DNA of 64,000 nucleotides from contig CAMPDV010000017.1 of the NCBI GenBank assembly GCA_946699065.1, positions 930,001-994,000 of the forward strand. The letters are read 5' to 3'. The DNA is from Loxodes magnus (Eukaryota; Ciliophora; Karyorelictea; Loxodida; Loxodidae). The notes below the pieces were generated by a model. The model had not been told where the DNA came from, made no database searches, and worked only from the letters and a program-made list of their open reading frames with translations. Positions within the stretch are counted from its first letter, which is position 1; each line of letters begins with the position of its first letter. Position numbers and translations under genes: made by a program. This document shows, piece after piece, positions 1 to 64,000 of this stretch.

Positions 1-258
1 AAACAAAGGCCATAATGTACAGAATACTATAGGTAGCAGCAAGGAAGAGTTTCGTACATCCAAAAACATATACTTTCCTACTATGTCGCATAAACTATAA
101 ATTAAACCAACAAATTTAGAGATTCCTAGTACCTTATCTATTTTTTTGTGAATGATGAACCAAATCGTTGTACCTCCTATCAAAACCGCAAAGGGAACAA
201 TCATAGACAACAAGAATATGAACCCAAAAACGCCAGATAAGAAATATTTCAATTGCAT
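1..258 (-). CDS. membrane protein, N-terminal part (runs off left edge)
   Basis: Minus-strand reading from an ATG at 256-258 continues open to the window edge (86 codons seen). It starts MQLKYFLSGVFGFIFLLSMI, so a signal anchor or first membrane helix lies at about residues 5-30. A second hydrophobic stretch (FVGLIYSLCDIVG) follows at about 50-62 and a third near residue 75. No internal TGA occurs and Gly, Val and Asp are well represented, unlike the flanking DNA. The family is not recognised. The 3' part lies outside the window. Confidence 0.6.
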   Translation of the reverse strand, partial: MQLKYFLSGVFGFIFLLSMIVPFAVLIGGTTIWFIIHKKIDKVLGISKFVGLIYSLCDIVGKYMFLDVRNSSLLLPIVFCTLWPLF

Positions 259-826
259 TTTTAATTTTAACTTATTACTAGTTTATCTTACTAAAAGTAC
301 CTGTAAAAGCGTGGAATTCGTATAACACGAACAAAGAGTTTAAGTCTCTTTTTATTATGATATAGAAATTGTAGAACTCATCCTTTAGCATAATTAAACT
401 TAACTCTCTCAATCAAATAATTAATTAACTCATTTTAGTCACTTTTATGATTTAACCTTTACCGAAAGTTAATTAGCATTGAAGATATTTCTTGCTATTA
501 TTGATACAAAAATGGTTTAAACTATTTTAAAGTAAAGTTGCTATTTATGAAGAGATGATAATGGAAATAAACTAATATAATTACTGAATGCAAATATGAG
601 TCAACTAAAGAGGTTAACTCTTTGAATAAGTATCCATATCATATAGCTAAAACTATAAAAGTTTGTCTATCTCCAGCTAATTATTGAGATGTAATTGAAG
701 AAGGATAGCAGAATATTGATGCTTATTCTAACTGATTTATTTTCTTCCTTGAATAATAGATTTTTATTATATATTACACTTTAAATAATTAGTTTAGAGG
801 ATTTAGCTACTAAACATTAATTAAAA
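259..826. other. intergenic, divergent promoter region
   Basis: AT-rich spacer between two divergently transcribed genes (left on minus, right on plus). It should hold both promoters, but I see no defined motif. No coding composition. Confidence 0.5.
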
Positions 827-3203
827 ATGACAGAAAGTATAGATCAAATAAAGGTTTAATAGAATTTGTCACTTGATATTTAAAATTCTTATAATTAAGA
901 CTTTTCTATCTAAGGTAATGAGGCTTAAGTGCCTTAGATGCTTGAATAAATGTCGGCTGCTATCAAGTAGTTTAGAAAGGATACACCCAAATAATAGGCT
1001 GTTCATAGGACTACTCCTGACTTGATTGACAGCTCACAAATAACTAAGGAGTTTGAAAATAGTAAGAGCAGTGTGTTTGAAAGGCTTATTGCTGATTCCA
1101 GCAGAAGAAAATTAGGCGTCAGTCAAAATGGAGGCTAACCTAAGTAAAAAGAGAAAGTTGATAAATCCCTCACTAAAATTACTAAATCTAACACAGTAAG
1201 TGCTCCTAAATTCTCTTAGAAACTTATTACTAAGCATGAAAAGGAATAGCAAAGATTAGAATAGCTTAGAAAAGAAAAAATAAGTGAAGAGGAAAACTAA
1301 TGTAGAAGCACTCCTCATATCAACCCTAACTCTTAAATAATTGCTAGAGGAATAAAAGTAAATACCAATTAGTAGATATCTGCTTAGCAGAGCAAGGGAA
1401 CCAAGAGTTTCTAGTAGAATGTGAGCGTTAGATTGTAAAATCCAAAGAAAAGTATAGCTTAACAGAAGGTGGTAAGAGTTAAATAGAACAGATAAACTGA
1501 AGGTCAATAATATTTATCAAGCTCGTTCGATTAGTGACTAAATCCTAATAAGAGCAAGATTTAGAACTCAACTTTAGACTAACAAAAGTAAACATTTATA
1601 TAGAAAATAAGCGTAACAATTGAAAAGTCAGAATATTGCAACAAGCAAAAATACGGTTGCTAGTAGTTCTTAAAACCAGGAAATTGTCTTAGAAATTCTC
1701 CGAAATTTAAAGAATGAAAAAAAAAATAATCAAAATGCCTAACTTAATAATAAAACTGAAATTCTTGACTTAGATTTTTATGAGGAAAATAATCAAATTA
1801 ATGCCTAAGATAATGAAGAGTAGTAAGATGACTATAAAGAAAATATGAAAGCTGGAAGGCAAGTAAATGTAAATAATGATCAAAGTAAGTAGCTTTAAGA
1901 CTAGAAAAGATAACTAAGAGCACAAACAGTATAGGAATTAAAGTAAAAGTTTAATCACATATCTTATTTATCTTAAGAATCAAATGATTAATTGAATCGA
2001 CAATAAGGATGACTCAATAGGTATAAATAAAACTTACTCCCTGCTGGTATACAAAAACAACATGTTTATGTTAACCTTAAGCAGGATTTATCTCAAACCT
2101 ATTCATCACATTTATTTTAGGAGAATATTCGGAAAGTTATAACTCAGAAAATGCAGTAATAAAAGGTACCTTTGAATGATTAAAATTAAAGAAATATCTA
2201 GCTAAACAAATCATAAGACTTAACTTTAAAGCAAGAACTAACTTTTCAACCTAATGCTTATGGAATTCACACACCTAATTTGGATAAAAAGAATGAGAAA
2301 ATATAGTCATAAAGTCCACAAGATTAAGGCTAGAATAAATAGCGTGTAATCTAACCATCGTTACTTTTAAAGACAAAAAATATAACACATAATGAAATTA
2401 GTCCTTCATAAATTGTTATCAAAAATAGCCTACTAAAATAGCAGCAGTAAGACTCTAAAGATATCTATTTAAATTCTGTTCCAAGACAGTAAATAACAAA
2501 AAGTCAATCTTAAATATCGAGTAAATCTGGCTTCGTTCAGAGAAATGATAAATGATTATAGTTGAAAAAGCAGAAAATAGATGAAAAATAACAGTTTAAA
2601 AACAAAAGAGAGATAGCTTAGTGCACCTTTTCGCCTTAATTATTAACTAAATCTTTTAAAGGAATTTCTTCAAAACCTGAAAGTCCTAATAGTACTGGAG
2701 TGCATAGTAAAAGATAAAGTCCGAATAGTTCTTATTTGGAAAAATTTACTAGATAGAAGTCAGAAAGCCCGAGAAGTCGTTCGGTCGGAAAAGTTTTATA
2801 AAAAGAACCGAATGATTATTTCAAAAATTACTTCCGTACTAAATAAAAGTTTAGTTAAACAGCTCAATCTTAAGAAAACATAAAAAGAATTGGAAGTTGC
2901 TAAGAAATTATCTAATCGGCATAAAAAAAGGCGAAACCGAAATCAAATTCCGTTTAGAAAAATCAGAAATTTGTGAAACCTTCTGATCACATAAAAAATC
3001 TTCAAACTAACCTTCAAAAATTAAAATAAAACTATGTAAATCAGAAAAATTCTTAATCTCGAGCTTCTTATACCCAATTAAGCCCTTCGAGATAAACGAT
3101 TAGCTTTTCAAGTGGCTTTGACTTAAATAAATTTATGAAAAAGGCGTCTCCAGTAGTATCATATAAAGATCCATTAAACAACTTGAATATATATTCAAAG
3201 TGA
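827..3203 (+). CDS. Gln/Lys/Ser-rich hypothetical protein with one 19-nt intron
   Basis: ATG at 827, TGA stop at 3201-3203 followed at once by TAA. The reading uses dozens of TAA/TAG as Gln and needs one frame change. An intron at 1503-1521 (GTCAATAATATTTATCAAG, 19 nt) restores an uninterrupted frame of about 785 codons; a 31-nt alternative at 1534-1564 reads less well. The protein is low-complexity and probably mostly disordered, with a charged helical part near residues 130-160 (KHEKEQQRLEQLRKEKISEE). Short repeated S/T-x-P motifs occur (RSTPHINPNSQI near residue 165, CTFSPQLL near 600), resembling linear motifs common in protist coiled-coil proteins; that resemblance is inference. One internal TGA is read as Trp. 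No family recognised. Confidence 0.65.
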
Positions 3204-5479
3204 TAATGAAACTTTCTTTTAATTATTGTAACTCTTTTATATTAATCTTCTAATTAAATATTATAAACTTACTACTCTTCAAAAGTTAAGAACTTGTCAA
3301 ATATTTTCAATAAGATAAATCATTTTAGAATAACATCAATTAGCAAAATTAGCTTTTGAGTGTAAAGGGTAAATTATTACCAGATTAATTGTATTACATA
3401 CAAAAAGCAGAAAATTATAGATAGAACTAAATTTAACTAAACTTGATATTATCGTTTATCTTTATTTAATTCTTAAATGCTCTACATAATCTAGTAAAAT
3501 GGTAGTATCAATTAGAGAATTTAAGCTAGTTTATTTTTAAATGCTTAAACAATTAAAAGTGCTTATAGCTCTTAATTTTTGAATCACATTTAAGTAAAAA
3601 AAGTTGTCTAACAATACAGAATCTATGATTAAATAATAGTTATGCTATTTACAATTGAAAAAAGAGAGGAAATACTTTAATTAGCTTTGACCTTTTGCAA
3701 TTATTTATATAATACACAGCTTTTGATACTTTAATAGAAATACAATCTTACTATAGAGATAGATAATGTTAGAATCTACAATATAATTAACTTTATATAA
3801 TGGATCAAATTAAGTAGAAGAACCAAGAAAGTTAAAGTTAACTATACAAACTAAAAATTATTTAAAAAATAGATAATTGGAATTACTGCTTAGGTAAAGC
3901 TGATTATATAAATAAGAAATAAGATAAGCATAAAGAGATAAAATAATAATTTTGCTTTTTTTATAGTCTTTAAGCCATTTTAATATCTCTTATTATATTT
4001 ACTACCTATTGATCAGCTTCACCTATACAACTCAATTTTTACCTCAAAGCTCAATAAATTTTCATCATAAACTAATTTTTAATCTTTGAATATCTATCTT
4101 ACATTTTCATACTTACGTTACTATTAAAAGAAGCAACAAATTGACTCTATTTCATAATTAAAGTTTATCAGCTGTATATATAAAAATAAGATAGCTAAGC
4201 CTTTCTTTATTATATTTCTCTTTTAATATAAACATAATAGAGTATAGAGCTTTATTCTAAAAAGCGTCTTTTAAACTATTACTTAATAAGCTTTAATTCT
4301 TTTTACAATGCTTGGCAAACTTAACTTTAATTAGTTTCCTTAATGTTCTTCTTTATGGCCAATATTATATAAATATCTTATTTTAGATAACTATTTTTCC
4401 TGAAATTGCGTTGAAAATGTTGCTACTAAAAGCTATTTTTATTAATAAGAAAACGATCTAGAGAGAAATACCTTTTAATAATAAGCATTAATAAGAGAAA
4501 AGACAATAAGGTAGTAAATTACTCTATGGAATTACTTTAAACTTATAAATAATGAACTCTTATGTTTATAGGTATGGTAGGTACTAAATACTTATTATTA
4601 TATTAGTTAATTACTTTCAAAACTTTAAAATATGATATATAAAGCATACTAATTAGATAATATTTAAAATGAGTAGGCATGAGATAGGATATTTAAATGA
4701 TTAAGGAAATAAGTTAAATATTTTTAGTTAGTCAATTCATATAAATTTAGTATCCTGCTCATATCTACATAAGATACCTAATTATTAAAAAAAGTTATAA
4801 GTAAATCTTTCAGTCCTATAAGAGGAATATCACTATTTCACTATGAAATATTTGCTTTTTAAAAAAATCTTTAAGCAATAAATAAAAAATAAGATTGCAT
4901 CTGAAGTTAAAAATTCAATTCTCACATAAAAGTAAAGCCTTAAGTATTCTATCATTATAACTATTACAAGATTAATATAAGGGAAAATTATTAAAATGGT
5001 ATTAAGGGAATTTATTCATTAGAAAGTAGAAAGTAAGATATTAAATAAAAAAGATAGATAATAATCAAATTAATATCTTTTTTATAATTTGAGTGTATTA
5101 ATTATATTTATAGTTATTATACAGTCAGATTAAATATTCGTCTCCATAAGATACTTAAAGGATTATTTTGGTGACTTGGTAAAAGTTATCTGGACAATGG
5201 TAAAATTTATTTAAAATAATTAGTATAAAAATGAAAATATAAGATATTAGTAATAACAATATGCTTCTATTGTTATTTAAATTGCATATCTTATAAGTAG
5301 CTCTCATTTACTAGCAAGAAACAAAGCACATTTAAACATATAAGCATATTTAAATAGCTTGACTTGGTATTTTCGATTTAGAGTAGCAAAGAATAATAAA
5401 TATCTATTCTTTAATAAGAATTTGCCTTTTTACTTTAATTCGTTTAAATTTTATTTTATTTTATTTTTCTCATAAAAAA
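3204..5479. other. intergenic, no supported gene
   Basis: About 2.3 kb of very AT-rich DNA. A plus-strand frame at 3800-5092 is open if TGA is Trp, but it has the TGA frequency and low first-position G expected of noncoding DNA, so I left it out. Confidence 0.5.
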
Positions 5480-5921
5480 ATGTAAGCAACTCTGCTTTAG
5501 AAAATTATACATATAATATTAGGCATTCTGAGTATAAAAGTTGGTGTGATAGACTTGCTATTTAAGTTGGATAGTGGATATGACATTATTTTTTATGTGC
5601 TGTTTATTGATTACATTATCTTCGGCGTTTTTATCATTTTGTGTAGCGTACCTATTAAGAGACTCCTTGAAATATTTACGTTTATGAACAATAATTTTGG
5701 TATTGGTTGCTTCTTCATTCTGTAATTATTTTATATTTAGAGTTGGTTCCCTTCTATGTGATGGATGGAGTTGGGATAAATGGTGGTATTCATTTTTAGT
5801 TTCAATCTTATTTGTGACTGTAGGAATTGTGCACTTAGTTTTTCATTGTAGCGGTAAGGAAGAGGTTGAAAGACCTGAGTAACAGTTTTAAGAAATTAAT
5901 CAAATTTTGACGAAATTATGA
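5480..5921 (+). CDS. four-helix membrane protein, COPI-associated/TVP15-like
   Basis: ATG at 5480, TGA at 5919-5921, 140 residues once a 19-nt intron at 5722-5740 (GTAATTATTTTATATTTAG) is removed. Without that removal the downstream part (GSLLCDGWSWDKWWYSFLVS) is out of frame. Four hydrophobic helices are visible: about residues 8-26, 36-55, 68-88 and 98-116, followed by a short charged tail with KEEVERPEQQ. Length, four-helix layout and a pattern like NNFGIGCFFILVGSLL match the small COPI-associated membrane proteins of the Golgi (TVP15 type). That assignment rests on pattern memory, not a search. It is convergent with the ZNHIT1 gene downstream. Confidence 0.65.
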
Positions 5922-6334
5922 TTCTTTATTTACATTAGGGTAAATCTAACCTTCTAATCATTCCATTCTCTATCGCTCTTTATATTTTATTTACGTTAGA
6001 AAAATAAGATATAATTGCAAAGATTCTCAGATCTTTTCCTTTCTAAGTGAAAAATTATATAGACTAGTTGTATTTGATATCTTGATGCTATGCATATCAT
6101 AAGTAATGAAATATACTGTAAATTGATATTAAAAATCTTTAATCTATATAAGTCAAATACTTATTAGCTATATTCTATTTGTATATCTCATTAGCATGCT
6201 TTATAGCTTGTAAAATTACTTAAGCGATTAATGGATTTTAGATAATGAATAAAGCTAGTATATATAGCTGTATGATGTATCTGTATTGTAATTAAAATAT
6301 TTAAAACATCTAAAGCAGCTTTATTAATTACAAA
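5922..6334. other. short convergent intergenic spacer
   Basis: AT-rich spacer between two convergent genes; nothing further seen. Confidence 0.5.
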
Positions 6335-6857
6335 TCAATCAGCGAATTTTAAGCAGCGAGTTTCTTTGTGAGTTATCCCACACTTCATCTTACAGTACCT
6401 TGTTCCACACCTTGTGCATGTGTATTTACCTATAAATCCACATACTTAGCAAAACTACCTGCTTGGATAATCAGGTTTTTTCACTTTTGTATTAAGAAAA
6501 TTAGGATATTTAGATTCAGGATCTTCTCCCTAAAGAAGCTATTCAAGGGTTTTTCGAGAAGTGAGTACTTTTGTTTCTTTTTTTTATTTCTTTTTAAGTT
6601 CATTTTCAATTATCTTTTTCTTTCTTTTCTTATTAGAAGTTTACTCATCATCACTCTCAATTTTAAAGAAATCGGTATGCTATGCAATTTCTTACTCTTC
6701 CCTATATATAAAATCATTACTTCTGAGATTTAAGGTAGAAGTTATCCTCTTCTAAAGAAGCGATTCTTTCCAAATGTACATTTTCCCTAGTAAACTCATC
6801 AACTTTTTTCATCTGCTGGGAGAGTTTCTTAACTCTAATAGAGCTTCTAGTAGCCAT
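6335..6857 (-). CDS. ZNHIT1: zinc finger HIT-type protein 1 (SWR1/SRCAP complex subunit)
   Basis: Start ATG 6857, stop TGA 6335-6337, 167 residues after removal of a 19-nt intron at 6702-6720 (GTAATGATTTTATATATAG on the minus strand). The C-terminus carries a full HIT zinc finger at about residues 133-165: FCQVCGFIGKYTCTRCGTRY, then CKMKCGITHKETRCLKF, with the Cys/His ligands in order and the typical RCLK ending. The N-terminal two thirds is charged, with a KKRKKKII cluster that may be a nuclear signal. Human ZNHIT1 is 154 residues, so the length fits. In animals and yeast (Vps71/Swc6) the protein is part of the complex that places histone H2A.Z. Recognition is firm; the role in this organism is by homology. 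Confidence 0.93.
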
Positions 6858-7484
6858 TAGATGGTAAAGAGATAATAAATATAGAAATAATCTTAAATTA
6901 AAGCTTCTTTAGTTATAACTTTATATAACTATTACTTCTTTTGTATTATATCATCTCTACTTTTATCTTATCCTTCAAGAATTACAATCTTTCTAAGAAG
7001 TTAACTGCTTTATTATTGATTATGAAGAGCTGAGAACAATTTAAGGGTTAATATATTTTCTTAAGTGTATAATGGAATTATTACCTTGTAAAACTGGTTT
7101 GATTGAATATCTTAATAAATGATAATTTTGAAGGAGCAACACAAAGTGAAGAATTATTATTTTAGTTACATTAATTTAAGCTTAGATAATACAAATAAAC
7201 CTATTAAGTTTATAGAAGAATAAGACTTAGATAACTATTTCTAATTTATTTTGCTTAACTAAAATAGAACAAATAAAGAAAAGTTAGTGGAAGTATAATA
7301 TTACTTGATGCTTATAGAGCTACAGTATTCTTTTATAAGTATTAATTAATTAGAATAGAAAGAAATTTAAAGTAAAACTAATAAGCCAAATAAGGCAAAA
7401 TCTTCATTAAATACTCAAAGAATAGGATATATTTAAGAGCATTAAATTTAAATGATAATTGAATAGATAAATATAGAAGTATCT
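6858..7484. other. intergenic, minus-strand genes on both sides
   Basis: AT-rich spacer. A plus-strand frame running from 7119 is open but is the shadow of the minus-strand membrane-protein gene next door. Confidence 0.45.
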
Positions 7485-7895
7485 TCATAGTCCTGCTAGC
7501 TCTATCTGTTGAAAAACAAGTTGGTCAGTCTCTCTAGAGAATTTAGCTTTTGCAACTTTATAGCTTAAACCTATTATAATACCTATAAAAATCATAATAA
7601 ACATTCCTATTACTATAACTTAAGAAGTTATAGTAAGTACAGAAGCTTCTTAATCACAGTCATTTTCTTCAAACCATAAAATATAGACTCCGTAAGATAA
7701 TCAGGAGATTGCAAATCTATATAAAAAGTTTACACTATTAAGAATAAATTGCACATAGCTAGCATTATTGTTTCATTTTGAGATTTCCCTGATTGTAGCA
7801 ATCTATGTTTTGATCTACTTTATTAATTAATCAATGCTTAAACTACTTAGAGCAGCAATCCCCAACACTAAGCAAAAAGGAATATTCAGTTTCAT
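7485..7895 (-). CDS. small type I-like membrane protein with signal peptide
   Basis: ATG at 7893-7895, TGA at 7485-7487, 136 residues, no intron. Residues 1-20 (MKLNIPFCLVLGIAALSSLS) look like a cleavable signal peptide. The middle is amphipathic (about 21-85) with two TGA codons read as Trp. An acidic patch (WFEENDCDQEAS, near 74-85) precedes a strong transmembrane helix at about 93-111 (IVIGMFIMIFIGIIIGLSY), followed by a basic and then polar cytosolic tail (KVAKAKFSRETDQLVFQQIE). The layout suggests a single-pass surface or secretory-pathway protein. Family not recognised. It lies 283 bp downstream of the cullin gene on the same strand. Confidence 0.65.
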
Positions 7896-8178
7896 TATTT
7901 TAAATTTGCACTGCATTTATTAGGCTTTGTAGTTAGTACATAGAATTACACTCCAACTACAACAATAACAGAAAGCTTTTAAATTAATAAATAAACATAT
8001 AGAGCTATAGTAAGGAAATCAATTGATCTCATTTATTTTTTAATTAAATATAATTTACGAATAATAAACTTTAGCTAAGCTAGTTAAATGATGATGTCTA
8101 TATTTCTCTTAATGAAAATACTCTTAAGAAGGTTTTTTAGAAGAGATATGTAGAAAATGAGGAACTAAAATTAAAATG

Positions 8179-10383
8179 TCAAGCAACGTAATTGTAAATA
8201 TTAATTGCCTTCTAGTCTCTAACAAGATACTCTCTCTCTATTAAACTTTCTATTCTTAGCTTTATATCTCTTTGCTAAATATTAAAAATTACCTATAAAG
8301 GAATTTTTATTAGATTGTATACTTCGTTTAGTAGTTCATTATGCTCAAGCTATTTTCTCGATTTCATTATCCTAAGAATACAAGCATCAATCTAATACAT
8401 TCGATCATGGAGAACTCTTTCTCTTGTTTATTCTGATTCTTCACATGTTTCTTTTATCTAAACTTAGTTGACTGATATTCTGAAAAATTTGGAATTGAAT
8501 TCCTCATTCACCTAGAAACTATCATTAGGTAATAGTTTGAGAACATCTGGTGTTTTCTTCAAGATTTTTGCCTTACTTTAGGATAAAGCGTATAAGGTAA
8601 GTTTAAGATCATCCAAAGGAATCTGTAATAAATCTTGTATTTAGCTCATAGTCAATTTGTTATTAGTATTGAAGAGCAAAAGAGTAATACATTAATACAA
8701 GGAGCAACTTATTTCTTTATGAACATTTCCGCTTATACTCATTTTTACTATACAAGTAGAAAGCTATCCTGGCCATTTTAAGGATCTTCCTGTATAGATT
8801 TTTTCATAGAACTTCTCGAATTCCCTTTATATTGCTTAAAGTTATGTTGGAAGGTTGAACTTAGTTGCTACTCCTGCAGGCCATACTCCTGTAGTTAAAA
8901 CATTTATTTGAACATCAACTTCAAAAACTCGATTTTATTTGAATTGATTCATTAAGTCAGAACTTATCTCAATATCGTTAAACATGCTTTCAAACTTATG
9001 AGTAAAGTTACTTCCACATTCTATTTTTAGCTTAGAAATCATAATTCTTTCAAGTTCATTTGATGTTGAAATTTTAAGCAAGAGTCTTTTGCTAAGTTTT
9101 CTGATATAGAATCCCTCAAAAATGTCTTTAGCTAATATATATCTGAATATCTGCATTGAATTTTCAAGTACTTCCTCTGCTTCTTAGTCAGTATATTTTT
9201 TGGAACTTCCTTTTCTCAAACACTCATCAATGTAACTAGCTAGTAGTGTAGGAACTTTCTATTCGTCTATGTTAATAAATTCCTCCCAACTCTGCTTAAC
9301 AGCGAAGTTGATTTTCAAATCATTGCAAAAGCTTTTCTTATTATAAATTTCAAGCTTCTCCTTAAACTTGAGAAGTTAGTCTATTACATTCTCATTTGTG
9401 TTAACGATCTCTTTTCCTCTCGTTACTATATAAGCTTTGTATCTGTCCTTTAACTTGTCTATCAGCTGAACTTGATTTAAGAGTTTGTACATTTTACCTA
9501 AGCTTTCAGTCTAGAAATTGTCGCATAAGGAAAATAATCCTTTCTCTAGTATTGTTTCAGCATGCTTAAAAATAAGTTCTTGTTCTGTTACTTTCTAGAG
9601 CATTTTAGAAGTATCTTGCTAAAGATAATAAATAGCTCGCTCTTCTTCATCTTCCAATCTCTTTTCAACAAAGCAAAGATAGTCAGAAATAGTACCCATT
9701 AGCTAAACTTAGCTTTCTTTAAAATAGAATAAGATAGTACACTAGATAATTTCAGGTTCCAATGAGGCTTTATAAAAACTTAAGTCGCTTAGCATCCAAT
9801 GAACGTTCTTAAGTATAGTTCTGTCAATGACTTTGCCAGACCGTTCTTTAATAATCTAATTACAGAAAAACTCTACAATTTTTTCCAGTATTTAAGGATT
9901 GTCCTTAAAGTTCTATCTCCATATATTAAGAATAAGCTCCTATATAGACTTATTTCTATCCTGCTTAACCATATACTACCTCTCCATATAAATGAAAATC
10001 TGCTTTATTTATTGGATTTGCTTTTAGAAAGTATCCCATTACTTACTTAGGAATTCTAGGAATATTTCAGAGTGTTATTTGCCTATCTATAAAACCACAA
10101 ATTAGATTTGCTAGTTCAGCAGCATTTGGAACTCATTGTAAAGAAACTTATCATACTTCAAAGTGCAAAGATTTTTAACGCTATTGTAGAGCTAACTATA
10201 GGATAAGCACACGTTCTGCTGCTCTTTCCTTTGCTGAAATATTTCTTCAAGCGCTTGGCGAAGAACAGATCATATTTGTATGTTAAGTTAAGGTGGAATG
10301 TTAGAAGGATCGTCTGAGAATGGAGTATAATTAGGAATGAGACGAGGTTTTTGCTTATAAACTGTGGATTCGATTTCCATCAT
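8179..10383 (-). CDS. cullin (scaffold of a cullin-RING ubiquitin ligase)
   Basis: Two tandem in-frame ATGs at 10381-10383 and 10378-10380; TGA at 8179-8181; 734 residues with no intron and one internal TGA (Trp, QIWSVL near residue 45). Cullin repeats fill the N-terminal half (LSYSQLYNSVKNLC near residue 62). The cullin homology core is clear at about 405-470: AKDIFEGFYIRKLSKRLLLK, then ISKLKIECGSNFTHKFESMF. The C-terminal Nedd8 domain ends ESLIEREYLVRDQKAINIYN-YVA, with the expected neddylation lysine in RIMKSRK (near residue 677). Cullins hold a substrate adaptor at the N-terminus and a RING protein at the C-terminus. I cannot assign the cullin class; spacing looks closer to CUL3/4 than CUL1, but weakly. 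The whole length is in the normal range. Confidence 0.95.
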
Positions 10384-11854
10384 TTTGTTTGGAGCAATAT
10401 ATCAAAAATATTTAAATAAGCCTTAGTTGAAACTAAAATTCCTTTTTAAATATTTAAATTAAAATCTTCCTTTATACTCCTACATCGTATTGATACGTAT
10501 TAATTACTAAGTATCTTTTCTATTTTACTGCAATATCTTTATGGTTTCTGGTAAAGTAAAGTGCTACGAAAAGTAATAGAAATGAATGAGAAAATTCTAT
10601 GATTTTATATAAAACTACTAGTATTTATGCAGCCTAATCTTTATTCTTTGCTTTATATATATGATGGCTATTATTTTCATTCACTTTAATCAAATTATTG
10701 CAAGTATTGAGAATATGTTGACTTATTAGCTTTGGAAGCTTAAATTTGAATTTTATATTAAATTAATTAATAATATTAGTTTCTATTAGCTTAATAGAGG
10801 GACTATATCTAAAGATCTGCTTTAAACAATAAATCCTAAAGATTAAAAGAATACCTAGAAAATAGGTATTTTACTAAAAGGAAACCATTGCCTAATAAAG
10901 AGAATGGTAAGTGATTACTTAGTTTATTTATGCTATTATAAATATTAAATGATAGTTCTACTTTTTACACCATTTATCACATTATAAAACAACCTTTTAT
11001 CTAAATAAGCTAGAAATGCTATTTTCAAGCAAAATATTAAAGGGATAAGAAACTAAGAAAGCTAAGATACAATAGCTTAATGAAAGATAAAAGCAACGAC
11101 CAACTAACGCTTATTATCTTAGAAGTAAATGCATAATTTTATCCTGCATTAATATAATTAAAATTAAGTTAGTTTATTTATATAAGCAAATATTTAGACT
11201 TAATTTAAATCTTTCTCTTTTAAGTACTAAAGTTAAGATTTATCCCTTTCATAGATATTAAGAGTATTTTATTTAAATGTTAATTAGTATTAAAATTAAA
11301 TTATTCTTAGAAATAGTAAAATTTGATGTAATCCTAACTAATTTTTAGTTTATCCTTAGTATTATTTCATTATAACTATCATAAAAGTGAACTATGAGAA
11401 TCATTATTAAAAAAATTAAGAATTTATGATAAATTTATTTTATAGAGTTTAAGCTATTTAATATCGAATGCTAGCTTAAGACAAGTGCTTTGTAAGCAAA
11501 ATAGGTAGCTAAGCTTTAGTGATATTTTAATAAACTTATAATATAAAAGAGTTTACTTAAGCTTAAAGTGCTAGCAGCATCATTTATGCTTTAGTTAATT
11601 TTTGAATTAGATAAATCAATACTTTTTATAATTTCTTATTCTGTCTAAGTTTGTATATGATACTTATTATAATAATTCCTTTAAAAATTATGGATTAAAT
11701 CTTTGTATCTCAGTTATAAACAAATTAGCAGAAAGGAGTCTAAGAAGTTTGGGTTTATATAATTAAAGAATGCCTTCGATAGTATTATCGTAAGTGCTTA
11801 TAAGTAGGTATTTGAGCAGTATTTGCTCTACTAAAGATTGTAATAATTAATCAA
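10384..11854. other. intergenic, divergent promoter region
   Basis: About 1.5 kb of AT-rich DNA between the minus-strand cullin and the plus-strand B-box/kelch gene. I see no coding composition, RNA gene or repeat. Confidence 0.5.
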
Positions 11855-13967
11855 ATGGATATTAAAAATATGGAAGTTTAAGCAGAACAAGAATGTCATG
11901 AGATCTAAAACTAAATCAATTTACTTTATCTACTATCTTAGCAAGAGCTAATTTCCTAACCTTAAGGTTATAATTCTTCGCTGTAAGGAAATAGAATGAA
12001 TGATATATGTAGCTTACATAGCAAGAGATATAAATACTTCTGCTCTTAAGATTGGTAATAATTATGTCGTGCATGTATGCAATCCCTTCACTAAGGACAT
12101 GTAACTATTTAACTGGAAGAAAAAATTAATTAAATGTAGTAGGAAATAAACCAAAGTATTTAATGCTTTTTACAGTAAATCTAACTAGACTAGAATATCT
12201 AGAAATGGATCTAATTATAAAACAGTTTAAAACTATAATAGATAGAGTTTTTAAATCTAACAGCAGACATACGAAAACTAACATAAGCTATTATAGATAA
12301 AATATGCTTATAATAAAGCAATGAAAATGTCTTAAAAATAAAGATAATGTAGAAATAAGCTGTAAATGCCTTAATAAAGCTATAAAAAATTAAAAAAATA
12401 ATAGAAATATTATATAAGACTAAGAAACAAAGTATAGAGAAGTGCTAGTATCTAAAGTAATAACTTGAATGTTTGATCATTTATTGCAATGATAATAAAG
12501 AAGATTTATTTTACTAGGATTAGGATTAAATAAATGACTAAGAAAAAATAAGCAAAATTAACTAAAAAATTTTAATTAGTTTAATCAAAGAACTTGAAGT
12601 AACTGCATTTAGCTAGCAAAGAGACTAATAATAAGTATAGATTCAAGAGCAAAACTAAATTATACAGAATTTAAACTTAAGTTTAAACCAAAAAATTAGT
12701 GAGTTATAAATAAGTGAGTAATAACTTAAAGAAAAGGAAAGGTAATTGCAGAAAAAGAAACAAAAAAAATAAGACCAATTGCTAATAATCAAAGAGTTAT
12801 CTAAGCTTAATGAAAAAATGAAATAATAAATAAAAGAATTACAAAGTTAAATTTCAAACTTGCAAAACAATAAAGTATTAGTCTAATAAGAAAACTAAGC
12901 CTTGACCAATTAAATAAAGATATTAACTACTTAAAATTAGTAGTTTATATTGTAAACTTAAAGACCATAAACATATGATATATAGTAGATGGAGGATCAA
13001 AGAAATAAAACCTTTAATTAATTCACAAGTATTCCTAAAATTCTTAGTAATAAGAATCATAACAAGGCATAGAAAATAAAAACGTATACAAGAATATTTT
13101 TTAATTCAAGTTCAGTTTAATCTTGCCATTTGTCAGAAACAGCTTAGGAATCTTACAAATTTTCACAAGAAACAATCTTTCGTCTCATGCCAGTGTCTTA
13201 GAATTATACCCGCTCAATTTAGATATAAGATAATGAGTTAATATTAGTAGGAGGCTATACATTAAAAACTCATAGTAACCATGTTATAAAAATATTAGAA
13301 GATTAGTTAATTTAAACAAATTTAGTGAAATAGAGACGCTTTACAACTTTAGCTTATGATAATAGCAACATTGTATATATAATAGGAGGAATAGATAGTT
13401 AAGATAATGCACAAACGAGCAAGTGTGAGGCGTACAAAAGAGATAGTAATTAATCTGTTTAAATAGCAGATTATTTATATCGAGTAGTAGATAATGGAGC
13501 CTGTTACGCTTTTAATATGATATGAACATTTGGAGGTTGCACACAACTTACTTAACGTAATATTTATTAATAAAAACATTATTTATATAGAAAAAGTTGT
13601 ATATCTTGAAACTATGAAAAATAAATGATTTGAGAACCAAGTAAAATTGCCAAATGGAGCAAGTTCAGTGGCTGCTATTTTCATTTAAAACTAGTATTAA
13701 ATGATAATATGAAATAATAACAGTAAGTTATAGAAAACATATGCATTTGATTTCAAAAATTTTATAGAAAACGGCTAGGTGTTTCCATAATCACAAGAAT
13801 TCCCTCCCTCCTTTTGATACAATGGTCTCTACACTAACTAAAATATCTATATGTATAGTTCAGATTACTATGATTAACCAAATGTATTATATACTTATGA
13901 TATGAAGAAAGTAAAGCCTTATACATGGAAAAGAGTATAGTTATAGTAAAAAATTAGAATTTCTTGA
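11855..13967 (+). CDS. B-box zinc finger, coiled-coil and kelch-repeat protein
   Basis: ATG 11855, TGA 13965-13967, 692 residues after removal of a 34-nt intron at 13557-13590 (starts GTAATATTTA, ends TTATATAG); the kelch frame is broken without it. A B-box type zinc finger lies at about residues 51-90: CSLHSKRYKYFCSQDW, then LCRACMQSLHQGH, with the Cys/His spacing of the family. A long Gln/Lys/Glu-rich coiled coil follows (about 90-400). Kelch-like repeats come after about 440, with di-glycine motifs LILVGGY, IYIIGGID and IWTFGG, and W residues partly written as TGA. The order B-box, coiled coil, beta-propeller is TRIM-like, but no RING finger is seen at the N-terminus. Such proteins are numerous in ciliates; a role as ubiquitin-pathway adaptor is inference. 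Confidence 0.8.
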
Positions 13968-15445
13968 CTATATTTTATTATTTAAATTTATTAATTAACA
14001 TTTTATTATCTTTAATGCTTAAAAGCTAAAACATATACTCCTAAGAGTCTTATTTATTTGAAAGTAAAACTAATCATTATGATTATTTAAATGGCATTTA
14101 TAATATATAAAAGTAAACTTTGAGAGATGGTATTAATTTATAATTTGTAAATAAAATTTTTAATTGGATAGCTATTATTGAAATAATTTGAAATATAAAG
14201 CAATAACTAAAATTATTCTGATATAAAGTAAACAAACTGAAACTAAAGTAAATTTACCTTTTATTTACGGAAAAGTTCATTCAGTTTCATTTATTAAGAA
14301 TAAACTTGATAATTAGTTAAATGACTGAAACTAATAATTCGAAAATGATTCTTATAGAAGTTATTAACTAACCTTTATTACAAAATTGAAAGAAAGAAAT
14401 ACTTTTAATTTTATTTTGTCTAGGAATCTTAAATTTATAGTGATATTAATTAAAAATATTATGAGTTAAATATACCTAAATACATATTAACTTACTTTTT
14501 TGGTAATTTATGCAAATTTTCTTAAGGTTTTTACATTTGAGTCAATCTAAAAATTTCTGATAATCCTTTATGATAAATCCTCTTTTATGAAAATTTTTTT
14601 TAATTAATAACCTCAATTATATATTCTAAAAGAGCAAAATTTACCTTTAATTGCTAATTTTAATTATATTTTTGAATATCTAATGTTTATTAATTAATTT
14701 ATAAACTGAGCATAGACTCTTTCAATTTAAAATTTTATCATATCAGTACAATCATTTTAAAATATTTATATTATTAAATATCTTTCTATCTTGATAAGAT
14801 TACATGTAGCTAAAACTCTTTTAATATGAAGGAAGTAAAAACCAAAAAGTTATCTTAGTAGTTAAATTTTTATTTTTATGCTAACAAAATTTTAATTTAA
14901 TCTAGGTTTATTCTATCAAGCTAGAAAATATCATATCTAGCCAAATTTCACTTTCCCTTTACAAAAATTTGAGAATTGACAGAGTTTCTTTATTTCAGCA
15001 GTGATACATTTACATAACAACAGCTTTAAATTATATTGAATATACAAATAAGATACTATATTACAATACTAGTCAAATTAGATATTGACTAGGCTTTTAG
15101 CTACCTAATATAATTAGATAGTTTAATTAATTTTCCAAATGTTTACTCTATACACTTTTGTTACAAATTAGCTTAAAGTCTTATCTTTTTTATAATATAG
15201 AGAATATGAGAGGATATTAGAAAAATAGCCCTCTAAATTATTTTATAAGTGACTCAAGTTAGTTATAAGAGAGTATTTTATTATATGCTTATACTATATA
15301 TCTTTATCAATATAATGCTCTACTATTTATATTAAGTTATAGGTTATTATTGATAAAATGATCAAAGCATAGTAGTTTGAGTTCACTTATAGAAGTCAAA
15401 TTTTATCTAATTTAAAACTGATAAATAATGAAACATGAAGATCTA
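13968..15445. other. convergent intergenic spacer
   Basis: 1.5 kb of AT-rich DNA (roughly 80% A+T by eye) between two convergent genes. No gene, RNA or repeat seen. Confidence 0.5.
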
Positions 15446-18400
15446 TCATTTTTCAGTAAGCTCTCTATATCCAGGCCAATTTTGTGGAGCGACTCCGTTA
15501 CTTTCTTAAATAACTCTAAGTAAGCATTCGCTTGCGCCATCTTAATGGGAAACTCTTAATGAAATAGCTTCTTTGAGTATTTCTTAAGCTTAGCTTCACT
15601 ATCCTTTAATATAAGCCTCAAACCCTTCATTGAATTTGTTTAGAAACAGTTAGCTTATATTCTATCTGATTTTTATTAAATCCTCGTCTACTTTAAAAAA
15701 GGAGGCTATATTTATCTCTTAAAAAGCTGCTTCTTTTAATTTTTCTCTGTTTACTTTCGACATTATTTTTTACAATTTTCTGAATCGAGAACTTTGAAGC
15801 ATGTGATCTTCTGGCTACTCTAGAGTCAAATTTTCTAGTTCAACGTCACAAGTCCATAAATCTAAAGGTTAGACACTCCCTTTAACAGTCACTCTATCTA
15901 TTTAGCGTAATGTACTTTTCATATTCTCAGAGCAAATTTTAGCAAGTTATCCTGATATAAGTAAAGGAACACCAAATTACTTAGTAGCAGCTTCGAGTCT
16001 TGATGCCATATTTACATTGGGGCTTAAGTAAGAAGCATCAATTTTAAATTCAGAGCCAATTGCTCCCTGAATAAACAACTTACTTCAATCGATCATCCTA
16101 CATGAAGTCCAAATCCCATCTTAACTTGGTAATTTGGCATTCTGGCATTTAGTCCTTAGTGATTACGATACTATAAATGAAAAATTACCTTTTAAAGGTT
16201 ATTTGATTTAGTAACTTTGCTCATTACTTTTAAAAAGCAGACAATAGACATATCTGATATTGCACTAACTTCGCGGTAAGGCTCAAGGACAAGCTCTTCT
16301 TACTTTCCTATCTCTTTTTTCGTTATAATTGCTTCAGGTGGAAACTTCCAGACAAGTAAAAAGGCATCTCCAATATTTTTATTTGCACTTCCAGCAAACA
16401 AATCTACAAAAGAATGAACAATATCTGCAATTTCATTTACAAACAACATGACTCCCTCCTATAGCACTTCTGTTGCATCAGTAAAATTCCTAATATCGCA
16501 AAAACCAAAAATAGCTATTGTTTTTTTCCCAGGGATCATAGGATCCACTTCTCCGTTTCCGGAAGAAATATTCTAAGCTATTACTTCACCTCCTGCTTCA
16601 CCAAATCCTAAGGCAAGTAAAGCTCCAATTTTTATAATGGTTTTTTCCAAAAACTCTGTTTCCATCAAAGTTTTTTGCTTCTTTTACGTAGTTACTTCTG
16701 AGTTATGCTAAGTGGATAAAGCTAAAGTTTTATTATATTATTCTTCTTCAGCTTCTTATGCAGCTTTTATAGGATTTTTAGAGATGCTTTATATTTTCTA
16801 AATCATACTTTCAATAGGACCTAAAATTATGTCATTAGTGTCTTTTGAAAACATGATAGAACCTATTGAAAGCACTAAGCAAATAAAGAGAGTTCTAATT
16901 GTGTTTAGAATAGCTTGAAGTCTTGTATCTGCCCTTAAGTCAAATACCGCAAAACTGTTAAAATAGTAATGGATATCATCAGTCAGGTAGACAATCTTCA
17001 ACTCATTTACTCTCAAGTCATTATAATCTGTCTCACCAATTCAAGGATTTTATAGACCTGCGTATATGTTATCAATTTCCAAATAAACTAGAGGTATTCT
17101 ATCATATTAATGAAGCTTGACATAAGATTGCCAGGCTATTAAAAAATTATTATAGCTTTTATTTTTCACAAAATTATCCATTACTTTAAGGCCATAACTG
17201 TAACTTGTATTTGAGTCAAAATATGACTCAATAAAGAACAACTAGAGTCCAAACATCATAGCTAGAACTAAAATGATTACTCTTTTAGTTGTTAATTCAC
17301 TCAATTTTTTTCCTAATTTGGATTCTTCAGGAATTGAAAGGATTTCTTATATCTCAGTTTCATTCTAAATATTTAGTTATTTACTAATTCTCTTTTTTAT
17401 TATATTATTTAACTTTGATTCTCTTTTCTAATTCTTAAGTTCTTTCTTTTAGTTAATTCTTCTCTGCTAAATTATAGATGTATCCATAGTATTCCTTCTC
17501 TTTAGCATTTCAATAATATCTTCGTTTTACTATTGCTTGTTTTAGGATAATTCTTCGCTCATTTTATTTTGCTGCCTTATTTTATAAAGCTTAGCTATTC
17601 TAATTAATCTTATCAGTCTTATTATTCTTATTACTCTACCTGCTCTTGTTCCTGCTCTACTTGCACGACCTGCTCTAGCAATTTATGTTGTCTAAGCTGT
17701 TTGTTATTTAGCATTATCAACACCTATTAACGGATCTCAAATCCAACCAATATCTGGAATAAGCGAAAAAGTGCTTATCAAATCTAATCAGAAGAAGAAA
17801 CCCAGCCAGTAGTTTTCCTTAACAATACAAGAAATAATAATCTCTAGTGAAAAAAATACTAGACATACACAAGCTAGTGAATAGAAAACATCGTCTGCAT
17901 CCTAAAATTAAATAACTTACTTTATTGGTAGCAGCAAGTCTTATATCATCACCTCATAATGCGTATATTGTTAAACAAAACATTATAAAGGTAAAAATTT
18001 TGCTATCCAATCCTCTTACCAACAAATTTTTCCAGTTAGATTTTTTTTCTTCTTCTTATTTTTTCTCTTCCTTCTTTTCGTTTTCAGATGTAGTTTTGAT
18101 TTAACTTTAAGCATTCTAACTTGATGTATCCACATCAATTCTTGGTGTTTATTCAGAACCAGAAGCATCCTGAAAATTTTCATATATTTAGATGTTTGAG
18201 ATTTGGTTTAATTTAACCGCAGATTCTTCGTCTCATGTCGAGACTATATTAGGAATAGTTTCATCGACTTATAAATTTTATTCTATTGCCAATTTCGGAC
18301 CAATTTAAGTAGATTGCCCCTGAAAAGAGATATTTAAGGCACTCAAAGATTAATTAAAACTTAAGTTGATGCTTTTAATTTAATTATTATTTTTACGCGA

Positions 18401-18709
18401 ATATCTGGGTGAACTTTCCACATTTTCTGTTTACCCGTTCGTATTTTTTTCACCGTTATTTTATTCAGAAATACCAGTTAAATCAAATTTTTCCTTCTAA
18501 TAATCAACAATTTCGTTGTTCTACTCAATAATATTAAATTGCTATACAATCTGCTACTTAGACAACTCTTAAACTAAAGCTTCTCTTTATGATTTTTGAT
18601 CTTTTTATTCAGTTTGGAAAGTTATACTGTCTAACACTGTAGGTTCAGGTGAAATTTATTTTTGAATATGATTGTTTTTAGATAATTCAATCTAAGAGGA
18701 ATTCCCCAT
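15446..18709 (-). CDS. adenylate cyclase with N-terminal voltage-sensor/ion-channel-like domain
   Basis: ATG 18709, TGA 15446-15448 followed by TAG. Removing two introns, 17902-17920 (19 nt, GTAAGTTATTTAATTTTAG) and 16067-16083 (17 nt, GTAAGTTGTTTATTCAG), gives 1,075 residues. Residues 1-225 are Gln/Ser/Asn-rich and probably disordered. A four-helix sensor follows: S1 about 238-252, S2 264-290, S3 291-318, and an S4 at about 339-370 with regular arginines (RAGRVIRIIRLIRLIRIAK). After a coiled stretch come two more helices (about 471-492, 600-615) around an extracellular loop, and a linker like that of other alveolate cyclases (LGPIESMIQKIQ). The class III catalytic domain is at about 720-950: IAIFGFCDIRNFT and NIGDAFLLVW carry the metal-binding aspartates; DASYLSPNVNMASRLEAA carries the Asn/Arg transition-state pair. 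Cyclases fused to channel-like domains are known in Paramecium, Tetrahymena and Plasmodium. Product cAMP rather than cGMP is by family. Confidence 0.93.
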
Positions 18710-20195
18710 TCTAAATATTATTTACGAATAAAATGGAGTTAACTACTGTATGGAAAAACAATTAAAAGATTCATTCATTCTTAACTAAAACTTACTTAGT
18801 AAGTTAATTTAAATCAGTATAATCATACGTATTCTGTATACTTGCTAAGTTATCTAGATTTACATTCATACTCTATAATATGTCATTACTACTAAGCTTC
18901 CTTACTAGATATAAAGAATAAACATATAGATGAGAAACTCTCTATCAAACATTTAAACTACTAAATTTTAAAAAAAACTATTAAAAAGAAAAAACCAAAA
19001 TAAAGTAGATAAATACAGCTAATAGCTATAATCTATTTATTCATATTTAAACCTAATCATTTAAATTAAATCTATCTAGAAGCAACTTTTATTTATTTCA
19101 TTTAGTTTAATAACTCAGAAGTAAATCTTTATATTCTAAGAAGTTAAAGACTAGCATTATTAGAATTAGTAGCAGTGTGGGAATTTAAAGTTATAGAATA
19201 ATATTACAACATTATAATTATTTCATTTTGCTTTAATTAAGTAGCTATAACTAAGTCAGTTATGTAAGATAAATCATTATATTATTTTATCCTTCATACT
19301 ATGGAAGATCTTAATTTTTTAAAGCTATTCTAATTATGGCTATTCAAGTTGCACATCAACGTGCGTATAGTTAATAAACTTTGAAATTTATCCTTATTGC
19401 ATTTTTAATATCTTTTATAAATTTTATTGATTAAATGAGGCTATTAACTAGTACTGAAGCAATAAGTGGTGATTTAAAGAGAATGATAATTCCTATTTAT
19501 AGTAAGGAAGTTGATTGGTAACTAGATAAGTATGCAACTATTAGGTTAATTACTTAATTTATCAAAAAATAATAGTAAATATAAGTTAGAAATATACTTA
19601 AGCAATCATTGCGCTATCAATTAAAGTAGCCTAATATTTTGCTTATATAAACATCATTTATGTCTAGCAAGAAATCATCATTTTATTTATTTACTTTTTG
19701 CTTAGTAGATCTTGAATTTGAAGCAACTTCTATGTAAGTAATTATATGATTTAAGATTTTGAGATAGTTTCATAATTATAGAATATTTAAGAATAGTAAC
19801 TCTCTTCTATTTAACCTAATAGTAGCTTGTTTCTAGCAATATATAATTATATATTATAACTTATATAAAATTAATTACGATCTAAACTATCTAATTCATT
19901 ATAAAGATATTAAAATACTTAGAGTACTTGATGTAGTATAGTCATTGCTAAACATAATAACTACAAGAGATTTGTCATATTTGCTATAATTATAGTTCTT
20001 CTGTTAACAAATTATCTGGAAATTATTTAACATCTTGATATAGAGCTATATATTAAAAATTTTATATAGTTGGAAAAATAATCCATTTATATATTAAAAG
20101 TTAGTACAATAATTTGATTCTTAGCTGCTTATCTTAATCTAAAATAATTATAATCATTTAAAAATTTTATGAAGGAAGTCAATTTTAATAGCTTA
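18710..20195. other. intergenic, no supported gene
   Basis: AT-rich spacer upstream of the cyclase gene; it should contain its promoter, but no motif stands out. Confidence 0.5.
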
Positions 20196-20387
20196 ATGCA
20201 AATGCTAAATATCATATTCTTCTTACTCATTTAACTGGAAACTTCTTAGTTTCCCTTACCTTCTTATATTAAATCTCTTACTTTTAAAGAAGGAGGAAAA
20301 GTTGAGGATTCGTAGCAACAATGAAAGCAGATGCTAAGAAGAGTTGAGTTAAATGCATAAATTTAGAATTATATCGATATTATATGA
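20196..20387 (+). CDS. possible small secreted protein (63 aa)
   Basis: ATG at 20196 (a second in-frame ATG at 20202), TGA at 20385-20387. The first 17-18 residues (MQMLNIIFFLLIQLETSQ) look like a signal peptide. The rest is mixed and partly helical (SLTFKEGGKVEDSQQQWKQM, then LRRVELNAQIQNYI), with one TGA read as Trp. The stretch 20285-20360 is clearly richer in G+C than its surroundings, as real genes here are, which is the main support. No family recognised; chance cannot be excluded. Confidence 0.42.
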
Positions 20388-20950
20388 TATATAGCTACTT
20401 ATATAAATATTTGGTCTGGCAATTTCCTAATTACTTTTCTTTAATGAGTACTTAAAATTACTTATATTGAAACTAAATTATAAAAACATTCATATTTAGA
20501 CTCTGTTTATACCATTAGTGCTAAAAATATTTTAATAAAGCTATTAAATTGCTTAAAACGGAAACTATTAAGTAAGCTTAAAATAGTGATATAGAGTAAA
20601 TAAACTCAGCTTAATAAGAATAATTAACTATAACGAGTAGTATATTATTCCTCCTTTATATCCTTAGCTATTCCTTCTTTTTACTTAACACTGTATGATT
20701 ACTAAATCTAATCTATTTATTATTACTCCTATCTCCTATCTGTTGCTTTTTATCTGTGATCTGGAAAGATTATAATTCAGCATTGTATTATAGCTGATAT
20801 CTGAACAGAAAGGCACGCGATATAGAGTTAACTATTAAATGCAATTAAAAAAGTTTAAGGTTTGGATTAAAGGAAAAGCGTAATGCTGCTAGGTTCATTA
20901 ACTCTAAATTCATTTTCCTTAAGCTTAATTAATTAAAGAAAATAAGTAAC
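20388..20950. other. intergenic or 5' region of next gene
   Basis: Mostly AT-rich. From about 20,865 the frame of the next gene is already open with protein-like composition (KRNAARFINSKFIFLKLNQL), so the true start of that gene may lie here behind an unrecognised intron. Confidence 0.4.
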
Positions 20951-23496
20951 ATGAAGACTGCTATAGGGAAAAGATCCAACCATATTGCTATTTAAGAGTT
21001 TAAAAGTGAAATAAACTAGAATATTGATATTTTTCTCAAACGTAGGAAGGAGTAGCACTCGTAGTGAGAGCTGAATCTTAAGAATTCTTATAAGTTTGAG
21101 CAGAATATTAAGAATTAACTTAGCTAAACTTAAAGCTAATATGAAAGTATGGATTAGTCATTTTCAAGGCCTCTTTCTAAACCTGTCAGTAGAATTTAGT
21201 CGCCTTTTGATAGAAGAGCTTAAACAGTGCATAAATAGTTTAAATCTATGCAAATAGATTATAACAAAAGCTAAAACTAAACTTGAAAAACTAAATAGAA
21301 AAGACTTTAGAACTACTTTAGAAGTACATTTAGTTCTCCATTAGTAAGGATCAAAAACTTATAACTCAACAAACTAAACTTATCACTAAGTAATTACTAA
21401 ATGTCCAGCCTTTATAAGTTTAAAATGCCTCAGTATGATATCAGAACTACTAAGATTAGAAATTATAATGATATGGTTCATAAGTTAAATAATTAAAAAA
21501 GAAAGAGGATTTAGAACCTTAAGCATTAAAGCTAAAAAACTAGTTTAGATAGTTCAATGATTGATGATTTAGTTAACAATAAGAAAATACTTTAACTTAA
21601 GAATTTAGAAAAAGTAAAAGAAACGGAAGAAAGGAAAATGTAAGATGTAAGCCAAATTATTAAACCATTTCCTGTTTTAGTATAAAAATAAGAAAACTTA
21701 GAGAAACCTGAAAAACCTAAGGAAAACTAGATAAACTTTTTTAGTAAATTTAGGATAAATCGTTAAATCAAAGAAGAGATTAAACAAGATGAAAATAAAT
21801 AATAAGATCAGCAAGAGCAAACTTAAATACTTATAAATGTATAAATAAGTAAAATACAGCCAGAATAAGACTAAGAAAAATATTTCAAGCAAACTAATAG
21901 AACGAATAGAACAGGGAGGAAATTTACAGAAATGGCTCAAGAAAAATTAATGGAAGGTCAAATTTTATAGAAAAAATAAAGTCTTTTAGTACCTGGTGAA
22001 GATTAATAATAAAATTCATAAAGAAGTAATTAGCATTCATAAAGAAGTAATTAGCATTCATAAAGAAGTAATTAGCATTCATAAAGAAGTAATTAAAATT
22101 CATCAAGGAAGAAATTTGAAAATATACCGATTATTAACTTAGTTACTGCTAAAAGTTCTGAGAATAAACGATCAGCATAAATATCTTAGAATAGAAGTAG
22201 CTAAAGTACCTTATAACTTAAAAGAGAAAACTTTTTTGTAAATAAGTTATTAATAAAGAAATTTAATCAGGGTCAGTAATAAAAATCCATTTAATAGACT
22301 ATAGAAAATAGCCCTCTAATAAAAAGTGCTCAGTTTTCTAATTAAGCGCTCTTAGGAGGTTTATTTTCCAAAGTCACTAAAGATTTCATAGATAAAAATA
22401 AAAATTAGTACACATAAAGTTATCTTAACTTCCAATGGTAAAACTTCAAGGATTTATACTAAGAAATTAAAAAGAAGCAAATAAAATTGATAGAGATGTA
22501 AAATAAATAGCAAGAAATGAAAGTTAAGCAAGCTTAAAAGGTGAAGGAAACAATGGAAGAATTACTTGACAATAAGAAGAACTTAAAAAAGTCATTTAAA
22601 ACACATATTCTTATACTATAAAAGTGACTCATTTCCATCTGTAAGCCAACACTAGCTGGAATATACTTCAATAACTCCATTAAATTCTACTTGCTTCTAA
22701 ACGAAAAGCAAGGCTCTCAGAAGGTAGAACTAATAGAGCAGCAAATGACTTTTCTATTGAAATATATTTTTGAACTAATTACCGTAATATAGTAAAACAT
22801 CCCAAAAATTCCGGACTAATTCAAAGTATTTTCCTATATCGTTTTTATATTCAAGCAATACTTCCCTTAGAATTATTTCAGTAACTTCGAAAGAAACAGA
22901 ATCTAGATTTAAAACGATGATATTTTATAAATCACTTAGCTAGAGTAGAATAACCCTTTGACTTAGTAGTTTCTTATCATCTTTTTAATATTCACCAAAG
23001 TACTAGTTAAAAAAATACTAATGAAGCCTAAAAAGCTGCAGATAAGTTAGGAATATTCAGAAACATAAATAGAGAATTTTAAGATAATAGCTAGCCTTAT
23101 TTAAGTAATTGTACTTGACCATTATCTATTTTTTGGAAGATTAGATTAATAAAATATAATCATTGAAAGAGACTTTCAAAATGGATTTTACACCCAAACT
23201 CATAATGTAAGATATTTTATTTTAATTAGAAAAACTTTGACAAAATATCTAACTAGCTGTATATACTTAACTAGATTAGTATGATCATTGATTAAATCAA
23301 ATTAAGAAACCATTATACAAAAATTAATGATATCTTAGACTAAACTTCCAAAATCTTCTTAAACGATTGTAAAGCTAAAGCTTTACATTACTAAATCAGA
23401 AGCTATAAGGCTTAGGAGAACTAGGATAATACAGTTCAATAGAAATAGGAGGAAAGCAATGCCATCGATAATAGCTATTTTAAGTTAAATGAATGA
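20951..23496 (+). CDS. Gln-rich hypothetical protein with heptad tandem repeat
   Basis: Conservative start ATG 20951; the same frame is open about 85 bases further upstream without an ATG. TGA stop at 23494-23496. A 23-nt intron at 23207-23229 (starts GTAAGATATT, ends TTAATTAG) is needed to keep the frame, giving 840 residues. The N-terminal two thirds is polar, rich in Gln, Lys and Asn, and contains four copies of HSQRSNQ (about residues 356-383). A coiled stretch (about 500-540) precedes a more ordered C-terminal part with hydrophobic helices (for example YIFELITVIQQNIPKIPDQF near 605). Three internal TGA codons are read as Trp. No catalytic motif or family was recognised. Confidence 0.65.
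22015..22098 (+). repeat. 4 x 21 bp in-frame tandem repeat
   Basis: Unit TCATAAAGAAGTAATTAGCAT repeated four times without gaps; the first three are identical and the last differs at its 3' end. Because 21 is a multiple of three, it encodes four heptads (SQRSNQ plus H/N) inside the Gln-rich gene at 20951-23496. Identity between copies points to recent slippage. Confidence 0.9.
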
Positions 23497-24173
23497 GCTA
23501 AAAAATCAAATTTTTTTGTTTAAATTTTTTTAAAGCAATACATAAGCAGCCAGTAATATAAATTAATTGTGTAAATAGAAATAAATAAATATGAAATATC
23601 GAAAAAATCGAAGATTCATATTAGGCTTTTTTTCTCAATACTTTATCATTCAATTCTTATTTTGAAAATGTTTTCCATTTTAAAATATTACTACCAGTAT
23701 CAAGTATAACACATTATGAAGTAGTAAAATATTTTAATAATGAGATCAAATTTTTAATTATAGAAGAAAAAAAGCTTTTATAATCCTACTTATATTAGAT
23801 ACTTCTAATCTATGAAAAACTAACTAAAATTTAAACTCCTCATAGTCTCTTAAATTATTTGTATTATAGGATATTTTTAGATTGAGGGCTTGACCATTAG
23901 CCTATATTCATAAGGAGAAAATTATATATAACATTATTTGGCTAAATCTTTGAATTTGATATATTTATTATCTGTAATTTACATGTTTTCTTTATTCAAA
24001 TTAATAGTTAAATTTGGTTTAATTAGCTATTTATTATTCTCGAAACAATCCACCTAAATATTAAAGATAAAAGTAAGATACTATTTGGATTAGAATTGCT
24101 TAATGCTAGGAAGGGTTTTTAATATTAATATTAATAATACTAATAAGATTGTAAGTTAGATGTTTTGATTCTC
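23497..24173. other. convergent intergenic spacer
   Basis: AT-rich spacer between convergent genes; nothing else seen. Confidence 0.5.
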
Positions 24174-24570
24174 TCAAATATCGTTGTATGTCACTCTCCA
24201 ATCTTTCATGGTAGCTTTGCTAGCAATTTCTTTTGAAACGACTTCTAGCAAATCATCGCCATTCTTCTCATCTACCCATTTATCATTTTGTAAATTAAAC
24301 CTTCTTGGGCCTGAAATAGCAGAAGCGTACCAAATCTATTGAGTTGGGCGTTGTCGATTTAAAATAAAGTTTTTATTATCGCTAGATGTTACTTTGAGGA
24401 CTCCCTCCTATAATAATAAAAGGAAAAAGTACCTTATAATCTATTTCCACTATTCCCATTCCATCTAGCTCTTCAGCTCGAGCTGAGAGAGCTTGTATTG
24501 TTTATTCAGCGAAAGAGGCATAATCCTTGGCAAAAAATCTCACTAAATTCAAACTATTCAGCGACAGCAT
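24174..24570 (-). CDS. FXN: frataxin (mitochondrial iron-sulfur cluster assembly)
   Basis: ATG 24570, TGA 24174-24176, 123 residues after removal of a 25-nt intron at 24408-24432 (begins GTACTTTTTCC, ends TTATTATAG on the minus strand). The frataxin/CyaY fold is plain: acidic helix 1 with AEELDGMGIVEID (about 32-44), the sheet with EGVLKVTSSDNKNFILNRQ (about 48-66), the signature PTQQIWYASAISGPRRF (about 68-84) and the C-terminal helix DDLLEVVSKEIAS (about 98-110). The first 20-25 residues (MLSLNSLNLVRFFAKDYASF) look like a short mitochondrial presequence. Frataxin modulates the cysteine desulfurase complex. The gene is compact for the family, and no key part is missing. Confidence 0.95.
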
Positions 24571-26398
24571 TTTTTAACCTTATAGCATAAAAACACATAA
24601 AATAGCGTTTATTTGTCAAAGTTTAAGGAATAGGTTAAACAAACTTAATCAATAAAACAAAACTATTTCACTACTCTATCCTTTAAGCACCAAACTACAA
24701 TCTCTTAATTCCTTTCTATTTATTTACTTTTACACTTAAAGTTCTTTTCTAATTATATCAAATTCCTTCAGTCATCATAATAATATCTTTTTGAGAATAA
24801 AGATATTAATAACGTAGATCGTTAGTGCATAAAAGTAACTTTTAGTAATATCTGAAAATATTCTATTTTATGATTGTTTAGCTTTAAGCATATTACTTAA
24901 CATTTCTAGAGTAAATAAACATCTCACATACTTCAATCTTCAAAGAAAATTTATTTATACTAATAAAGTCATTCAAACAGTCATAGTAGAAGATACTTCA
25001 ATGAAGTATTATTTTTTAGAGATCTTGAACTTACTAAATTAGTTAAAGGATTTGAATCTCCTTTATCTTTTATTTTATCTATGAGTGAAGTTTTATTATT
25101 TAGCTTATTTCTACTTTTTTAATTCTAAAAGCTTATATATATAAAGCATCCAGGCTTTTCAATATTTTCACTCTAGCAATATTAATTTAAATATCTGATT
25201 AGTAATTTAAAACATTGAGCTATTATCTACCTAATAGCAATTGCTGACTACTATTATAAGAAGCTACTCTTTCTTCTTAATAAATTTTATTTAGTTTTTG
25301 TAAATATTTTCTAAACCTACCTAATTACCCTAATTAAGCACTCTTTAAAGAATTGAGAATACTCTTTGCTTATAGATAGTTAATAACAGAAGCTATTTTT
25401 TATTTATATTATCCTATTAAATAAGAATAAGCAATGGATAGCTAGATTAATAAAGCTGCTGAAAGTTAAAATCTGAGCATTTAGTCAATGCTTCTAAGCT
25501 TACTTTTTAATAAATCATTTACCTATTCTATTGTAAAATATGACTTGATCCTTCCTTTTCTTTGAAGAGTAATTACTTCACTTAATTAGTAGTAGTTCTA
25601 AGCAATTAAGAGAGTGATAATACTTCTCTATATAACAAATAAACTAGAATTAGAAGTAATTGAACTAAGGAAAGTAAATAAAGAAGCAAGTAAAGAGAAG
25701 TGAATAGTTTAAATAAAAGCTATTAAATAATAACTAAATATAGTTTAGCATTATATAAAGTAAGCTACTTCCAAATATTGGCTAACAATAATACATAAGC
25801 TAATATTAGAGAAATTACTATACATGTATTGAAACATTTATTAAAGAGCTGCGCACCAATGAGGTGCTACGCGCTCTATAATCAAATTTATTTATTTATT
25901 TATTATTTATCTTCTATATTAGTTACCTTCAGTAATTCCTTTAAACTTTATAAACAACTTTAATCAATCTAACGGATTTATTGAAAACGATATGAAAAGA
26001 AAAAATAATATGATAAGCATCACTTAGATAAAAGATTTCTTTTGCTATCTATATCTTTTAATTAACTTCACAGTGAAGACAGCAGATAAATAATTTTGAC
26101 TAATATTAAAATTATAAATTTGAGTACAGTTAATTTCTTTATGAGATAGATACGATAATATTGATTCTCATAAATGAAAGTTTAATTATATTAATAGTTA
26201 ACTATTGCTAAATCAATCATTTGAAGAAAAAGTTAAATTCCTTATCAAACTTTTATAATAGTTCTTCAGCTTACCCTTAGATCTAGTTTTATATTCTTGC
26301 TATATAGCTTATAGTAATTTATTATAAAAGTAAGTCTCTTTTATACTTTTCTTCATAAGTAGGTACAGAAAAGTAAACTCTATTTACTTTTTATATAA
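24571..26398. other. divergent intergenic region with one dispersed repeat
   Basis: 1.8 kb AT-rich spacer between frataxin (minus) and the phosphodiesterase (plus). The only structured part I see is the 43-bp repeat at 25845-25887. Confidence 0.5.
25845..25887 (+). repeat. dispersed 43-bp motif, copy 1
   Basis: GC-rich island beginning AGAGCTGCGCACCAATGAGG and ending GCGCTCTATAATCAAAT. Its ends AGAGC and GCTCT are complementary and CACC/GGTG pair inside, so it can form a bulged hairpin. Related copies lie at 39121-39163 (plus) and 42826-42869 (minus). In one frame all three can be read as ELR(T/A)N(E/Q), but nothing around copy 1 looks coding. Confidence 0.75.
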
Positions 26399-28183
26399 AT
26401 GGAAAAAGGAGTCTTTAAATCAAAGCGTAGGTATAGATCTCCTCTTCAAGTTAAAATAGGTAACTTCATCCTTTCTAAAGTTATTGAAACTACAATTTTA
26501 GCTTTAATTTTGGTTTACGCTTGTATCGTATTTGTTAACTTGATTTTTGAAGACGATTTAAAATCTTCGAATGCTTATGATGTAATTCTAGCGATAGAAA
26601 TCTTCATTTTAGTCATCTTTAAGATTGAAATTTCGTTGAAGGTCTTTGCTTTTAGAGCTCAGTTCTTAAAGGATGGATGAAACATTTTCGATATCATAAT
26701 TGTTATTTCATGCTTCATTTTGGCTGTTATCGAGCTTTCTATTCCTCATCTTTAAGGAAGCACCTTTATGCGTTTCAGATCTATTCTTAGACTTCTTAGA
26801 ATTGTTGTAATGTTCAGAAAAGTAGATGAAATGAGAAGAATTTCTTAGAAAACTTGGAGAGGTAGATTCAATGTATCTGCACCAGTTGAAAGAGTTCTAG
26901 AATTTTTGGAAGATACTAAGTAGCTAAAATGGGTATCATCTAATAGTGAACTGAAAGAAGATATCATGTGAATGATTGATATCATTTCTCAAAATAAACT
27001 ATATGAGCTTCAAAACTTCGAAGGTAACTCTGAAGCTTTATTTTGAATTGCGTAACTTGGAGGTAGTGGATAAGTTATATAGACTAATAATAACTTAGAA
27101 GACTCTTAAACTGCTACTCCTCCTTTGCCACTTAAAATTGTAAGCTCTAGCTTATAAGTTCCAAATTTCTAAAGTTTATAGTAGTTAACAACGCTGGAGT
27201 TTGATGCCTTGTAATTAAAGCAAGAAAGCTAGAATAAAGAGCTACTAAGTATTTAAACAGCATTATGATATTCTATCATTCAAGCAGTTAATATAAAGGA
27301 CGATGTTTTCATTTAGTTTTGGGAGTAGATTTCAGATAAGTATTCTTATAGAAATCCATATCATAACTAAACTCATGCAGCTGATATAAGTCATGCTATT
27401 TACTGAATGCTAACATAAGGTGGCGTCATTACTTTATGTTCTCTCTCTACGTGAGAATAAGCAGCTTGCTATTTTGCTGCTGGTATTCATGATGTTGAAC
27501 ATCCAGGAGTAAACAATAACTTTCTAAAAATGACTAAAAATGAGTTAGCTATCAAATATAATGATATAAGCATTCTAGAAAATCATCATGTATCATCAGG
27601 GTTTGCTATAGGAAGATAGTTATAGATGTTCGAAAACTGAAGTAAAGATGAATATAGGAAATTTAGAAAGATAGTAATACATCTGGTATTAGCAACAGAT
27701 ATGGCTAAGCACTTCTCATAAATAGGAAGATTTAGAGGAAAATTTGATAAAGGAGAAGGGTTTTAAGAATAAGATAAAGAGTTGCTTTTAGAAATGCTTA
27801 TTCACTCAGCTGATGTATGTAACGCAGGAAAACCGTGAAAGATATGTAAAGACTGGGCTTTGCTAGTCTTAGATGAATTTTTTAGATAAGGAGATTAAGA
27901 AAGGAAACTAGGATTTCCTATATCATAATTAATGGATAGAAATACAGTAAACATAGCGAAAAGCTAAGTAGGCTTTATAGATGTAATAGTTCTACCTACT
28001 TTTGATGCATGTGTGATTATATTACCTAAATTCGAGGAATTTGTAAAAAACTGTGAAGAGAATAAAAAAAACTGGGAGAGTTTAATAGATCTTTACTAGC
28101 AACAATTAAATGGAACTAACGGAAGTATAATGGACGAAGACAATACAATGTTTCAAAAAACGAAGAGAAGTGATAAGTCTTGA
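26399..28183 (+). CDS. cyclic-nucleotide phosphodiesterase with N-terminal voltage-sensor domain
   Basis: ATG 26399, TGA 28181-28183, 594 residues, no intron. Residues about 20-150 form a four-helix ion-transport/voltage-sensor module: S1 VIETTILALILVYACIVFV, S2 ending in FKIEISLKV, S3 GWNIFDIIIVISCFILAVIE, and an S4 (about 125-145) with arginines every third residue, RFRSILRLLRIVVMFRK. A linker follows. The class I phosphodiesterase domain covers about 290-560 with all metal-site motifs: YHNQTHAADISH (near 320), HDVEHPG (near 363), HSADVCN (near 468), and downstream GFIDVIVLPTFD. Seven Trp are written TGA and about five TGG; GWN in S3 and NW near residue 415 are examples. No pore module is visible, so this is a sensor-enzyme fusion rather than a channel. 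The reaction is hydrolysis of cAMP and/or cGMP; specificity cannot be read. Confidence 0.93.
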
Positions 28184-29367
28184 TGTATTTTGTATTATTT
28201 TATTCATTTTTAGCTAACGATACTTTTTTCCCTCACAAGCTATATAATATATTTAAAAATGCTTTTAAGGCTAGTTTTGATACTATCAAATAGTTTAAAT
28301 CTTCTATTTAACTTTTTCTTAATTTTAAGGCTTTAATTAAAGAAATTTTTTTTAAACTTCAGTTGATTTTATAAAAGTATCATATAAACAATTTTGAAAT
28401 TAATCAAAGTTCTAAAATGTATAGATATTGATGATGAGATGTTTAAATACGGTATTTCATTTAGTTTATTATATAATTAGATGTATTTATATTGCTTGCA
28501 ATAAATATAAGCATTTAGTCTAATATTAGATAGACCAATAAAGTATAAAAGAAACTTTTCTTAGCTTTAATTTCTTATACTTTTAACCAAATATATTATA
28601 GAATTCTGCTACAGCACAGTTTATCAATCATAAAGCAATAATCTATTTATTCATTTTACTTCCTTTATCTTGTGTATTATTATCTAACTTTATCATTATA
28701 TATAGGAATGTAAAAGTTTATCTATCTACTAAAGAAAAATAAAATGAAAAATCACATAAATTGTTAGATTAAGCAAGCCAGTTAAATAAACCTTTAAAAC
28801 TAATATTACTTAGGAAATCTCCTTTGGTTGCATATATGGATACTTATAGATACTCAAACTTTTATGATTTAAGATTAAGAAAATAGAGTTAAATATAAGA
28901 AACAGTGAAAAAGGCTAAGAATCTAAATAATTAAAAGCATCTAAACAGGAGAAGAAATGCTTTTAGTTAGAAAAATTGAAATAAAGTTCTATATAATGAA
29001 TATGAAAATATCTGCTTAATTTATTTATGCAATTAAGACTTTTAATGTAAATATGAATGCTCTTTATCTCTTTGATGTATATTATTATATCCTTTTAATT
29101 TGAGCACTCAAATAATAAGCAATAATATGATCAAAAGGTAGAAAATTGAAAATATACTAAGATTATAAAACTAAGCATAAATAGAAATAACAGAATAAAA
29201 AATAAATTATATTAATATAAAGGATTTAAAAGATACAAAATTGCTTAAAAATAAAGGTTATTTAATATATTAGCTTCTTCTTATTATTTCCCTAGGAAAA
29301 ATTTTAGGTTATTTAGTTAGCTAACTTAACTTGAAACTGCTTTGTAGATTTTTTTTTCAAAATAAAA
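28184..29367. other. intergenic, no supported gene
   Basis: 1.2 kb AT-rich spacer between two plus-strand genes. One open frame near 28,540-29,060 was considered but has no glycine at all and is not supported. Confidence 0.45.
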
Positions 29368-32300
29368 ATGCAACTTAGGTATTTCAAAAACCTTTAACCG
29401 GCTGTAGATGGTATGCAAAAAATATCCGCACTAGCTTGATCTTCAAATACAATGAGACTTGCAGTTGCAACAGCTGATAGAACTGTTCATTTGTATGATG
29501 AAAATGGAGTCCATAAGGATAAATTCCCAACAAAACCAGGAGAGAGAGGTTAAAAATCCTATATAGTAAAGGCCATGGCTTTTAGTCCTGATTCTTAAAA
29601 GATTGCAGTAGCACAAACTGATAGCATTATATACGTTTATCGTTTGGGGGATACTTGGGGAGATACTAAAAAAATATGTGGAAAGTTCTAATAAAATTCA
29701 TCTGTTACTTGCATGGTTTGGCCTAAATAACATGCATAAGAAATATACTTTGGTCTAGCAGAAGGAAAAATAAGAGTTGGTTAGCTTAAGAATAATAAAT
29801 CATAATCTCTTTATTAATCAGAGTCTTATTGCTTAAGCATTGCAGCATCTTTAGATGGTGAAAACTTGATATCAGGACATTTAGACGGTACAATCTACAA
29901 ATACAATATTGAAACGACACAAGTAAATCGACTTACTATTCATTCATGCCCGCCAGTTTCTCTAGCTTGGGGTGTTTAAATTGTGGCAGCGGGTAATGAT
30001 TAACGCATTACATTTTACGATGGAGAAGGATAAGCAATTTAAAGATTTGATTACTCTCATGACAATAAAGTAAAAGAGTTTAGCTCAGCTATCTTTAATC
30101 CTTCAGGAGAAGCTCTTGCTCTAGCTAACTTCAATAGATTCTATGTATTAGTATATAATCCTAGAAGGTAATAATGGGATGAAGGCTGCCTAAAACATAT
30201 TGAAAACTATTACAGTGTGACTGCAATGATATGGAAGCCAGATGGATCAAAAATAGTAACAGGAAGTTTGTGTGGATCAGTAGATATGTTTGATGTATGC
30301 GTGAAAAAAGCTCTTTATAAGGGAAAGTTTGAATTTACTTACGTTAGTTAAAGTCAAGTTATTGTTAAAGATCTTAATTCTGGAAAAAGAATAAGTGTAA
30401 AGAGTGAGCAAGGAGGAGAAATAAGCAAACTCAATATTTTCCAAGATAGATATTTAGTAGCTCATACACCTACCACTTTATTACTAGGAGATATGGAAAA
30501 TTGCAATCTTAGTGAAGTCTAATGGCATGGAAATACTAAGGAAAAGTTAGATTTTTCAAACCCTGGAGTTTGTATGGTTTTTGCAGCAGGTGAACTAACT
30601 TTAGTAGAGTATGGAAATAATGAAATACTAGGAACTTGTAGAACAGAACATCTAAGTCCATAAATGATATCAGCTAGACTTTGCTACACAAGGAATAACC
30701 CAATAAAAACAATTGCTTATCTATTAGATGTATAAACAATCTGTGTTTAGGATCTCATAACGAAAGTTAATACTGCTACTATAAATCACGATTCGAAAAT
30801 TGACTTTCTTGAATTAAACCCTTCGGGTACAAAGCTTTTATTTAGAGACAAAAGTAGAAAGCTTCATTTATATAATATTCCTAAGCAAACTCGTTCTACT
30901 TTACTAAACTTCTGCAATTACGCTCAGTGGGTTCCAGATTCTGATGTTGTCGTAGCATAGAACAGATAATAATTGTGTGTATGGTATAACATAAATGATA
31001 CAGATAAAGTCACTTTATACACAATTAAAGGAGATGTAGAAGAAATAGAAAGAAGCTAGGGAAAGACTGAGGTTATTGTTGACGAAGGTAGTAATACAGT
31101 TAGTTATTAGCTTGAAGAGCCTCTTATTCAATTTGGGTTTGCATTAGAAAATAAAAATTTAGAATAAGCTGCTTAAATTCTAGAACCTTTGGAACTTGTA
31201 CCTGAGTGCGAAGCAAATTGAAGAGCCTTACAAGCAATTGCATTAGAATAATAAAATTTTATTATTGCTGAGTAATGCTCAGCTTTTTTGGGAGATGTAT
31301 CTAAAGCTAGATATCTAAGAAAAGTCAGAAAACTTGCAGAAGAGCATCAAAAGAATACTGGCATGGATGGTAGAAGCTATTTCTTGGTTCAAGCAAAAAT
31401 GGCAAGTCTTGAAAAGCATTTTGGTAAATCAAAGGCTATCTTATTGGCTCAAAACGAAATAGAAGAGGCTATGGATATGTTTTAAGAACTTCACCGATTT
31501 GATGAAGCTATCTTAATTGCTGAATAAAGAAATCATGAAGATGTAAAAGAAATGAAAGATAATTACTTTGATTGACTTCTATCGACAGGATAAGAAGGAA
31601 AGGCAGGTGAGCTAAAAGAAAGAGAAGGAGAATATTAAGCCGCAATTAATTTATATCTTAAAGGTGGACTTCCTGCAAAAGCAGCTGCAGTCATAAACAA
31701 TCATAACTTTATGGCAAATGAATAAATATTAGAAAAAGTATCAGAAGCTTTATAATAAAACGGAATGTATGAAAAAGCTGGTGAATTTTACGAAAAAATG
31801 GAGCTTTATGAAAAAGCCTTGAAGGCTTATATAAGTGGTCATTCATATAAAAAGGCAGTCAATCTATCAAAAAAATACTTCCCCAGTCAAGTTGTGGATT
31901 TAGAAGAGTAATGGGGTGAGTACCTTGTAACTTAGAAGTAATATGAAGCAGCAATTAATCATTTTAGAGAAGCAGGTGCAGCTCAAAAAGCAATTGAAGC
32001 GGCTATCAGTGCAAGATAATGGTCAGAAGCTATAAAGTTAGTTGCTAGTTAATCATCTGAAGTTGGAAAACCATTTTATCGGTAAATAGCCAAGCATTTT
32101 GGAGATATAAGGTAGTTTGAGTAGGCAGAATAATACTATATAAAAGCAGGAGCATAAAATGAAGCGTTTGAAATGTATACAAGAGCAGGAAAATGGGAGT
32201 AAGCATTTTAGTTTGCTAGTAATCATATGAGAGAAGCTGATGTTACTCTTTTATACACAAGACAGGCTTAGAAATTAGAGCAAGAAGGTAAATACGTAGA

Positions 32301-34579
32301 AGCAGAACGAATGTATATGACAGTAAATCAACCTAACGAAGCTATTCGTATGTATAAATCAGCTCAATTATATGAATAAATGCTAAGATTAGTAGCAAAA
32401 GTAAAGCCCGACAAGTTAAGAGATTGTCATTTAGAATTAGCGAAAATTTTTGAATCATAAGGATAAGTAAGAGAAGCAGAGCAACATTATATAGATGCAG
32501 GAGTCTGGCAAAAAGCAGTTGAAATTTATAGAAATGCAAATTAATGGGAAGAAGCTCTAAGAGTGGCAAAAAATCATGGAACTGCCAAAGAAATTGCCTA
32601 AGTTGCTAAAAGATGGAACGAAGCTTAGAAAGGTTAGCAAGGAAATCAAATATTGCTTAAAATGGGATTGTATGAAGCATGCATGGAATATGAATTAGAA
32701 TCTAAAAACTTCCAAGGTGCTTTCTAGTTAGTTGAGCAATTTCTTAAGCACAAAATGCCAGATGTGCATCTGAGATATGCTTTATATTTGGAAGATGAAT
32801 AAAGATATAAAGAAGCAGAGGAGCATTTCATAAAAGCAGGCAAACCTGGAGAAGCTATTAACATGTATGAACATATACAAGATTTCCATAATGCAATAAT
32901 TGTTGCTAAATAATATGAACCTTAAACGGTTGCTTAGTTACTCATTAATTAAGGAAATTTATTCGCGAGCAGAAGCGATTTTTAGAAAGCCGAGTAATGC
33001 TTTATATAAGCAAAAAAAATAGAATTTGCGATTGATATGTATAAAAAGGCAAGAATGTGGTAAGATGCTATACGTGTTGCTTAGAAACATGCACCACATA
33101 GAGTGAAGGAAATAAATGAAGAATATTCAAGAATTAAAGTAGTCGGAGATTCAGTTGAAGAAATTTTACAATCTGCCAAAATATCTGAATAGTCAGGAGA
33201 TTGGAATAGAGCTATTAACTTGTATCTTGATCTAAACGAATACATAACTTAAGATACTTAATAATTGGAAAGTGCTTGGGAAAGAGCTGTAACTTTGGCG
33301 ATGAAATATTGTAAAGAAAGAGGACCTGAAGTAATAGAAATAGCTTGCAACAGACTCTAAAATATTAATAAGTTTGAAAGTGCTGCTGAACTCTATGTTT
33401 CAGTTGGTCATTATGAGGAAGCTGTCTAATGTTATCTTCAAATAAAAGAATTCGAAAAGGCAAGAGACGTAGCTGAAATGGTAAGGCATACTGAACTTGC
33501 AAATAAATTAAACAATCTTGTAGAAAATTCTTATAAAAGCCATTTAAAAAGTGAAAATAAAGGTACAGAATTGGTAGATGCAGGTGAAGTAGCCAGCGGT
33601 TTGGATATGATCATTTAAGGAGGAAATTGGGAATAAGCTTTAGAATATGCAGCTAGGTAAGGTTAAGAAACTCTTAATACTTATTTGTAAAAATATACAA
33701 CTCAATTAACAACAAATGGAGACTTCGGAGAAGCTGTCAATGCATTTGTTTAATTTGGTACTCCTCTTAGCACAAACTTTTTAACTATTTACAAAACATT
33801 AGCTCTTGAAGTATTAGCTGAATGTCAGGAGGAAGAAATTAAAGGATTAAGATTATTGCTGTAATCAGTAGTAAGTTCACTAGAAAGGAATGGGGAAACA
33901 TAAACTGGAGTATATATTGAAATGAGTAAATATTTGTTGATCACACATTATGTATTTCTAAAAACTACTGTTAAATAAAAAGGAATGAAAGATCTAGAGT
34001 ATAAAATAAGTGTTAGTTTACTAAGATATACAAAAGAGGTTAGAGCTGATAAAGCTTTTTATGAAGCAGGTCAAACAGCAAAAACTGTAAACTAAATTGG
34101 AATGGCTTTTGTTCTTATGAATAGGTTCTTAGATTTGTCAGAAGCGATTGATGATACTGAAGGTGGGGGTGCTGCTTTAGGAGATAATACTCATTTTGAT
34201 GGTAAGTTTTAATATTTAAGGCACCGATATTCCTTCTCCATTTGATATTCCTCTCCCGGAAAAAATCTTTTTAAATTAGAATCAACTTGAAGAAATAAGA
34301 GACTGGGTTTTGCAAATTTCGTAGGACCAAAAAATAGAAAAAGAACTAAGGCAAAGATCTTGTGAAGGCTGTGAGAACAAAATATATGAAGCTAATTTGA
34401 GTTGTGGATTTTGTCGTAAAGTATGGGAGCCTTGCATTATCAGTGGATATCCTGTTTTACTATCAAGTATCACAAGTTGTACTAACTGTGGAAAAAAAGC
34501 AAACAAAGATGCATGGAATTAGTATATAAAAGTTTTTTAGAATTGTCCCTGGTGCGGGGCACTGAGCCATGCTTATTGA
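29368..34579 (+). CDS. IFT172: intraflagellar transport protein 172 (IFT-B complex)
   Basis: ATG 29368, TGA 34577-34579, immediately followed by a second in-frame TGA (34580-34582). A 19-nt intron at 34202-34220 (GTAAGTTTTAATATTTAAG) near the 3' end keeps the frame, giving 1,730 residues; human IFT172 is 1,749. The N-terminus is a WD40 double propeller (about 1-580), starting [20 protein letters not shown] as in other IFT172s. Tetratricopeptide-like helical repeats run from about 600 to 1,620. The end is a Cys-rich module ([36 protein letters not shown]) typical of IFT172. Three internal TGA are Trp. IFT172 is the largest subunit of the anterograde ciliary transport train and is required to build cilia. 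Recognition is firm over the full length. Confidence 0.97.
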
Positions 34580-34828
34580 TGAATTTTTATCTACTTTTAA
34601 ATCAAATTTGAATAATAATTACTTTTAATCTAATTTCTATTTTTAAATCATTATTTATTTAAAAAAGAAAGATAAGTACATAAATAAAACCATTAAAAGG
34701 TATGTTAGTGCTAATATACTAAAATATTGTATTTATTCTAAAAATTAACTTAATTATGCGAAGAAAGAAAAATTAATTAACAATCTATCGCGCAAGAAGT
34801 CAAATAACTTAATCTAAGTAAAATTTAT

Positions 34829-35130
34829 TAATTAATTTCAACTAAAAAAGTTTTTTGACCGGAAATCCCTTTCCGATTGCACGATCCGACGCTCTCTTTT
34901 TATGGAATAACGGGGATATCCTGTTGCTTTCGAAAAGCAGCTGCCAGGGAGCTCCATCGCTATGGGCAGCCAGGCTTCAAGCCCCTACCAGGAGTGGATA
35001 ATCAAAAGGAAGGCGTTCCCTTGCAAAGGTTGACTTAGACCAGGGACTTTCTCAGCGACAGGAAAGGAACTTGTTCCTAGCCATAAAACCAGAAAGTGTT
35101 GTCACGAAGGTCATTCTCAGCTCTCACCAT
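34829..35130 (-). other. GC-rich twin unit A (small ORF or structured RNA)
   Basis: A GC-rich block (about 50% G+C by eye) in very AT-rich DNA; its last 190 nt (to 35096) match unit B at 36188-36457 with only five differences. Read on minus from ATG 35128-35130 it gives MVRAENDLRDNTFWFYGQEQ and continues about 66 conserved codons to FRKQQDIPVIP; four of the five differences are silent if TAA/TAG are Gln. Read as RNA, it folds into several hairpins (CGGAAA/TTTCCG, GCTGCC/GGCAGC, GGAAC/GTTCC, CTTTC/GAAAG), and changes between units keep pairing. I cannot decide between the two, and I recognise neither a protein nor an RNA family. The minus-strand order suggests it may travel with the Gag-like remnants. 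Confidence 0.6.
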
Positions 35131-36187
35131 CTTTTCAATTATAAGTAAAATTTATTTATATCTTAAATAAATAAAATTAAAAGAAAATCTAGTTTACAAT
35201 CAAATTAAATCTTTACTTTTATCTAATTTTTATTCTATCACTTCTAGATAGATGCAATAAGCATAAATATTTTTCAAATTACAAACTAGGTGTAAAGATT
35301 TTGGATTATTCAAAGTAAAAATAGAAATAATTATTCTAAGTCAGAAAGGGTGGAAAAAATTGTTTGATAAAAATAAAAACTTAATACTTATTATTTAACG
35401 TATAAATGAGAAAAAAGTTAAATTATTATACGTAATTTATAAAATTTAAAAATTCAAAAGTTGCTCTATAAAACTACGATTAATGGATTTCAATCAATTT
35501 AATATGAATTCTTTTTTATTTTTCAACTTAGACACTTAAGAATTTTATAAGAGAATATTTTTTATTAAATATAATTAAACTTATAAAATTTTTTGTTTGG
35601 AAATAAATATTTTTTTAGATTATAAACTACTAGAAATGTTGAAATAAAATATCTTATATCAAATTAAATTAATCAAAATTTAAAAATTTTGTTTTTTCTC
35701 CTAAAAATTCGACATCAATTATCCATATAAACTTCTAAAAACTAAAATTTAATAAATAAAGAATCTAATGATATATACATAATTTTAATGAAAAAATTAA
35801 GACGTTTTAAAATAAAAAATAAAAAAAGTAAAATTATATTGAAATATTTTAAAAAATAAAAAAATTACAAGAAAACGGTTGTAAGAAACAATAAATAATA
35901 AAAAAATTATAAACTATGGTAAAAAATTAAAATATGAAAAAAGTAAAAAACAATAAATAATAAAAATTAAAGAAAAAAAATCAATATAAAAATGAAATAA
36001 CGCAATGTTTATAAAAATTAATCTAAAATTTTTAAAAAGAAATAGAAATATTAAAAAAGAGCAAAAAATTAAAATTTAATAGTAAAAACTGTAAAAAATT
36101 TTAAAAAATTTAATTAAAAATACTAATTATTAAGGAAAAACTAAAAAATAGATAAAAAAAAAAAAAATTAAAAAAATTTTTTTTTTA
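35131..36187. other. extremely AT-rich spacer
   Basis: About 1 kb that is almost only A and T, with long A and T runs (notably 35,750-36,190). No gene or repeat structure beyond low complexity. Confidence 0.6.
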
Positions 36188-36457
36188 AATTAATTTCAAT
36201 TTAAAGAGTTTTGGACTGCAACTTCTTGCAGTTTAACGACCCCAACACTCCCTTCATGGGATAACGGGGATATCCTGTTACTTTCGAAAAGCAGCTGCCA
36301 GGGAACTCCATCGTTATGGGCAGCCAGGCTTAAAGCCCCTACCAGGAGTGGATAATCAAAAGGAAGGCGTTCCCTTGCAAAGGTTGACTTAGACCAGGGA
36401 CTTTCTCAGCGACAGGAAAGGAACTTGTTCCTAGCCATAAAACCAGAAAGTATTCAT
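36188..36457 (-). other. GC-rich twin unit B (small ORF or structured RNA)
   Basis: Second copy of the unit at 34829-35130. The 190-nt core (about 36261-36450) is nearly identical; the outer 70 nt are similar in plan but not in sequence. There, unit A has hairpin CGGAAA/TTTCCG with a four-base loop, while unit B has CTGCAA/TTGCAG with a four-base loop at the matching place. On minus, an ATG at 36455-36457 gives MNTFWFYGQEQ in the same frame as unit A. It lies about 30 bp from the Gag-like remnant at 36490-37193 and on the same strand, so it could be a second, downstream reading frame of that element. Confidence 0.6.
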
Positions 36458-36489
36458 TCCTATAAAAAAAAGAGAAAAATTAATTTATA

Positions 36490-37193
36490 GTCTTAGAGAA
36501 GTTCCACAGTTAACTTCTATTTGTTCCTGCTCTCTCCTAAGCTAAAAGATGTTGTAGGACTTCATTAGTCCGACTTCCTTGTCTCCCCTTCAAAAAATAA
36601 TTTTTCGTTTAGTTTCTTCTCCAGTTGTTATTCTTCTCGTTGAATCTTGAGTTATAGAATTTCTTTCTGTAAATTTGTCCTGTCCTTGTTGTTCAGAAGC
36701 AGAAGAGTTCTTCTAATATTTTTTCTTATTAATTCTTTCAATTTCTGCCCCCTTTCAGCTTTTTCTTCAGCAGCGATTCTTCCAGCATATGTAGCACCAG
36801 ATCTTTCTACAATAAGAATATATCTTATTTGTCTCTTATTATTAATATTCTATTTCGATTTCCATTATTATACTTGATAATACTTGTTATTATTCTTCTT
36901 TTCCTAAAGTTATTTTATTTCGTATTCAAATTTAGAAAATTGGAATTAAAACATTTGAGGAATTTCATTAAATTTTTTATCAATTTATTCCAATTTAATT
37001 TCTATTTACGATTCGAATTTACCAATTGCTTCTTTCAATGATGGAAATTAATGATTTAATGATTAAATCATTTCTTCGTACATTTTTTCTAGTTTTTCTA
37101 TCATTATCTTTGCTATTTTAATTCGAATTTTATATTAGTAATTCGTTGTTGCACAGATTATGCAAAAGCTTCATTAGATTCTATTTTATAATT
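36490..37193 (-). pseudogene. Gag/ORF1-like remnant (a)
   Basis: Minus-strand relative of the plus-strand remnant at 43907-44750, clearly alignable at DNA level but well diverged (roughly 60-65% by eye). It contains the coiled-coil part (KLEQIDKKFNEIPQMFQFQF) and the downstream basic part. It ends exactly where the left inverted repeat of the 8.9 kb element begins, so that element seems to have inserted into or next to it. The copy is incomplete and has several breaks. Family (LINE ORF1 or LTR Gag) is not settled. Confidence 0.55.
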
Positions 37194-37772
37194 AAATAAT
37201 TTCTCATATATAAAAATGAGATTCTTTCATAAAAATACAAAAATATGACTTTAAATATGTTGTTTAGTAAGATTAACATTTTCCTCAAACAAGTTTTATT
37301 TAACCCACTTTATTTATAGAAAAATTGTTTATTAGTACTACCAGTTAAGTAATTTATTTGATTTTAATATAAGAGATAATAGCTGGAAGCAATATATTTT
37401 ATAAATTATTAAATTTAATATTTAAATAGAAAATAAAAGGGGTTAGCTTTTTATTTTATATATCAATTTTAAAAAATATTTGAATGAATGTACTAATGTA
37501 AGTATTATATATTTTGCTTATAATATAACTCATAAATCTAAATTAATAAAATTAGTATGAATATCTTTAAATATGTTAATAGTTTAAAATTATAATAGTT
37601 GCCTACTGTAATTTAATAAATAAGATTATTTTGATTTCTTTTAAATATAAATTCCTCTAAAAATATTTAAACTTTTTATACAAAAAGTATAAATTTTAAT
37701 ATCATAAGTATTATAATTTATTATTATTTTATTTTTTTATATTTAAATTTCTATTAATTTAAAAATATTTTA
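37194..37772 (+). repeat. left inverted-repeat arm
   Basis: Arm of the 8.9 kb element; its reverse complement is at about 45518-46116. Landmarks shared by both arms include AAAAGGGGTTAGCTTTTTAT and GTAGGCAACTATTATAAT or their complements. Very AT-rich, no coding. Its inner end meets the duplicated gene segment directly. Confidence 0.85.
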
Positions 37773-38831
37773 TTTTGATGTTTTGGCTGTACTTTTAAAA
37801 CCATTTTGAATAATAAGGTTTTAGTTGCTTAACCTTATAACATAGCTATACGATAAACTCTAAATGCTTTAGCTTTTAAAAGTAACTTCCTTAAGTAGAT
37901 TTTAAATTTTTGTAATTAATTCCTTAATAAATCCGTCGCTAATGGCTAAAGCAAGTTCATCTTCTTAATTCTATGCTAATTTCGGGTCGAAAGCTTTATT
38001 AGTCTCAAAAAAGATTTTCTACCTTTTTTAAAAATAAATTGGAAGAACTCCATCAGACGCTATGCATACCAGCTGTTCTAATTTATCTTTTATGTAGTTT
38101 TCATATCCTTTTTCGACAAGCTGTCTTAATTGTGAAACTCGTTCTTTGGAACATTCTTGTGATTAAGATATTGTAAATGCAAGCTTAACATCCTCGTAGA
38201 TTGCTTAAATTATTTAAATAATATAGTCTTACTAAAACAGCATGGACATTTCTTCTTAAGCGGAAATAATAATTTTTGATTAATAAAACTATTCTGGCTG
38301 CTTAAATTTATTTTTTTAGTTTTTGAGCTACTAAGTTTGATTATCTTTTCTTTACATTTTTCATTAATTTTACGAAATAATTGTATTCTCTAGCTACTTT
38401 CTTTGATAAAAAGCTTCAGCTATTTTTTTAATATTTTATGTAATTGCCTCTTTCTTTACTTGCTTATTTTTTTATAGTTTACTGAGCTTTTAATATTCTT
38501 GATATATTTCGAAGGCTTTAACTTTTAGATTTTTTTTCTCGACTATAAGATAATGAATAAAGTTATTATAGCAAAAAGTAAATCCGTTGTTATTGGTATA
38601 CTCTTAGAATAATTAATGCTGAGTCACGTTTTCTTCTTTATCTGAAAAAATTTAGACTGTCATAAAGCCACAAAGCGGGAGAATCAGTTAGTATTCTTAT
38701 GTAAAAAGTTAAAATCCAAATCTTGTCATTAATAATGCGAATGTGCTAAACTATCATGGGTTAAATTGAAAGATAAGAGCCGTATATTTTAGATATTAGT
38801 ACATGCAACTGGCCAAAATCGTTTGATTAAA
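37773..38831 (-). pseudogene. inverted 1,059-bp copy of part of the gene at 52871-56863
   Basis: This segment is the reverse complement of 55373-56431. Both are exactly 1,059 bp, and every stretch I compared is identical. It corresponds to about residues 835-1187 of the 1,330-residue source protein, so it has neither the start nor the end of that gene. It begins immediately inside the left inverted-repeat arm. Identity including silent sites means the copy is very recent, or is an assembly effect. It is a captured fragment, not a working gene. Confidence 0.9.
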
Positions 38832-38837
38832 TTTTTC

Positions 38838-39165
38838 TCACACTAGATGCCACCACATTGAAGGGCATTCAAGCTGAGAAGAGACAAGCTAACTTGCCTG
38901 AAGGTTCTTAATAGCAGTGTGAACGTTTGACCTACGGACTTACTAATGAATTAATTACTAACTTTTATTATGATCTTATTCAAGAAGACTGGAGTATTTT
39001 TTTCAAGATTCAAGAATAATCTTTAATAAGCAGATTCCCAATTTGGAGAAGCTGACGAAATATTGAAGGCTAGAATGACAACAATAAGTAGGAGAACACT
39101 TTTTTAATATTAATATTGAAAGAGCTGCGCGCCAATCAGTTACTACACTCTCTATAATCAATTTT
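38838..39165 (+). other. short coding-like remnant ending in the dispersed motif
   Basis: Higher G+C than its surroundings and one good reading: LKGIQAEKRQANLPEGSQQQ, CERLTYGLTNELITNFYYDL, then IQEDWSIFFKIQEQSLISRF. It runs on into copy 2 of the 43-44 bp motif, read there as ELRANQLLHSLQS. No start codon and no family recognised. It starts just after the captured gene segment and may be the tail of a gene whose front was replaced. Confidence 0.45.
39121..39163 (+). repeat. dispersed 43-bp motif, copy 2
   Basis: Begins AGAGCTGCGCGCCAATCAG and ends CTCTCTATAATCAATT; aligns over its full length with the copies at 25845 and 42826. Its hairpin pairing is weaker than in copy 1. Confidence 0.75.
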
Positions 39166-40252
39166 TGATTTAATTGAATTAATAAAGCTTAATTGTCACT
39201 AAAGAAATTAAAATTTTTACTTTTTTAAATATAAAATACAATAAACTAAATATTTAAATCATAATTAATAAAATAAATTTATAAATTGTTTATTTCTTTT
39301 TATTTGAAGTTTTTGATATAATATATATAATATATATAATATATATAATATAACTTTTAATAAATAAATAAATAAATAAACATTTAAAAAATTTATAACG
39401 TTTAATCTCAAAAAAACTTTGCAATATTTATAAATTAAATATAAATTCATAAATATTAAAAAAATATAAAAATGCTTTATAATAAGAATTTTTTATAAAT
39501 CTAAAAAGCATAAATTAAAGAAAAATATTTTTCTTTATTATTTTATAATTAAAAAAATAAATTTAATCAATTATATTATTTATTAATAAACTTTATATGC
39601 TATTTTTAATATTAAAAATGAAAGCAAAATATAAAAATAGTCCATTTTATTAATTTATTTTATTAATAAGAAATAAGTTTTTATTTTATTTTATGTTTAT
39701 TAAGATATTCTATTTTATTCGTCTATCTAATACGAATAAATTTTTATAATTAATGTTAAAATTTAAAGTTTCATTTAAAATATATTCAAAATAATTTAAA
39801 ACTGGAATTTAAATTTAAAAATAGTAAGTAATTAATTTTAGATTAATTATTAATTTTTTGTTCATTATTAAAAAAGTACTGTAATAGATTAAATAATTTT
39901 TATACAAATTAAAAAATTAAATAAATATACATTAATGAATAAAATAATTTATTAGAAAGTAAATAATTGTAATTTATAATATTTTATATACATAATCAAT
40001 TTATTATTGCTATAAATAAGATTTTTATGTTTTATATTATAATTAAATTTAAACATCTTTTTAGTATTTAGCTAGAAAATATATTTAAAATAAATAAAAT
40101 GATAATTCTAAAATATTTTAATTCTAAATCTTATTAAATATATAAATATTTAATAAAATTATTATTTCTAACTTGGATTTTTAAAACTTTTTATTTTAAA
40201 TATTTATATTTTAAGATAAAAATTTAAAAATTTGCTATAATTATAAAGGGAA
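39164..40252. other. AT-only spacer with microsatellites
   Basis: Almost pure A+T. Contains an (ATATATAAT)n run at about 39316-39352 and an (ATAA)n run at about 39360-39381. No gene seen until the kelch gene. Confidence 0.6.
39316..39381. repeat. AT microsatellites
   Basis: Three units of a nine-base ATATATAAT-type repeat followed closely by about five units of ATAA. Confidence 0.8.
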
Positions 40253-41182
40253 ATGAGCCAGATTCTTTTCGTTTTATATTTAAGGAAAATTTTTAGAAAA
40301 TAAGCAAATTTTTCGGATAAAAGATTGATAGCTAAATTTGGTATAGGAGTAATAAAGTATGAAATTTGTTCAAATCTGAAAGGAATAGATAAAATTTAAA
40401 ATATTTCAACAATACGATAAGACTCTAATTTTAAAATTACATTTCAAGCAAAATAAGATAATATTAGTGAAGAAAAAATAAGTATAAATAATACAGCTTA
40501 CAATTACACATAAGTTGAGTAAATTTCTAATAATGACTTACTTATATCAGGTGGTGGAGATTACGATTAAGCTCGCTTTACTATTTACTCTAAAATGTAT
40601 AAAACTTAAGAATTTAAAATGTAATTTTAAAGATATTATCACAAAACTAAATTCAACTAAAGAAACATTTTTTACATTATATCAGGAATTAAAAACTAAT
40701 AATAAATGACAGTTAATGTATCTGAATGCGAGACTTTTAATATTATTACGTAATCCTTCAAAAAAATTGCTCCTATCTAAACTCCAGTTTAATTATTTGG
40801 ATGCGATCAATTTTGTTTCTAAGTTTTTGTTTTTGGAGGATTAAATTAAAAAATAAGTGATTATGTTAATAAAATTTAAAAATATAATAGTAAGAAAGAT
40901 TTATGAACTGAATGCGAACAAAATATTTCAAAGAAGGCTTCCACTTAAGCTATCTATATATCTAAAAAAAGTAACTTTCTCATTTATTAAAATGGATATG
41001 ATTATATTGATACTTAAGTGTATGATCTGAAAAGTATATTAAAATAAGGATAAGTATTTCCTTAGAGAAACAATAGTTACACTCAACCAATTTAGTGTGA
41101 AAATTATGTCTATCAATTTGATTAGATGAGTGATTTATATAGATATGATCTATGTAATAAGAAATGGAATGTGGTTTATTGA
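40253..41182 (+). CDS. kelch-repeat protein carried inside the inverted-repeat element
   Basis: ATG 40253, first TGA after the conserved part at 41180-41182, 309 residues, no intron needed. At least three kelch-like blades are visible: NDLLISGGGDY (near 92), IFYIISGIKNQQQ (near 132), and CFQVFVFGGLNQKISDYVNK (near 188), followed by YRYDLCNKKWNVVY. The Trp in KDLW is written TGA. The terminal TGA could also be Trp, since the frame stays open about 45 codons further. The N-terminus lacks an obvious second domain. Composition is poorer in Gly and Ala than the other genes, so it may be decaying. Closest relative in the window by architecture is the B-box/kelch gene at 11855, without the B-box. 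A cargo gene is the likely explanation. Confidence 0.6.
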
Positions 41183-41289
41183 AATTTTAAATTTTTTATT
41201 CTAATTGGTAATTAAAAATAATATTAGCTAAAAATGATTAAGTAGTTTTAAAATATTAAATAGTAAAATTATATTCCATCTATTCTTTA

Positions 41290-42290
41290 TTTTTTCGCTT
41301 TAAAGTTTTCACTTTAAAAATGAAAATTATATTCAATTAACTGAAAAAGATGTCAAAACTCTTCTCAAATCCAAAAAAACAGAAGATAACAAAATCCTTA
41401 GAGAGACTAGAGCCAAAAAGGGATACCAAAAGGTCACCAGCCATGTTGAGATTTCAACATTTGAAGAGAATAAAAAAATTTGATAAAATTACTTTGCACT
41501 TGTAAGACAACTAAGCATTAAATAAATTATGATTAGCTGTTTAAGTGGATTTGAATCTTCAATAAAGGTTAAGAAGTTGAAGAAAAGCAAAATAATTTAA
41601 TAAAAAAACTTGAAATTGCAGAGGAAAATGAATAGAAACTAATGGTTTAGAAAGAGATCTTAACATATTTTGAAATATTTCACAATATTAGAACAATTAA
41701 TTATTAAATTTTCAATAGAAGCGAAAAGAATTGAGAAATAAGACAGAAAAATAGAATTAAATGAATAGAATTAAAGCGTTTAATGAAATTAAGAGAGTTT
41801 TAAAACTATAAAATGTTAATCAAAGAAGAAAAAGCTCAAATTTTAAACCCAATCGAGAACAAAAGATGCTATTATTGCAACTCTCTAATGTATCTGTGAA
41901 AATATGATAGAAATTTCACAATTTCAAATAAGAGTATTGTAACTACTTGAGAAGTTGGACAGCAAAGAGAAGAAACAACTCAGATATAACTAAAAATAGA
42001 AAGAGAAAGATTATATTGCGACAAATTAGGAGAAGGTTTACAAGAAAAAATATATCAAGTATTGTCTAGGTGAAAAAATAATTCAAGGATCATATGCATA
42101 GCAAGAAGTAAAATTGTAGAAAATTACAAACTTTATTATTTAGCCTCTATAGTAATCTAGGGATTGGTGAAAAATAGGTTAAAGTACTTCTAAAAAAGAT
42201 AAGCATTTAACTTAGTATTGCATATACAGAAATAATCAGCAACACATAGAAAATTTAGGAAAAAATTAATTGCTAATTTCAACTTAATTA
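41290..42290 (+). pseudogene. Gag/ORF1-like remnant (b)
   Basis: Successive coding-like stretches on plus: a basic N-terminal part (TEKDVKTLLKSKKTEDNKIL), a coiled coil (EEKQNNLIKKLEIAEENEQK) and a degenerate zinc knuckle (CYYCNSLMYLW) recognisable by comparison with the remnant at 48955-49735. The copy is old and broken in several places. No reverse transcriptase follows. Confidence 0.45.
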
Positions 42291-42299
42291 TTATTTATA

Positions 42300-42660
42300 A
42301 TATAAAACTTAATTTTATTTATCATAACAAAATCTATGAAAGATATTTTTAAAATTTAGGTTTTGTTTACTCTCATTTTATCTTATTTTAGAAAAGTCTA
42401 GAATGAAACTTTAATAAATATTTAAAATATTTTAACTTTTATGATGTAAAATTATTATGGAAATATCTTAAATTTATAAAAGCTAATTTAGAAAACAATT
42501 AATTAATTTATTTATTTTTCATTAAACTTTCAAAATATTTTATCTTGAAAAGAGAAGCATTTTATTTTATTTCATGTTTGGCATAATTCTTAATCCTTTC
42601 ATTTGAGCATTATTAAGTTTTTAACTATTTAAAAAAAATAGTTTAATTAAAAACAATAAA
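42300..42660. other. AT-rich spacer
   Basis: No coding composition; contains the leader before the 42661 stub. Confidence 0.5.
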
Positions 42661-42800
42661 ATGGCACCTAAGAAACTATTCAGCTAAAATCAATCTTCTA
42701 ACTAACAATAAAATACCTTAATTAAGATTTATTCGATACAACTATAGGATGTAGTGCAGCATTAATTCAGCAAATAAATAGCATTGATTTAAAAATTTAC
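42661..42800 (+). pseudogene. 5' stub of a second MAPKK-type Gag-like copy
   Basis: Leader and start match those of the remnant at 43907: both read AATAAAATGGCACCTAAGAAA. The likeness fades within roughly 100 bases, and the dispersed motif copy 3 and an opposite-strand GC-rich remnant follow. This shows at least two copies of the family inside the element. Confidence 0.5.
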
Positions 42801-42825
42801 TAAATTTAAAATGATAAATCAATTA

Positions 42826-42869
42826 ATTAGATTATAGAGCGCACAGCACTCTCGTTGGTACGTAGCTCT
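42826..42869 (-). repeat. dispersed 44-bp motif, copy 3
   Basis: On minus it begins AGAGCTACGTACCAACGAGA and ends GCGCTCTATAATCTAAT, matching copies 1 and 2 with about a dozen differences and one extra base. Confidence 0.75.
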
Positions 42870-43160
42870 TAAAATTAATTTTATTTAATGTCGAAAAAAA
42901 TTTTATGGGTCTCTCTTTCCTTGTTTCCTCTTCGTGCAGTACGTCCCTGTAATTTTTCCTTCCAAAGCATAGGATGAAATATGCGATTACGGGTGCTTTT
43001 CCCCGACCTATGATGAAGAAAGTTTTCTCCTGGCATTCAGAGTTCTCCAGCTTGTCACATCTTCTTTCTCTTTTCATTGGTTTCTTTTCCTCCGATTTAT
43101 CCTCCGTCCGCACTCATTTTTTTGCCTTGCTGAGCCTCCAAGCAGCATCCTAAGGAAAGG
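42835..43160 (-). other. GC-rich coding-like remnant, minus strand
   Basis: Far richer in G+C than its surroundings. The best minus-strand frame is highly charged: GKPFPQDAAWRLSKAKKW, then VRTEDKSEEKKPMKRERR, then KTFFIIGRGKAPVIAYFILC. A second frame with an ATG (MSADGGQIGGKETNEKRKK) is also open, so the frame is not certain. The downstream end overlaps motif copy 3. No family recognised. Confidence 0.45.
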
Positions 43161-43906
43161 GCTTTCCACTATATTTAAATTCTTAATATATAATGATTTA
43201 ATTTAATTTATTTTCCTATTAAAATTAAAAAGTTTTAATTTGTTTGCAAAATTTTTAATGAATAAAACTTTTTAATTTATCTGCTTAAAATTAGAAAATC
43301 TTATTTCTAAAGAAATTTTATAAAAATTTTAATATTTAAATTTTAAAGTCAATTTTTTTATTTTATTAATTTTAGTTAATTAATTGTCAGATTTTCACCT
43401 AAATTGTAATAATAAATTATTTAAACAATAATTTTTCCTTTAACTCAAACTTGAATTATGAATAAAATAGATTTTTGGTATTTCTATCACTTTAATTGAC
43501 TTTATGCAATTTTTTTAATTTAAATTATTCAGTTAAAATATTTCTTTCTGTTCAAATTTATTAATAATATTGCTTTTAAAAAGCAAAGAAATAGTTGAGA
43601 TGGTTCAATTTCACTTTATTTTTTGTTTAAATAACTTTCATTATTTTTTTCTGAATTATAATATTAAAATTATCTTAGAATATATTGTTGATTTTAAATA
43701 TTCCAAAAAACAATTTTTGAAAAGTTTATTCATAAGCAACACTTTCATTTTTTTATTTTATTTTTATATATAAATAAAATTTTTAATTTTCTTATTAAGT
43801 ATTTAATATCCTTTACTCAGTAACTCTATTTTTTATTTTCTTTTATATGGGAGGTTTTTTATATATAAAATTTAAAATAAGTTTTTTTATTAAAAAAATA
43901 AATAAA
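43161..43906. other. AT-rich spacer
   Basis: Homopolymer-rich; no gene or repeat seen apart from the leader of the next remnant. Confidence 0.5.
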
Positions 43907-44750
43907 ATGGCACCTAAGAAATAATAGACCTCTATTAACAAATACTTGAAAAAATAAGAATAATCTAATTTAATTGAAGAATAGCCTTAATAAGATAAAG
44001 ATTAATAATCTAAGGAATCCTTTGCATAATCAGTTCAGCAAAGGATATCAAATATCCAATATGACTTGAAAAAGCAAAGATAAAAATAGAAAATTTAGAA
44101 AACTTACTAGAAAAATTAATGGAATAATTAAACCTATAATTCCCATCCATAGATGAATCATTAAATAAAATCTAATCGTAAATAGTAATTAAATTGGAAT
44201 AAATTGATAAATAATTTAACAAAGTCCCTCAAATGTTCCAATTTCATTTTTCTTAAATTGAATATCAAATAAAGCAACTTTAAGAAAAACAAGAATAATA
44301 ACAAGTAATAATTTAAAAATTATAAGATTAATAAGATTAATAATCAAATGTCCCAATGGAAATCGAATCGGAATTCTAATAATAAGAAATAAATAAGATC
44401 AATTATTATCGCAAAAAGATTCGGTGCTATTTATGCTAGAAAAATCATTGCTGGAAAAAATGCTGGAAGAAACAAGAAATTGAAAAAATTAGCAAGTAAT
44501 AAATATTAGACTAACTTTTCAGAATATGACCAACAAGAACAGGATAAGTATACAGAAAGAAATTCTACAACTCAAGAAACAACGAATTTTATAAAAATGG
44601 AAGAAGAAACTATAACGATAATTAGTGGATGAGGGAGAGACAAGGATGGCGGACTAATGTAGTCCTACGCAGTCCTTTAGTTCAGGAAAGAGCAGGAACA
44701 AAAACAAGTGAACCCTGGAGCTCTTTTCTAAAACTATAAACTTAATTTTA
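43907..44750 (+). pseudogene. Gag/ORF1-like remnant (c), MAPKK type
   Basis: Most complete copy of its type. Begins MAPKKQQTSINKYLKKQEQ, continues with a coiled coil (ENLENLLEKLMEQ; KLEQIDKQFNKVPQMFQFHF), a CCHC-like zinc knuckle (CYLCQKNHCWKKC) and a basic, Arg/Trp-rich tail (RERQGWRTNVVLRSPLVQER). Coiled coil plus knuckle is the plan of LINE ORF1 and of LTR-element Gag; no enzyme region follows to tell them apart. It is an old copy with at least one break. The remnant at 36490-37193 is its diverged relative on the other strand. Confidence 0.55.
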
Positions 44751-44809
44751 TCCTTTTTTAATATACTTTTTGAATTTTACAATTCGTCAGAAATTAATTA
44801 AAATATTTT

Positions 44810-45470
44810 GAAATGAAAGAGAATCAATTTGCTATTGAGTTATTTTCTCCTAAATCTCTATCGACAGGGTTTTTCTTCAGTTTCCTTTAATACAGCATTT
44901 TTTGTTTTGTGGTTGCTTCATGTTTTAAGTCTTAAATTCCAGTTTAGTAAATTTATCTTGTTCTCCAATGTTGTAATTAAATGAGCGATTCTTATCCTCC
45001 ACTGGCTTTTAATATTTCTTGGAATATTCTTCTCATATTGGGAGAGGTCTGCAAAGGGATGGATTGAGGCAATAGATTGATTTTTCAGCAGTTTGTGTTT
45101 ATTGTAGCATTGCATTTCTGTACACTAATTGAAGTATCTTTAGTCTTCCGTTGTCCTATTGATACTTTAATTACATAGTTGTTTCTTGAAAGTCACGAGC
45201 CCACCACATTATGACACATATACTCTCTCTATTAAAGCCATAGAATCTCAAAGAGAATTTTCCTTCCACTGCTCAATAAATCAAAATTTTTTTTCGCATT
45301 AACGGGCTAACAGCTTCAGAGTTTCAGTTAAAAATCCAATGGGAATTTTTCTTTTACTAGTTCTTTGGTCAATATTAAGAGCCCTTCACTTCCGTTGTTG
45401 CATTTTGTCCTCTGATGTGTGGCATAGACTTTGTCAAGTATATTTATTTCAACTTTTTTTTCAGTTATTT
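44810..45470 (-). pseudogene. unidentified decayed coding remnant
   Basis: Clearly coding-like composition on minus spread over more than one frame: for example EGLLILTKELVKEKFPLDFQ, ILQLVYRNAMLQQTQTAEK and IASIHPFADLSQYEKNIPRN. It is either a broken gene or one with unrecognised introns. It adjoins the right inverted-repeat arm and probably belongs to the element. Family unknown. Confidence 0.45.
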
Positions 45471-45517
45471 TGATAAATTAAATTACAAATATATAAATAT
45501 AAATTTTTTAAAAGCGA

Positions 45518-46116
45518 AATAAAATATTTAAAGATAATAAATTTAAATATAAAAAAATAAAATAATAATAAAATAATAATAAATTATAATACTTATGATA
45601 TTAAAATTTATACTTTTTGTATAAAAAGTTTATAGAGTTTAAATATTTTTAAAGGAATTTATATTTAAAAGAAATCAAAATAATCTTATTTATTAAATTA
45701 CAGTAGGCAACTATTATAATTTTAAACTATTAACATATTTAAAGATATTCATACTAATTTTATTTATTTAGATTTATGAGTTATATTATAATCAAAATAT
45801 ATAATGCTTACATAAGTACATTAATTCAAATATTTTTTTAAAATTGATATATAAAATAAAAAGCTAACCCCTTTTATTTTCTATTTAAATATTAAATTTA
45901 ATAATTTATAAAATATATTGCTTCCAGCTATTATCTCTTATATTAAAATCAAATAAATTACTTAACTGGTAGTACTAATAAACAATTTTTCTATAAATAA
46001 AGTGGGTTAAATAAAACTTGTTTGAGGAAAATGTTAATCTTACTAAACAACATATTTAAAGTCATATTTTTGTATTTTTATGAAAGAATCTCATTTTTAT
46101 ATATGAGAAATTATTT
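45518..46116 (-). repeat. right inverted-repeat arm
   Basis: Reverse complement of 37194-37772, with a few small insertions (for example near 45,625). The outer end is GAGAAATTATTT. It is followed outside by ATAGGAATGAATATT, which resembles the start of unit B read on minus (ATAGGAATGAATACTTTCTGG region), possibly a trace of the insertion site. Confidence 0.85.
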
Positions 46117-47404
46117 TTTGATAGGAATGAATATTGAATAAATTTTAGTAATTTAAGTAATTTTTAATTCACATATAGATTATACATTTAATTGCTTATC
46201 CATGCACTAAATTTCTTTTATTTCGGAAATATTTTATAAATTAAAATCTCTAAAATGTAAAAATTCCATCCAAATCTTAATCGCAACCAAACGAATTACC
46301 GGAATAGTAATTTATTTGACATTTGAAAATTTTTAAAATTTAAATTGAATTTCTCAGATTCTGATGCATTCTATATTTTTAGACTTGTTTCATTTCTTCC
46401 TGAAATTATGAAAATTAAATTTTTTTAATCAAAAGTAGTATTATGATTAATCTTGAATATTTAATTGTTTAATTATAAATAATTTTATTTTCTATGAATA
46501 AAGCAAAACAATTCTTGTTAGAATATTCTCCGCATGTTATAGATAATCTGCTATTATTAATTTATTCTATTTAAGTTAAATTTTATCGTTTGTTTTATAT
46601 TATTCTAATTTTAAGAATTAAGATTAATTTCTACTTCATGTTTTCATAATTTGCGAATTTTATAAAATAGTAGAAATTAGATAAAATTATGAAACTGCTT
46701 TAACGTTTGGACTAGTTTCATGTTTTATTACTCCAATTTCAAATTTTCCCCATAATCTATTCCCTAAGTAATTTTTTCGTAGATTTTCTTTAAAAATAAA
46801 ATTTTCAAAAGTTTTAGAGTAACTTCATTTTATATTTTATCCATTTTAACTATTAAAGCTAAAATTAAAAAATAAAGTGAAAATATAAAAGTTGTAAAAT
46901 TATAATAGAAAGAATAAAAAGTTAATATGCATTCATCATAGATAAAAGAATATTTATATTAGTATCTTTATTTATTCTATAAAATAGTTAGTTTGGTAAA
47001 AACAATTTAACTTCATTATATAAACGATTTAATAAATTAAATGAAAATTAGCAATAATCTATAAAATATTTAAATGAAATAAAGAAATTAATAACAATGC
47101 TATTTTAAAAGATAAACTTTGAGTATTTTTTATTTAAGTGATTCAACTAAAATTAAAATAATTTAAAATAATTAATGAATTGTAAAATTAAATAAAAATA
47201 AAGTTGATGATACGTAAAGTATTTATTAAATTAAAAAGTTGTAATACTTTATGATATTTTATCTGAAAATTAAAAAAAAAAATTTTTAAATTTTGTTGAA
47301 ATAAATTTGAGAATAAAAAAAAATTAAAATCAAATATTTATTTACTAATTAAAAAAATTAAAACTCTGTAAATTTCATAAAAAACTAAACTAAACGTTAA
47401 AATT
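46117..47404. other. AT-rich spacer
   Basis: 1.3 kb with no coding composition or repeat. Confidence 0.5.
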
Positions 47405-48250
47405 TTTTGAGTTTGCTGGTTCCATCCAGTTTTACTCAGTCATTTTTACATGGATTTATACCATGACCTTTTTAATAAGGGGTAGGACCATTAATAAGTT
47501 TCAGTAGGTCTTGCAAGAAGTTTTTATCTATATATTCCTGTTTTCATTATTCCTAATTTATTAAGTCAACTTAATGATTTTCGTCTTTCTTTTTCGTTTA
47601 ATATTTTACGTTATTGCCATTTCTTAATAGATAACAACTTGATTGGCAATACCTACAATTTTTTTTAATTATTGTTAATTTGTACTTATGTTAAAAAATA
47701 TTTTTATTTTTTCAAGCCTTTTAATTATGTTAATTTTGTTATTTTCAGATTCTTTTTACGAGTTAAATTCTGTTTCATACTATAGAGGCCATTTTTCGAC
47801 TTCCATCTTTAAAGAATATTTAAAGTTTTGTTGGGATTATTTTCAGAATTTATCTTTCTTTACTAAGTGGTTTTCGAATAGCTAGTATTTTTATATATTA
47901 AGTCCATTTTTTTAATATTCTATGAAATTTTTTAAAATCCTTTGTTTATAGATTTTAACTATAAATTGTTTCTTCGTATTTAAGTATTTGAGCTTGCATT
48001 GCCTCAATCTTGATTTGTATATCTTCCTGGATCTATATTCTATGTTTATTAGATTCAATTTTACCTATCATAATGTTGCCTCGCGAAGATAAGCTTAACA
48101 CTGATTCCTACTTTTCCTATTGTGTAACTCCAACTTTTACATTTTTTTAGCTTTTCTTATTTAACTTTGAGAAAGGCGGATATTAGCTCAATCCTTTTAT
48201 ATCCTCTGTAAATTTCATTAACAATTTTTAAAGTTGGATGGGATTGGACT
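47405..48250 (-). pseudogene. Gag/ORF1-like remnant (e)
   Basis: Minus-strand relative of the remnant at 48955-49735, in the same orientation and about 0.7 kb away. Matching landmarks are IGKIESNKHRIQIQEDIQIK with YEETIYSQ, and the ending WYKSMQKWLSKTGWNQQ. Old, incomplete and broken in several places. Confidence 0.5.
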
Positions 48251-48954
48251 AAATAATTTTTTTAAAAATAAAGTAAATTTCATAAATTAAGTTTGCTTAT
48301 ATCATAAATTTCGTAATTTTAAGTTAATGCTTAAGTAACTGTAAAATATATTTAAGGACAAAAAGTTACAAAATATGATTAAAGATGTTTTAAAGTAGAT
48401 AATGAATAAATATTAAACTTTTTGATTTAAAATTTAAATTTATCAGATAAAAATAAAAAGCATTTTAATGTTTGATAGAAAAGATTGTAATAAGTATCTA
48501 ATAATAGCAAGAATATAAACTATTTTAATTTTAAGAATTAATTAATATAAATTAAAATTTATTTTATAGCTAATAAAAATATTAATTTGATATAATTTAA
48601 TATTCATGCATTAAGAGTCATTTACAATCTTAAGTTATTCTAAGCCAAAATTATATTAATAATTTTTTAATTTTTATATAAAGAACTAATCATGTCTTTT
48701 TCATTTTATTTTACCAAATTTCTTATATTTCTTAAGAACATAATCAGTATTTTTTTAATAATTTGGATATTATTTTTCTTAATAACTTAAAGGAAACATA
48801 AGTGAAATATTTTAAAATTATATACATAATTTACTTTTTAATTTTCATAAGAAAACTTTATTAAATAATTTTCTTAATTCATAATATTTAATCAATTATG
48901 AAATTTATAATAATAATAATAGTAAACCAAAAGTAATTAAAGCTTAGCATTCCC
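48251..48954. other. AT-rich spacer
   Basis: No gene or repeat seen between the two Gag-like remnants. Confidence 0.5.
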
Positions 48955-49735
48955 TGGATTTTCAACCAGGTTTTTGCTACCATTTTTTTAGCGTGGATGG
49001 ATACCACTCCATTTTTTTTGTGGATGGAACCACTGAGAATCTTCTGTCTTTTATACGAATATCTTCTTCTTGTAAATTCCCGTTTCGGTGATTCAGAGTC
49101 TGCTAAGCATTCTTAACGTTCTTTGTTGTTCTTTCATCAAATTTATCTTCACTGATCGCAATTTTGTAATAGGTGTCACTTTGATTTGCAATAATAGCAA
49201 TTTTTGATTGGTCTTTTCTTGAGTCTCTTCAGAAATACTTTTTTTTCAAGTTAATCGATTCTTTGAGTAATTCTATATTAATCTTTTCGTCATTCTATTT
49301 TTCTTGGATGTTTGTTTATGTAGAAACTTTTTCAATAATCATATTTTGTTCTTGCTTAAAATTCGATTGAGATTATTCATATAGTTACTAGTTACTATTC
49401 CGTGACTAAATTATTTTAAATCAATTATCGTCTTATTATTAGTAGCTCGTTGTTTTAATCTTCGATAGTATTCATTAGTTCTCTTATTTTTCCCCTTGAT
49501 TGTAAATTGTTTCCTAATAATTTTGTATTATTGTTTTCATTTAGTCAATTTATATTTAGATTTCTGATTATTTTTGTACTTTTACTGGATTCGTCTCTAT
49601 TTTTCCAATTATAACTTTTCCTTCAGATGAGGAACTTGATTTATCTTCTTCTTGTTATTGTTTCTGCATTAGTTTCGCAGCTTTCCTTTTTGCGTTCTTA
49701 ATTTGGTTTTTGGAAAGGCGAATAGATTATTCCAT
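48955..49735 (-). pseudogene. Gag/ORF1-like remnant (d)
   Basis: Starts at ATG 49733-49735 with a basic, helical N-terminus (MEQSIRLSKNQIKNAKRKAA), then a coiled coil (SEIQIQIDQMKTIIQNYQET), and a canonical CCHC knuckle (CYYCKSKWHLLQNC). The order is that of Gag or LINE ORF1. At least one break is present. Together with remnant (e) it makes a tandem pair of old, well-diverged copies. Confidence 0.55.
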
Positions 49736-52700
49736 TTTTTTCTTATATTATGAAATTTATTTATTAACAAAAATAAATGATTAAAAAATAATGATAAAAT
49801 AATACTAAAGGTATTATAAAGATATAATATATAAATTATAAAATAATTCTTTTTTATTTTTAATTGCTTCTTTTGTAATTATTAAGAATTTAAATTTTAA
49901 TATAATTTTAACAATATCTTTTATTTTTAGTTTTTAAACGTTGGCAAAATACTTTAAACTTTATTAATTAAGTGTTCCTGCTTATTTTCTTAAATTATTA
50001 AGATTTTATATAGAATTAGTAACTAAAATATTAAATAAAGATTCTCTTCATTTTATATTATTTTAAATTTTATGTAACTAATTCCTTATACTAACTTTCA
50101 AAAAATTATTTTTTTATTATAAAGTATCTCACTCTCTTAGTTTTCTATATAAAAAAATGTATTATTTTTCTTATTTTTTCCAATAAAATTACTATTTAAT
50201 AAGAATATAATAGTTAAACTTTATCTATCCTATTTATACATTGCCTTAATATTTTTAAATAAAGAGCATGCTAAGATAAAAATGTCAATGTAATAATTTT
50301 TAAACTAATAAAATCTAAATTCTTTTAATAATTTAAATAAATTTTACAACTAGAACTTTTAGCATTTATTAAGAAAGAAATTAAATAATTCTTTAATTAT
50401 TTATAATTTTCAAGATATCTAAAAGCTTATAAACATTAATTTATAAAAACTTCATAATTTGCCCCAAAATTCAAAGAAAAAAATCTTGATTATTTATAAA
50501 TGATAAAAAGAGAAGAAATTACCAAAACTTAAATTAACAAAAATCAAAGCTAAATTTTCTATTTAATTTGTGATTCGGAAAATTTAGCAATAAGCTACTA
50601 AATATTTTATGTAATTTCTTTTGGTTTTTTTAATTTTTCAATAAAAAACATAAAATACCTAAATTTTGTTTAAGAAGAGATAATTTGCATAACAAAATAT
50701 CACAAAAGAATGATTTATCTTTTGGAATTAATAAGAAAATTAATTCTTTTAATTTTTGTTATAGCAAAAATAATTGAATTTTTACATTTTGAAATCCAGT
50801 TTGTCTTTAATCTATATTTGTGTAAAATGATCTTTCTTCTCTCTTCATAAATATAACAATTAATAAACGCTAAACTTAATGTATTAATTAAGCTTTTAAT
50901 AAATTATTTCTAAGAGGTTTTAATTTTTTTCACTAAACTTGCACTCAGAAGTTCATATAATATTATAAAAATTTCTTTATCCTATTTGATAAGAGCAACA
51001 AAATATAGATAATTATAGATTTCAAATTTAAAAAATTCCTTAAATAGAGCCAAACACTTTAAATTTAATTTTGAAAATTCTAAATTTCAATATTTTCTTT
51101 ACATGCTATCATTTTGATTCTAGGAAAGCAAAATAAATTGTAATAATAAAAAATTTAACTAGAAGCTAATAAATAAGCTTAATTTTCTTCAATATCTTTA
51201 ATATAGAAGTTATATACTTTTTCATATTAGTTTAAATTTATAAAATATTCAAGCAAGTAAATTAAAATTATTTACTTTAATAAAATTAAAAAAAATAAGA
51301 TTAAATACCTAAGCATTTTTTCATAATGTTTAGATGAAAATGAGATAGAACTATTTAAAAAAGTATTGAGTTCGTTTTAATATCTATTTCTTTATTATAA
51401 TATAAATTTTCTACTTTTCGCAACTTTTCTTTTAATTTATAACTTTCAAAACTACTTTAACTTTTAGTGATCAAAGAATTTATTTAATTAATTTAAGTTT
51501 AGAAATATTTTAATTTTATCTATAATGTATTATTAAAAAAAGAGATCATAAAGATATAATAATTCTTAGCTGATTCCTCTTATAACATTTTTACTAAATT
51601 TTAATTTAAAAATAAAAGAATGCAGCAAGTGCTTAGTTTAAATCCCCTTTAAAAGTTAAAAATTATAAAAGAACTTTTATACTTAATTTCTTTTAAATTC
51701 TATATAACTTAGGTATAACAGAATTAAACTGAAAATCTATTCTTTTTAATTCAAGAAAACATTATAATGTAAAAATATCTTGAAATATGACTATATGATT
51801 AATAATAAATATTATTATAATAAATTTATTGCAAAAAACGATAAGAAGTTTTCCTGCTTAAGAGAATTGCGTTCCATTTTAATAATTTCTAAAGAATATT
51901 TTATCTGCTTTTGTAAATTTTTAATTTAATCCTATTTCTTAAAATTTACACATTTTTATACTTTTTTCTAATTTTTTCAATTCTATCTTTTTTAAATTTT
52001 CAATTTAATAGAGAAATTATTGCAATTTCTTCAAGAATCTTTGTGTTAAATCCAATATTTTTTAAGCTTTAAAAAATTCTTGCATAGATGATTTAATGAG
52101 AAAAGAGATTCACTAAAAAATTTGCAGGCAACAGAAAATAAAAATGTGAAGTTTAGTAATAGCTTTACTTTATTACTTCTTTGAAATCAATAATTCAAAA
52201 CCTTGATAAATAAGAAAATACAAATATCATTGTTAAAATTTTTTGGTAAGCAACTATTATAAATATTTACTTATTTATTAAGACATTGCTAAAAGCCTAT
52301 ATTATCTACTTAAAAACTTCACCAGGTTTATGATATGAAGCAAGATGTTTTTAAAATTCCAGATTTTCTTCATGCTTTTTCTAAATTTGATATTTCAATA
52401 TGCACAATTAACTTATAATCTTAGGAAATAGTAGATTTTTATTCAAAACTTTAAATATTATATTCTCATAAAATATTATTTAACTTGTATCTATTTAAAA
52501 TTTTTATCTTTAGAAAGCACTAACTAAAGGAAATTCTAATATTATAAGCAAGCCTTCTTCTTTCTTATTCAGGTTTATACATATTCTCTAACTAAATTAC
52601 TATCTAGTTTTATAAGTTAAAATTTAGCTACCTTGTCATTATGTATTTTACTCCTCTCCAAATAGCTAGATAATAAAACATAATTATAAGATAAAAAATG

Positions 52701-52870
52701 CTTAATTTTTAGCTTAATAAAGCTATTAAAGAGGCTTAGAATATCCGATTTGAGTTTAAATAAAATGAAAGACAAAATCTAACGATATTTTACCTTAAAT
52801 TAGTTAATCAATCATAATTTTTTTTATTTATAACGATTTTTTTTGTTAACTGTGATAAAAGCTTAAAAAG
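49736..52870. other. long AT-rich spacer
   Basis: 3.1 kb of roughly 80% A+T. I see no coding composition, RNA gene or repeat; it should include the promoter of the next gene. Confidence 0.5.
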
Positions 52871-55800
52871 ATGTCATCTAAAGAATTTCCCTCAGAAATT
52901 GTTCCACTTAGTTCATGCTTGCTTTAAAATCTTGTTTTAATACAAGGAGCCTAAAACTATAAACTTTATGAAGCAAAATATTAAAATGCTTTTAAAATAG
53001 TTAAAGAGTTTGATTCTGAAAAAGACTAGCACTAAAAGATTAACTTCATGCAGGAACTTTAAGTCTATAAAAACTTTTGGAAACAAGGTTTGAAATCCAG
53101 TTGCTTTCTTTAATTAGAAAGCTATGCTTTCGATAGTAAAATGATGCTTATTTTCAGAAATTTTGCTTACAAATTAATTTAACCCTTATCAGAGTGAAAG
53201 AGCATCAATGTAGAGGATAGTTAACTGCTAGTGAATATTGTTGGGTAACTAGCTCAAATATTTACGTAAAAAGATAAGTGAAGTTTTTACTTTTCATTAG
53301 ATAGTGTAGTATATTAGAATTTCCTAGTTTAGTAAAATGAGGATGGTATTTATTAGTTGAAATTACTAGAATTCTTAAAGAAGCATACTCACTAAATCTA
53401 ATCTAAGAACTTACAGGAAATCGAATATTTATAGTCAAATCATAATAACGAAATAATTTATCTCTGCTCTATTCTTCTTTTCTGCCTATAGCAAGGAGAA
53501 ATTTTAGTGTCTGTAGAGGAAATCTACCAGGCTTTAACAGGAAAAGCTTAATTCTAGCTTCAAATTTAGCAGATAGGAATAGACAGTAATCTTTAAGAAC
53601 TTTTATATCATATTATCAAATAAATAAACGAGGAGCAGAACCCAGACATTCATTACCTAACTACCAAGTTAAAATAATTAACTATCGGGGAAGAGTCTTC
53701 CAAATGTCACTTGCAACTAAATAAAGTAATGAATGCTTCCATAATTAGCTTAGTACCTGGAGAATTGGAAGATTATTTCTACTAATAGAATTAAAACATT
53801 CTCAAATATATGGATACTATTACAGAGTGGCCTTAAATAGAAGATAACAAGAAGCTTTATAAATAAAATTACCTAATTAATGTTTTTACCAAGTATAATG
53901 AAAAAGCCCTTGAAAAATATCTAGACAAACAAATTAAAGATTAATTTAAAGACTGCAGCTTAAAAACAATTGTACTATAGACCTTAGGGAAGTAAAAACT
54001 GGGAATTTATTTATTAGTTATTTAGCAAGAATAGCAATAAAACTCTGGAGTACATAAGGAAAGTATAGAATAACTTTTAAATAAGAGAAAATTATACAAA
54101 ATAGACTAGTACAAAGATATTAATTAAGCCTATTAAGATAATATAAAAAGCAAAAATTACTTAGTTCCTTAATAGTGCAAAGCTATGTGAGGTGATGAAA
54201 AAACACTAACAGTGCTGAATGAAATTTCTTTAATGAAAACATGCCTTACATATAATTTGCTACCTCTATCTCATTACTTAGAAGAGCAATAAGAAATAGA
54301 TTTGAATAGTGTAAGCAATTTTTTATTTAATATAACATAAATGATCTATAATATGTGACTTGATTAAGTAACAGTGTTTCCTCTTAATCCATATTTAATT
54401 CTAGTAGATAAGTAATTCTCTGTGATAAAGATAATGAGTGAAACAGTTCCTTTGTCTCTATTTGAAGAGGAAAAGTAGCCTTGCTTGCTTCTAAACTACC
54501 ACATCCCAAACTATTAATATTTTAGCGTGTAGCAACTTTAAGATATGCAAAACTAGAAATAACTAAATATTAATTAAGTACTAATACACCAAATTGTAAC
54601 TTTAACCTTACGCTTAATATAAGGAAAAGATTTTCAATTATTTTAAGATTCTTAAGATTAGAGGAGAATTTATGAGCAAATGCACAACCAGTTCGAGGAA
54701 TGGAAGCAAATATTCATTGACTAGCTTTTAAATATTCTAGAGAAGTATTAAACTCTAACCTTTATGCAGATTGTTACTTTAATAATGAATATGATAAAGC
54801 AAAATGCTCTCAATAGAAAATGGAAATATAGAGAAATTGAAGTAGATAAAACATTAAAAAAAACATAATAGAAAGAATGCATAGGTACTAAAACGGGAGA
54901 TACTAAAAAATATAATACCTAAGTAATAATCTAGAATAAAGAAAAATCTGAAGTGTAGATTAAAAATAGGGATCTCAAATTATTATTTCAAAATAAATTT
55001 TCATATTCTTCTTCTTTAATCAAATAAATGAAGAATCTATAAAAATTAAATACCAATAAAGAGAAAAAAACTGATACATAGGATTAAAGCTAATTTAGTA
55101 AATCTTGGAAAAATGTATCTGAGGCTATGGAAATGATTCCATAACTATTGATTGATAATAAATTTTATGAGCATTTCAATCAACTAAAAATTACTAATAA
55201 TAGCACTAAAAGATTAATAAATCCAAATATTGATAAAAATCCAAATGAGATATTCGAAATAGCTCAATATTACGTAGAAATATCAAAGAAATAAATGCAG
55301 GTTTTTAAGAAATATTAATATCTCTAAATTAAACCACTATGTAGAGCTTTGGCTATTTACTATGAAAGATAGTTTAATCAAACGATTTTGGCCAGTTGCA
55401 TGTACTAATATCTAAAATATACGGCTCTTATCTTTCAATTTAACCCATGATAGTTTAGCACATTCGCATTATTAATGACAAGATTTGGATTTTAACTTTT
55501 TACATAAGAATACTAACTGATTCTCCCGCTTTGTGGCTTTATGACAGTCTAAATTTTTTCAGATAAAGAAGAAAACGTGACTCAGCATTAATTATTCTAA
55601 GAGTATACCAATAACAACGGATTTACTTTTTGCTATAATAACTTTATTCATTATCTTATAGTCGAGAAAAAAAATCTAAAAGTTAAAGCCTTCGAAATAT
55701 ATCAAGAATATTAAAAGCTCAGTAAACTATAAAAAAATAAGCAAGTAAAGAAAGAGGCAATTACATAAAATATTAAAAAAATAGCTGAAGCTTTTTATCA

Positions 55801-56863
55801 AAGAAAGTAGCTAGAGAATACAATTATTTCGTAAAATTAATGAAAAATGTAAAGAAAAGATAATCAAACTTAGTAGCTCAAAAACTAAAAAAATAAATTT
55901 AAGCAGCCAGAATAGTTTTATTAATCAAAAATTATTATTTCCGCTTAAGAAGAAATGTCCATGCTGTTTTAGTAAGACTATATTATTTAAATAATTTAAG
56001 CAATCTACGAGGATGTTAAGCTTGCATTTACAATATCTTAATCACAAGAATGTTCCAAAGAATGAGTTTCACAATTAAGACAGCTTGTCGAAAAAGGATA
56101 TGAAAACTACATAAAAGATAAATTAGAACAGCTGGTATGCATAGCGTCTGATGGAGTTCTTCCAATTTATTTTTAAAAAAGGTAGAAAATCTTTTTTGAG
56201 ACTAATAAAGCTTTCGACCCGAAATTAGCATAGAATTAAGAAGATGAACTTGCTTTAGCCATTAGCGACGGATTTATTAAGGAATTAATTACAAAAATTT
56301 AAAATCTACTTAAGGAAGTTACTTTTAAAAGCTAAAGCATTTAGAGTTTATCGTATAGCTATGTTATAAGGTTAAGCAACTAAAACCTTATTATTCAAAA
56401 TGGTTTTAAAAGTACAGCCAAAACATCAAAACAAGATGAAGAATAAGACTCGTAATCACAAGAAAAATTATTCTAAGACTACAATGTTAACTTAAATGAT
56501 AAAAGAGCAAGCAATAGGATAATTTCCTATTAAATCATTTAATATTTCAAAACTTAGTTGAAAAATAAATTGGAAAATAACGATGAAAAGACGATAGAAG
56601 AAAAGAGGCAAAAATATTTCGAAAGAATTACCAAAAAGTTTGTAAAAGACTCTTAAGCAAGATAAAGTTGTAAGTAGAGTTAAATAATTTTTTCTTTTAT
56701 TCTTAAATAAATTTAAATAGATCTATTAATTAAATAAACAAATCTAATCGCTTCTTAAAAATTACAGGGCCCTTAATCTACTTCCTTACTATTCTAGTTA
56801 AGTATTAAATAATAAAATAAGAAATTTAATTTATGCTAACACATGAAAAACCTTTAAGATTGA
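52871..56863 (+). CDS. large Gln-rich protein of unknown function; source of the captured fragment
   Basis: ATG 52871; the frame runs uninterrupted to TGA 56861-56863, 1,330 residues, with about seven internal TGA as Trp. The last 60 codons are more AT-rich, so the true end could be slightly earlier through an unseen intron. Residues about 20-130 (KLYEAKYQNAFKIVKEFDSE, then KMMLIFRNFAYKLIQPLSEW) faintly resemble a protein-kinase N-lobe without catalytic motifs; this is weak. A low-complexity part (about 650-760) separates two helical halves. The C-terminal half is well ordered in composition, for example FALLMTRFGFQLFTQEYQLI and AFEIYQEYQKLSKLQKNK. Residues about 835-1187 are duplicated, inverted, at 37773-38831. 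Family not recognised. Confidence 0.75.
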
Positions 56864-58016
56864 TTATGCTCTTTATATTTTCTGATATATCTCTATAAAA
56901 ATAATAATTATGTAATGTGATAATCAGTGGCTTAGTATAGGATTATTTTAAAATTATAAAAGAAACTTTTGTCCTTTAAAAATTCAATTTATTACTATTT
57001 TCAAGGTATTTTTTTAAAATCCTAATCTTTTCTTTCATTTTAACTTAAATATAATAAAGATTTATTTTATAATTTAGAAGACTTTGTTATAATTAATTAT
57101 TGATTAAGTCAAATGGATTTATTAACTTTTGCTAGTTAATTATTTCATTTATAAATTTCATACCTGAATATCCATTTAGCTTATTTCTACTTATTTAATA
57201 CCTTCTAATTATTAATAATTTTAAAACCTAAATTACTAACTTTATTCTTTCAGATACATGATTATTCTAAAATTTTTTATTCTTACAATCTTATCTCTCT
57301 TCATTAAATTGAACTATCTCACTATATGTGTGATATAGCATATATAAGCATAAAGACTTGATAGTCTAATTATAAATAATATAGGGCTATTTCTAAGTTT
57401 AGAGTATGATATAATTAAAGAAATAATAAATGTTAGTTATAAAAGTTATTTTAAAAGTTATCTTTATAGACTTAGATTATTTTGTTATACCTTTTATTTT
57501 AAATTATATATAACTACTTAGAATTTAAATTATTCCCCTCTTCGCATTCTTTTCTTTCTAGTTCTATTTAAAGTATAATAGCATCTATTTATCTAAACTC
57601 TTTATATAGACAATTGCTCTTAAACTGTATGATAATTAGTGCTTATGTCTTTATTTATTATTTTTATTTCTATCGTTGATTCTATACTTAATTGAAATTC
57701 CATTTGAATGAGGAATTTATGCAAAGGGAGAAGCAAAATAGCACTAATATCTAAATACATACAAGTACTTTGACAGTATAATATATAATTCTATGCTTTA
57801 GAGTTAGAAGAATAATTATACATAAAATAAGAAGAAAAATTACACTAGCAGCATCAATAAATAAAATAACTTCTAATTTTACAATATTTAAGCTTTGCAT
57901 CATCATCTCTTTCATTTAAACTAACTTTTATTCATCTATTAAATTAACAAATTATACAATTTAGCAACCAAACAAATCTCCAATCAAAAATTGTATAGCT
58001 ATTAATAAATTTAAAA
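56864..58016. other. AT-rich spacer
   Basis: No supported gene, RNA or repeat. Confidence 0.5.
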
Positions 58017-58454
58017 ATGAATATTAAAGTGCCTGTTAGATTAGGAAAATAAGTTTATAGAGAAGAAATAAATAACATTTTACTTTAAGAGAATATATAA
58101 ACTTAGAATATTAGTTTAGTTTATAGACTTATTTAAGAAAAATAGGAATTATTTATAATTAAATCTAATTCTTATGCATTTAAAAATTATTAAAAATTCA
58201 CCTGAATGAAATATTTATAAAAGCAAATATTTTAATTTATTTAAGAAACTAAATTTAAAGCATTTTATTATATGGAATCTCAATTATTAAAGTTAAATTA
58301 AATATCATTTCTCTAAAAGTTATTATGCAAATGCTTAATAGAATAAGTCATTTACTAAGCTAATGCCAAATTATATGAATTTAATAGAATAGGATTTTAA
58401 GATGCTCTGGAACTTCAGAAAGAGATCAACACTAGCATTCATAAAAAATTTTGA
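58017..58454 (+). CDS. weak small ORF (145 aa)
   Basis: ATG 58017, TGA 58452-58454. The reading MNIKVPVRLGKQVYREEINN and, near the end, AKLYEFNRIGFQDALELQKE is more protein-like than the other five frames, and Glu is frequent. One TGA is read as Trp (FTWMKYL). Overall first-position G content is only slightly above background, so chance is possible. No family recognised. Confidence 0.3.
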
Positions 58455-59982
58455 ATTTAGATAAACAAAAAATTAGAGAGAAATTATGTATTTTATTTAT
58501 CTATTAGCTCAATAATAAATAGAAATCTAAAATATATAAGAATTATTGCTAAGGATTAGCGAGAGCATAAAATTACTATTTAATATAATTAAGGACTATG
58601 ATTTAAATAAAAACATCATTAGCTAACATTAATTATTTAACTTTCCTTTTCCTTACTAAATTTTATCTAAAATAATAACTTATATTTACCTTTAATTTAG
58701 AAAGGTTTATTATTTTTTTAATATAGCAATATCTTTATCTAAATAGAATTTATTAAAGTAATTAAAAGATATAACCATACTAATGCTTAAAGAATATAAC
58801 TAATATATTAAATAAAATTATAATAAAAATAGTAAACTTACATCTTGAAAGAATCAAGTAGCCATTCCTTGCTAAGCTTAGTTTAGTTTCATGAAGCAAT
58901 TTCTTTTTGATTTTATTTCTTTATTTTCTTGTTAATTAAGATTATTAAAATTAACTTGCTAACAAAATATAAAGAAATCATTTCAAAGAAAACTTAAATG
59001 GGCTTAAGGTTTATAATTACTTTAATTTAGTTATTTCATTTCCAAGTCTAAAATTTAATTAGTTAGATATTATATTTTTAATTGATAAGAGAGTTGCTAA
59101 ATTAATATCATACATGATTTAAGATAAATAAATATAAACTTATTAATATATTTTGTCTAATTATTTCAGCTTATTTTATTAAATTTATAATTTATAAGGG
59201 GCTATCATTTTTAATTTTCTCATCTAAAAGCTTTTCTACTATTTCTCAGTCTTAATACGAAGATTTTTTTCATTAAGATATTTTCCTTTAAGAGTTAAGA
59301 AGGCTCCTTTATTAATATAGTTAAATAGAAACAGAGAAGATTTTTACTAATATAAAATATTGGCTAATAAGGGAATGGTTTATGAAAAATACAATGGTAA
59401 AAATCTCTAATTTGGAGGATAGAAAGAATTATAACTTTCCTAATTATATAATAATTAAAATAGAACTAAATTAACTATTTGAAGTTGCTTTCTATCAGGA
59501 GCTAGTTTAAATTATTAAGAACAAATGATTTATTTAATAATAAATGAAAGCATTTCTCAATTATGAGGTTTATTAATATTCATTTAATATGATTTATTGT
59601 TATTACATTAAGCAACTTTAATCCTTACGAAGCTAGTAACTAATTAAGTTTTCTATTTTTAATTTGTTGTCTTTAGTAAATCTAGATGAATACTTTATTT
59701 TAATTCTTATAAGTTCAACTCAATTTATATTTAATCGAGTGTTTTAAATAGCTAGTCAAGATAGAGATATAGAATAGAAAATTAGAGCAAAAGGTCAGGA
59801 TTATCTTAAGTTAAAAGGATTTAGATAATTATAACTTAAGTATTAAGTTGCTTTATTAATATCATTCTGATTAGATTTGAAATCCCTCATCAATCATAAA
59901 TAATGATATATAGTTTTAAACAAATAATTTGGAAGCTAAAGAGTTTAAAATATATCAATAAAGTTGAAATAAAAATTACTTA
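58455..59982. other. AT-rich spacer
   Basis: No supported feature. Confidence 0.5.
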
Positions 59983-60148
59983 CAGCTTTAAGCTAGGACC
60001 AGAGATGTATTGTCTCAGGAAGTGCAGATAGAACGATATGTATATGAGATTTCCAGACTGGCAGTTGTACGAGAACACTGTCTGGACACGAGAATTCAGT
60101 TTACGCGATCACTTTAAGCTCGGACCAGAGATGTAGTCTCAGGATACA
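59983..60148 (+). pseudogene. isolated WD40-repeat gene fragment
   Basis: A sharp GC island of about 165 bp. It reads ALSQDQRCIVSGSADRTICI, then W (written TGA), then DFQTGSCTRTLSGHENSVYA, then ITLSSDQRC: one full WD40 repeat with the SGSADRT-W and GH marks, plus the start of the next. The two repeat starts are 126 bp apart (exactly 42 codons) and nearly identical, typical of WD40 proteins with highly alike repeats. The second copy lacks two bases relative to the first (TGTAGTCTC against TGTATTGTCTC), which breaks the frame. Nothing coding flanks it, so it is a broken fragment copied from elsewhere. Confidence 0.8.
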
Positions 60149-60744
60149 AGAATTAAAAATTGTAACAAATCTACGAATTATCTATTATAAAGTATGCAAA
60201 TAGCCTTACTATTATTACATTTCAATGTTTAATAGATAAACATGTATTGAGTTTAAAGCTATATTAAAGCAACTAAGTATATAATGGTTATTAACTTTTA
60301 TTTTCTGAAATTAAGAACTTTTCCTTTAAATTAAATTTTAAGTCCTTAATTAAATTATCTGAATAAAAGCATAAAGGTTTAGATTAAGAGATCAATAAGA
60401 AATAAGTTATTGATATTTCTAAATAATTTATTAAAACTGACTTAATTTAATCATTTGTGCTCAACTTATTTTGAAATAATATTAAATTTAAGTAAGGTGA
60501 TTCAAGTTAAAGTGCAAGGAATAAAAATTATAATCTGATAAACTGGTTTTATATTTAAATAAAACTAAGCATTTTGAGTTAAAGTTTTTCTCTTAATAAA
60601 TATTCATGATATAAATTAAGAAAAAATTAAAAAGCAATTTAGATATAATTAATTACGCTATTTTGGTGCTTTAGGAAACAATTTTATTTTAATGTAAAAG
60701 AGATTAATTAATCGAAGTAAATGAAGTCAATAAAAATCCCATTA
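60149..60744. other. AT-rich spacer
   Basis: Nothing seen; it is the 3' side of the FHA gene. Confidence 0.5.
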
Positions 60745-63700
60745 TCATGCCCACTAAGATGCAAAAAAGTATCCGTTAATGTTGAACTCTATTACATTAG
60801 GCTAGGATTTAGTTTCTGGTAATTTAAATCCTAGAGATTTTTTTCTTTATTATAGCGTATTGAAATCGCTTAAATTAACAAAAGATCCATTTGCGCTATT
60901 TGTGTCAATATATATTCAACCATACTTTTTATGATACTGAATTTAGCCATGCTTTGATGAAATATCACGACCCTTTAAAAAAATATCCTATTGCTCTGAA
61001 CCTATATAAAAAACGTTATTTTAACTATCTGCTATAAAATTTTTATTATCTTAAGACACGGATTTTTATGTTAAAGGATATTTGTATATTTTTAGTTTAA
61101 TTTATGGGCAATTATCTTTAGTAATTACTTCTCCCTCTAACTCCCTAAGTCTCTGCTCACATAAGCCAGATTTATTCGGTATCGGCCATTTGAATTTAAT
61201 TTATTACATAAGATTGCTCTAATCAAAAATTACTGTATTACCTTAATAAGTTTCTATTTGCTAGTTTTTTTCTACTAAATTATTTGTTTAGTTAATATTG
61301 CAAGAAGATTATTAATTGGATTGATTATTTCTTGCATTCATTTCTTTTGTTATTAAACCATTTCCATTTAATTTTTTTAAAATCTTCTTTTAGTAGCTAT
61401 CAACCATTCCGTGCTGAATGTATTTTAAACTTAGCAATTCTTCTTGATTTTAACTAGTGTAATTTTTAACTACATTGCTTGTATTAGAAACTCTAATTAA
61501 TTAGTCTGAATATTAATCTAAATTTGATAAGTCGATATCATTTCCAACAATGCATTCTTCAACTACAATAGAATATGATTAAGCGAATTCTAGCACAGTT
61601 CCCTTTTAGAGCAAGCAAGAATGTTGTCTTATTCTTAAACTTGTACCTTGAATACTTCCTAGATCTCTTATGAAAAACGCATTCTCTGTTTTTGCAAAAT
61701 AAATTTAAGCTTAATATGTCGAAATTCCTAAGGCTTTTACAAAAAAGGTTATATCATTTTTGGGTTACTGTGATAGTTCTTAGCGTCCAAAGTTAACTTT
61801 ACCATTTTTTTTTAAACCGTCCACTAATCCATATTCATCGATAATTCACTCTTTTTATGAAAGCTATTTTTCATATTCTTTCATTTCTTTTTTTTCTCCA
61901 TAAATTCCTATATTTTAAATAAAAAGGACTGGATTAAATACTTAATCATTTTTTAATTTTTCTTTTCTAAATTAATATTTGGCTGATAAATTTAATAGAT
62001 CTTATTTTAGCTAGTATTAGTTTCATAAGTTTGCAAAGAAATTATTAATATCAGACCAGCTAATTATGCATTTACTTTCTTCATTGTCCTTTTTTATAAC
62101 ATTTAGCTTTTATTTTAAAGCTATTTTTAGTCCTTCTTGCTTGCTTGTAATTAGATCGTTAGATTAGTATTATCTCACAAAATTCAAGAATGATTGGAAA
62201 AATTATCCAAAATCTACAAAGCTATTTTCAAGTAGCTCGTAATTCTTTTCTGAAAATTCCATAGCGACTTTGTCAGTTATGAATTTTTAATTTTCCTTTC
62301 ATGGATTCATAAAATCTAAAAGTTATTACATTTACTGTTCTCCTTTTTAAAGAAAATCAATTTTCATATTATCAAATTGATTTATAAAATTCTCTTGCTG
62401 TTAAATTTTATTTTAATTCATCTCTTCTTAGACAAAAAAATTTAAGTTTTGTACATTTTACTAAAAGTTTCATTGGTCTTACTAGAAGATATCTTAGACT
62501 TATTATTATTTATAATTAACTTACTATTAAAATTATTAAAAGCTTTACTAAACTTGCTGCATGCTTTACTTGAAATTATTTTCTTGCCATTAATATTATT
62601 ATAGTTACTATTGATTCTAGACTTGACTTATACTACAGTAAATTGTTTGATATACATTTCCTATTTATTAATCCAAATTTTGTATTTATTATTAAATCTA
62701 GTTCTAGCCCATATACAAATTCTGGTTTTGCATAGTTTAGGACATGCTTTAGATAGTCGACAAAATTTACTTTATGCTTTGAAAAATCTAATTATAATAT
62801 ACTGACTGATTCTGAATCCATTGCTAGTTCGATACAAACACATTAGTCATTTGATATATATTTGAAAGCCGATTTTGTAAGGAATAAGCCTCTTTACAGT
62901 TCAAATACTTTAATGCTTCTATAGCTTGCTAAATAGTTGTAAGAATGTTTTACTGCTATATCATTTTTATTTAACTAATAAAGATAATTAAAAAAATAAT
63001 TACACTATAAATTTTCAAATCCCATATTTAATTTACCTTTTACCTTGTAATTTTTTAACTGTAATTATCAATTATAAAGCTTTAAAAGCTTATTTAATAA
63101 AAAAATTATGATATATTTATAAAAATGCTACCTTCTAAAAGCTTGAAGATTTTAATATTTTAAGGTTTGGCAAATTTTCATCAAGAGATAGTAAAAAAGC
63201 TTAAGAATTTTATTTTTTAGAAATTAAAATTTTTGATTTAATCTTTGTGCAATATTGCTTTGTTTACCTGATAAAATATAAAAACTTCCCTTATTAATTT
63301 CCACTTTAATCATTTATAAAAATTATTATGAAAACTCTCAAAGCACTTTTTGAAATTCTAATATAATATTTTTCTTCTACTTACTAGTTATTACTTAGAA
63401 GTTTATAATTAAATTTTTTTAACCAAAATTTAAATTAAAGTTTAGAAGTAAAATGGTTTAGCTTGCAAATTTTGTTAGTGTACTTTGTAAGCTTTCATTG
63501 ACAAAGAACCTGATATAAATTTTTTTAATTTTAGAGTAGCTAATCTACCTCATTTTAAAGTTGAAGCTAATTGCTAATGAAGATTTAGATTCAGATAAAT
63601 TAGTCTTTAAATTAAGTTTATCGATTTCTAATTTTTTGCTTAATCTATTAACACTCTAAATCATATTTAGATAGAAATAATTCATATTAAAATTTAAATT

Positions 63701-64000
63701 TAAGCTACACATTTGACATTTGGTATTCACCTATTAAGCTTTATATTTTAAATTTTATAAATCTTTGCTTCTTTAATTTAGATACTTCTATCCAATTTCT
63801 ACTCTAATTCAATTATTTTATTTTTTATCCACTTTAATAAAAAGCACAAAGTTATATAATTTATTAAAGGTCTCCAAGATTTAAAATAATAATTGTAGAA
63901 AATATCCATAATTTTAAGTTATAATGCCTAGCTTTATTTAAGTAGCCTTATATTTTATAGCCTTAATTCAATTACTATTATGAAATTGAATAAGTTCAAA
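60745..64000 (-). CDS. Gln-rich coiled-coil protein with two FHA domains (5' partial)
   Basis: TGA stop 60745-60747. From an ATG at 62962-62964 the frame is open for 739 residues, with five TGA as Trp. A long Gln-rich coiled coil (MIQQQNILTTIQQAIEALKY onward) covers about the first 370. FHA domain 1 is at about 388-490 (VNFGRQELSQQ, GISTYQAQIYF, FFIRDLGSIQGT), FHA domain 2 at about 650-705 (FYIGSEQQDIFL, RDISSKHGQIQYH, NSANGSF); both show the phosphothreonine-binding GR or GS, SxxH/T-like and NG or QG pattern, with domain 1 more degenerate. Upstream, a second frame (63015 to about 63,900) also reads as coiled coil (NQLQLQNEVDQLLQNQKNLY). A 29-nt intron at 62975-63003 (starts GTAATTATTT, ends TTTATTAG) would join the two into one gene leaving the window; otherwise they are two genes 50 bp apart. 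FHA domains bind phosphothreonine peptides. Confidence 0.75.

Follow-up and report, generated by a model that had tools for sequence, protein, structure and literature searches.

How did a piece from the middle of a large gene come to lie in reverse orientation beside an inverted repeat in the ciliate Loxodes magnus, 16.5 kb from the gene to which it belongs? We addressed this question in a 64-kb stretch of DNA (C17:930001-994000, hereafter the window, to which positions without a contig name refer) and in searches of the whole genome, which comprised 705,730,643 bases in 7,843 contigs. The features discussed below are collected in Table 1.

Table 1. Location of the copy, its source, the neighboring repeats, and the related gene family (C17 is the contig of the window)
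Feature	Position	Strand	Remarks
Derived copy, internal gene fragment	37773-38831	-	Spans source-gene codons 835–1187, in the opposite orientation to the source
Source segment inside the gene	55373-56431	+	
Source gene	52871-56860	+	Open frame of 1,330 codons (TAA/TAG = Q, TGA = W); stop and any 3' intron provisional
Left arm (b)	37194-37772	+	AT-rich, 14% GC; abuts the copy on the left
Right arm (b')	45517-46116	-	
High-copy interspersed repeat	38836-39175	+	Starts four bases past the right edge of the copy
Diverged copy (~78%) of the high-copy repeat at ~43884-44759	36466-37180	-	13 bp from the left arm
Inverted family pair, 3,684 bp	C17:1064144-1067827 and 1097179-1100862		5 mismatches (99.86%)
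Inverted family pair, 3.76 kb	C17, about 1007.9-1011.7 and 1049.8-1053.5 kb		95.3%, 24 gap openings
Inverted family pair	C16, 948.6-951.6 and 960.7-963.8 kb		96%
Family clusters	C148:366-483 kb; C16:948-1042 kb; C17:982-1133 kb	Both	Many duplication ages
Long family members per contig			At least 7 on C17, 8 on C148, 7 on C16, 2 on C56, 2 on C7790, and 1 on C1

The copy and its source

A sequence-only reading of the window had described an exact inverted copy of 1,059 bp; its coordinates, orientation, and length were correct, whereas its exactness was not. By BLAST and alignment, the copy and the reverse complement of the source segment share 1,058 of 1,059 bases with no gaps. The sole substitution, at window position 38141 in the copy and 56063 in the source, falls on an in-frame TGA (codon 1065) that reads CGA in the copy; this place is aligned in 14 of the 15 paralog loci compared, and none of the 14 encodes tryptophan or arginine at it. 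Within the window, exact inverted matches reach 690 bp, dropping to 25 bp when the left arm and the copy are masked, and five first-order Markov simulations of 64 kb with the same composition gave exact inverted matches of 19–24 bp by chance. Searching the genome with the 1,059-bp segment returned eight places: two are full-length, both in the window, and the remaining six are partial, at 66–73%. No second haplotype of the locus was present among the places returned for this segment or for the left arm.

Both edges of the copy are abrupt: beyond them, its flanks bear no relation to the flanks of the source, and a blastn comparison of the window with itself found no further match to the rest of the source gene around the copy. 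The reported position directly at the inner end of the left arm is also borne out, as arm homology runs out at 37773 (37775 by BLAST), the first base of the copy.

Reading the source gene depends on the genetic code. Under table 11, not one open frame in the window reaches 150 codons from a usual start; long open frames emerge once TAA and TAG are read as glutamine, one of them covering nearly the whole Cullin profile. The source gene additionally requires TGA to be read as tryptophan. Between 52871 and 56680, TGA occurs seven times in its frame, versus 21 and 31 times in the remaining frames of the strand. According to PMC11441545, Loxodes magnus uses the ambiguous karyorelict code.

The direction of copying can be read from the paralogs. 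A single tblastn stretch (e.g., residues 778–1220) covers both codons 835 and 1187 in 10 of the 14 paralog loci compared; in three others (L028, L031, and L032), the alignment passes the first edge only, and in L005, each edge is crossed, by separate pieces. Because the source gene aligns with its paralogs across both segment edges, these alignments place the 55-kb segment in its original context and identify the 37.8-kb copy as the derived one. In a tree of 14 rows, copy and source are each other’s closest relatives (100/100 support). The source segment is still at its own place, in an open gene, and an inversion by staggered breaks was rejected for the 1,059-bp pair because the gene runs through the source segment uninterrupted. 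The proposal that host gene sequence had been copied recently also withstood scrutiny: one mismatch in 1,059 is less than the 0.6% heterozygosity estimated for Loxodes magnus (PMC11441545), and the source gene is intact.

What the source gene encodes is less readily described. At E 1, the whole protein matched nothing in Pfam or PDB, and two NCBIfam matches (E 0.035 and 0.063) were sub-threshold, far under the cut-offs. For the conserved part, a 12-member alignment had no PDB match at E 1; 14 Pfam families turned up for it (best E 0.00095–0.76), each in one or five of the 12 members, and were not believed. A single-sequence structure prediction of this part had a mean pLDDT of 35 and was uninformative. 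The family has no convincing relative in Pfam, NCBIfam, or PDB.

The gene family and its other inverted pairs

A protein search of the genome placed the source gene in a family with at least 27 long members among the scored matches. The search yielded 42 rows, with 35 of 216 first-look candidates scored, so all counts are lower bounds; the rows group as 27 long members, the copy fragment, and seven short matches to one common stretch. Pairs within the family span about 80–99.9% identity, and several are inverted (Table 1). For instance, the 3,684-bp pair on C17 accounts for the two near-identical places among the 12 returned by the search; it begins three bases 5' of an apparent start codon and extends to roughly codon 1,227, between unrelated flanks. 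The 5' edge of the 3.76-kb pair on the same contig lies ~10 to 15 codons past two different apparent start codons. As both long C17 pairs begin at or near apparent start codons, and the copy at 37.8 kb is internal, different mechanisms may lie behind the pairs and the copy.

The family also has direct pairs, so inverted copying is not its only mode. One such pair on C148 is 95.5% identical over 2,093 bp. Another direct pair on that contig contains a 1,051-bp stretch at 98.9% (L030:2319-3369 versus L031:2337-3387, at about 416 and 432 kb), outside of which identity is ~86.5% over 1,039 bp, which suggests possible gene conversion in the 98.9% tract.

Neither of two control stretches from the window has a near-identical second copy: a search with the cullin gene returned only itself, and one with a WD40/TPR stretch returned itself and an 80% relative on another contig. 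A further control of 19.5 kb was uninformative, its own place being absent among the 39 of 61 candidates scored. With a control set this small, only two being usable, inverted copying may be specific to the family or frequent throughout the genome. A literature search, judged by title, found no ciliate study of inverted duplication in ciliate gene families.

Origin of the copy

The copy abuts one of a pair of inverted arms. They align between 37194-37744 and 45555-46116 at 96.6%, with eight mismatches and three gaps in 562 aligned columns (BLAST), and are identical for ~280 bp counted from the outer end; the differences past that point include five substitutions within 37486-37544 (59 bp), one at 37657, and a 9-bp gap. 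The inner edge of the right arm is ragged and AT-rich. Between the arms lie a stretch with kelch motifs and further high-copy repeats. Inversion by staggered breaks is a possible origin of the two arms themselves.

At the arm/copy junction, three T residues fit either side, an ambiguity of a length expected by chance in so AT-rich a sequence. Judged by eye, the right junction is not as clean: additional T residues separate the copy from the repeat at 38836-39175. This repeat has 39 other scored places at 78–81% (40 of 4,170 first-look candidates were scored), and the copies compared extend upstream by another 35 to 85 bp, depending on the pair, a portion absent here at the copy junction.

Other repeats crowd the neighborhood. 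A unit of ~870 bp at about 43884-44759, with an open frame starting MAPKK, has 39 other scored places at 96–99% (40 of 2,357 first-look candidates scored); it is a young high-copy repeat, probably mobile. Its diverged relative beside the left arm does not include roughly 105–125 bp of the repeat’s 5' end. A ~270-bp repeat occurs in two direct copies at 89% (34824-35097 and 36181-36451) and is possibly a short interspersed element. Another high-copy repeat, at about 41519-42219 (some copies start from 41362), has 70–75% identity to 39 further places among the 40 scored of 2,848 candidates. At 22014-22116, a 21-bp unit is repeated in tandem ~4.9 times (93% matches). Rfam at the gathering threshold and a tRNA scan gave no matches in the 64-kb window.

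We favor the reading, with a probability of roughly 0.64, that the copy is a young insertion, locally templated during break repair. A break or collapsed replication fork would have occurred near 37–39 kb; to repair it, ~1.06 kb would have been copied in reverse orientation from the gene that lies 16.5 kb downstream, and both ends would have been joined with minimal homology or none. The route would perhaps have been microhomology-mediated break-induced replication or a related form of template switching. Part of the neighboring repeat may have been lost in the same event. This reading draws on the abrupt edges, the short and ambiguous left join, the missing repeat sequence, and the retained source, although the repeat may have been truncated before the insertion. 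The insertion site also adjoins a gene-family cluster with several earlier inverted copyings of coding sequence. Conceivably, the left arm was copied in the same episode, since arm and fragment can both be read as inverted downstream copies and the arm homology ends at the fragment; the divergence of the arms (8 mismatches and 3 gaps in 562 columns) against that of the copy (1 in 1,059) argues against one event, with the caveat that five of the eight arm mismatches are clustered within 59 bp.

Templated insertions in human tumors offer a close parallel. As PMC10482687 describes them, these involve mostly long-range junctions, and microhomology-mediated break-induced replication is proposed for their formation. 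As is proposed for the copy, they place a short copied segment at a break with minimal homology while the source is retained (PMC10482687). Unlike those insertions, the copy is local and inverted, and it is known from a ciliate assembly; the tumor insertions serve as an analogy for Loxodes and are not evidence for the mechanism there.

Of the two mechanisms put forward in the sequence-only reading, template switching fits better than Pack-type capture. Pack-TYPE transposons carry a host gene fragment, shared terminal inverted repeats, and a target-site duplication, and are related to an autonomous element bearing a transposase. Capture by a DNA transposon, with the two arms as its terminal inverted repeats, would produce an arrangement such as the one found, with inverted arms 7.8 kb apart and a host gene fragment directly at one inner end. 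Unlike Pack-TYPE elements, however, this locus has no other copies among the places found: the left arm returned two genome places, both being the arms of the locus 37194-46116. The outer flanks have just TT in common, and moving the ends by as much as 5 bp reveals no match of at least 5 bp; a six-frame Pfam search between the arms (E 0.05) detected kelch motifs and no transposase domain. Because the arms were found only here, with no transposase domain detected between them and no visible target-site duplication, the arm-to-arm unit is not demonstrated as a transposon. PMC11441545 judges the DNA-transposon annotations in the Loxodes magnus genome likely spurious and reports no compelling homologs. 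Pack-type capture is thus a very unlikely origin. Reverse transcription by a LINE of a piece of mRNA, followed by its insertion, would account for the copy in a genome with thousands of LINE-related domains (PMC11441545), and after a one-base shift of the copy edges, a 5-bp ATTTT appears at both. That match is weak, as it emerged when 121 combinations of ends were compared in sequence of very high AT content. The fragment comes from inside the gene and lacks a poly-A tail; what directly follows its sense 3' end is sequence homologous to the right arm. Intron loss is neutral here because the segment that was copied has no obvious introns and stays open in one frame. On balance, a retrocopy appears unlikely.

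Clustered multigene families with inverted segmental duplications contain members in both orientations and pairs of many ages, and the family studied here resembles them, being grouped on few contigs with pairs ranging from ~80% to 99.9%. The copy could, therefore, be what erosion has left of a longer birth-and-death duplication, or an older copy that gene conversion has kept close to its source; for the latter, the 98.9% stretch on C148 could provide a precedent as a conversion tract within an ~86.5% pair. Unlike the duplicates of such families, however, the copy is a bare internal fragment rather than a whole member, and blastn detected no other part of the gene beside its abrupt edges. We regard this origin as improbable, if a little less so than a retrocopy. 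A chimera made by the assembler or in the library would also produce an inverted copy: the macronuclear assembly was built with Falcon from about 20–30x PacBio HiFi reads at a 96% identity threshold, and misassembly of low-complexity repeats is suspected by its authors (PMC11441545). However, long accurate reads should span a 1-kb insert with unique sequence on its left and a distinct repeat on its right, the copy carries a private substitution, and C17 has two similar cases, albeit from the same assembler; an assembly error is, accordingly, as doubtful as capture by a transposon.

Antisense potential and significance

The copy is probably a non-functional fragment and most likely inert because it has neither a start nor either end of the gene. 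If it were transcribed along the plus strand of the window, the RNA would be antisense to the source, and the copy might then give rise to antisense small RNA. This idea is not absurd, given that the 24-25-nt small RNAs of Loxodes are strand-biased and probably antisense silencing RNAs (PMC11441545, section 10). Similarly, antisense endogenous siRNA loci occur in Tetrahymena, as cited in PMC6735861; the copy would, if transcribed, supply antisense RNA as these loci do, and, unlike the Tetrahymena and Loxodes loci, it is known here from sequence alone. A single hairpin transcript is unlikely because 16.5 kb separates the two copies. A bolder proposal is that Loxodes magnus repeatedly copies coding segments of this family, which would be lineage-specific, in inverted orientation over 10–40 kb and that the resulting fragments serve as antisense sources of strand-biased 24-25-nt RNAs tuning the family; we consider this quite improbable.

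No extensive programmed DNA editing has been detected in Loxodes magnus. The locus adds a recent case in which local inverted copying has left a gene fragment in a ciliate genome. If transcribed, such fragments would be natural antisense sources for small RNAs, the templates of which we did not encounter in the literature covered, and the family cluster allows inverted copying to be studied at several ages.
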